A stretch of 37,975 nt of DNA. Source: a virus. How positions within the stretch are numbered: position 1 is the stretch's first letter; the number at the start of each line of letters is the position of its first letter. Both the position numbers and the translations under genes were made by a program. Positions 1 through 37,975 of the stretch are shown one piece after another. The stretch covers positions 1 to 37,975 of IMG/VR virus record IMGVR_UViG_3300025769_000319, one strand, 5' to 3'. The notes below the pieces were generated by a model. It worked only from the letters and a program-made list of their open reading frames with translations, had not been told where the DNA came from and made no database searches.

Positions 1-35
1 AGTTCAGGTCGCAGGTTCGAGTCCTGTTGGTGGCT
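1..35 (+). tRNA. 3' end of a tRNA, truncated by the window edge
   Basis: A T arm is visible at about 12-27: a GCAGG stem, the TTCGAGT loop and CCTGT. It is followed by a 7-nt 3' acceptor strand (TGGTGGC, 28-34) and a discriminator base. The 5' part and the anticodon lie outside the window, so the amino acid cannot be assigned. No CCA is encoded. Two complete tRNAs follow within 20-100 nt, so this is the end of a tRNA cluster. Confidence 0.8.
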
Positions 36-52
36 TCGGAGGGCAGTGCTTT

Positions 53-125
53 TCCCCTGTAACTCAGTTGGTAGAGTGGCGAGCTGTTAACTCGCATGTC
101 GCTGGTTCGAGTCCAGCCGGGGGAG
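53..125 (+). tRNA. tRNA-Asn (anticodon GTT)
   Basis: A complete cloverleaf is visible. The acceptor stem pairs TCCCCTG (53-59) with CGGGGGA (118-124). The anticodon stem-loop is GCGAG-CTGTTAA-CTCGC, giving anticodon GTT. The T loop is GGTTCGAGTCC. CCA is not encoded. Phage tRNAs of this kind supplement host decoding of codons that are over-represented in phage genes. Confidence 0.95.
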
Positions 126-128
126 TTT

Positions 129-202
129 CAGAGTGTAGCGCAGCTTGGTAGCGCGGCTGGTTTGGGACCAGCAGGTCGCAGGTTCAAATCCTGTCACTCT
201 GA
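129..202 (+). tRNA. tRNA-Pro (anticodon TGG)
   Basis: The acceptor stem pairs CAGAGTG (129-135) with CACTCTG (195-201). The anticodon arm is CTGG-TTTGGGA-CCAG, anticodon TGG. The T loop is TTCAAAT within GCAGG/CCTGT. It starts 3 nt after the tRNA-Asn. The first protein gene of the downstream operon begins 12 nt after its end, so the tRNAs and small genes are probably co-transcribed and processed. Confidence 0.95.
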
Positions 203-214
203 CTTAAGGAGATT

Positions 215-403
215 ATGATGCCAAAGCGTGAATTGGATCGATTTGATTTGGAAGCAGAACGAGAAGCGTCTGCAATTCGTGGTCATCGTGGAATTCCGGA
301 AACTGCTTACGGTAAGGGTATTACCAAGCAGCGAAGGATGCATAAGCGGGGACAGGAAATTTTGGAAACTAGAATCATCAAGAGAGGACAATGGCTATCA
401 TGA
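215..403 (+). CDS. hypothetical basic protein, 62 aa
   Basis: I do not recognise this protein. It begins with a double ATG at 215/218, 12 nt after tRNA-Pro, behind a good ribosome binding site (AAGGAG, 206-211). It is rich in Arg, Lys and Glu, has no cysteine or membrane segment, and ends a few residues into the next gene, which starts at 391. The out-of-phase alternative starting at 228 lacks a comparable ribosome site and would run across the start of the next gene, so I prefer this frame. It is the first gene of a chain of overlapping small genes reaching to 4557. Confidence 0.6.
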   Translation: MMPKRELDRFDLEAEREASAIRGHRGIPETAYGKGITKQRRMHKRGQEILETRIIKRGQWLS

Positions 404-654
404 CAGAAGAATGGTTAGGCATGGAAGACATCTGTTTCGTCACTGGTAAGATTATCAGGCGGTGGGAACAGGCACGATTTACTTGGGAGTTCGATGCTTG
501 GATTTCTGTGGAAGGTCAGAAGATCATCGAAGAGGACGCATGTGGCGAAAATCCTAATGAAGAATCACGCATCATCTATGCTGAGTGGTATGCACAGGAT
601 GAGGCGGCCGCAGCAAATGAGGCAAATGAAGAATTTAGAAGGTGGCACAAATGA
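391..654 (+). CDS. hypothetical acidic protein, 87 aa
   Basis: I do not recognise this protein. It starts at ATG 391 behind AGAGAGG, overlapping the previous gene by 13 nt. Its stop overlaps the next ATG as ATGA at 651-654, so translation is probably coupled. The protein is acidic and Trp-rich. Its second half is dominated by Glu and Ala (an EAAAANEANEE stretch near the C-terminus), which suggests a helix. An alternative start at the fourth codon (ATG 400) is possible. No catalytic motif is visible. Confidence 0.65.
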   Translation: MAIMTEEWLGMEDICFVTGKIIRRWEQARFTWEFDAWISVEGQKIIEEDACGENPNEESRIIYAEWYAQDEAAAANEANEEFRRWHK

Positions 655-911
655 GAGCATTTAGTACACTAGAACTTCTGGTTTGCATCGCAATCATTTC
701 TCTTTTGATTTCGATGACTCTGTTCTTTCGATGGGATGATACCAAGAAGGAACTTGAAGATAACCGAAAGATTCAAGATGCAACCGCCGAGTTGTGGTTG
801 CTTCGTATCGAAGATCCGTCCCAACCCGTCTATTGGGTCTGGGAAGACAACGACGGCGTGATGTGGATGCTCTCTCGTAAGGACAACAAGGTAAGGAAGG
901 TCGGACCATGA
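651..911 (+). CDS. single-pass membrane protein with pilin-like N-terminus
   Basis: An 86-aa protein if started at ATG 651, which overlaps the previous stop as ATGA; an in-frame GTG at 642 is the alternative. Its N-terminus (MRAFSTLELLVCIAIISLL) looks like a type IV pilin/pseudopilin start: a hydrophobic helix preceded by a short basic leader, with Phe and then Glu four residues later, matching the +1/E5 arrangement of pilins. The residue before Phe is Ala rather than the usual Gly, so processing by prepilin peptidase is uncertain. A soluble, Trp-rich charged domain follows the helix. Other readings are a spanin-like or simple membrane-anchored phage protein. No function is assigned. Confidence 0.6.
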   Translation: MRAFSTLELLVCIAIISLLISMTLFFRWDDTKKELEDNRKIQDATAELWLLRIEDPSQPVYWVWEDNDGVMWMLSRKDNKVRKVGP

Positions 912-1123
912 AAGGTGAAATTCATGATTTCTACGGCCCGTATCAGATTCACAAACATCCAGATGGAGATTTGGTTTTTATCAAGAATCAAGGAGGTCAT
1001 TCTGGTGTGTACTCTATGAATAGCGAAAAACTTTTAAACAAGGTGAAGGTAAAAATTGAAGAACATGAAGAGGAATTGATGAAGTGGAACCTTCTTTTAG
1101 ATAGGATCAATGAAAATGCGTGA
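908..1123 (+). CDS. hypothetical protein, 71 aa
   Basis: I do not recognise this protein. It is linked to the upstream gene by an ATGA overlap (908-911) with AAGGAAGG as the ribosome site just before. The first half is compact with alternating aromatic and glycine residues (for example DFYGPYQIHKHPDGD) and looks like a small beta domain. The second half is Lys/Glu-rich and probably helical. It has no cysteines and no membrane segment. It is followed at 1110 by an overlapping membrane-protein gene. Confidence 0.6.
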   Translation: MKGEIHDFYGPYQIHKHPDGDLVFIKNQGGHSGVYSMNSEKLLNKVKVKIEEHEEELMKWNLLLDRINENA

Positions 1124-1373
1124 ACAAGAATATGCAAATACCATGCTTTTAATCATGACTACGATGAATATCTTTTTGGGTATTTTGATGATTTTTGAGA
1201 TTATTCCATTAATATATGGAATGTCTCTTGCATTCTTCGGGATGTTTGGTATAATTTGGAAATGCAAGAGGGATCTCATGGGCGATGTTCGTCTGTGGGA
1301 GTCTCCGAAGGACTACCGGGATCGTCGAATCCTGCGTGGAAGATTTGAAGAGGAATCTAATGAACTGCCTTGA
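1110..1373 (+). CDS. small two-helix membrane protein
   Basis: An 87-aa protein that overlaps the end of the upstream gene. It may start at ATG 1110 or ATG 1116. Two hydrophobic segments (about residues 12-33 and 36-51) form a membrane hairpin, followed by a charged cytoplasmic tail rich in Arg, Glu and Asp. This is the size and shape of a class II holin. With a lysozyme gene 2 kb downstream, a holin role is conceivable, but nothing in the sequence proves it. Confidence 0.55.
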   Translation: MKMREQEYANTMLLIMTTMNIFLGILMIFEIIPLIYGMSLAFFGMFGIIWKCKRDLMGDVRLWESPKDYRDRRILRGRFEEESNELP

Positions 1374-1569
1374 TTGTGAAAAGCCCATTTCTGCCGCTCG
1401 TCTTGAAGCCCTCCCCGGTGCCGAATATTGTGTCAATTGTGCAGATAAGAATTCTGTTCCAGTAATTGCTCGCGTAATCTACAGTCACAAGTGCGACAGT
1501 GAACTTTTTATTGCTACAGGTAAGGAGAATGTTCGTCGTCTTGACCGAGAATGGGCCAGAGCGAGGTGA
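1360..1569 (+). CDS. mini DksA/TraR-type zinc finger protein
   Basis: A 69-aa protein starting at ATG 1360, overlapping the previous stop. Residues 3-27 carry a four-cysteine zinc finger: Cys3-x2-Cys6 and Cys24-x2-Cys27, with the family-typical PIS-ARLEALPGA stretch between them. This matches the C-terminal finger of DksA/TraR, which binds the RNA polymerase secondary channel. The long N-terminal coiled coil with the acidic tip that DksA and TraR use for their effect is absent, since the protein begins with the finger. It may therefore bind polymerase or nucleic acid without acting like full-length DksA. Upstream in-frame start codons (from 1285) would extend across the previous gene and are unlikely. 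Confidence 0.7.
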   Translation: MNCLDCEKPISAARLEALPGAEYCVNCADKNSVPVIARVIYSHKCDSELFIATGKENVRRLDREWARAR

Positions 1570-2036
1570 AGTGTCCGTACAAGAAGTGTATCGCAAAGGC
1601 CAAGCAAGGTGAACGCACGCGAGCAAGTGGAAATCAAACTGGCGGAAAGAAAAATGATCTGTTAACTCTGGAAAACGGAGAAAAGGTCAATCGGTTTGAA
1701 TTTTACAGTGAAAGAGGAAATGGTATTGATCTTGATCCGCTATACTTAGCGGATCTTTTTCATAATCAACAAAAAGGTTTGTGTGCTTATACTGGACATC
1801 CAATTGACATGAATGATGTTTTCATTAATGACAAATTGAATCCTAGATGGCTCATGCAACCATCTCTTGAGCGAATAAATAATGTAACTGGTTATATGCG
1901 AGGAAATGTTAGAATTGTTACTATGTACGCTAACTTAGCATTTAAAGATTATCGTGGTGATAAACTCGAAGCAAGTAAGTGGATGTTTAGAGGAATACAG
2001 AGTCCAACGGTAGGAGTTACATTATGCCAAGATTAG
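1551..2036 (+). CDS. HNH-type endonuclease
   Basis: A 161-aa protein. The core at residues 62-130 resembles small phage HNH nucleases: LADLF, then Cys78-x2-Thr81-Gly82, then the PSLERINNVTGY motif (105-115), then GNVRIV (118-123) and a conserved Asn128. Members of this group cut DNA using a beta-beta-alpha metal site. The usual SLDRI is SLERI here, a conservative change. It could be a free-standing homing-type nuclease, common between genes of T4-type phages, or have a role in recombination or packaging. It overlaps the zinc-finger gene upstream (18 nt) and the hypothetical gene downstream (13 nt), so it is embedded in the operon rather than flanked by its own signals. Confidence 0.7.
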   Translation: MGQSEVKCPYKKCIAKAKQGERTRASGNQTGGKKNDLLTLENGEKVNRFEFYSERGNGIDLDPLYLADLFHNQQKGLCAYTGHPIDMNDVFINDKLNPRWLMQPSLERINNVTGYMRGNVRIVTMYANLAFKDYRGDKLEASKWMFRGIQSPTVGVTLCQD

Positions 2037-2641
2037 TTGAAAATATACCGCCGGTACAGTGCTTTGTTAGAAAAGAATTTTTAAGAGATCATGTTGATGG
2101 TCACGGAGAATTTGTTCCTTGCTTTTGGGTTAGTGCAAAGTCAATTCAGGCCAGAGCCCTTTATTTCGAAAGTTACTTGTCAGAGTATGGTGCTTTGTAT
2201 GATAAGTTACCTATCTCGGCATATACATGGAAAGACAACATAAAAGATTTTCTGCCTCTATCAGATTTAGAGATGTGGGATTGTTTGTCATATGATATTG
2301 TCTGTATTGAAAAAATGTTTCTCCGGGGAAGAGAGTGTAAGGTTTACTTACCATCTAACAACTGGATGGAGGGGAGTTATCTTTTCACACTTGACGGATA
2401 TGGATCTGGAACCCTAGCGGAAACACCCAACGAACATAAATCTTTTAATGTAATAAAACTAGACAACGGTCAGTTTGGCTGCTATCCTAACAATCGTGTT
2501 ATATGGAAAGATGCAAGTTTCACTCCAAAGGAACCGAAGCGGCCGGACTTCAAGACATCCACGCATTATTACTATGCCGAAGGAAACATGTCATTTTCTG
2601 ATGATGATAATTACTTCTATGGAATAAATTTTGATAAGTAG
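2024..2641 (+). CDS. conserved phage hypothetical protein, 205 aa
   Basis: A soluble protein with many aromatic residues. The N-terminal part (MPRLVENIPPVQCFVRKEF, then GHGEFVPCFWV) is the kind of well-ordered sequence seen in a widely distributed but uncharacterised phage protein; I recall similar proteins but no function. There is no membrane segment and no recognisable catalytic signature. It overlaps the HNH gene upstream by 13 nt and the DruA-like gene downstream by 11 nt. Confidence 0.65.
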   Translation: MPRLVENIPPVQCFVRKEFLRDHVDGHGEFVPCFWVSAKSIQARALYFESYLSEYGALYDKLPISAYTWKDNIKDFLPLSDLEMWDCLSYDIVCIEKMFLRGRECKVYLPSNNWMEGSYLFTLDGYGSGTLAETPNEHKSFNVIKLDNGQFGCYPNNRVIWKDASFTPKEPKRPDFKTSTHYYYAEGNMSFSDDDNYFYGINFDK

Positions 2642-3437
2642 TATTTCGTACACACACGAATTGGTTGATATAAATCCTTCGCTTATAGAAATCTCCAGAA
2701 TTTCAACTGGAGAACTTTTTAGTATTGTGAAGAATATAAGTAAAGCAACCACACGCCCTGCTCCCGGAAGAACATTCGGGTTTGCAGTTTGGCATGATAC
2801 TTCGCTTCTCGGTGTGATGGGATTCTCTAGTCCAGTGATTAATCTCGGGGTGCGGGATGAGTATCTTCAATTTTCAAAAAATCCTTCCGAAAAAGGTTAC
2901 ACACTCAAGAAATATATGGACATGTCAACCTGTGTGGGTTTGCAGCCGATCTCCTGGCACTGGAATATTGGGAAGTTAATTGCGATGCTTGCAACCTCCT
3001 CACAGGTTTCCATGTACTATAAGCATCAGTACGGCGATGAACTTCGGGGAATAACTACAACTTCTCTGAACGGACGAGGATCACAGTACAACCGCGTCTA
3101 TAAGTTTTTAGGATACACGAAGGGGTATGGACATGAACATATTTCTGAGGAGAAGTATCAGGAAATGCTTGAGTGGATGAAAGATAATGATATTGAAATT
3201 CCATCCTGTGCCTTTGGTGCCGGCAGCAATCCACGAATGAGGCGTATTGCTGCCTATAATAAGGCAAAAGGCATAAAGGCATCAATGAAGCATGGCAAAA
3301 AAAGAGGTGTATATTTTTCGCCTTGTAGTAACAAATCGGTTGACGAACTAGCAGAGAATTGGTATAATCGTTGGGGTAAACCGAGATACGAACGAACAAA
3401 GGATAAGACTGCTCCTTACAGCAGCGGACTCGAATGA
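2631..3437 (+). CDS. DUF4338 / DruA-like protein
   Basis: A 268-aa protein. Two conserved blocks look like the DUF4338 family, which includes DruA of the Druantia anti-phage system: LLGVMGFSSPV-x3-GVRDEY (residues 59-78) and TTTSLNGRGSQYNR-x4-LGYTKGYG (142-167), separated by a Trp/His-containing helix-rich segment (WHWNIGKLIAML). The biochemical activity of the family is not established. The C-terminal 80 residues are basic and may bind nucleic acid. The start is a TTG at 2631 inside the end of the preceding gene; no ATG occurs in this frame before residue 63, so a TTG or nearby non-ATG start is needed. Its presence in a phage operon beside a methyltransferase is notable. The family call is recalled, not searched. 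Confidence 0.6.
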   Translation: MISSISYTHELVDINPSLIEISRISTGELFSIVKNISKATTRPAPGRTFGFAVWHDTSLLGVMGFSSPVINLGVRDEYLQFSKNPSEKGYTLKKYMDMSTCVGLQPISWHWNIGKLIAMLATSSQVSMYYKHQYGDELRGITTTSLNGRGSQYNRVYKFLGYTKGYGHEHISEEKYQEMLEWMKDNDIEIPSCAFGAGSNPRMRRIAAYNKAKGIKASMKHGKKRGVYFSPCSNKSVDELAENWYNRWGKPRYERTKDKTAPYSSGLE

Positions 3438-3823
3438 TTACTAAAATTCTTACACTCAGCATCGTCTTTTCTAATCAGCCTCTTTTGGATTCGATTTGCC
3501 AAGTAGAATCAAATTGCGACTCTTCCGCGATCGGTGACAACGGAAATGCGATTGGCGCATACCAGATTTGGAGAGCCTACTGGCAAGATGCGGTTGAGCA
3601 TGATCCCTCCATCGGCGGAGTATATTCGGATTGTACCGACAAGGCTTACGCGGAGAAGATTGTTCTCGCGTATTGGAGTCGGTATGCAACAGAAAAAAGA
3701 ATCGGAAGAACCGTAACCGACGAAGATCGTGCAAGGATTCATAACGGCGGACCCAACGGATATAAGAAGAAGGCGACCGAGAAGTACTGGAAGAAGATCA
3801 AGAAGAACTTGAATGGAAACTAG
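3434..3823 (+). CDS. invertebrate-type lysozyme, probable endolysin
   Basis: A 129-aa protein. It has the signature of i-type (destabilase-type) lysozymes that hydrolyse peptidoglycan: ICQVESNC with the candidate catalytic Glu25, GDNGNAIGAYQI with candidate Asp35, and ARIHNGGPNG (100-109), followed by a Tyr/Trp/Lys-rich end. In animal enzymes many disulfides stabilise this fold; here only three cysteines remain (22, 28, 67), as suits a cytoplasmically made phage enzyme. A short hydrophobic N-terminus (residues 5-12) could act as a weak signal anchor. The ATGA overlap with the upstream gene suggests coupled translation. Most likely role is host lysis; tail-associated lysozyme is less likely because it is not near the baseplate genes. 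Confidence 0.75.
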   Translation: MITKILTLSIVFSNQPLLDSICQVESNCDSSAIGDNGNAIGAYQIWRAYWQDAVEHDPSIGGVYSDCTDKAYAEKIVLAYWSRYATEKRIGRTVTDEDRARIHNGGPNGYKKKATEKYWKKIKKNLNGN

Positions 3824-4352
3824 AAACATCATCGATCATTACCACTATTGGAAACACGATGCAATATTGGCAGATTTGGAAGACAAGCGACACAATTATT
3901 CCGTACTATGTACTAACCTACATAATGACTTCAATATTTCTACTGTTGTTCGTAACGCGAACGCCTTCCTCGCAAAAGAAGTCATCATCTACGGATCGAA
4001 GCAGTGGGACCGACGAGGCGCGGTAGGAACGCATAACTATAATCGAATGACATACTTCAAGGAAGAAGATCATGGAAGACTTCTGGACAAAATATCTGAT
4101 TATCATATCGTCTGTATGGATAACATTGAAGGCAGTCGAGACATTGCTACACTTGATTGGCCTGAAGAAAAACATACACTATTGGTCTTCGGTCAAGAGC
4201 AAGTCGGAGTCCCACAGGAATTTATTGAAGTAGCAGATGAGATCGCGTACATTCCACAGTACGGAACCGTGCGTAGTCTGAATGTTGGAACTGCATCGGG
4301 AATTGCGATGCACGAATACTGCTCAAAGATAAATAGTGGTAAGGGAGACTGA
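3813..4352 (+). CDS. SpoU/TrmH-family RNA 2'-O-methyltransferase
   Basis: A 179-aa SPOUT-class enzyme expected to transfer a methyl group from S-adenosylmethionine to a ribose 2'-OH in tRNA or rRNA. All three family motifs are present: motif 1 at residues 38-48 (Asn41 and Arg47 in NDFNISTVVRN), motif 2 at 123-136 (LLVFGQEQVG, Glu129), and motif 3 at 147-163 (IPQYGTVRSLNVGTASG), which forms the knotted cofactor site. Length is close to the minimal catalytic domain of TrmL/TrmH, with no extra RNA-binding domain. It overlaps the lysozyme gene by 11 nt. tRNA-Gln lies 210 nt downstream and further tRNAs lie at the window start, so modification of phage or host tRNA is a reasonable inference. Confidence 0.85.
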   Translation: METRNIIDHYHYWKHDAILADLEDKRHNYSVLCTNLHNDFNISTVVRNANAFLAKEVIIYGSKQWDRRGAVGTHNYNRMTYFKEEDHGRLLDKISDYHIVCMDNIEGSRDIATLDWPEEKHTLLVFGQEQVGVPQEFIEVADEIAYIPQYGTVRSLNVGTASGIAMHEYCSKINSGKGD

Positions 4353-4353
4353 C

Positions 4354-4557
4354 ATGGACAGCAGAAAAGAAAACAAAAACAGAAAGAGTGAGAGAGAGGC
4401 CAAAGTTTACTGGGCTTCGAGAGTGAGATTGGATGGAGAATCTACATGGATTCTCCTGACAGACAAGGAAATTCTGCGCGCGCAGAGACGAGCAGAAAAC
4501 AACCCAGAGGATCTACCAAGCCTTTGGGAAAGAATTCGATTGGTTTTTGGTATTTGA
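4354..4557 (+). CDS. hypothetical basic protein, 67 aa
   Basis: I do not recognise this protein. The start is ATG 4354 behind AAGGGAG, one base after the methyltransferase stop; an earlier in-frame GTG (4336) lies inside that gene. The first 16 residues are highly charged (Lys, Arg, Glu, Asn), followed by a Trp-containing compact part. Its stop is 6 nt before tRNA-Gln. Confidence 0.6.
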   Translation: MDSRKENKNRKSEREAKVYWASRVRLDGESTWILLTDKEILRAQRRAENNPEDLPSLWERIRLVFGI

Positions 4558-4562
4558 TTTGA

Positions 4563-4633
4563 TGTCCCGTGGTGTAACGGTAGCACCGGAGATTTTGGTT
4601 CTCTGTGTCCAAGTTCGAATCTTGGCGGGACAA
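4563..4633 (+). tRNA. tRNA-Gln (anticodon TTG)
   Basis: The acceptor stem pairs TGTCCCG (4563-4569) with CGGGACA (4626-4632), all Watson-Crick. The anticodon arm is GAGA-TTTTGGT-TCTC, anticodon TTG. The T arm is CCAAG-TTCGAAT-CTTGG. No CCA is encoded. It lies between two protein genes of the same strand and apart from the cluster at the window start. Confidence 0.94.
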
Positions 4634-4652
4634 TTTTATAAGGAGATTTATT

Positions 4653-4769
4653 ATGGCTAAGATTAGAGGTATTGGTAGTGCGGGTGAATTCAAGGGACGC
4701 AAGAAGGGTAAGCCTCGGCAGTCCAAGAAGAACAAGTATGGTATTCGTAGCAGGGGAAGAAAAAACTAA
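4653..4769 (+). CDS. 38-aa highly basic miniprotein
   Basis: A short gene with a strong ribosome site (AAGGAGATTT, 4640-4649) and ATG at 4653, 20 nt after tRNA-Gln. Its TAA stop shares its final A with the ATG of the next gene (TAATG at 4767-4771). The 38 residues include about 16 Lys/Arg, several Gly and no acidic residue except one Glu. This is typical of a nucleic-acid- or ribosome-binding peptide, but no family is recognised. The good ribosome site and coupled stop-start make it a real gene despite its size. Confidence 0.65.
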   Translation: MAKIRGIGSAGEFKGRKKGKPRQSKKNKYGIRSRGRKN

Positions 4770-5188
4770 TGCATTATAAAACTCCCGGTGGTTGGGAAAA
4801 CGAAAATCGCAAACAGTTTAGCGGTCCTCCAGGCAAATGGAATCTTGGTAAGTATTTTAAAGGACAAACAAAGCCTAAAAAAGGCAAAAATGGTATATCA
4901 AAGCAACTATACGACAAAATGGTAGTTGAGCATTGTAGAAACAATAAATGCAGTAGAGAAATTGCAATTGCGGCAGTTGATGAACTGATCATCATTCAAC
5001 AACAAGAGGCTGAAAGAAATATGAGCAGCTTCGAACGAAGAGTGTTGAAACTGATGAAAAAAAGGAACTTACCTCAACATAAGGCCGAGAAAATAGTAAG
5101 TAAATCAATAAAGAGAGAAAAAACGGCCGCGTGGAAAAAGAAAAAAAGAAGAGACGGAGCAAAAAATAATAATCAGAATAATCAGTAA
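4769..5188 (+). CDS. hypothetical basic protein, 139 aa
   Basis: I do not recognise this protein. Its start overlaps the miniprotein stop (TAATG). The N-terminal 45 residues are Gly/Pro/Lys-rich and probably disordered. Residues 45-80 look helical (EHCRNNKCSREIAIAAVDEL), and the last 50 residues are strongly basic (KREKTAAWKKKKRR), ending in an Asn/Gln tail. Nucleic-acid binding is plausible. It converges with the minus-strand gene at 5182; the two reading frames overlap at their ends. Confidence 0.6.
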   Translation: MHYKTPGGWENENRKQFSGPPGKWNLGKYFKGQTKPKKGKNGISKQLYDKMVVEHCRNNKCSREIAIAAVDELIIIQQQEAERNMSSFERRVLKLMKKRNLPQHKAEKIVSKSIKREKTAAWKKKKRRDGAKNNNQNNQ

Positions 5189-6540
5189 GAGTAACTACTT
5201 CCTCCACTGCTTTGTGTAGTGGAGGTTGTTGTTTGGGGGGATGTCACAGGTGTGCTAGTGACTGGTGTGGTGGTGCTGGGAGTAGTGGTTGGTGCAGTCG
5301 TATCAACCACAGCAGGTGTTGCGACACCTTCTTCTTGTGTTTCCACGATCTCAACTCTCTTTGCTCTATTCTTTTCCTTCAGAATACCATCATAGTAATT
5401 ACCGTGGAAGAATGTAACATCTTTCTCTAAACCATTTGGCATATAGAAAGTTCTTCCTCTCAATACATGTGTGTGATATCCTGCGGTAGTCTCGCCCTCG
5501 CGGATTAGATTGGGCGAAGGACTTGCTTCTCTTGCTGCTTCCGCTGAGTAATACAGTGGATAATAACCGTCGAGAGGAACTGGACCCATAAATTTTGGCT
5601 TTGCACTCGGCACGCCGACTGTCTTTGCTCTTTCCAGATTTGCTGCGCTTGAGCATGGGGAATAGTACAGAATTCCAGAATCAATACCTGTATGGTAACC
5701 ATTGCAACGATACATCGTAGCCTTCGACAGTGCTTCGATTCTTGTCTTGAACCGATCCATTCCCTTTGTAAGAACTTCATCTTCTACTATTCTTACTTGA
5801 TCTACTTGTTTTTCGCTTTGCTCTATTATCTCTTTCGGTGCGAGAATGTTCACAACAACTGGAGAGTCAAATTTATTTTCGTTTACTACTTTTTCTTTGA
5901 CTATTAGAACTTCTGATCCGTCGTTTTGAATTAATATATCTTTAACCTTAAACGACTTTGCATTGTCGATGCCAGAGAATTCTACAAGATAATCTTTTTC
6001 TACACCCAACTTAACGAAAGAAAATTTATTCGTTTGTCCCAGAACATTTTTGATTCCATAAACTGATGCGGTGTTTTCCACCGATGTCACTGTCATCTGG
6101 GGGACTCTGCTAAAATTATTTTTCGTGAATATGGTGACATTAGTTGGGAGAGAAATTGTTTCATTAATTGCTTTCACAATTGTTCCATTCACCAATCCCA
6201 TAAAAACATAACTTCCAGACAAATTAGTTTCGATGTTGTTTATTGGATCTTGATACACTGCATCGTGAAGTGTGAATGTGGATCCTAATTTTAAATCCTG
6301 AAAAACATTTTGGATGTTTGATATGGATTCTCCGTCCAAACAGTCAGTGTAATCAATGTATAATTTTTCCTCATCAAATGTAATTGTTGGTTTACATTTA
6401 AGAAAAGTTCTTTTGGATGTTGTTTCGTTATATGAATTGAAAAACTTCAGTCCATAAACCACAGCCGAAGAAATCTGAATTAGATTATCTTTGGCCGTAG
6501 GTTTATTGTTTTTTACTCGATTTGTTCTTTTTCTGCTCAT
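5182..6540 (-). CDS. virion structural/fibre-like protein with Thr/Pro/Ser tail
   Basis: A 452-aa protein. Most of it is beta-rich with Asn/Thr/Val character, as in virion proteins. A block around residues 320-385 contains PLYYSAEAA, GYHTHVL, FYMPNGL and FFHGNYYDG; similar His/Tyr/MPNG-containing modules occur at the C-terminal side of structural proteins in T4-type cyanophages (recalled, not searched), and the HTH pair could bind metal. The last 41 residues are a low-complexity Thr/Pro/Ser linker ending in a Gly/Ser/Tyr tail, perhaps a flexible tether. Its ATG overlaps the stop of the upstream minus-strand gene as ATGA, so the two form one unit. Head fibre, tail fibre or decoration protein cannot be separated. 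Confidence 0.6.
   Translation of the reverse strand: MSRKRTNRVKNNKPTAKDNLIQISSAVVYGLKFFNSYNETTSKRTFLKCKPTITFDEEKLYIDYTDCLDGESISNIQNVFQDLKLGSTFTLHDAVYQDPINNIETNLSGSYVFMGLVNGTIVKAINETISLPTNVTIFTKNNFSRVPQMTVTSVENTASVYGIKNVLGQTNKFSFVKLGVEKDYLVEFSGIDNAKSFKVKDILIQNDGSEVLIVKEKVVNENKFDSPVVVNILAPKEIIEQSEKQVDQVRIVEDEVLTKGMDRFKTRIEALSKATMYRCNGYHTGIDSGILYYSPCSSAANLERAKTVGVPSAKPKFMGPVPLDGYYPLYYSAEAAREASPSPNLIREGETTAGYHTHVLRGRTFYMPNGLEKDVTFFHGNYYDGILKEKNRAKRVEIVETQEEGVATPAVVDTTAPTTTPSTTTPVTSTPVTSPQTTTSTTQSSGGSSYSY
5201..5235 (+). terminator. candidate terminator for the + strand small-gene operon
   Basis: An 8-bp perfect stem, CCTCCACT (5201-5208) with AGTGGAGG (5218-5225), and a 9-nt loop, followed by the U-rich TTGTTGTTT. 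It lies 13 nt after the stop of the last + strand gene but inside the 3' coding end of the convergent minus-strand gene. The U tract is interrupted by G, so strength is uncertain. Confidence 0.35.
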
Positions 6541-7868
6541 GAGGCGATGTAGTGAATGTTTTGAGTGCCACTATTTGCTCTTACATAAATCAAGTTTACA
6601 TTCCCTACCTCCAAGAACAACGACTCACCGGGATCCAGAGGATAACCGTTTGATGTTGATCGGGTTAATGTTGTTGATCCTACAAAAATTACATCTGTGT
6701 TTGATGATGATGCTTTGATGGTGACACCAGCCTTTGTGATCTGGTTTGCTCCAAGAACCGTCGATCCACTACTTGCACTAATCTTTTTACCGCCAGCAGT
6801 GAAGGAACTTGGTCTTGTGATTTGACTGATTTTCACAGAGCCAGCACCACTCTTAATATCATCGGAGATAGTCTGAATGACATCTGTATTTGAATCGATC
6901 TGGCTGAGAGCGGAGTAGATGGATGCAGTAGCACCACCTAGTCTGTTCAGAATGTCGGTGTCATCTATGCTAACTTCATTTCCTACACTGACATTGAGTG
7001 CTGCGGTTGATGTGACTTCAACTGCTCCGCCATTTTCTCCTCGAACCGTAAGAGGAACGCCGTTTGTTCCGGTGTATCCTTGGACATACAGGGGATTTTC
7101 ACTTGCGTTAGTGACTCCTAGTACAGCAGAGACATCGAGGTTGAAAGAAACTCCGCTGTTGGTTAGGTGGACATTGAGAGCGTCTCCGGAGTGTCCTATG
7201 GTGACACCATCACCTGCGAACATTGCAGCAGGTACTTTAGTTCCACCATCATATCCTCGTACCGCGACTGTATCTGTTCCAGATGAAAGGAATCTGCCAC
7301 CAGTTGCAGAAACAGTACCGGAAACAGTAACGCTGTCAATCGACGAATCCAGTCTTCTTCCGCCCGTCATCACTACTGGGTAGATTCCAGCACTCCAGCC
7401 TGATCCTGTTACGCCGCCAAATCCAATGTAATGATCTTCTGTAATACCTTTAATTGGAACTGCAAGATTGTTTACTTCGACACTTCCGGAAACCCCAACA
7501 GGATGACCTCCAGAGATACCCTGAACCATTGCAGTCACACCGACTAAACTTGTTCCTGCTGTGTTACCTGCGACTGCAAGATAGATCGCGGTTGAGCCAC
7601 TACCAAGAACACTATTTCTTACATAAAAATCTCCTCTTCCTGCAACATCACCTGTCACTTCGACAGCGGATCCAGTGGTGCCGTTTACAATAACGGGCAT
7701 CGGATCGGCAGAAGAAACTCTAGTTGCATTATCTTCATCACCAAATACTACTTTAACGATGCTGACATGTGCATTGGTTAAACCTACACCGGAAGGTCCG
7801 AAGTCAGTGGCAAAGGTAGCAGTGTTTCCGAATATTTCTAGTGGTACATTACTTGCAGTATAAGGCAT
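6537..7868 (-). CDS. repetitive beta-rich virion protein (fibre or capsid decoration type)
   Basis: A 443-aa protein, nearly all small residues plus Val, Thr, Ser and Gly. Short imperfect repeats are visible: VEVTGDVAG, VGVSGSVEV, VTVSGTVSATG, LNVHL and LNVSV, the style of a beta-helical or repeated beta-strand shaft. A helical interruption (about 310-345) precedes a C-terminal module (ITKAGVTIKASSSNTDVIFVG, then LDPGESLFLEV, then LIYVRA) that looks like a compact beta sandwich found at the ends of phage fibre or decoration proteins. The ribosome site is AGGAG at 7878-7882. Transcription is divergent from gp33 and it is followed by the gene ending at 5182. Confidence 0.6.
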   Translation of the reverse strand: MPYTASNVPLEIFGNTATFATDFGPSGVGLTNAHVSIVKVVFGDEDNATRVSSADPMPVIVNGTTGSAVEVTGDVAGRGDFYVRNSVLGSGSTAIYLAVAGNTAGTSLVGVTAMVQGISGGHPVGVSGSVEVNNLAVPIKGITEDHYIGFGGVTGSGWSAGIYPVVMTGGRRLDSSIDSVTVSGTVSATGGRFLSSGTDTVAVRGYDGGTKVPAAMFAGDGVTIGHSGDALNVHLTNSGVSFNLDVSAVLGVTNASENPLYVQGYTGTNGVPLTVRGENGGAVEVTSTAALNVSVGNEVSIDDTDILNRLGGATASIYSALSQIDSNTDVIQTISDDIKSGAGSVKISQITRPSSFTAGGKKISASSGSTVLGANQITKAGVTIKASSSNTDVIFVGSTTLTRSTSNGYPLDPGESLFLEVGNVNLIYVRANSGTQNIHYIAS

Positions 7869-7943
7869 TTTTCATATCTCCTGTGTAAGATATATATAAA
7901 GGATTTTACTTGTATCTCTTTCCCTATTGGGTATAATTACAGC
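7869..7943. promoter_or_regulatory. divergent regulatory gap between structural pair and gp33
   Basis: On the + strand TTGTAT (7910-7915), 16 nt, TATAAT (7932-7937) form a sigma70-type promoter for gp33. The -10 box ends only 6 nt before the ATG at 7944, so the predicted start of transcription falls on or next to the start codon. On the minus strand the fibre-like gene has AGGAG at 7878-7882 and an AT-rich TATATATA stretch just upstream that could be a -10 or late-promoter element. No exact T4 late consensus (TATAAATA) is present. Confidence 0.55.
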
Positions 7944-8171
7944 ATGGTATTCACAGAACAACAAAAAAAGCATTTTTGCAGAATGATCGAAGAACGAGTC
8001 ATGAACTCAAAGTTGACCTATATTGAGGCAATTCTTGAGTGCTGTGAACAGATGAATTTGGAACCTGAAACGGCAGGCAAGTTTTTGAATCCGCCTCTCA
8101 AGGAAAAGTTAGCAGTTGAGTTTGAAGACATCAATCTTTTGCCTAAGACAAAATCCAAACTTCCTATTTGA
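7944..8171 (+). CDS. 33: gp33-like late transcription co-activator
   Basis: A 75-aa protein. In T4, gp33 bridges the sliding clamp gp45 and RNA polymerase carrying gp55, to activate late promoters. The sequence matches the short, helical gp33 pattern of T4-type phages: a helix-forming middle (LTYIEAILECCEQMNLEPETAGKF), then PLKEKLAVEFEDINLLPK and a hydrophobic C-terminal LPI that could be the clamp-contacting end. It sits directly upstream of gp32; in T4 genes 33 and 32 are also close (with 59 between). Little ribosome site is visible before ATG 7944, in keeping with a near-leaderless transcript from the promoter at 7910-7937. Confidence 0.65.
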   Translation: MVFTEQQKKHFCRMIEERVMNSKLTYIEAILECCEQMNLEPETAGKFLNPPLKEKLAVEFEDINLLPKTKSKLPI

Positions 8172-8195
8172 CATTCAAGTAAAAAAGAGTATAAT
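8168..8195 (+). promoter_or_regulatory. sigma70-type promoter for gp32
   Basis: TTGACA at 8168-8173, a 16-nt spacer and TATAAT at 8190-8195 are exact consensus boxes with near-ideal spacing. The -35 box overlaps the stop codon of gp33. Predicted transcription start is near 8202, giving a leader of about 66 nt before the gp32 ATG. Confidence 0.8.
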
Positions 8196-8207
8196 TGATA
8201 ATTCAGT

Positions 8208-8251
8208 GGTGGGGAGTTCCCACCGTCATCAAGTGCGAGGGAGATCCTCGC
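8208..8251 (+). promoter_or_regulatory. twin-hairpin 5' leader of gp32, candidate translational operator
   Basis: Two 6-bp hairpins with 5-nt loops lie in the gp32 leader. Hairpin 1 is GGTGGG-GAGTT-CCCACC (8208-8224). Hairpin 2 is GCGAGG-GAGAT-CCTCGC (8235-8251). They are separated by 10 nt. The stems differ in sequence but both loops read GAGWT closed by a G-C pair, so structure and loop are kept while stems vary. The ribosome site AAGGA (8255-8259) follows directly. T4 gp32 represses its own translation through a leader pseudoknot; this leader could play the same role with a different RNA shape. Confidence 0.5.
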
Positions 8252-8267
8252 GGAAAGGATTTGCAAC

Positions 8268-9128
8268 ATGAGTTTTGCAGACATGAAGAAAAATGCTAAG
8301 GGTTCGCTCGAAACCCTACAGCAAAAGTTGGAAGAGACAAACAAGACTGCCAGTTACAAGGATGATCGTTTCTGGCGTCCAGAACTTGACAAGTCGAGCA
8401 ATGGTTATGCAGAAATTCGATTTCTGCCTGCTCCCGAAAGCGAAGATCTTCCTTGGGCGAAGTTGTACTCCCACGCTTTCAAGGGACCGGGTGGTTGGTA
8501 TATCGAAAATTCTCTGACCACTAAGGGTGGTAAGGATCCTGTGTCCGAGATGAACAGCCAACTTTGGAACAGTGGGTTGGATAGCGATAAGGATATCGCA
8601 CGAGAGAGGCGCCGTAAGCTTCAGTACATCTCAAACATTTATGTAATTTCGGATCCTGCTAACCCCCAGAATGAAGGAAAGGTTTTCCTCTACAAGTATG
8701 GTAAGAAGATCTTCGATAAGATCAACGAAGCCATGACTCCTGAGTTTCAGGATGAAGAGGCAGTCAATCCCTTCAACTTCTGGACTGGTGCTACCTTCAA
8801 GTTGAAGGTTCGCAAGGTCGCAGGGTATGTCAACTACGACAAGTCCCACTTCGATCCGCCGTCGGCTCTCAACGAGGACGATGGAGAACTCGAAAGGATT
8901 TGGAAGAGTGAATACTCTCTGACCGATCTGGTTGCTGATGATAAGTTCAAGAGTTATGAAGAACTCTCGAATCGTCTCCAGCAGGTTCTTGGAGGGGACG
9001 CCAAGGCCCGTGCTGAGGATACAACGACGGTGGAGGAGCAATCCTCACCGGCAGTCACCAGTGATCCTGAGCCTCAACAGGAAGAAAGCGCCATGTCGTT
9101 CTTTGAACGACAACTGAACGAAGATTGA
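8268..9128 (+). CDS. 32: gp32 single-stranded DNA-binding protein
   Basis: A 286-aa protein close to the 301-aa T4 gp32. It coats ssDNA cooperatively during replication, recombination and repair. The basic N-terminus (ADMKKNAKGSLETLQQKL) corresponds to the cooperativity domain. The core has FWRPELDKSSNGYAEIRFLP, HAFKGPGGWYIENSL and KDPVSEMNSQLW, then YISNIYVISDPANPQNEGKVFLYKYGKKIFDKI. The acidic C-terminal tail ends in SFFERQLNED, the protein-protein contact region. The cysteines that bind zinc in T4 gp32 are absent (no Cys anywhere), as in cyanophage gp32. It has its own promoter (8168-8195), a structured leader and a strong terminator, so it forms a single-gene transcription unit, though read-through from gp33 is possible. 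Confidence 0.95.
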   Translation: MSFADMKKNAKGSLETLQQKLEETNKTASYKDDRFWRPELDKSSNGYAEIRFLPAPESEDLPWAKLYSHAFKGPGGWYIENSLTTKGGKDPVSEMNSQLWNSGLDSDKDIARERRRKLQYISNIYVISDPANPQNEGKVFLYKYGKKIFDKINEAMTPEFQDEEAVNPFNFWTGATFKLKVRKVAGYVNYDKSHFDPPSALNEDDGELERIWKSEYSLTDLVADDKFKSYEELSNRLQQVLGGDAKARAEDTTTVEEQSSPAVTSDPEPQQEESAMSFFERQLNED

Positions 9129-9150
9129 TAAATTCTTTGTTCTTAAAAAG

Positions 9151-9182
9151 AAACCCCACCTCTTTCGAGGTGGGGTTTTTTA
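9151..9182. terminator. bidirectional intrinsic terminator after gp32
   Basis: A 12-bp perfect stem (AAACCCCACCTC at 9151-9162 with GAGGTGGGGTTT at 9167-9178), loop TTTC, followed by Ts on the + strand. On the minus strand the hairpin is followed by TTCTTTTT. It therefore serves gp32 and the convergent tape-measure operon, whose stop codon is at 9183-9185. Confidence 0.92.
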
Positions 9183-10532
9183 TCATCCCATTCTTTGTCG
9201 CCATTCTGGCACACTGAATGTTTGATTTGTAAAGAATCTATTAAATGCTTCTTTCGCAGGTCCCTCAGATACTCCACTTTCCTGACCAACCGCTTGGGGG
9301 CCGGGACCAGGACTTTGGGCTGTGTATTGATTTGCTGCTACATCAGATTCTCTTACTATTTCATTTTTAGGTTTGCCTATTTCTTTGATAATTTTATCTG
9401 TTTTTGTTTCTAGTTGTTTTACTGCGGTTGACACATTTGTTGAATTCGATAAGGTTTGATTATATTCGCTGAATGACTGTGTTTTGGCAATATTATTTGA
9501 ATTGGAAATGTTAGTTGTGTTGTTTCCCTGTATCAAATTTTGAGCAGATTGTTTGTTGATCATATTCGAGGAGAAACTTTGATTGCTGATGCTTGCCGGT
9601 GAGGGTACATCTGGTGTCATTGTGGTCGATGATGGAGTTCCTACTGCACTTTTCGACGCTGCTGTGGTCGATGATGGAGTTCCTACTGCACTTTTCGACG
9701 CTGCAATAGGCGTTACCATCTCTGGACCTTTTTCTCCCAACAATCCGAGGGTTGGTTTGGTTATCATGCCACCCATAGCAAACATGGGAACCACCCCTGC
9801 TTGTTCTTTGATTCTTTCTTTTATCTTCGTACTATCAACATGCCTTTCTTTTCCATTCACATACACCTTAGTTGATTCGGGTTGAATCATATTTCTTACT
9901 AAACTAGTAAAGTGACTGTCGTTATAGTTTTTTAAGTCTTGAACTGAGTTGTTATTTGAGATTTTAGAATTTTCTACTGTTATAAATTCGCTCTTTTTAT
10001 CAGAAAACTTGTTTTCTAATTGGTTTAGAGTGTTATTTTGTCTATTGTTTAGTATTTGCCTAGTAGAATTATCATCGTTAGATTCAGAATTGCTTACATT
10101 CTTGACATTTGTATCACCGTTTAATTCAGAATTGCTTACATTCTTGACATTTGTATCACCGTTTAATTCAGAATTGCTTACATTCTTGACATTTGTAGTT
10201 GAAAATGCCTTGGGGTAACTATTATTGTAATTGGTTGTTGTGTTAAATATATTTTTGACAAATTGTTTGATGATCTTTTCGTTAAGTGACGAATTTTTCG
10301 ATGCATCACCTTTATTTGTGCTTGCTGGGTCTAGAATTTTCTGTTCTAATTTGCTTGGAGAAGTGTTTTCTTTGAGTTCAGGTAAAAATAAAGTAGGTTG
10401 AGGCAGTAATGTCCCAGTTTCTCTTTTTTTCAGAAGAGATGACTTGTTTTTAAACGGTTTTTTTGACGCTTTAATAGTAGGTTTTTGCATTTGATTCCTC
10501 TTGTTCTCTTCTTGCGTTTTCCTTTTCGACAT
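9183..10532 (-). CDS. tape-measure-like tail protein
   Basis: A 449-aa protein, Asn/Ser/Lys/Thr-rich and mostly low complexity. Near residues 250-275 it has MFAMGGMITKPTLGLLGEKG followed by PEMVTP, the Gly-rich 'GG-I-x-P-T-x-LLGEKGPE' motif typical of the C-terminal part of phage tape-measure proteins. The start ATG 10532 lies inside the gp51-like frame, a 62-nt overlap. The position right after a frameshifted gp26/gp51 pair and near gp48 fits the role T4 gives to gp29. It is shorter than T4 gp29 (590 aa) and carries two sets of perfect 14-residue tandem repeats. It could instead be a hub-associated protein carrying only the motif. Confidence 0.55.
   Translation of the reverse strand: MSKRKTQEENKRNQMQKPTIKASKKPFKNKSSLLKKRETGTLLPQPTLFLPELKENTSPSKLEQKILDPASTNKGDASKNSSLNEKIIKQFVKNIFNTTTNYNNSYPKAFSTTNVKNVSNSELNGDTNVKNVSNSELNGDTNVKNVSNSESNDDNSTRQILNNRQNNTLNQLENKFSDKKSEFITVENSKISNNNSVQDLKNYNDSHFTSLVRNMIQPESTKVYVNGKERHVDSTKIKERIKEQAGVVPMFAMGGMITKPTLGLLGEKGPEMVTPIAASKSAVGTPSSTTAASKSAVGTPSSTTMTPDVPSPASISNQSFSSNMINKQSAQNLIQGNNTTNISNSNNIAKTQSFSEYNQTLSNSTNVSTAVKQLETKTDKIIKEIGKPKNEIVRESDVAANQYTAQSPGPGPQAVGQESGVSEGPAKEAFNRFFTNQTFSVPEWRQRMG
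9622..9705 (-). repeat. 42-bp tandem duplication in the tape-measure-like gene
   Basis: Two adjacent copies (9622-9663 and 9664-9705), differing at most in the final base. Each encodes 14 residues, AASKSAVGTPSSTT. The unit length is a multiple of three, so the frame is kept. The near-identity at DNA level points to a recent duplication. Confidence 0.95.
10084..10197 (-). repeat. 42-bp tandem triplication in the tape-measure-like gene
   Basis: Copies at 10084-10125 and 10126-10167 are identical, and a third runs to 10197 before diverging. Each encodes 14 residues, TNVKNVSNSELNGD. The period equals that of the unrelated duplication at 9622-9705. Confidence 0.95.
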
Positions 10533-10674
10533 AAGCCCTCACCTGCGCCACATATACTTCTCTTTCCCACGGTATCCAGTTTTCTATCTCTGTCAGATTG
10601 TATCCATGATAGTGAATTAACTGGAAATTTAATTTAAAGTAATTAGATAAGTCTAAATGACTGAGGGCTATACG
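10471..10674 (-). CDS. 51: gp51-like frame without start codon, expressed by -1 frameshift from gp26
   Basis: A 67-codon open frame continuing from the end of gp26 in the -1 frame. It reads RIALSHLDLSNYFKLNFQLI, then HYHGYNLTEIENWIPWEREV, then VAQVRAYVEKENARREQEE, a well-ordered helical protein resembling the short cyanophage proteins annotated as gp51, baseplate hub assembly (recalled). There is no ATG, GTG or TTG near its start: an in-frame TAA lies just upstream of the slippery site and the first possible GTG is about 42 codons in. Slippage on T TTT TTC at 10674-10680 enters it exactly, giving a predicted fusion of 233 gp26 residues plus 67. It ends 62 nt inside the tape-measure-like gene. 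Alternatively a homopolymer sequencing error split one gene. Confidence 0.7.
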   Translation of the reverse strand, partial: RIALSHLDLSNYFKLNFQLIHYHGYNLTEIENWIPWEREVYVAQVRAYVEKENARREQEESNAKTYY

Positions 10675-11372
10675 AAAAAATCTTTAATTCCCTCAAATTG
10701 AATTGTTTTTTCATGATCTCCTTCGATGTACTGTTTCTTTGTTATCAATTTTGGCATTTTATCAAAATAATCTAATACTTTTTGAAACTGTTTCTTATTC
10801 ATACTCTCCACAAAATCTTGCTTTTCTCTATCAGAGTAAATTTCTGCGTTTAGTTTTTCTTCTGGGGTTTCAATCTGTAAAAGGCATTTGGATATCATTT
10901 CGATATAATTTTCAGAATCTGAAGATGTGATTTTATCTGTCAAAAAGTCTTTCACTCTTGGATGTCTAAATGTTACCGAAAGTCTGTCGTTTAAGTCTAT
11001 TTCTTTATCTCCGAATTCGCCTATAATTTCAATATCTTCACCCAAATCAATTGAAAATTCTATTGGGTTTCCATCTTCCCCAAGAACACTAAAGTCAACT
11101 ATCTCTCCGATTGATTTGCTTCTTAGTTGAAGCAAAAGATATTCGAGATCCGACATGTATAGTTCGTTGATATCTTCGATTCCCTCGAAACAGTTTTTGA
11201 TCAAATTTGAAAGAGTCAGAATCATGTCTTTTTCTGAATTAGATGTTTCTAGTGCAGTTAAAAGTGTTTTTTCATCTCTTACTAAAAATGGTCTATAACT
11301 TACGCTTTTTTTACTTGAGGGTATTGTTGTTTGATACCTTGGCATCGACTCCAATAATATATCAGATAGCAT
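10668..11372 (-). CDS. 26: gp26-like baseplate hub / tail assembly chaperone
   Basis: A 234-aa protein of the T4 gp26 type (T4_baseplate family). The start is characteristic, with MPRYQTTIPSSKKSVSYRPF followed by LVRDEKTLL near residues 10-38. A helical region with ISKCLLQIETPEEKL and a C-terminal MPKLITKKQY follow. Gp26 is needed to build the central baseplate hub in T4. The gene ends DFFV-stop right on a slippery T run, with the gp51-like sequence in the -1 frame and a tape-measure-like gene next. By analogy with gpG/gpGT of lambda it may be a tail assembly chaperone that wraps the tape measure. Ribosome site GGAGAT precedes ATG 11372. Confidence 0.8.
   Translation of the reverse strand: MLSDILLESMPRYQTTIPSSKKSVSYRPFLVRDEKTLLTALETSNSEKDMILTLSNLIKNCFEGIEDINELYMSDLEYLLLQLRSKSIGEIVDFSVLGEDGNPIEFSIDLGEDIEIIGEFGDKEIDLNDRLSVTFRHPRVKDFLTDKITSSDSENYIEMISKCLLQIETPEEKLNAEIYSDREKQDFVESMNKKQFQKVLDYFDKMPKLITKKQYIEGDHEKTIQFEGIKDFFV
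10674..10694 (-). promoter_or_regulatory. programmed -1 ribosomal frameshift signal
   Basis: Read on the minus strand: GAGGGA (10694-10689), 8 nt, then slippery heptamer T TTT TTC in the gp26 zero frame (10680-10674), then GTA TAG. An SD-like element about 10 nt before a slippery site stimulates -1 slippage in E. coli dnaX. A weak hairpin (TTAGA-CTTA-TCTAA) lies downstream; no strong pseudoknot is obvious. Confidence 0.7.
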
Positions 11373-11383
11373 TCATAATCTCC

Positions 11384-11926
11384 TTAAATTTTGTCAAACT
11401 GATAATCTTTATACGCAAACAACACGGTATAATTTACGGTGCTATTTTTTGTTTCGTTGCTGAATTCTATGGGCAATATCTCAACAGGAAATGCTTCGAA
11501 GAATCTATATCTTGGCATTCCTACATTTAGTGTTTTATTGTTGAATGCTCTTTCCTGTAGAGTCACCATACCTCCTGATAGTGTTTTAAACGGAGTTAAA
11601 ATATCACTAACTGGGTTAATTAATTGATTCATCCAATTTTCTATTCGTTCTTGAATAGATCCAAATTCATCTAATTTAAAAGTAATTGATAAATCTCCAT
11701 AATTTCTTTTGTATGGTATTTTTCTTTTTACTCCATAGTAAGCATACTCTTTTGTAAGAACTGATCTAGTCCCTGTGGTAAAACTCACAACAGGCTGACT
11801 GAATGCAGTGTTAACATCATATTGAGTTCCATCGGGTATGGTGATAAAAGCATCAAATTGATGCGATTTGACAGGAGGGTTTTCTGTAATTCTATTTACA
11901 AGCGAATCTACTCTAGGATCTGCCAT
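11384..11926 (-). CDS. tail-tube-fold baseplate protein (gp54/gp19-like)
   Basis: A 180-aa protein. It resembles the tail tube fold: an N-terminal FDAFITIPDG strand, then SFTTGTRSVLTKEYAYYGVK, YKRNYGDLSITFKLDEFGS, a helix (IQERIENWMNQLINP) and a C-terminal FEAFPVEILPIEF/VNYTVLFAYKDYQF strand pair, the arrangement of T4 gp19 and the initiator/cap proteins gp54 and gp48. Its place beside gp48 and the hub genes, not beside a sheath gene, favours a gp54-type initiator, though T4 gp54 is longer (320 aa). Its ATG overlaps the end of gp4 by 14 nt. Confidence 0.55.
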   Translation of the reverse strand: MADPRVDSLVNRITENPPVKSHQFDAFITIPDGTQYDVNTAFSQPVVSFTTGTRSVLTKEYAYYGVKRKIPYKRNYGDLSITFKLDEFGSIQERIENWMNQLINPVSDILTPFKTLSGGMVTLQERAFNNKTLNVGMPRYRFFEAFPVEILPIEFSNETKNSTVNYTVLFAYKDYQFDKI

Positions 11927-12365
11927 TTTTTTTCTCCGGGAAAATTTGTTTCTCTGTTAAAATGACAAATCTCCAGTTCTTGTCTTTACACACCTTTTCT
12001 GCTGCTTCCCACTTTGATTTATTTATTTCATAAGTGAGGCATTCTCCCAAGAAAGCCTTGGTTTTTTTTCTTGGCTTTGGTGGTTTTGTCTGTTTGTCGG
12101 GTTTTACTTCGATGACGAGGGTTTCTATCTCACCATTGTCTTTTTTATGTTCTGCTATGAAATCTGGGTAATATTTGTGTACTTTATTGTCTTTTGGTGA
12201 AAGATATGGAATTGCAATCTCTTCGCTGCCCCAACGCAGTATATTTTTGTTGCTGTCCATCCATTTACAGACTTTTCTTTCCCATAAAGATCTGCAAATA
12301 ATTTTTACTGGATTGCCTATATACTTGGAAGCATTGTTAGGGTAAAATTTAGTTTTATATGCCAT
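11913..12365 (-). CDS. 4: gp4-like head completion nuclease
   Basis: A 150-aa protein, the same length as T4 gp4 (also called 50/65), which acts on filled heads before tail joining. The sequence begins YKTKFYPNNASKYIGNPVKI, then ICRSLWERKVCKW, IPYLSPKDNKVHKYYPDFI and LVIEVKP. Glu29 (in SLWER), Asp68 (in YYPDF) and Glu86-x-Lys88 (in IEVKP) form a PD-(D/E)xK nuclease site like that of TnsA, as known for the gp4 family. All key residues are present, so it is expected to be an active nuclease. It is the first gene of the minus-strand unit reading towards 9183. Confidence 0.9.
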   Translation of the reverse strand: MAYKTKFYPNNASKYIGNPVKIICRSLWERKVCKWMDSNKNILRWGSEEIAIPYLSPKDNKVHKYYPDFIAEHKKDNGEIETLVIEVKPDKQTKPPKPRKKTKAFLGECLTYEINKSKWEAAEKVCKDKNWRFVILTEKQIFPEKKNGRS

Positions 12366-12392
12366 ATCAAAGTATATAGGGAAAACAAAGCA
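12366..12392. promoter_or_regulatory. 27-bp divergent gap between gp4 and gp48
   Basis: The two morphogenesis units diverge here with only 27 bp between start codons. An AT-rich stretch, AAGTATATAGGG, could read as a CTATATAC-type element on the minus strand. AGGG before ATG 12393 is a weak ribosome site. Any promoter must overlap coding sequence. No T4 late consensus is seen. Confidence 0.3.
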
Positions 12393-13235
12393 ATGGGAAC
12401 ATTTAGACTGCTTCCAGAAAACGATGAAGTAAACACATCAGGAACACAGGAAGATGCTGTGGGTAAGACCTCAGTTCCTCTTTTTCTTATATTGCGGTGT
12501 CACGAATTTAGCAATACTCCAAGTGTCAGAGCAAATGGAGGTGCGAAGTTGCACGAATTTATTTTACCTTTCCCCGAATCTGCACCAACTGCTCTAAATA
12601 TATCATATAACGAAGAATTGGCAAAGGAGCAAGGGATTGTCGCTAAACTCTTCACCGAAACGGGAAATCTTGGATCTAACTTGTTGAATCTTCCCGGAAG
12701 AATAATTGGAGATCAATTCCAATCTCTTAGCGGTGTTGATTTGGGAAGAAGACCGATGGATGTCACCGAACTTAGTTTGAATAAGGCAGAGAAAAGACGA
12801 TATTCTTTCAATTGGGTATTTACTTCCATTTCCTTCGAACAATCAGCGGAAATGGTTAAGATATGTAATTTGCTAACAAGTTTTTCTCTCCCTTCTACCG
12901 CCGGAACTGGTGGATTTGGTGGTTCAACAAGAATGATTATGCCACCCATGTGGACTATAGAAGTTTCAACTGGAAGTAACGGAACTTATTCTAATAATTC
13001 ATTCGCAAAAACTGCATTTCTCCAAAATCCAAAAACATGCTTTTTAACGAATGTATCGGTTGACAGAGACACCAGTGCTTTAATGAATGTGCCTGGTAAT
13101 TATAAACTTCCTACATCATTCGCTTTGAGTATTGGTCTTACGGAAATCGATCCTCTTCTCAGAAAGGACGGTGGAGTTATTGGAGAACTTCAATCTAGAT
13201 CTGAAATAAGGGCAGCACAAGGAAGCATCCTATGA
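12393..13235 (+). CDS. 48: gp48-like baseplate tail-tube cap protein
   Basis: A 280-aa protein. In T4, gp48 sits on the hub and, with gp54, starts tail tube polymerisation. The sequence has gp48-like features: a long central hydrophobic/glycine region around LLNLPGRIIGDQFQSLSG, then KRRYSFNWVFTSISFEQSAE (tube-like strand and helix), LLTSFSLPSTAGTGGFG, MPPMWTIEVSTG and the late KTCFLTNVSVDRDTSALM followed by LPTSFALSIGLTEIDPL. Length is shorter than T4 gp48 (364 aa) but similar to cyanophage versions. It overlaps gp53 by 4 nt (ATGA) and is the first gene of the + strand baseplate operon. Confidence 0.75.
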   Translation: MGTFRLLPENDEVNTSGTQEDAVGKTSVPLFLILRCHEFSNTPSVRANGGAKLHEFILPFPESAPTALNISYNEELAKEQGIVAKLFTETGNLGSNLLNLPGRIIGDQFQSLSGVDLGRRPMDVTELSLNKAEKRRYSFNWVFTSISFEQSAEMVKICNLLTSFSLPSTAGTGGFGGSTRMIMPPMWTIEVSTGSNGTYSNNSFAKTAFLQNPKTCFLTNVSVDRDTSALMNVPGNYKLPTSFALSIGLTEIDPLLRKDGGVIGELQSRSEIRAAQGSIL

Positions 13236-14134
13236 CATATCTAAAATACTTACCAAAAATGAATTACACACTGGGTAATAGAAATATCGAAGTAAGTGAT
13301 ATTTTTAGAAGAGTTGCTTTCTCTCAAGAAACTAGAGAAAACCCACAGAACTGGAAAACAGTCAACGCAAATTCAACTCAAACAGTTGATGATGTTGCGT
13401 TAGAACAGTATAACGATCCATCTGCATATTGGCAAATTATGATGATGAATAATATTTGCACTAGATCAGAAGCACCCCCTTCTTACATCGAAGTGCAAAA
13501 AACCCAAGAAGCATATGATCAAAAAATGTCATTCTATCTTCCTAATGTAAATTCTGAGAATCGACCAGTAACAGGTGATTATTTTGCACTTTTCGATCCA
13601 TCTAGTCAGATTATTCAGTATCAACAAGTTGAAAGATATGATTCCGTTAACCGAGTTGTATTTTGCACAAATAGAAATATTTACAACTGGAGTTCTAGTA
13701 CAACCGTACTTCATGCAAGAAAAACCCAAAATGGTTCTGCTCCTGTGCGAACCGTGAATGTGTATAAAGTTGGATCTTTTGGAAATGGACTTTATGGATT
13801 TTATACTAGAGACGGTGATATCTCTCCATATTATGTTCCTTCGACAAACACATTTATTTCTCCGACGACAGAAGATATTACCAATACTAACTGTCTTCTA
13901 GATTTATTCATAAGAAATGAATCTTTGAATGAGGGGTACTTTGCAAAAACAGTGAGTCAAAAATACAACGAAACTATTACAGAAAAAAGAAATTTAAAAG
14001 TTCCCCCTGTTAATTTTGTTTCCGAAATAACTTCAAATACAGAAGAACTCCTTAAAAACGGAAACGCAGGGGGAGAAAAAAATATTAGAGGAATAGTGTT
14101 TGCAGGATCGACAAATACTGAAACTATACAATGA
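13232..14134 (+). CDS. 53: gp53-like baseplate wedge protein
   Basis: A 300-aa protein. Gp53 clamps adjacent wedges to the hub in T4. The N-terminal third carries the family pattern: DIFRRVAFSQETR (23-35), then TQTVDDVALEQYNDPSAYWQ and IMMMNNI, the LysM-like stretch linking 'time in use', 'Tyr-x-Asp-Pro' and 'Trp-x-Ile-x3-N'. A beta-rich middle and a C-terminal helix with KYNETITEKRNLKV follow. It is longer than T4 gp53 (196 aa), as in other marine T4-type phages. ATGA overlaps link it to gp48 and to the hub gene. Confidence 0.8.
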   Translation: MTYLKYLPKMNYTLGNRNIEVSDIFRRVAFSQETRENPQNWKTVNANSTQTVDDVALEQYNDPSAYWQIMMMNNICTRSEAPPSYIEVQKTQEAYDQKMSFYLPNVNSENRPVTGDYFALFDPSSQIIQYQQVERYDSVNRVVFCTNRNIYNWSSSTTVLHARKTQNGSAPVRTVNVYKVGSFGNGLYGFYTRDGDISPYYVPSTNTFISPTTEDITNTNCLLDLFIRNESLNEGYFAKTVSQKYNETITEKRNLKVPPVNFVSEITSNTEELLKNGNAGGEKNIRGIVFAGSTNTETIQ

Positions 14135-17058
14135 CCGATAATAAATTACCCACACAGATTACAATCGAAAAAGCAGTTCTTGTCAAAATGGATGGTTCTG
14201 TTAGTATGGATCTTCTTTCTGAAGAAAACGGTACACCTCCATTTCGGGGGGTAGTTTTTAATGAGAGTTTGTTCGAACCTTCGGTTACGGGTAAATTATT
14301 CATAGAGGACAAAAACTCATTTGGAGAACTTTTTAACATTACTGGGTACGAAATCCTAGAAATGACTACAAAAAGTTTCGATGAAGAAACATCTCAAGAT
14401 TTTAAATTTCATGTGGGCGAAGTTAGTGAAATTTCAGATAGTGCAAGCACAACAATTGACGGCTTTGGTGGACCCTCGACAGTTTACACGATAGAACTCC
14501 AACCATTTGAAGTTGAATATTTCAACACCGAGGAAGCCATTCCTGAAGGTTCTTCTTTCATAGGAAAAATTGCAGACGATGAAGGAAGGGGACTTGTTAA
14601 TAACTTAGCGTTACGATATTTTTCTCCGGAGTCAACAGAGTTTTCTTCTACAAGAAAAGAAATGGACATCGAGCCAACTCTAAATTCCATTTGGAACAAA
14701 AAAGAACAAGCCGGTTATCCCTACAGTAAATTTACAAGCAAACCTCACTTAATGCAGTACATGAATTATCTTACAGAGAACGCTATCTCGAAAGATAATG
14801 TAAATGCAGCAAACTATCTTTTCTGGCAGGATTTAGATCAGTGGCATTTTAGATCAATCGACAGTCTTATTAAAGATGGTGATCCTAAACAATATAAAGT
14901 CAATCCAATCGCATTCGATGAAAAAAACACAATTACTAGTTTTACTTTCACGAAAAAAATTAATCAAAAAGAACTTCTAAATTCACCAGCATATAAATCT
15001 TATTATCATCATATTTCACCTGCATATTATGATTCATATGCAGAGTATATGACAACAAAAGATAAACTGATTCGGACAACAGTTTCATATGATTATTTCA
15101 AGGACTATGATAACTGGAGTCACTTAGAAGAATATCAACTTCTTCCAGAAAAACTAAAAAATGAAAGTACCAGAGGACCTGAAATCTTTGATTCTTTCTA
15201 TGGGTTTTTCAATATCAATGAATACAATGATCCATCTCCGACGAAGTTTGATTACACCACATCTACCACGGACAAGAATTCATTTCCATCGTGGCAAACA
15301 ATGTTCGATCAAACTGATTTGCAAATTGATCCATTAAATACTATAAAGACTGATGTGTTTAGTGCGGACAATCTGGATCTAATTAATCAGTACGCTTCCA
15401 AACGACTTCTCAAAGAGAAGTGGAATGTTTACAAGTATTCTATCTGTTGCGAAGATCAACCGACACCCGAAAAAGAAGAAATTGGACTGGGGATGATTGT
15501 TGGTTATACCACTCCAGATAATAATTCATATTATTATAAAGTTGCACCCGTTGAAATTTGGATAGGTGGGACCGCAGAGGCAGAAAGAATTTTAAACACA
15601 GGAAATTTCCAAGATGAAAATTTCTTAGTCGTAGCACAAAGTATCACTGGTGGTTCCGGACCAGATTCAAGAGTTCAAACGGTAGATGCATTTAATATAA
15701 CAGAAATATTTAATGGTCCTAAAGGAAAGTCTAACGGAATTCGTTTAACCGATTTCTATGAAAAATATTATCCACACTCAATTATACCAGAGGAAGTAGA
15801 TTGCACTTTAGACGAACCTGAGCAGTTGGCATTTAATGATGACACAGACGAAGGTGGCGGAGAAGGTGGTGGATGTGTCATAGTTTTACCTCCGGAATCT
15901 GGATCGGCCGGGTGTGTAGTTCCGGTGTGCGATCCATTTGATGAAAACTATAGTTGTGGGTGGGGTGGAACTGATGTTCGATGCTGGCAATGTGATGGGG
16001 GTAGTTGGATAGAGGGTGGAGTTGGGTCGGATGGTCAATGTTGTGGTCCAGAACCCGAACCACAAGTTCTAGCATGTAGAGAAACCCGAGATAGTGTTGA
16101 GTGTAGTATTGAACCAATATGTTCTTGCTGCTGTGATCCATTATGCACACCAATAAATGAAACTGATTTGACCGAGTGTCCAGATGGATATTGTGGAGAA
16201 CCAATGCTCGGAGCTTGCTGTCCAACAGAGGAAACCATAGAAGATGGATCATATACTGAATGCGAAGAAAATGTTACCGCATCTTATTGTGCATCAGTTA
16301 ATGGTAATTTTGGTGCTTTCGGTATTTGTGAAAATTGTGAAGACGCAGAACCCGATCTTCCTGTTTTTGGATGCTGTAAATGTACATCCTTTGGTTTGCC
16401 AACCTGTACAACATATTTCGAATCTGATGTTGAGGGCGAAGGAACAGGGGAATTAGAGCAGCAATGTATTGACGGTGGAGGAGAAGTTATTTACGCAGAT
16501 GAAAATAATCCAGAGGATGATCCATGCAGTCGTTGCACAGCAGAGACTGCTCCATGTCCACCTGATGGTGAAGACCAAGAATGTTGCTTCGAAGGTTTCG
16601 GTGGATTAACAATAGACTACTTCCGTCAGTTTGATCGATATAAAGAAGATACTGTAATTGGACCAGTGGGAAGTCTTCCTTCGATTACCGGAGGTGCTAC
16701 ATTCGATTGCATGAGATACGAGAGCATTACATCCGGTGGATTCGAATTTGATGCAGATGGAAACTACGATCGACTAGGGGAAACAAAACTTCTGAAGGGA
16801 ACTATTGTTAGATTGTTCCGCGTAGAAAAATCTTCTTTGGTGCATATATCTCCACGCGACCAAGATGATGAATACATTTATCTCTTCGAGTCTCCTCAAC
16901 CAGTAAATCAATTCGTGATCGGCGAGCATCAAGGTATTTCCTGTGGATTAAATGATCCAGAGAACGGAGAAATCCCTGCAAGTCAATGTGGAATTAAATT
17001 CCCTGCGAGCGATCAATTACCACCTCTAGATCAGGGCGAAGGAGGGTTCAATGATTGA
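14131..17058 (+). CDS. gp27/VgrG-like baseplate hub protein with cysteine-rich insertion
   Basis: A 975-aa protein. Residues 1-560 look like a phage hub: RGVVFNESLFEPSVTGKLFI near the start, a mid part with ISPAYYDSYAEYMTTKDKL, and IKTDVFSADNLDLINQYASK. Residues about 582-819 are a cysteine-rich insertion with many Cys-Cys pairs (for example GACCPTEE, CSCCCDP, GCCKCTS, QECC). A beta-rich part (820-960) follows, with IVRLFRVEKSSLVHISPRD. The C-terminal beta-barrel expected for a hub is not here but in the next gene, so the hub is split. No lysozyme domain of the T4 gp5 kind is seen. ATGA overlap with gp53. Confidence 0.65.
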   Translation: MTDNKLPTQITIEKAVLVKMDGSVSMDLLSEENGTPPFRGVVFNESLFEPSVTGKLFIEDKNSFGELFNITGYEILEMTTKSFDEETSQDFKFHVGEVSEISDSASTTIDGFGGPSTVYTIELQPFEVEYFNTEEAIPEGSSFIGKIADDEGRGLVNNLALRYFSPESTEFSSTRKEMDIEPTLNSIWNKKEQAGYPYSKFTSKPHLMQYMNYLTENAISKDNVNAANYLFWQDLDQWHFRSIDSLIKDGDPKQYKVNPIAFDEKNTITSFTFTKKINQKELLNSPAYKSYYHHISPAYYDSYAEYMTTKDKLIRTTVSYDYFKDYDNWSHLEEYQLLPEKLKNESTRGPEIFDSFYGFFNINEYNDPSPTKFDYTTSTTDKNSFPSWQTMFDQTDLQIDPLNTIKTDVFSADNLDLINQYASKRLLKEKWNVYKYSICCEDQPTPEKEEIGLGMIVGYTTPDNNSYYYKVAPVEIWIGGTAEAERILNTGNFQDENFLVVAQSITGGSGPDSRVQTVDAFNITEIFNGPKGKSNGIRLTDFYEKYYPHSIIPEEVDCTLDEPEQLAFNDDTDEGGGEGGGCVIVLPPESGSAGCVVPVCDPFDENYSCGWGGTDVRCWQCDGGSWIEGGVGSDGQCCGPEPEPQVLACRETRDSVECSIEPICSCCCDPLCTPINETDLTECPDGYCGEPMLGACCPTEETIEDGSYTECEENVTASYCASVNGNFGAFGICENCEDAEPDLPVFGCCKCTSFGLPTCTTYFESDVEGEGTGELEQQCIDGGGEVIYADENNPEDDPCSRCTAETAPCPPDGEDQECCFEGFGGLTIDYFRQFDRYKEDTVIGPVGSLPSITGGATFDCMRYESITSGGFEFDADGNYDRLGETKLLKGTIVRLFRVEKSSLVHISPRDQDDEYIYLFESPQPVNQFVIGEHQGISCGLNDPENGEIPASQCGIKFPASDQLPPLDQGEGGFND

Positions 17059-17986
17059 ACCAAATGAACTTTTAGAATTAACGAAAAATCACAAAGAGGT
17101 TTGGTACAAGAACGAAATACCAATCACCCAAGAAGAGAAGCGATACTACAAGTGTGCTAATCCCGAAGGTCCAGTTGACAACACTCTTTGTCCAGAAAGT
17201 GATCCCCACTGCAATTGTCCATGTAAAGAACTTCAGCCACGAGATGCATTCATAATAAGTTCAAGTGCATCAGAACAGATTGATTATTGGTCGATTGCAG
17301 GGGACGCTATATTTGGATTGCTCAATCCATTTGAATTGATATGGACAACAATAGGAAATGCCGTAGAGAGTCTTAACGCATCTCCAGAAGACAGTGTATA
17401 TGTTGTAGTAAATTCTGCGTTCGAGACTCTAGATGCATTTTTATCATACGAAGAAGCAAAAGAATACATTGCAGATCTTCCCGTTTCAGAAGAACCGACT
17501 GACGATGAATTGGAAGAATTGCTGACTGAACTGAAAGACGGATTCTGCGGTTCAATAGAAAACTCTCTTGGCGAGAGTTGGATGGGATGTGACTGGGATA
17601 ATCCCGATCATCCTAGCAGTTGTAATTGTCCGTGCGTAGGAGAAGACTATCCTAAATTCAAAGAATACATGTCAACATATTCTACCTTCTGGGATACACC
17701 AAAGAAGACTCCACTTCTACGAAGCGCACAAATGACGCTTATCAATGCAATGAAAGCGCAGATGTCACTTCCCGGAGATTTTACATTGAAGCCGGGTAAT
17801 TTAGTTGAAATTTCAATAAAAGAAATTGATTTTAATCAAAATGAGTTCGATAAATCTGCTAGCGGTAAATGGCTCGTAGAATCCGTATCCCACCTGATAG
17901 GAACAAATACTCATAATATGCAGGTTTCGTTGACGAGAGATTCTTCATATACTAACTTGGAAGATTATGAAAGTCTACCCCAATAG
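17051..17986 (+). CDS. second half of the baseplate hub
   Basis: A 311-aa protein. The C-terminal third (about 222-305) has LLRSAQMTLINAMKAQMSLP, GDFTLKPGNLVEISI, then GKWLVESVSHLIG and THNMQVSLTRDS, the closing beta-barrel of gp27/gpD-type hub proteins of marine T4-type phages, usually on the same polypeptide as the N-terminal hub domain. The N-terminal part has two CNCPC clusters and two helical regions. The start ATG 17051 overlaps the preceding stop by 8 nt and has a strong ribosome site (AAGGAGGG, 17039-17046), which argues for a real second gene rather than a sequencing frameshift. Confidence 0.65.
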   Translation: MIEPNELLELTKNHKEVWYKNEIPITQEEKRYYKCANPEGPVDNTLCPESDPHCNCPCKELQPRDAFIISSSASEQIDYWSIAGDAIFGLLNPFELIWTTIGNAVESLNASPEDSVYVVVNSAFETLDAFLSYEEAKEYIADLPVSEEPTDDELEELLTELKDGFCGSIENSLGESWMGCDWDNPDHPSSCNCPCVGEDYPKFKEYMSTYSTFWDTPKKTPLLRSAQMTLINAMKAQMSLPGDFTLKPGNLVEISIKEIDFNQNEFDKSASGKWLVESVSHLIGTNTHNMQVSLTRDSSYTNLEDYESLPQ

Positions 17987-18001
17987 GAACCTATATAAGG
18001 C

Positions 18002-18397
18002 ATGAAAACTAAATCAAGATACTCTGATATTGACATAGATTTTGGTAAAAACAAATTCACTAAAGACCTATCGATTGCCAGAAATCTTCAAGCAATTCAG
18101 CAATCAGTGCTTTCGATCATATTAACTAGTCCGGGAGAGAAACCGTTTAAACCGGGATTTGGTGTTGGTATTTATAATCTTCTTTTTGAAATTTTAACCG
18201 ATGCAGATGTTGCAATACTTGGCAATTCGATGCAAAAGCAATTAGAAATATATGAGCCTAGGGTTACATTTGAAAGTGTGAAAATAGACGACAGTGTGCC
18301 ATTTTTCCTAGATATTACATTAAACTATATTGTCAATACGATCACAGATGAACCAGTTCCACAAACAATCAACTTAAAGATAACAAAGGTTAGATAA
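18002..18397 (+). CDS. 25: gp25-like baseplate wedge protein
   Basis: A 131-aa protein, the same size as T4 gp25 (132 aa), with the gp25/lysozyme-like fold used in sheath initiation. Diagnostic stretches are SIARNLQAIQQSVLSIILTS (residues 25-44), GEKPFKPGFGVGIYNLLFE, and the conserved EPR motif in IYEPRVTFESV near residue 82. The ATG at 18002 is preceded by ATATAAGG. Its TAA overlaps the gp6 ATG (TAATG), so the two are translationally coupled. Confidence 0.9.
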   Translation: MKTKSRYSDIDIDFGKNKFTKDLSIARNLQAIQQSVLSIILTSPGEKPFKPGFGVGIYNLLFEILTDADVAILGNSMQKQLEIYEPRVTFESVKIDDSVPFFLDITLNYIVNTITDEPVPQTINLKITKVR

Positions 18398-20199
18398 TGG
18401 CAAATCCTCAAATTCAAATCGGAAATTTAGAGTTTGATGATATCAAAGATAGCATCAAACAGTATCTTCAAACCCAAGATGTTTTTTCTGACTATAACTT
18501 CGAGGGTTCTGCTGCATCAACTCTTTTAGATATTCTGGCGTATAATACCACTTATTATGCCTTTTATTCTAATATGATCGCAAACGAGATGTTTTTTGAC
18601 ACTGCGCAAAAACTGTCAAGTCTCATTTCATTGGCAAAACCTCTAGGATATACGGTGCCTGGTGCAAAGTCTGCAAAAAGCACAGTGCTACTCCGTGCAG
18701 CAGGAATTGGTCAAACACTGAACAGATATCATCGATTTACAGGTCGAGATGAGTCTGGTGGATCCTTTACCTTTTATACATTTCAACCATATGTAACAGA
18801 CGAAAACGGTGATGCTTTAATTGAAGTTCACCAAGGAAGCAGATTGTTCGATAAAATATCGGCAGTTCTTAATTTAGACAGAACAAAGACATTTATTTCA
18901 ACTGTAAACATCGATATTAATTCTTTAGTGGTTGAGGTTCAAACACCAGATGACACGGATTTTATTGAATGGATCTCTTCCGGTAGCATAAATCAAAATG
19001 TAGATGAAAATTCTAGAATTTACTTTTTAGAAAGAACTGATGCTGGATTCTTTGTTGTGTTCGGTGGAAACTATGCAACTGATGTTGACAGACAAGCAGG
19101 ACTTGCTCTTCCAGAGGGAACTAGAGTCAGATTGAGTTATGTTACAAGTTCTGGTGAAGTAGGGAATGGTGTTGGTAATTTCATTTCTGATTTTTCCGCA
19201 ACAACACTAAACAATAATACAATTGTAGAGACAAAAAGTTTAAGTGAAAATGGTGCAACTGATCCAAATATTGAATCGATTAAATTCTTTGCACCCAAGT
19301 TTTTTGCCGCTCAGGATAGGGCAGTTACAAAACAAGATGCAATTGCAATAATTGGAAACAGTCCAGTCGGAGAGGGTGTAGAAAACTCCGATTATAAATT
19401 CACTGTATGGGGAGGTGAGGAGCAAGATCCACCCTATTATGGAAGAGTATTTGTTTCTCTTATTAACAGTGATGAAAACTCTGATGGAATCGAACCAGAT
19501 ATAACTGATGTTCAAACTGCTTTGTCCAATTTAAGAGAAAGATTAACAATTTCAATTCTTCCAGAATATATTGGTCCAGTTTCTTCTATTCTCCGAATAG
19601 GTATGACAGTAACATATGATGAAAATCAAACAAATCTAAATGAAGAGCAATTGAAATCAAAGATTTCGACATACTTAAATAACACATATCAAACAACTCA
19701 AAGAGCATTTAATAAATCTTTAGACTTGTCTCAACTTGTGACAGGAGTTTCTTCAGTAGATTCTAGTTTAAATGTAGATCCATCAGAAATTAGCACAACT
19801 TTAGAAGTAAAACAAAAAGTGACAAATAATGGTAGACAGATTCTTGTTAAAAATCCAATATTACAGTCAACCGCATTTTCTGTCTCTAGCACACCAACCC
19901 AAAGCAATTTGGGTGAAAATATTCAAATAAGAAACTCAGTAAATCCCTCCGATTATAATAGTGACACTGGTTATGGTAAACTCGATGCATACACGGAAAA
20001 CAATAATTCTCTGGTTCTAGTAAAATCTAATGTGGGTAAAGTGAATTACGAGAGAGGAATTATTATTATAGATCAGGGTGTTTTGACTGGCGAGTTTACA
20101 TTGTCTGTTAAACCGAAAAAAATATCCTTTGAGGCCAAGCAAGAATTATTAAGTAATTTTGAATTTGTAGTTAATGTACAAAAGGAATTGCCTAACTAA
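18397..20199 (+). CDS. 6: gp6-like baseplate wedge protein
   Basis: A 600-aa protein (T4 gp6 is 660 aa; J-like family). Gp6 forms the iris ring of the inner baseplate. The N-terminus carries the signature FEGSAASTLLDILAYNTTYY, then NMIANEMFFDTAQKLSSLIS, LAKPLGYTVPGAKSA (about residues 36-95). Further typical parts are FFAAQDRAVTKQDA in the middle and SILRIGMTVTYDENQ followed by KSLDLSQLVTGV late in the protein. Coupled to gp25 by TAATG and to the gp7-like gene by a shared base at 20199. Confidence 0.93.
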   Translation: MANPQIQIGNLEFDDIKDSIKQYLQTQDVFSDYNFEGSAASTLLDILAYNTTYYAFYSNMIANEMFFDTAQKLSSLISLAKPLGYTVPGAKSAKSTVLLRAAGIGQTLNRYHRFTGRDESGGSFTFYTFQPYVTDENGDALIEVHQGSRLFDKISAVLNLDRTKTFISTVNIDINSLVVEVQTPDDTDFIEWISSGSINQNVDENSRIYFLERTDAGFFVVFGGNYATDVDRQAGLALPEGTRVRLSYVTSSGEVGNGVGNFISDFSATTLNNNTIVETKSLSENGATDPNIESIKFFAPKFFAAQDRAVTKQDAIAIIGNSPVGEGVENSDYKFTVWGGEEQDPPYYGRVFVSLINSDENSDGIEPDITDVQTALSNLRERLTISILPEYIGPVSSILRIGMTVTYDENQTNLNEEQLKSKISTYLNNTYQTTQRAFNKSLDLSQLVTGVSSVDSSLNVDPSEISTTLEVKQKVTNNGRQILVKNPILQSTAFSVSSTPTQSNLGENIQIRNSVNPSDYNSDTGYGKLDAYTENNNSLVLVKSNVGKVNYERGIIIIDQGVLTGEFTLSVKPKKISFEAKQELLSNFEFVVNVQKELPN

Positions 20200-21470
20200 T
20201 GCTCGGACCAAAACCAACCACGGGTACACAGAATAAACCGGGATCTGAGGGTGCCGAACTTTTTGCAATTGCAGGGCTAGTAGATAAAACCAAAGATTCT
20301 GATTTTGGTGTTGGTGTACCACCAAGGCCTACTGATCCTCCCGGAAACTTTCGGCCGGACGGGGAAGAGGGCGATGATCAACAAGTTGAAAACGATTTGG
20401 TGTTTTCTTTCGATTCCACAAAGTGTGTGAATAATTTTGACATTACACATATAATACCGAAGTGGATTTTAGAAAGAGATTCAGATTTACCCGCTAATTT
20501 TGTAGAACTAGCAGTAAACTACTATGACTGGTTGTATTGTAAAAATAGCGATCAAGGAGCCGGCTACTATACAGATCTTGAAGAATTTCAATCTTTGTAT
20601 GCATTGGACAGCACCGAATTAGAATTTCTTAAAAAAATAACTTTAGCATATGTTGCTGGTTTTCCAGAAGGAAAAATAGAAAATAGAGGTGACATATCAC
20701 AAGATGCGGAGAGGTTTAGAAATTTTGTTCGAAATATACGAACTGAATTTTATCATAGAAAAGGTAATGAAAATTCCTTTAAATATTTCTTTAAGACTCT
20801 ATATGGGGTAACAGGCTTTGGTGTTTCTGGCGAAAATATCGGAATAGATTATCCTAAAAAATACATCATGAGATTGAACGGTGGTAGATTCTCTGGGTTT
20901 AGAGCAGCAGAGAATGGATCTACCGGATCATATGAAGAAATATCATCTCTGGGTGGATCATATCTTAACAATTCGGTGCTAAGAGATGGTTGGTGGTATC
21001 AAGACTATTCTTACTTGATCAAGGCGGGCAGAGATGATAGTCAATACTCCGATATTCTATTGAATATTTTACATCCGGCTGGACTTAAACCATTTTTCGA
21101 GAAAACAATTGATGATTATGTACCAATCGAGGGTGCGACATCAGATTTCGATCCTTATGCAACACTTCCAGTTTTAGAAAACTATTTTGCATATTATATA
21201 GGAACAACTGTTGATATTGATGCTTGTATCGGGTGTTCGGGGGGAGCTTTGACTGCACTTCACTTCGGTACAGGATATACATACAACGCACCATCACATA
21301 AGCATCCAGCATGGGCATTGAGAGTTCCGAGTGGAATAACACCCGAATTTGGTGACTTGAATGTTTGGCAGTTTTTAGAGTTATCACCGACATTTTCTGG
21401 ATTGACAATTAATCCAAATGACGGTATATCTGCTTGCGGTGCCGCTGGATTCATCTGTTTAGGTGTTTGA
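20199..21470 (+). CDS. gp7-like baseplate wedge protein
   Basis: A 423-aa protein following gp6, where gp7 is expected. The conserved core (about 90-310) has HIIPKWILERDSDLPANFVE, YYDWLYCK, FRNFVRNIRTEFYHRKGNEN, SFKYFFKTLYGVTGF, DGWWYQDYSYLIKAGR and LLNILHPAGLKPFFE. This 'fibre-attachment/wedge' pattern (YxxKG-x-SxxYFFxxLY... HPAGxKxF) occurs in large wedge proteins of T4-type marine phages; gp7 of T4 itself is 1032 aa. The N-terminal 70 residues are Gly/Pro/Asp-rich. The C-terminal region adds a CIGC pair and SHKHPAW. A different wedge protein cannot be excluded. Confidence 0.55.
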   Translation: MLGPKPTTGTQNKPGSEGAELFAIAGLVDKTKDSDFGVGVPPRPTDPPGNFRPDGEEGDDQQVENDLVFSFDSTKCVNNFDITHIIPKWILERDSDLPANFVELAVNYYDWLYCKNSDQGAGYYTDLEEFQSLYALDSTELEFLKKITLAYVAGFPEGKIENRGDISQDAERFRNFVRNIRTEFYHRKGNENSFKYFFKTLYGVTGFGVSGENIGIDYPKKYIMRLNGGRFSGFRAAENGSTGSYEEISSLGGSYLNNSVLRDGWWYQDYSYLIKAGRDDSQYSDILLNILHPAGLKPFFEKTIDDYVPIEGATSDFDPYATLPVLENYFAYYIGTTVDIDACIGCSGGALTALHFGTGYTYNAPSHKHPAWALRVPSGITPEFGDLNVWQFLELSPTFSGLTINPNDGISACGAAGFICLGV

Positions 21471-21498
21471 TACATAAGAGGAATAGAATAGGAAATAT

Positions 21499-23310
21499 AT
21501 GGTAAGTTATAAAACAGCAAATTCGGTAAGCACTCCTGTACCGACAAAAAGTTTAGTTAGTTTTAAGAATAGTAATCTAGAAAGATTTTACTCTGAGTTT
21601 TCTAATGCCGATAAAAAAGATGTTTATTCTTTCTTTATAGGAGGAACATCTACCAGCACAGAAAATAATACCATAGCAGGTAAAAGAATTTGGGGCGATG
21701 TCTCTTTAATTAGAAATATAGGAAGGGATGAGGTTCATCCTGTCACCGAGAGAATAAATTACGAAACCGGAAAGGTATATGATCCATTTTTAGCAAGCGG
21801 AAATGCAGCAGACGATCAATATTATGTCTATAATAACCAGAATGGATTTGTTTATCTTTGTATCTCTAGTAACGCAAAAAACAGAAAAGATTTATTCAGA
21901 CAGAGTAATTCTACAAAAACACCCGTTCACACTGAGGGGTATAGAACATACAGTGATGGATATACCTGGCTTCCTCTTTATAAAATAGATGATAAAATTG
22001 CAAGATTCGTGACAGAATCTTATATTCCAGTTGCAAACGCAACGATCGATTATCAAGAGTTTAGTAATACAGTTGGTCTTGAAAATAGATATGATTCTAT
22101 ATGTGGCTTATCAGGTGCCTCTGGTGGAACTGGATCTTGTTGCACATATGCAAAAGAAAAAGAACAAAAATGGCCAAACAATGGAACATATGCAGTTGGT
22201 GATTTTGTAGATTGTATTTGTGATGTTCCCAATTGTTTTACCTGTCAAATTTATGGCGAAAAACTAAATCGAGATGTGGTGTTTATTGCCGGTACGGGAG
22301 GTTGCAGTGGATGTGCTTCCTCCATTACAGTTTTAGATAATACAACAAAAATTAAAAACTCTAATCCAAATGTAAACACAAATGATAATTATCAGGTTAA
22401 AATTAAAGAAGATGGATCAAGAAATAATGGACAAATTGTTTCCGCATTCATAGATTTTAGTGGAATTTCTCTCAGCAATCGTGAGGTAAAAGTTCCATCG
22501 GCCAAAGTTGTAGTTGGAAGTGAAACCGGATATAACGCAGATATTAACCTGATCACTTATCTTGGTTCGGATAAGAAATATTACGCCGACGGCATAGAAA
22601 TTAAAAATAGAGGTAAAAACTACAGCGAAGATTATGTTTTAAGTATTCCTGATGCAGCAACAAATACCATAGAAACTTTACTTACAAATGCAATTGATTT
22701 AAGTTTGGACGATGTTGAAGATAATATTGAAGACGATCCAAGAAAATTATTGAATGTATCTAAACTTTTATTCAATATTGCGATAAAAGATTCTGAAATC
22801 AGTTCTGTTATTGATCAAAAATCATTTACCCGATATGGTATAATTAAGAATGTTCTAAACACTGACGAAACGATTTTTGCGAAAACCAAAAATATTTCCG
22901 AGAAGAGTACAAATTCAAATCTTACTTCAATTAGAATAAGAAAGAAAGATAATACTACTATTACAACCGATGAATTTATTCCAGTCGCTAATAGTGTATT
23001 TGCAACATCCACTGGTGCTGTAAAAGGAACCGTTACTTCGTTCGAAAGAGATGCAAGTTTCACCAACCGAGCAGATGTTTCGATCGCAACACCAAACCCA
23101 AATTCATTTACAGTCGGTAGCAGTTTTACTGTCACAACAGCGGGTGGAGGTACTGAGACATTCTTGATAACGAATGCAACACTTCCAGTAATTAAACCAA
23201 ACAGCGGAAGTCTTCTTTTTAGTAATTCTGCCCAAATAGATATACCAACAGATGCAAGCAGTAATCGTCCAACTAGAAACTTTAGATTTATATTTTTGCT
23301 AGATCAATAG
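21499..23310 (+). CDS. 8: gp8-like baseplate wedge protein with Cys-rich insertion
   Basis: A 603-aa protein. Residues about 40-180 resemble T4 gp8: YSFFIGG, KRIWGDVSLIRNIGRDEVHP, YETGKVYDPF, QYYVYNNQNGFVYLCISSNA and YRTYSDGYTWLPLYKI (gp8 has a matching 'dGYTW-x-YMY-x-I'). Gp8 links gp7 and gp10 in the wedge. Residues about 197-275 hold an insertion with roughly a dozen cysteines (GSCCTYA, CICDVPNCFTC, GGCSGCAS). The C-terminal half is beta-rich. It is preceded by a 28-nt gap (AGGAAATAT before ATG 21499) and followed by a gene starting with TTG. Confidence 0.7.
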   Translation: MVSYKTANSVSTPVPTKSLVSFKNSNLERFYSEFSNADKKDVYSFFIGGTSTSTENNTIAGKRIWGDVSLIRNIGRDEVHPVTERINYETGKVYDPFLASGNAADDQYYVYNNQNGFVYLCISSNAKNRKDLFRQSNSTKTPVHTEGYRTYSDGYTWLPLYKIDDKIARFVTESYIPVANATIDYQEFSNTVGLENRYDSICGLSGASGGTGSCCTYAKEKEQKWPNNGTYAVGDFVDCICDVPNCFTCQIYGEKLNRDVVFIAGTGGCSGCASSITVLDNTTKIKNSNPNVNTNDNYQVKIKEDGSRNNGQIVSAFIDFSGISLSNREVKVPSAKVVVGSETGYNADINLITYLGSDKKYYADGIEIKNRGKNYSEDYVLSIPDAATNTIETLLTNAIDLSLDDVEDNIEDDPRKLLNVSKLLFNIAIKDSEISSVIDQKSFTRYGIIKNVLNTDETIFAKTKNISEKSTNSNLTSIRIRKKDNTTITTDEFIPVANSVFATSTGAVKGTVTSFERDASFTNRADVSIATPNPNSFTVGSSFTVTTAGGGTETFLITNATLPVIKPNSGSLLFSNSAQIDIPTDASSNRPTRNFRFIFLLDQ

Positions 23311-23320
23311 GAGAAATCAA

Positions 23321-24019
23321 TTGTCATTCAGCCCATTCGACGAAAATCAAAATTTACCATTCACTGAGTCTCCATATTATAGTAGATTATTCTCTGAGTA
23401 TTTCAGCAGCAATACTACACTTCTTAGAAACTATGTTGGAGTTGCTTTTAAGCCTGGTTATGCTCTTCAAGCATCAGAATTAAATGAAATACAAGAAATG
23501 ATGTATGTTCATAGCACTCTGACAACTACAATGATTTCAAATTGGATAAATTCTAATACGATGAACCCACCAGAGGGAATTCAAGTTAATGGACCAGGGT
23601 GGGATGGTGCTACACCTCTCTCTCCTGATTTGATTACAAGAAACAATAATCAAATTACTGCCAATCCGGGATGGTATCTTGTACGAGAACCAAACACCAA
23701 TCTAAAACATTGGGTTTATATACCGCTTATTCCTCCTCTGAATATACCAGCAGATACTACGGGAACTGTAGGATTTAATGTAACAACTTTAAAAGTTGGT
23801 CCAAATTCTGATCCAAATTTATATGATAATTCTTCCGGAGATTCTGATTTTAACGCAGAGGGAGCGGACAGATATATAGTCGCTGTTCTTGGATGGTCTG
23901 CGACTTTTTCTGAAGGAACAATTAATGGAGGAGAAGCACAATCAACAGATGAATTTGCTCCTCTGTTTACCGTAGATTCTTCAAATACTTATCGATTTAT
24001 GAATGGATTACTTTTTTGA
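23321..24019 (+). CDS. baseplate/fibre-connector structural protein
   Basis: A 232-aa protein with a TTG start at 23321 preceded by AGGAGA (23309-23314); no earlier ATG fits. The N-terminal stretch YYSRLFSEYF-x9-YVGVAFKPGYALQASELNEI is a motif I recall from phage tail structural proteins ('...KPG-x-ALQA-x-ELNE-x-Q'), where it anchors fibre or wedge components. The rest is beta-rich, with GWYLVREPNTNLKHWVYIPL and RYIVAVLGWSATF. It is in the position of T4 gp9/gp10 and may attach the following fibre genes to the baseplate. Confidence 0.55.
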   Translation: MSFSPFDENQNLPFTESPYYSRLFSEYFSSNTTLLRNYVGVAFKPGYALQASELNEIQEMMYVHSTLTTTMISNWINSNTMNPPEGIQVNGPGWDGATPLSPDLITRNNNQITANPGWYLVREPNTNLKHWVYIPLIPPLNIPADTTGTVGFNVTTLKVGPNSDPNLYDNSSGDSDFNAEGADRYIVAVLGWSATFSEGTINGGEAQSTDEFAPLFTVDSSNTYRFMNGLLF

Positions 24020-24050
24020 TCGTAATACATAGAACTAGAGGAAACAAACA

Positions 24051-26648
24051 ATGGGCGTAGAAGACAATTTATTTCAAATAAGTTCTTTGGATCAAGGTGA
24101 TACCTTTTATGATTGGTTTAATAAAACCAATAATGAAATAATTGCTAAATTGAACAACATCAAAGTTTTTGATGGTCTTTCTGGTGATGGTATTGATGTT
24201 CTAGTTGGTACTACAGCGTCAGGAGAAGGTGCTTCTGCTGGAGATATTTTAGTTTCTATTAGTGATTCTATAAGCAAAGGTGTAACCTTTCAGGGTGATG
24301 TAACTATAAATGGGATTCTAAACTACACATCCGCGCTCAATCTTCCGACTGGTTTAAGAATGTATGCAGGAGAAAGTGGTGGAACTGCTGGCTTTACTTT
24401 CGGTAATGCGGTTAGATCTATTCCATTCGACGGAAATGTCCCCGGAGGAACATATGGAATTGGTTTAACTCTTGCAGATTCTTCTAGTGGTACAAATGCG
24501 GAAGTTGTTGGTCTAGTTTCCTCTGTTGGATCAAATTATGTTGATGTTATTGTTAATGGTAACTTGGAATTAAGTGACTGGAGCGGATCTCTCGACACTG
24601 GAAATACTCTTACAAACTGCGTTTACTTCCTTTCTACGACGAAAGGAAAAATAACAAAAACAGAACCAAATATCGCAGGACTTGTTTCAAAGCCTGTTTT
24701 GCTCGGACTATCGGGTGATCGAGGAAGTGTTCTTCATTATAGAGGACAACTCTTAGGAGAAAGTTCTGGGGTGTCTGGTGCGAGTGCTGGTGCTATTGCA
24801 GTTAACAGCGCAATCATTGATTTGTCATACGGACTTGATGGATTTACTCTAGGTACAACACAGTTAAGAGTGGGATCAGCAATATCAAAAACACGATCAA
24901 CGGCTATTACTCCAAATCGACTCGATGTAATGGACACAGAATATACAGATCCATCGACTTTTGTTGCAAGTAATCTAGCGCCAAGTGCTACAGCCGCAGT
25001 TCGTGAAATATATGGAGGATACTATCTAACATCTGCAAACGATCCTGACATTCCTCCTATGAGTCCTCCAGACTTTAAGAATAGTGCAAACTCATGGAAA
25101 CCTTCTATAAATGATTTCGTCGGTTTCATTAAAAGTTTCCCTGGCGGTGAAGATGGTACATTAGTAGAAATCACTTTATCTGGAGTATTTTATCCACAAG
25201 ATGGTAATATGGCTGGAATTATAACTGGAGTAAATACTAATCCCGGCAATGGCGCTAACGCCGCCATTTATGTCACCCCATCAAATTATTATGTTGCTCC
25301 CACCTCAGATCCGGTGTTCGGTCCTGTTGCATATAAAGACAGTGCAGGGCAAATCACAAGATTGCAAACATCATTTCAAGTTGGGATCCCTCTATCAGGC
25401 TCGTTCCCCGGAGATCCAGTTTTGCTTTCTACAAATCTGTCTCGTGTTGACAGACCCGGAAATGACTCCGGTGATGGCTCAGATCCTCGCGGTGAATTTG
25501 GCCAAGATGGTCCCTCCTTTAACGAAGCAGAGAATGGAGCGATGACATTCTGGCAAAGAGGAGTTTTAGATAAAACTGCAAATACAGCAGATGATGGGTG
25601 GTATTTTGCTGACTCATGGAAAGTAATGAATGGTATTCGACCAACGAATAGTTCTGCAACAGGAACATTCAGAATTGAAAGAAAAGAATTCGATTTGGCA
25701 CAAACCGAAGTTCTTGGTTCGCCCGAGTATTATACTCGATATACATCTACTTTAAGTGGAGTGACTGGTACAACTGGTGGAGCCACAGGAGGTTCAACTG
25801 GATCAACTGGCCCTGATTCTGATTTCTTGCGATTAGAAAATGTAATACCTGATTCTCAAGTTGCATCGAACACTCCGTATATTTTAAGTTTCTACGCAAA
25901 GGCCCAAAACTCATCAACTCCCATCAATATAAGTTATAATCAATACTTCCTTGATGGATCAAGAACAGGCACTGCGTTTAATGAAAAGAAATTAGGAACA
26001 ATTTCTCTTGGAACTTCCTGGCAAAGATATAAAGTGGCACTTCAGGGTGTTGAACCGGGAGGCACTAAGGTTCAAGGTGATCATTATGCATCAATTGGAT
26101 TTGATCTGATTGAAGCTTCTGGGTTTGTTGATCTTGCGCAAGTTATACTTGAAAAGGGTAATTATGCGAGCAAACCAACAGCAATTGATTATAACACAGA
26201 GTTAAATCGACTAAAGAGAAGATATCAAAAATCATACGATGTGGAGGTTGCGCCCCAAACTGCAACAATGACCAATCCTCTTCGATCTGATATTACTCCC
26301 GTCGTTTTCCAAAATGATGTAACAAACACTCACTACCAAAAGTTTGATGTTAGCACAAGAAAAGTTCCATCTGTTCAATTCTTCTCTCCTAGTTCTGGAA
26401 CTCTTGGAGATGCACTAAACTTAAGCGCAACTAATTCGTATGAAGCACTTGATCTAAGAAAAACATCTGGTAGTAAAAATGTTAAAGGAAATACTCGAAC
26501 TGCAATTACAGGAAATCCAACTATATCAAGTGAAGTATCTAAAGATGGATTCGTTTTAGATCTTCTTGGTGGTGTACTAGAGGGCGATAAGATTGCAGTT
26601 CATTATGTTGCAGATGCAGATATTAACAAGAACTTTAAGAGGACATAA
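24051..26648 (+). CDS. large tail fibre protein with jelly-roll module
   Basis: An 865-aa protein. The N-terminus has DTFYDWFNKTNNEIIAKLN (17-35), a common attachment motif of tail fibres. Residues about 110-240 form a repeated beta module (NAEVVGLVSSV, CVYFLSTTKGKI, SKPVLLG) shared with the next gene. Around residues 490-720 is a carbohydrate-binding-like jelly roll (ENGAMTFWQRGVLDK, DGWYFADSWKV, PYILSFYAKAQNS, SWQRYKVALQGVEPG, VDLAQVILEKGNYAS), frequent in phage fibre tips. A Gly/Thr/Ser-rich (TGGATGGSTGSTG) loop lies inside it. Good ribosome site (AGAGGAAA) before ATG 24051. Expected role: host surface recognition. Confidence 0.75.
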   Translation: MGVEDNLFQISSLDQGDTFYDWFNKTNNEIIAKLNNIKVFDGLSGDGIDVLVGTTASGEGASAGDILVSISDSISKGVTFQGDVTINGILNYTSALNLPTGLRMYAGESGGTAGFTFGNAVRSIPFDGNVPGGTYGIGLTLADSSSGTNAEVVGLVSSVGSNYVDVIVNGNLELSDWSGSLDTGNTLTNCVYFLSTTKGKITKTEPNIAGLVSKPVLLGLSGDRGSVLHYRGQLLGESSGVSGASAGAIAVNSAIIDLSYGLDGFTLGTTQLRVGSAISKTRSTAITPNRLDVMDTEYTDPSTFVASNLAPSATAAVREIYGGYYLTSANDPDIPPMSPPDFKNSANSWKPSINDFVGFIKSFPGGEDGTLVEITLSGVFYPQDGNMAGIITGVNTNPGNGANAAIYVTPSNYYVAPTSDPVFGPVAYKDSAGQITRLQTSFQVGIPLSGSFPGDPVLLSTNLSRVDRPGNDSGDGSDPRGEFGQDGPSFNEAENGAMTFWQRGVLDKTANTADDGWYFADSWKVMNGIRPTNSSATGTFRIERKEFDLAQTEVLGSPEYYTRYTSTLSGVTGTTGGATGGSTGSTGPDSDFLRLENVIPDSQVASNTPYILSFYAKAQNSSTPINISYNQYFLDGSRTGTAFNEKKLGTISLGTSWQRYKVALQGVEPGGTKVQGDHYASIGFDLIEASGFVDLAQVILEKGNYASKPTAIDYNTELNRLKRRYQKSYDVEVAPQTATMTNPLRSDITPVVFQNDVTNTHYQKFDVSTRKVPSVQFFSPSSGTLGDALNLSATNSYEALDLRKTSGSKNVKGNTRTAITGNPTISSEVSKDGFVLDLLGGVLEGDKIAVHYVADADINKNFKRT

Positions 26649-26650
26649 GA

Positions 26651-27856
26651 ATGAGCTGTAGCGCAAGTTCCAATTTACAGGGTAACAGTGTTACTCAAAA
26701 CCCAAACGGTATTCCTTCTAGACTAGTTTTAAATTTAGATGCTACTTCCGATTTTTACACTCTGGATGCAGGTATTACAAACGGAGATGCGATTAGATTT
26801 CAGCCTACTCCATTTGGAACAACTGGAACATATCGAAGATCTCAAGGAAATAACAACGAAAATGCTGAAGTAGTTGGTGTAGTTGAAGCAATTGATACTA
26901 ATGGAAATTTGACTGTTGTTCTTCGTGGAACCATAAACCACCCCCAAACTAATTTCGAATACAATCAGGATAGTTTTGGATCTACTTTAGGCGCATCTGG
27001 TGGGAATGATATTTTCTTCCTAAGTGATGGAGTTTCTGGTGGATTTATGAATCTAGCACCAACAGAGCCTGGAACGATCGCAAAACCAGTACTACAAAGA
27101 ATATCAGACTCTGCTGGATCTTATAACTTCCAAGTTTTAAATTATATCGGATATCAAATAGGTGGAGATTTAGTTGCAGAGACACAGAGTGCCTTACCTA
27201 TTGGATCCTTCATAAAAGTTCCAAGATCATCTATAGTGCCAAATGGATGGGTGGAAACCTCAACATCCACAAGCACCCCATTAGATTTAGATGTAATATT
27301 ATATCCTGATTATTATGCGTTTGCAGGTAAATCTTTTGGTTTTATACAAACTCTGCAATTAACAGGAATCACAGTCACATCTACGCTTGTCGGGGCAACC
27401 ATAACACAAAAAACACCGCAGGGTATAGTTTATACAACTGGAATTATTAAATCAGTCCAAGGCGGCAGTTCAGTTAAAGTTCAAATGTCGATAAATGCGC
27501 AAGAATTTATATCTGATACCACTTATCCCGTTTCAGTAGTTCTTTCTTCGCCCGGCCAACCACTAACCGGAACAATCAGATCATCAACAATAACTTCAGT
27601 TATGGTTCCAACTGTTGTTGATAACAGTCCAATTGTTTTCAATATATTTAACACTGATATAACTCCTCCTTTCAAAACATTAGTTAAAGTGAGGGATGTT
27701 GTTGGAGTTAGTATTCCAAGAAATGTTACAGTAGAAGACATGACTGTTTTATCTGAATTAATTTTAGGTAATACATATTCTAATGTTTCATCAACATTAG
27801 ACAATATAATTTCTAGAATAGAAACATTGGAAAATACTATTAACGGAGCATCTTAG
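26651..27856 (+). CDS. tail fibre-associated structural protein
   Basis: A 401-aa protein. Residues about 20-170 share a beta module with the preceding fibre (NAEVVGVVEAI, IFFLSDGVSGGFMN, AKPVLQRI, LNYIGYQIGGD), indicating duplication. The middle (GSFIKVPRSSIVPNGWVETS) resembles short phage collar-type domains. The C-terminal 50 residues look helical and may be a coiled-coil trimer (LSELILGN, then LDNIISRIETLENTI). It begins 2 nt after the preceding stop, and its final base is shared with the GTG start of the next gene. Confidence 0.65.
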   Translation: MSCSASSNLQGNSVTQNPNGIPSRLVLNLDATSDFYTLDAGITNGDAIRFQPTPFGTTGTYRRSQGNNNENAEVVGVVEAIDTNGNLTVVLRGTINHPQTNFEYNQDSFGSTLGASGGNDIFFLSDGVSGGFMNLAPTEPGTIAKPVLQRISDSAGSYNFQVLNYIGYQIGGDLVAETQSALPIGSFIKVPRSSIVPNGWVETSTSTSTPLDLDVILYPDYYAFAGKSFGFIQTLQLTGITVTSTLVGATITQKTPQGIVYTTGIIKSVQGGSSVKVQMSINAQEFISDTTYPVSVVLSSPGQPLTGTIRSSTITSVMVPTVVDNSPIVFNIFNTDITPPFKTLVKVRDVVGVSIPRNVTVEDMTVLSELILGNTYSNVSSTLDNIISRIETLENTINGAS

Positions 27857-30783
27857 TGATTTACGGTAGCAGTAGAATATCCATATTAGGTGCTACCGCT
27901 GCAACTGGACCCACTGGAAACACCGGACCTACTGGACCGACTGGTAACACGGGTTCAGGAGTAGTCGGTCCAACGGGTAATACCGGAATAGATATAACTT
28001 CGATAGACAATTTAAATAATGCGGGTATTCTTGGTACGACATTCAGTGATGGAACTTTTGTACTCAGTTCTTTTGTTATAAAAGGACCTACTGGCACTGC
28101 ACGAATAGGAATTACGGGTGATAATAAGGGAACCGGGATTACCCTTCTTTCATCCGCTGGTGTTGATTATTCTGGATTAACTCTTCGAAGCATTAAAGGT
28201 AACACTTTAACCAGCGGTGATCTAGTTGATGTAACCCAAACAGATAAAGAAATTGTTGTTACTGTAGATGATTTTGGTGAGTTGGAAACTGGTTACTTAA
28301 ACTTAACAGGAGTAACATCACAAAATTCTCTAATCACATTTACTTCTTCTGGTGCAGGTGGAAATCCTGTATCCATCGATAATACCAACTATGATCCAAG
28401 CACCAAAACTCTTTCTTTCACGGTGAAGGACTATAGAGAAACAGCAAGAGAAATTACCTTATCTGGAATAACTTTGGACGGAGGAAACCAAGTTGAAGGT
28501 TTAGATGCTTACAGTTTTAGTATCAATCCAGAAGAAGCAAAACTTTTTAAGATAGATTTAAATGCAAAGGGTTGTGATCCCAGTTGTCCTGTTCTTTTCA
28601 ATATAGAATCACCAGCAAATGCCCAATATGGAAATTCTTTTACTCTTATCGTAAAAGGGGCAACAGGAACAACGCCTCTAACACAAAGATTTTCATCTAA
28701 TGTATCTTTCCCCTTTGATAAAGAACCATGTTTTAGTGGATCCACTGACATATTTAACTTCTTCTGGATTCCGAATCAATGGTATGGAAACTTAGTTAAG
28801 TGGGGTGATAATACTGAAACCGGCAACACTGCTTTCGGTTGCAATAATTTGGAACCATTTTCTTCGGGAACAAACAATCCTTTTAATCCAGGTCAACAGG
28901 GAGCAGTCGAAGCAACGGGTGCCTGCTGCGAAGGAAATGGTATATGCATCGAGTCTTCGATTAGTGGTTGCATTGGATTTTTTCATGGAGTCGGAACAAC
29001 TTGTGGTAACACAGGAAACACTGGAGAGGGAATTTGCAATCAAAGAGGACCTTGTTGCATATACAATGAAATCTACAATTCAACACAATGTAATTTATTA
29101 ACATGCGACGAGTGCTTAACTCTAAACAGTCAAGACGGAATCAAAACTACATTCGGAGGAAATGGTAAGTCTTGTAATGATATTTCATGCCCCTCTGCTG
29201 CGGTTGGTATTGGAGCGTGTTGTAATGGACTGGGCGTTTGCGAACAAAAGAATGAAGTTAACTGCATCAAAGATGGTGGTTTTTTCCGAGGTGTTGGAAT
29301 ATCTTGCTTAGACTATTTTGATGAAAACATTTGTTCTACTGGAACTGGTTCCTGCTGCTTGGGTAAAAATTCTTGTATAGATGGTCAACAATTTGACGAC
29401 TGTTTGGATGCAGGTGGACTTTATGCGGGGAATGGTTCAACATGTGCAGAATTAGTATGTCCAAATGTAAACAGTGTTTCATGCTTTGGTATTGTTGATA
29501 ATCAATTAGTGAAGCCTGGAGATTTATTTGCAGGTGGATTGGTTGTGGGAATATTCAATCCTTACTATGCAAAAGTTGCGGGTGCAGAAAAACAATTTGT
29601 AGGTCAAAGTACAACATACACGAATGAATGTGGTACTACCGGCCAATATATGAGCATGTCTGAAATTACTGCGGATATTTATAGAACACCATATGATCAT
29701 CATGGTTATGGTTTCGGAGCATCAGGTGAACAACAAGTTTCTTGTGCAGATATAAATTCCAATACGATGCCCGGGGAAAATGAAAGCAGACCTGATTCAT
29801 ACCTTATGGTTGTCTCTTTGGATCCAGTTGCAGTGGATGGAAACGGAGATTTGGTCACACCGGGTCGGGGAGTCACGCAGAATTTTGTGTGGTCAAATTA
29901 CGGCTCTTCGTGGGGTCCAACAATAAACTTACAAAATCCAAGAGCGCAGAATTATGGAATTTATGATGAAGAATACTCAGACATTGGAAGATATCTAGAG
30001 GGGTTCTGGACATCATCTATTGCCGTTGGTGGTGCAGCATGTGTGCTAGAACAAGGTTTGGTTTCTTCGTGTGCATATGCAAGATCACTCGGATCAGATT
30101 GGAATCTGAGAATCGCATCCATACCTCCAAGAAGTCCAAATGGTTTTTGGAGAAGAAATTGGGGACTGTTCAACACCATTCGAATGGTCAACGCGGACAA
30201 CGCAGAATATATTAATTTCAATTCAAGAGGAAACTTTGATTCTACTATATTCGGCCCATCAATCACAGGTGGAGATTACACCTCTGCCCGTGCAGTTAGA
30301 CTCTTGCCTGACGGATTAACATCAGAAATGCAGGGGATAACTGCAAATCCAGAAACTGTTTCTCCTTGGTATCTTCCTAGTCATGATGAATTAGGATTCC
30401 TTGCTTCGCATTGTTTGAGAGACGGAAACTCGCCGTATAGTTTTGATTTAAACAGTGAACTATTGATGAATGGAGGAACACCTTTCCTCGGATGGTATTG
30501 GTCTTCCACGGGTTCGTTTAACGGTAATACTGCGGGTGAAGGTAAAGCGGCATTCAGTGGAACCGTTGATGGACCTGGTAGTGTTGCATGGGCAATGAAG
30601 TTCCCTGAATCTGGTGCTTTGACAGATTTTAAATCTGCAAGGAAACATAGAACTAATAATAAATACAAGGTAAGACCTATCAGGCTAATAAGGTGTGATG
30701 GTCTTTATGGAACAACCGGATCTTCGCCCGATCTTCAACTAGACAAATCCTGGCTAGTTCCGCCAGTACTGAGAGATATCTAA
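27856..30783 (+). CDS. collagen-like, Cys-repeat fibre with Lcl-type C-terminal domain (1)
   Basis: A 975-aa protein with a GTG start overlapping the preceding stop (TAGTG). Order: MIYGSSR anchor; collagen-like Gly-X-Y tract (about 15-43, GPTGNTG units) from 27898; beta-rich middle (60-330) with GLTLRSIKGNTL and FNFFWIPNQWYGN; four GACC-type Cys repeats (about 355-535); then a C-terminal domain (about 540-970) with WYLPSHDELGFLASHC, YWSSTGSFN, AWAMKF and KVRPIRLIR. The last elements match the Lcl_C/DUF1566 domain of bacterial surface adhesins. Likely a trimeric fibre or receptor-binding protein. No membrane segment or signal peptide. Paralogous to the next two genes. Confidence 0.75.
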   Translation: MIYGSSRISILGATAATGPTGNTGPTGPTGNTGSGVVGPTGNTGIDITSIDNLNNAGILGTTFSDGTFVLSSFVIKGPTGTARIGITGDNKGTGITLLSSAGVDYSGLTLRSIKGNTLTSGDLVDVTQTDKEIVVTVDDFGELETGYLNLTGVTSQNSLITFTSSGAGGNPVSIDNTNYDPSTKTLSFTVKDYRETAREITLSGITLDGGNQVEGLDAYSFSINPEEAKLFKIDLNAKGCDPSCPVLFNIESPANAQYGNSFTLIVKGATGTTPLTQRFSSNVSFPFDKEPCFSGSTDIFNFFWIPNQWYGNLVKWGDNTETGNTAFGCNNLEPFSSGTNNPFNPGQQGAVEATGACCEGNGICIESSISGCIGFFHGVGTTCGNTGNTGEGICNQRGPCCIYNEIYNSTQCNLLTCDECLTLNSQDGIKTTFGGNGKSCNDISCPSAAVGIGACCNGLGVCEQKNEVNCIKDGGFFRGVGISCLDYFDENICSTGTGSCCLGKNSCIDGQQFDDCLDAGGLYAGNGSTCAELVCPNVNSVSCFGIVDNQLVKPGDLFAGGLVVGIFNPYYAKVAGAEKQFVGQSTTYTNECGTTGQYMSMSEITADIYRTPYDHHGYGFGASGEQQVSCADINSNTMPGENESRPDSYLMVVSLDPVAVDGNGDLVTPGRGVTQNFVWSNYGSSWGPTINLQNPRAQNYGIYDEEYSDIGRYLEGFWTSSIAVGGAACVLEQGLVSSCAYARSLGSDWNLRIASIPPRSPNGFWRRNWGLFNTIRMVNADNAEYINFNSRGNFDSTIFGPSITGGDYTSARAVRLLPDGLTSEMQGITANPETVSPWYLPSHDELGFLASHCLRDGNSPYSFDLNSELLMNGGTPFLGWYWSSTGSFNGNTAGEGKAAFSGTVDGPGSVAWAMKFPESGALTDFKSARKHRTNNKYKVRPIRLIRCDGLYGTTGSSPDLQLDKSWLVPPVLRDI

Positions 30784-33725
30784 TGCCATTCAGAGGAAGC
30801 AGCAGACTTTTAAGAGTAATTAAAGGAGATCAAGGTCCAATTGGTCCAACTGGTCCAACTGGTCCTACCGGCAACACTGGAGATACAGGTGCAACTGGGC
30901 CGACCGGAGCAACTGGAGTTGGTATTTCTGGTGCCGTTTCTTTCGAGAGTGGAGTTATAAAAGGAATTACTTTTACTCTCGTTGATGGGACAACCTTTGA
31001 ATTGATTGGATTTACTGGAGAAACCTCCGATGGGGTTCTCGTTAATGCTAAATATTCTATATTCAACGAAAACTCAGATCTATTAGATCATGCTAAAATA
31101 TTTAGAGGTTTCGTAGATTCTGTTGGAGTTGGTACAGGATTAGTTCCGAAAACAGCGCAATTTAGAACTTTAAATGTTCAAGGTAATAGAGTAAATGTTC
31201 GTGGTGATGCCAATGAAATGCTCATTCTCGAAGGAATCACTCTTCCCGGCAGAATCGGAGAAATAGGACAACTTCTCTATACAAATGGAGGAAATAGTGG
31301 ATCTGCATCCACTGATCAATTAAATGCATTTTTGGGTAACACTTTTTCCGCTGTAGTTTCTCGACTCATCGAGAGAGGAATTGCTAGTGATATTTACGCT
31401 GAGTTTTTTGGGTGGGATCAATCCTACGCAAATAACTGGATCTTCCCTGCAAACTTTGATGTTTTACCCGGTGTATCCAACTACAACGAATATGCAGGTA
31501 TAAATCAAAGCAAAGCAGTAACAGGAGATAATGTTCAGGGCTTTGTTTTACCAAAAAACGATTTGTATGAAAATGCAGCACAAACAAGATTTTCGACAAT
31601 CTATGGCAATTTTGAATTAAAACCATTTATTGATATAGGAACTGGAGGGGATGACACTCCAATAACTTTTGAATTTGCAAGACATAAACCACACGGTATT
31701 ACCATGTCTTCGTTTAACGATACAGTCGGTTCTTGTTGTTTCTGCTCTTCTCCGGATATTGTAACCGGACAATATGGCACTCAATGTTTAGATTATGTAA
31801 CAAAGTCTTATTGTGATAATCTTTTAGGAACATTTGGAACCACTGCATGTGCGGTTAGAGATGAAGGACCGGAATGTCAAGATACGGTTCCCTGTTGTGT
31901 GAATGGAAATTGCGTTGATACAAGTCTAGAAAAATGTGACAAGTTTAACGGCATCGCTTTCCCTGACCTGGTAACATGTGCTGCTCTAGGTCAATGTCCA
32001 GATATTTGTCCCGGAGAAGATGGTGCTTGTTGTATCAATGGAGTTTGCTACTCGTTTAACGAAGAAAATTGCGCTCTAGTGAATGGAATTTTCCATGCAG
32101 GGAAAAATTGTCAGCCCTATGATCCAATAGACAATCCTAACGGATATAATTGCTGTCTTGATTCGTTCCCCGGTGCCTGCTGCATTAGTTCAGAAGAAGG
32201 TGGGGTTCCCGGAACCAATTGTTATGATAACTATACCGCACTTCAATGCTATCAAGCAGGTGGACATTATCAAGGTGCAGGAAGTTCTTGCTATGACAGT
32301 AATGACGATTCCGATGTAGGTGATTTAGTTCTTGTTGGATATAGTGATAATGGAGATGCAATACTTCGAAGATGCTGTACAGATCCCTGTACAGATCCTC
32401 TAACTGGAGAATTAGATCCCGAATGTCTTGATACCTTAAATGAACAATGCCAAGTAAGTCTTAATCCGTGTCACTCATATGAACTTGGAGCGGAAATAAA
32501 TCCAAATGAAAAATATGCTGGTTACTTTGGGTATCCGGCAAACGAGTGCGCCGGAGAAGATTATCCGATAGGGGCTTATGGTAGAACAATTCGGGAACTT
32601 GCAGTTCTCGGGAGCAGTAGACCTGGAATTTCTTATCAACCAACTGTGGGTCGATATAATACAGTCTCTCCATGTGATCACTTACCTGCAATTCATGTTC
32701 GAAATATGGGTAGCGGTTCCGGACAATCAGTTGAATTAAACTACAAGCGCGGACATCTTTCTGAAATTGGGTTGCTTCTAAACAATCCTTTTGATGATAC
32801 GACAGAATTTTATGATCCAGATGACGGAGCAAAGTATAACGAATTAGCAACAGAAATATATGGATCTGGATATAATGTCGATAGAAGATGGGCAATTCTT
32901 GTTAAGGATCAGGACGAACAATTGGATGGTGGTGGTTCTGAATTTAGTTGGGGCCCGGCGAATAGAATTGGTTTGGGAATTCTTCAAGATCCTCTGAAAA
33001 ATTGGGCAACATCTCCGACAGACGGTTACTTAAATTCCAGATTGCACGGAGATCCTCGGTTACACGAAAATACAAATTTATGGTTCTGGGATAATGTATT
33101 TGGGTTTGATCCGGAAGCATACAATAGATGGGTGGATGAAACATTTAATCCTTGGCCGAGTGATGCGACAGAAACAGAAATCGAAAATCTACCGGAACAA
33201 TTTAGAACTTTCTACGAACAAATGTGGGACGCTCAGAATGTAGGAACTGCGATGGGAACCGTAAATGGCCAATGGTATGTTCCAAGTATTACTGAATTAA
33301 ATCATCTGCTATATGTTCAGCAATTTAAAGGCATTAACTTAAACATGTCCGGAACTTATTGGTCTTCGACATCAGGAAAGATTAAACAGTCTAATTCAGA
33401 ATTCCCATACGGAAGACCCTCAGAATGGTTGGGTGCAGAAACCGAGACAGATTACGCTTCATCTCCTTGGTTGAGTGATCCATATCTTGCATATAAAGCG
33501 GCAAGTGGTTACTATTCCTTCGCTCAAGAATTTTCTCAATCTGGCGCGATTGGTGACATATATAGTAAGCACAAGACAAATGAAACGGCAAAGGTGAGAC
33601 TTATCAAGAGAATACCAATTTATGTTGCAAGCCCACTTTGCTACAACCCACAATCATATCCGATTATTTTGGACTGTAATGATAGATCTGGTCCTTGCGC
33701 GTGCGGAGGAGATGTTTTACTATGA
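30783..33725 (+). CDS. collagen-like, Cys-repeat fibre with Lcl-type C-terminal domain (2)
   Basis: A 980-aa paralogue of the preceding gene, sharing its last base with that gene's stop. Order: MPFRGSSRLLR anchor; collagen-like tract (about 15-45, GPTGPTGPTGNTGDTG) from 30826; ISGAVSFESGVIKGITFTLV and a beta-rich region; Cys repeats (about 316-540) with GSCCFCS, VPCCVNGNC, GACCINGVC and GACCISSEE; C-terminal domain (about 560-970) with WAILVKDQ, WYVPSITELNHLLYVQQF, TYWSSTSGK and KVRLIKRI, the WxxP-x-EL/YWSS/VRxI landmarks of Lcl_C/DUF1566. A short CACGG motif lies near the C-terminus. Its stop overlaps the next ATG (ATGA). Confidence 0.75.
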   Translation: MPFRGSSRLLRVIKGDQGPIGPTGPTGPTGNTGDTGATGPTGATGVGISGAVSFESGVIKGITFTLVDGTTFELIGFTGETSDGVLVNAKYSIFNENSDLLDHAKIFRGFVDSVGVGTGLVPKTAQFRTLNVQGNRVNVRGDANEMLILEGITLPGRIGEIGQLLYTNGGNSGSASTDQLNAFLGNTFSAVVSRLIERGIASDIYAEFFGWDQSYANNWIFPANFDVLPGVSNYNEYAGINQSKAVTGDNVQGFVLPKNDLYENAAQTRFSTIYGNFELKPFIDIGTGGDDTPITFEFARHKPHGITMSSFNDTVGSCCFCSSPDIVTGQYGTQCLDYVTKSYCDNLLGTFGTTACAVRDEGPECQDTVPCCVNGNCVDTSLEKCDKFNGIAFPDLVTCAALGQCPDICPGEDGACCINGVCYSFNEENCALVNGIFHAGKNCQPYDPIDNPNGYNCCLDSFPGACCISSEEGGVPGTNCYDNYTALQCYQAGGHYQGAGSSCYDSNDDSDVGDLVLVGYSDNGDAILRRCCTDPCTDPLTGELDPECLDTLNEQCQVSLNPCHSYELGAEINPNEKYAGYFGYPANECAGEDYPIGAYGRTIRELAVLGSSRPGISYQPTVGRYNTVSPCDHLPAIHVRNMGSGSGQSVELNYKRGHLSEIGLLLNNPFDDTTEFYDPDDGAKYNELATEIYGSGYNVDRRWAILVKDQDEQLDGGGSEFSWGPANRIGLGILQDPLKNWATSPTDGYLNSRLHGDPRLHENTNLWFWDNVFGFDPEAYNRWVDETFNPWPSDATETEIENLPEQFRTFYEQMWDAQNVGTAMGTVNGQWYVPSITELNHLLYVQQFKGINLNMSGTYWSSTSGKIKQSNSEFPYGRPSEWLGAETETDYASSPWLSDPYLAYKAASGYYSFAQEFSQSGAIGDIYSKHKTNETAKVRLIKRIPIYVASPLCYNPQSYPIILDCNDRSGPCACGGDVLL

Positions 33726-36700
33726 GCAGAGGAAGTAGTTCTATAAATGCAGTAAGTGCTATTACTGGTAACACAGGACCAGACGGACCAACAGGACCTA
33801 TTGGACCAACTGGAAATACTGGACCCACTGGAGGAACTGGTGAGACAGGAGCCAGTGGTCCATCTGTTATAAGCAGTAAGTATGCGAGTGATGGTAGACT
33901 TGTACTCGTTCTCACCGATGATACAGAAATTACAATTGATGGATTGACTGGTGATTTTTCTGTTTGGTCAGGTGAAGTTACCGGGGAAAATTTAACAACT
34001 ACCGGATCTAAACTATTCCTTAGTGGACCTGATGGAACTACTAAAGGAAATACCTTTGAGTTTGTTTCCATTACTGGTGACGGTATTATAGAGGTCACTG
34101 GAGATGGAACCTCAGTAATCATTGGAGCAACTTTATCGGCATCCGAAATTGCAATTGGGTTCAGTGGTGCAAGCGGAATTGCGTATCTTTTTCAAGAAAA
34201 TGTAGTTCACTCAACAACCGCTGATAATTTATCAATACAATCTCCTTCGGTTATAAATCCAAACAGAAAAAGAAATGCTTTGGACTTTATGGGATCTACC
34301 AGTGATACTGGATCGGCACTAAAAACATACGACAAAACACAATCAGTCGGACCTTTTTCTGCAACAGATGTAATCGGAATTACTGGATCAATCGCAACAG
34401 GACAAGGTGATGCTCAACCCGGTGAAGGTATTTTCTTGGATGTTTCTGCCGGGACAATGATTAATATTAACGCAAACTGGCCAGGAGTTGGTATTCAAGG
34501 ATTCACTGGATATCAACTCGATGATGATTATGAACAAGTTATTAGTTTCACCGCTGTTGTGAATGGAAATTATTTCTGGAAATTCCCTGATCATGTATTC
34601 TTCGAAGAAGGAGAAGACTACTTTAGTTGTGGGTCAGATATTGTTAACTTCACTGCAATAAAAGACTTCACCGCACTCAATCAACCATATAAATGGTTTG
34701 CTACATTTGCGGCAAGGGGATATGGAGTTACTAGTTGTCAAAATTCTGGATCTTTTGGTTCCTGCTGCTTAAGTTCATCAGATACCGGATTTGAATGTAT
34801 TGACTTTGTTGATCAATTCACCTGCACTCAAGAGTTGGGTGGAGAGTATTCTGCATTCCAGTCATGTGCAAATGGTTGTGGCGAAAGAAAGGGAGTTTGT
34901 TGCTCTCAGGGTGAGTGTAACGGTGATGTAAGTCCTGAAGAGTGTGAATTCTATAACGGAACTTACTGGGTTGGTGTAGCCTGCGGAGAAGAGGAAACCG
35001 AAAATCCAGGCTTAAACTTAGGATTTGATGGTCCAGACATTGATAACCCCGGAGAGGGTGGAGACACAGAAGAAGATAACACTCCGACATATCCAAATGA
35101 TCCCGATGCATCTAACAGAGATAGATTCTGTTACGATCCATGTAAAGCACCTTTAGCATGTTGTAGAAACGGCGAATGTCTGGGTGATTATTCCCAAATT
35201 CAATGCGAAGAAATTTTAGGTGGCGTTTCAATCTCTCCTCCGCCGGGATCTCCAGCAGGATGTGGTTATGTTAATTGCTGCGAAGCCATTAAATATGAAG
35301 GTGCTTGCTGCTTTGGTTTTACTGGAGCAGAAGGACAAGAGCAATATTGCGAAGATTCAGTTTATGTTTATGATTGTCACGCCAGAGGTGGTGTCTTCAT
35401 GGGCCATGCAACACAATGTGCAAATATTGATTGTTGCATTAATGATTTAGATGAAAGAGCGGCTTGCTGTACTTACAATTTTGGCACCGACAGTTATACT
35501 TGTGAAGACGGAAAATCAGAAGAAGAGTGTTTGGCTCAAGGTGGACAATGGCAAGGTTTTAATTCAGAAAACGCACCAGTTGTCTGTGCAGATAATCCAT
35601 GTCCTAGTATCAATGACAAATTCGCATGTTGCACACAACTTTCGGATGGTTCTTATCAATGCAATGAAACATACGAAGAACAATGCACTGGTCTTTGGTT
35701 TGATAACACGGCATGTTCTTCAGATCCATGTCCAACTCCACCAAACGGTTCTTGCTGTAAATGGATAATGGAAGAAGGTCAATATGAATGCAATGACAAT
35801 GTTCCACTAACAGAATGTCAAGACGACAATGATATTTGGAGAGATGTTGCAAACGGAGAACCTAATTGCTCTGAAGAAGATTGTCCTATAAAGGGTGCTT
35901 GCTGTGTTACACTTCCAACTGGTCAAGTGGTGTGTTCAGAAGTTTTGCAATCAGTCTGTGATGCACTGGAAAATGGTGCCTTTGCCGGTGAGGGAGTAGA
36001 GTGTTCTAATGAGTTATGTGGAGTTTGCCCTGACGGATTCCCCCCTGATGAAGATGGATGTCGGTGCGGTGAACCTCCAAATCCCCCATGTCCTCCTGAA
36101 GTGCTTTGCTGCGGTTGTCGCTGCGTTCCCGAAACAACAGAAGAAGATAGTGATGTAAATTGCTCTTTTGTTTCATTCTCTGTAATTGATGAGTGTCCAG
36201 AGGGATATTCCCCAGTAGATGATGAAAAGGGATGCAATTGCGATGCTGTAAATGATCCCAACTGCTGTCCAAATCCCGGCGGAGGAGGAAATCCCGGCGG
36301 AGGAGGAAATTGTTGCGAAGGTGCAGCATGTCCAGACGGATATGAATGCAGTGGTCCTCCAAACTGTATATGTCGAATTATAGGCAATCCGGGTGGCGGC
36401 GGCGGTGGCGGCGGCGGCGGTGACGGTGAAATAGATGGAACCCTTTGTTGTGTTGATCGAATCAACCCAAACGATCCAAATGAAGTGCCGCCAGAGGGTG
36501 CTAGATTCTGCGAGGGTCCTCTAGAGTGTCACTCCGCATGTATTCGACAGCAACTGTGCGGCGAAGATTTAGTTTCGATGATTACTGAAACGGGCATGAT
36601 TTGGAATATGTGTACCAGATGCAAGTCAAGAACTTCTGATTTCTGGAAATGCTGGTTAGATGATACCGAAAGAATTGTAGCGAAATTTTTGTGCGAAACG

Positions 36701-37975
36701 GGCAGTGGTGTATGTGCATTAGGGCCAGGGGGACCGAGTACATCATGTAAACTTAAGGACGGCACAGAATTACCTAATAATTATTGTGATGGTTTTGACG
36801 AAGGTTTTAATGATACTATAGATTTTCTTGGTCAATTGATCGAGGAAAAAATGGAAGATGATCCCAGAAATCCCCTTTGCTCAGAACTATTGGGATGTGA
36901 GTCACCGAGCGACTGCCCGGAACTGGTTAGAGTGAATTCATTCGACGCTGGGAACTGGAACAGAGTCGCGCAAATAATTAGAGCGATAACATCACCAGAA
37001 GCTGCTAATCAATGCTGTGTTGGGACACTGGATGAATGGCTAGAGAACAATGTAAGATTTCTTTGGAATAATCTTCAAGTATCTGATTTTCAGTCCGACG
37101 AATGTCCTCGACCGCAGATTGCACAATCAAAGCTCATCGATGCAGATGACAAATGGGAAACCTTTAAAGATAGTTTAAAGGGTATCATATGCGTATATGG
37201 TATTCATTGTAATGGAATAGGGGGAACTGTATATGGCCCAGAATGCATTGAGCAAGTAAATTCTAGCATTGCTAATGATGATAGAACAGGTATTTCTAAT
37301 ATCTACGATCAATTATGCAATGAGATTAATGATAATGATATCAAGTTTGTCGAACAAATCAGCAATGAAATTGAAAACCAAAAACTTTGCCAATACTGTC
37401 AATACTGCGGAATCGTAGACAGATCGATGCACGAGAAGATGAAGAGTCAGGGTATGGAAAAGGCATTTTGCAATGCAGGTAATGTTGGAGATCAGTTTAC
37501 CTCACCGAACGGAGGAGTAAATAAATCTTTCTCTGATGTCAATATCTGCACCTCATGTGCGCCGATTCCTTGTGGTTGTGCAAAGGAACCCAGCGCATGC
37601 GATCAAAGCGATTCAGCAAGACATCAAAACTACTGCGAAAACCAATCATCTGGACCGGGTGAAATTGGAGATGCTATTCCCGAAGATTGGCAAGATAATT
37701 GGGATGATTTTAACACTTGTGGATCCAAAAACATACTACACGATTCTGTGCGGAACACCGATCCTAACGGTCCACGGGAGTATGACAGACCTGTTTCTGT
37801 TTCACAACTATGTGCAGACGAAGAATATGGAACTGGAAATTGTCCGAGTAATGATTCTTTCCAATCAATGTGCAGAAAATTAGCGAAGATAATGGAAGGT
37901 GAAAGAAACAAATTTGCACTAAAGGTAGATGATCTTATCTTTGGATCAGGTGGTTTACTTCAGTATCTCTACAGA
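33722..37975 (+). CDS. giant collagen-like, Cys-rich fibre protein, truncated by window end
   Basis: Open from ATG 33722 to the window edge (at least 1418 codons, no stop; checked by translating every codon). Order: MSRGSSSINAVSA anchor; collagen-like tract (about 14-48, GNTGPDGPTGPIGPTG); beta domain; eight GACC-like Cys repeats (about 346-766: GSCC, GVCC, LACC, GACC, AACC, FACC, GSCC, GACC); further Cys-rich spacer with NPGGGGNPGGGGN (two 18-bp copies) and ten consecutive Gly; then a long Cys-containing, more helical region (about 900-1400) with CCVGTLDEWLENN-like and YCQYCGIV segments. The Cys-rich spacer and helical part are new relative to the two paralogues. No Lcl-type domain is visible before the window ends. 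Confidence 0.75.
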   Translation, partial: MSRGSSSINAVSAITGNTGPDGPTGPIGPTGNTGPTGGTGETGASGPSVISSKYASDGRLVLVLTDDTEITIDGLTGDFSVWSGEVTGENLTTTGSKLFLSGPDGTTKGNTFEFVSITGDGIIEVTGDGTSVIIGATLSASEIAIGFSGASGIAYLFQENVVHSTTADNLSIQSPSVINPNRKRNALDFMGSTSDTGSALKTYDKTQSVGPFSATDVIGITGSIATGQGDAQPGEGIFLDVSAGTMININANWPGVGIQGFTGYQLDDDYEQVISFTAVVNGNYFWKFPDHVFFEEGEDYFSCGSDIVNFTAIKDFTALNQPYKWFATFAARGYGVTSCQNSGSFGSCCLSSSDTGFECIDFVDQFTCTQELGGEYSAFQSCANGCGERKGVCCSQGECNGDVSPEECEFYNGTYWVGVACGEEETENPGLNLGFDGPDIDNPGEGGDTEEDNTPTYPNDPDASNRDRFCYDPCKAPLACCRNGECLGDYSQIQCEEILGGVSISPPPGSPAGCGYVNCCEAIKYEGACCFGFTGAEGQEQYCEDSVYVYDCHARGGVFMGHATQCANIDCCINDLDERAACCTYNFGTDSYTCEDGKSEEECLAQGGQWQGFNSENAPVVCADNPCPSINDKFACCTQLSDGSYQCNETYEEQCTGLWFDNTACSSDPCPTPPNGSCCKWIMEEGQYECNDNVPLTECQDDNDIWRDVANGEPNCSEEDCPIKGACCVTLPTGQVVCSEVLQSVCDALENGAFAGEGVECSNELCGVCPDGFPPDEDGCRCGEPPNPPCPPEVLCCGCRCVPETTEEDSDVNCSFVSFSVIDECPEGYSPVDDEKGCNCDAVNDPNCCPNPGGGGNPGGGGNCCEGAACPDGYECSGPPNCICRIIGNPGGGGGGGGGGDGEIDGTLCCVDRINPNDPNEVPPEGARFCEGPLECHSACIRQQLCGEDLVSMITETGMIWNMCTRCKSRTSDFWKCWLDDTERIVAKFLCETGSGVCALGPGGPSTSCKLKDGTELPNNYCDGFDEGFNDTIDFLGQLIEEKMEDDPRNPLCSELLGCESPSDCPELVRVNSFDAGNWNRVAQIIRAITSPEAANQCCVGTLDEWLENNVRFLWNNLQVSDFQSDECPRPQIAQSKLIDADDKWETFKDSLKGIICVYGIHCNGIGGTVYGPECIEQVNSSIANDDRTGISNIYDQLCNEINDNDIKFVEQISNEIENQKLCQYCQYCGIVDRSMHEKMKSQGMEKAFCNAGNVGDQFTSPNGGVNKSFSDVNICTSCAPIPCGCAKEPSACDQSDSARHQNYCENQSSGPGEIGDAIPEDWQDNWDDFNTCGSKNILHDSVRNTDPNGPREYDRPVSVSQLCADEEYGTGNCPSNDSFQSMCRKLAKIMEGERNKFALKVDDLIFGSGGLLQYLYR
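34757..36019 (+). repeat. eight-fold cysteine-rich protein repeat
   Basis: Protein-level repeats of roughly 40-55 residues, each beginning [GAFL]-x-CC and containing CxxG-x-x-Cys...Cys and a closing C-x3-5-C. They start near residues 346, 374, 474-490 and onward to 766 of the fibre encoded at 33722. They are diverged at DNA level, so they are ancient relative to the tandem repeats in the tape-measure-like gene. Confidence 0.75.
36272..36307 (+). repeat. 18-bp tandem repeat encoding NPGGGG
   Basis: Two perfect copies of AATCCCGGCGGAGGAGGA (36272-36289 and 36290-36307) inside the giant fibre gene, encoding a flexible Asn-Pro-Gly linker. A run of ten Gly codons (GGC/GGT, about 36392-36421) lies 84 nt further on. 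Confidence 0.9.

Follow-up and report, generated by a model that had tools for sequence, protein, structure and literature searches.

The single-stranded-DNA-binding protein gp32 is a classic case of a DNA-binding protein acting as repressor of the mRNA that encodes it, and how it distinguishes this mRNA from other nucleic acid is unclear. In T4 and RB69, the repression works through a pseudoknot in the leader together with an unstructured tail in which UUAAA is repeated (PMC535899, PMC3014915), and a 2004 paper left open if gene 32 is regulated at all in T4 relatives that lack the pseudoknot (PMC535899). A 37,975-base IMG/VR record (the whole stretch of DNA analysed here, "the window"), which represents a T4-like phage with gp33-like, gp32 and tail genes, raises this question again. 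Its gp32 is homologous to the T4 and RB69 gp32 structures, and a preliminary description of the window had reported, between a promoter and the gp32 ribosome site, two hairpins of equal size separated by a short spacer. Our coordinates agree exactly with that report (Table 1). Is this leader a regulatory RNA, and if so, what reads it?

Table 1. Features of the gp32 locus in the window (HP1 and HP2, hairpins 1 and 2).
Feature	Position	Strand	Details
gp33-like late-transcription regulator	7944..8171	+	PHROG 254, E 5e-17; just 5' of the gp32 promoter; context, outside the element
Sigma-70-type promoter TTGACA-16-TATAAT	8168..8195	+	-35 box 8168-8173, -10 box 8190-8195; 12/12 consensus positions
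HP1	8208..8224	+	6-bp stem GGTGGG/CCCACC, loop GAGTT; starts at about +5 to +7 of the predicted transcript
Spacer HP1-HP2	8225..8234	+	unpaired, 10 nt
HP2	8235..8251	+	6-bp stem GCGAGG/CCTCGC, loop GAGAT; adjoins the Shine-Dalgarno sequence
Shine-Dalgarno sequence GGAAAGGA	8252..8259	+	8 nt 5' of the ATG; unpaired in the centroid fold
gp32, single-stranded-DNA-binding protein	8268..9128	+	286 aa; PHROG 224, E 3e-114; start codon ATG at 8268
Intrinsic terminator	9153..9182	+	12-bp stem followed by a T run; directly 3' of gp32, between convergent genes

Within the window, both hairpins are present in the minimum-free-energy and the centroid folds of the leader (z = -2.2). With both strands counted, this is the one place where twin hairpins with 6-bp stems and 5-nt loops occur, and 40 dinucleotide shuffles of the window contained none.

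The comparison with relatives was based on an unbiased set of 80 gp32 loci from IMG/VR, fetched by protein similarity alone. Twin hairpins lie directly 5' of gp32 in 13 of these loci, with different stem sequences. When the 13 are aligned with the window (14 sequences), nine of the 12 base pairs are changed on both sides (37 cells) and 98.2% of cells are paired; the score of 0.65 compares with at most 0.15 in slid controls and was reached by none of 500 shuffles. Further copies came from three pattern scans, one on HP2 and two ("twin patterns") on loops and inner pairs only. The twin patterns gave 136 distinct matches, 119 in front of gp32 and 17 elsewhere, and both stems form in every one of the 119 gp32-linked matches versus two of the 17 others (Fisher p = 4e-18), each of these two lying in repetitive-looking sequence. 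The pairing of the outer pairs is not a selection effect, because these pairs were absent from the twin patterns. In an alignment of 60 sequences, nine of the 12 pairs again covary (187 cells), with a score of 0.72 against 0.22 in shuffles (0 of 500 reaching the observed value); slid controls stayed at or below 0.19. As a side observation, two GAGTT-loop hairpins lie away from gp32 in an apparently repetitive stretch at L222:11339-11374 (+).

The loops behave differently from the stems. In HP1 the loop is nearly invariant as GAGUU (rarely GAGGU, GAGUA, UAGUU or AUGGU) and in HP2 as KAGWU (rarely with A or C at the end), figures to be read with caution for the pattern-derived set, since the scans themselves specified the loop. 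Among the unbiased 13, the exact GAGUU is found in nine HP1 loops, while the stems take about nine forms. The spacer measures 7-17 nt in relatives, mostly 10-13 nt, and is 74% A+T across all copies. The observation first made on the two hairpins of the window, namely that stems differ whereas loops and size are kept, is thus borne out by covarying stems and hardly changed loops among relatives, and the covariation analysis of related gp32 leaders that had been proposed finds the hairpins in place and compensatory changes within them. It is chiefly these compensatory changes in nine of 12 pairs that make us practically certain that the twin hairpins are a real RNA element.

Inverted repeats just downstream of a promoter could also be a DNA-level feature, such as an operator palindrome where transcription begins, or a site used in replication or recombination. 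A symmetric DNA palindrome tolerates G-U and A-C equally, whereas the six variable inner pairs contain 13 G-U cells and no A-C cell, which argues that selection acts on the sense RNA strand and not on a DNA palindrome. Moreover, the stems vary freely with compensation, and the orientation relative to gp32 is identical in all gp32-linked copies. We consider a role at the DNA level highly unlikely.

The element is tied to one gene. Searched with a covariance model, the window yields one hit of 66.4 bits (next best 10.5). The same holds for 24 carrier contigs, which measure up to 157 kb and may be incomplete genomes: each has one copy, scoring 42-71 bits, and the next best hit reaches at most 12.2. 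A regulon, in the sense of further copies in the same phages, was sought in these 24 contigs and nothing above 12.2 bits was seen; isolated GGKAGWTCC matches elsewhere belong to no second element.

When gp32 is placed on a tree by maximum likelihood, all 71 carriers fall into a single clade, which also contains one non-carrier (L035; two changes), although the share of carriers within the clade may be overestimated because carriers were enriched by the pattern scans. Phages outside the clade have gp32 and lack the element, which is therefore not needed for gp32 as such. It is absent from the Pelagibacter phages HTVC008M and Mosig, from P-SSM2, Bellamy and DSL-LC02 and from three single-cell viruses, and no cultured carrier was found among the isolates checked. 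None of 18 gp32 relatives on bacterial and archaeal contigs (many probably mis-binned) has it, and BLAST of leader DNA against a phage collection gave nothing meaningful with two queries, the second a composite leader. As for the host, psbA was looked for as a clue in 14 contigs and found in none. Within gp32, the clade is marked by R114 (71 of 71 carriers; mostly Q elsewhere), K20, Y30, K31 and R37. R114 adjoins the stretch aligned with T4 K110-S114, which is part of the nucleic-acid-binding surface of gp32 (PMC535899); the clade-marking residues may reflect shared ancestry only. In the alignment, the window protein does not keep the cysteines that bind zinc in T4 gp32 (around residues 80-100), so its fold is presumably stable without that site.

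The setting of the element is also conserved. A promoter matching at least nine of 12 consensus positions occurs here in 99 of 115 upstream regions of relatives, shuffled upstream sequences mostly reaching eight or fewer. From the end of the -10 box to HP1 the distance is about 5-12 nt in most copies (median 9 nt), which puts HP1 close to the start of the predicted transcript. The end of HP2 is mostly 12-16 nt 5' of the start codon, where it touches the Shine-Dalgarno sequence. Of 61 scorable twin-clade loci, 60 have a convergent gene next to gp32, and in 55 of these gp32 is followed by an inverted repeat of 8 bp or more. Judging from promoter, terminator and convergent neighbour, the gp32 mRNA is apparently monocistronic and a transcription unit of its own. 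Upstream, the end of a gp33-like gene is seen in 50 of the 71 carriers, mostly about 83-117 nt 5' of gp32, and in the window the -35 box overlaps the stop codon of that gene. Downstream, a minus-strand open reading frame (9183-10532) contains two arrays of perfect or near-perfect 42-base tandem repeats (10070-10197 and 9621-9704), which encode repeated peptides.

A hairpin at or near the 5' end might mainly shield a long-lived gp32 mRNA from decay, and the T4 gene 32 mRNA is indeed the most stable T4 message (PMC3014915). Stability alone, however, needs neither conserved loops in both hairpins nor a second hairpin against the Shine-Dalgarno sequence, nor would it restrict the element to one gene, and we regard protection as an improbable main function.

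The element very probably exerts post-transcriptional control of gp32, and this control is probably mediated by a bound protein that represses. Whether the repressor is gp32 itself we judge to be evenly balanced. The reading that we favour, at about even chances, is that the twin hairpins form a cis-acting RNA operator for gp32, most likely for autogenous translational repression. The operator would sit in the 5' leader of the monocistronic gp32 mRNA, and a protein, probably binding cooperatively, would read the (G/U)AG(A/U)U-type loop of each hairpin. Bound ligand and HP2 would then fall inside the ribosome footprint and keep translation from starting, while without ligand the Shine-Dalgarno sequence would be free and gp32 produced. 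In a less certain step, gp32 in excess over single-stranded DNA would shut off its own synthesis. The A/U-rich unpaired stretches between the hairpins and after HP2 could hold about one gp32 monomer each. By analogy, the autogenous logic would be that of T4 gene 32, with the twin hairpins replacing the pseudoknot and the UUAAA tail.

The comparison supports such an operator in that the element is conserved as RNA, lies against the ribosome site, occurs once per phage and is found only 5' of gp32. Against gp32 as the reader it counts that gp32-type proteins prefer unstructured nucleic acid and that a 5-nt loop is short. Of the proposal made from the window, that this is a different RNA operator for gp32, the parts that stand are a conserved RNA element, unlike the T4 pseudoknot and in one-to-one association with gp32; the operator role itself, with gp32 or another protein bound, stays a probable interpretation. 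That a twin-hairpin operator stands in place of the T4 pseudoknot across the whole clade of uncultivated phages is a still more tentative extension.

That the loop is conserved in both hairpins suggests a reader with sequence specificity, perhaps a dimer, and another RNA-binding protein of this kind, encoded by phage or host, might control gp32 alone. A candidate would be the phage translational repressor RegA, present in four of 14 carrier contigs, mostly partial genomes, but RegA sites have been described as lacking RNA structure (PMC3014915). One target per genome is, furthermore, unusual for a dedicated trans-acting regulator, which leaves this explanation rather unlikely.

The preliminary description had offered a further reader, a CsrA/Rsm-type repressor, for which the GGA of both stem-loop junctions and of the ribosome site would be the target. 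The window indeed has GGA at each of these three sites, and HP1 carries it in nearly every copy. The hairpins resemble CsrA/Rsm targets in that they are small, come in tandem, have GGA next to the loop and lie close to a Shine-Dalgarno sequence. They differ from them in that the GGA of the HP2 junction is not conserved, being kept in 72 of 119 copies and replaced by GUA in 47 (39%). In addition, the first G of GGA is base-paired, and the triplet lies outside what we take to be the usual ANGGAN loop context of such sites. No csrA was detected in 16 carrier phage contigs (a search on the phage side, in which a positive control was detected), and CsrA would be expected to regulate several targets, whereas each phage offers one. 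This alternative, therefore, did not hold up and appears very improbable. A RegB-type GGAG is mostly present in HP1, while 39% of HP2 copies have GUAG; a search for regB (PF10715) gave no match, nor did it in the control genomes.

How does the favoured reading, an operator for gp32, compare with known systems? With the T4/RB69 gene 32 operator the element shares the gene, the place 5' of the ribosome site, a structured leader, a single target and the expected autogenous logic; it is unlike it in consisting of two simple hairpins with conserved 5-nt loops and in having a promoter of its own at the 5' end of the leader. Complementarity of the loops to the spacer, the tail or the other loop, as in a pseudoknot or kissing loops, was no better than in shuffled controls. 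As for UUAAA repeats, TTAAA is found at most once, in eight of 119 leaders, and TTAA two or more times in nine of 119. With neither pseudoknot nor UUAAA repeats found, the element may work like the gene 32 operator yet fall outside that structural type. The T4/RB69 operator of gene 43 (DNA polymerase), likewise a replication gene, is similar in that a small hairpin whose loop is conserved lies close to the ribosome site; it is read by the gene's own product (PMC3014915), but it is one hairpin with a UAAC loop, whereas here two hairpins with KAGWU-type loops precede gp32. STAXI (PMC2864571) likewise is a repeated RNA element sometimes found near genes for single-stranded-DNA-binding proteins; it consists of repeated pseudoknots with frequent UUCG loops, unlike the twin hairpins, which gave no pseudoknot signal. 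No Rfam family matches by covariance model at gathering score, and no published description was found in the open-access literature, although an earlier description elsewhere is possible. The twin hairpins are a real, apparently undescribed RNA family, probably a new form of a known kind, the leader operator of a phage single-stranded-DNA-binding protein. As a strongly covarying, single-copy, gp32-only element in a large clade, it makes gene 32 regulation without a pseudoknot directly testable, with more than 100 natural variants on offer for comparison, and it could serve to mark these uncultivated phages.

Finally, other gp32 leaders were viewed over the last 60 nt before gp32 in the non-carriers among L001-L080 and in L184, L186 and L187. 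Cyanophage-type leaders have no hairpins and carry repeated AATCC units (for example, CCAAATCCAATTAATCCGAGGTAATCCG); two or more AATCC/T units occur in 43 of 75 non-carrier leaders, and such repeats may represent a different, unstructured gp32 operator. In groups near the twin clade, CGTACA-type repeats lie 5' of gp32 (L010, L022, L023, L025, L029, L046 and L076), and in three of these leaders (L023, L029 and L046) the promoter is followed by a single hairpin with different loops; the leaders of these groups may be intermediate types.
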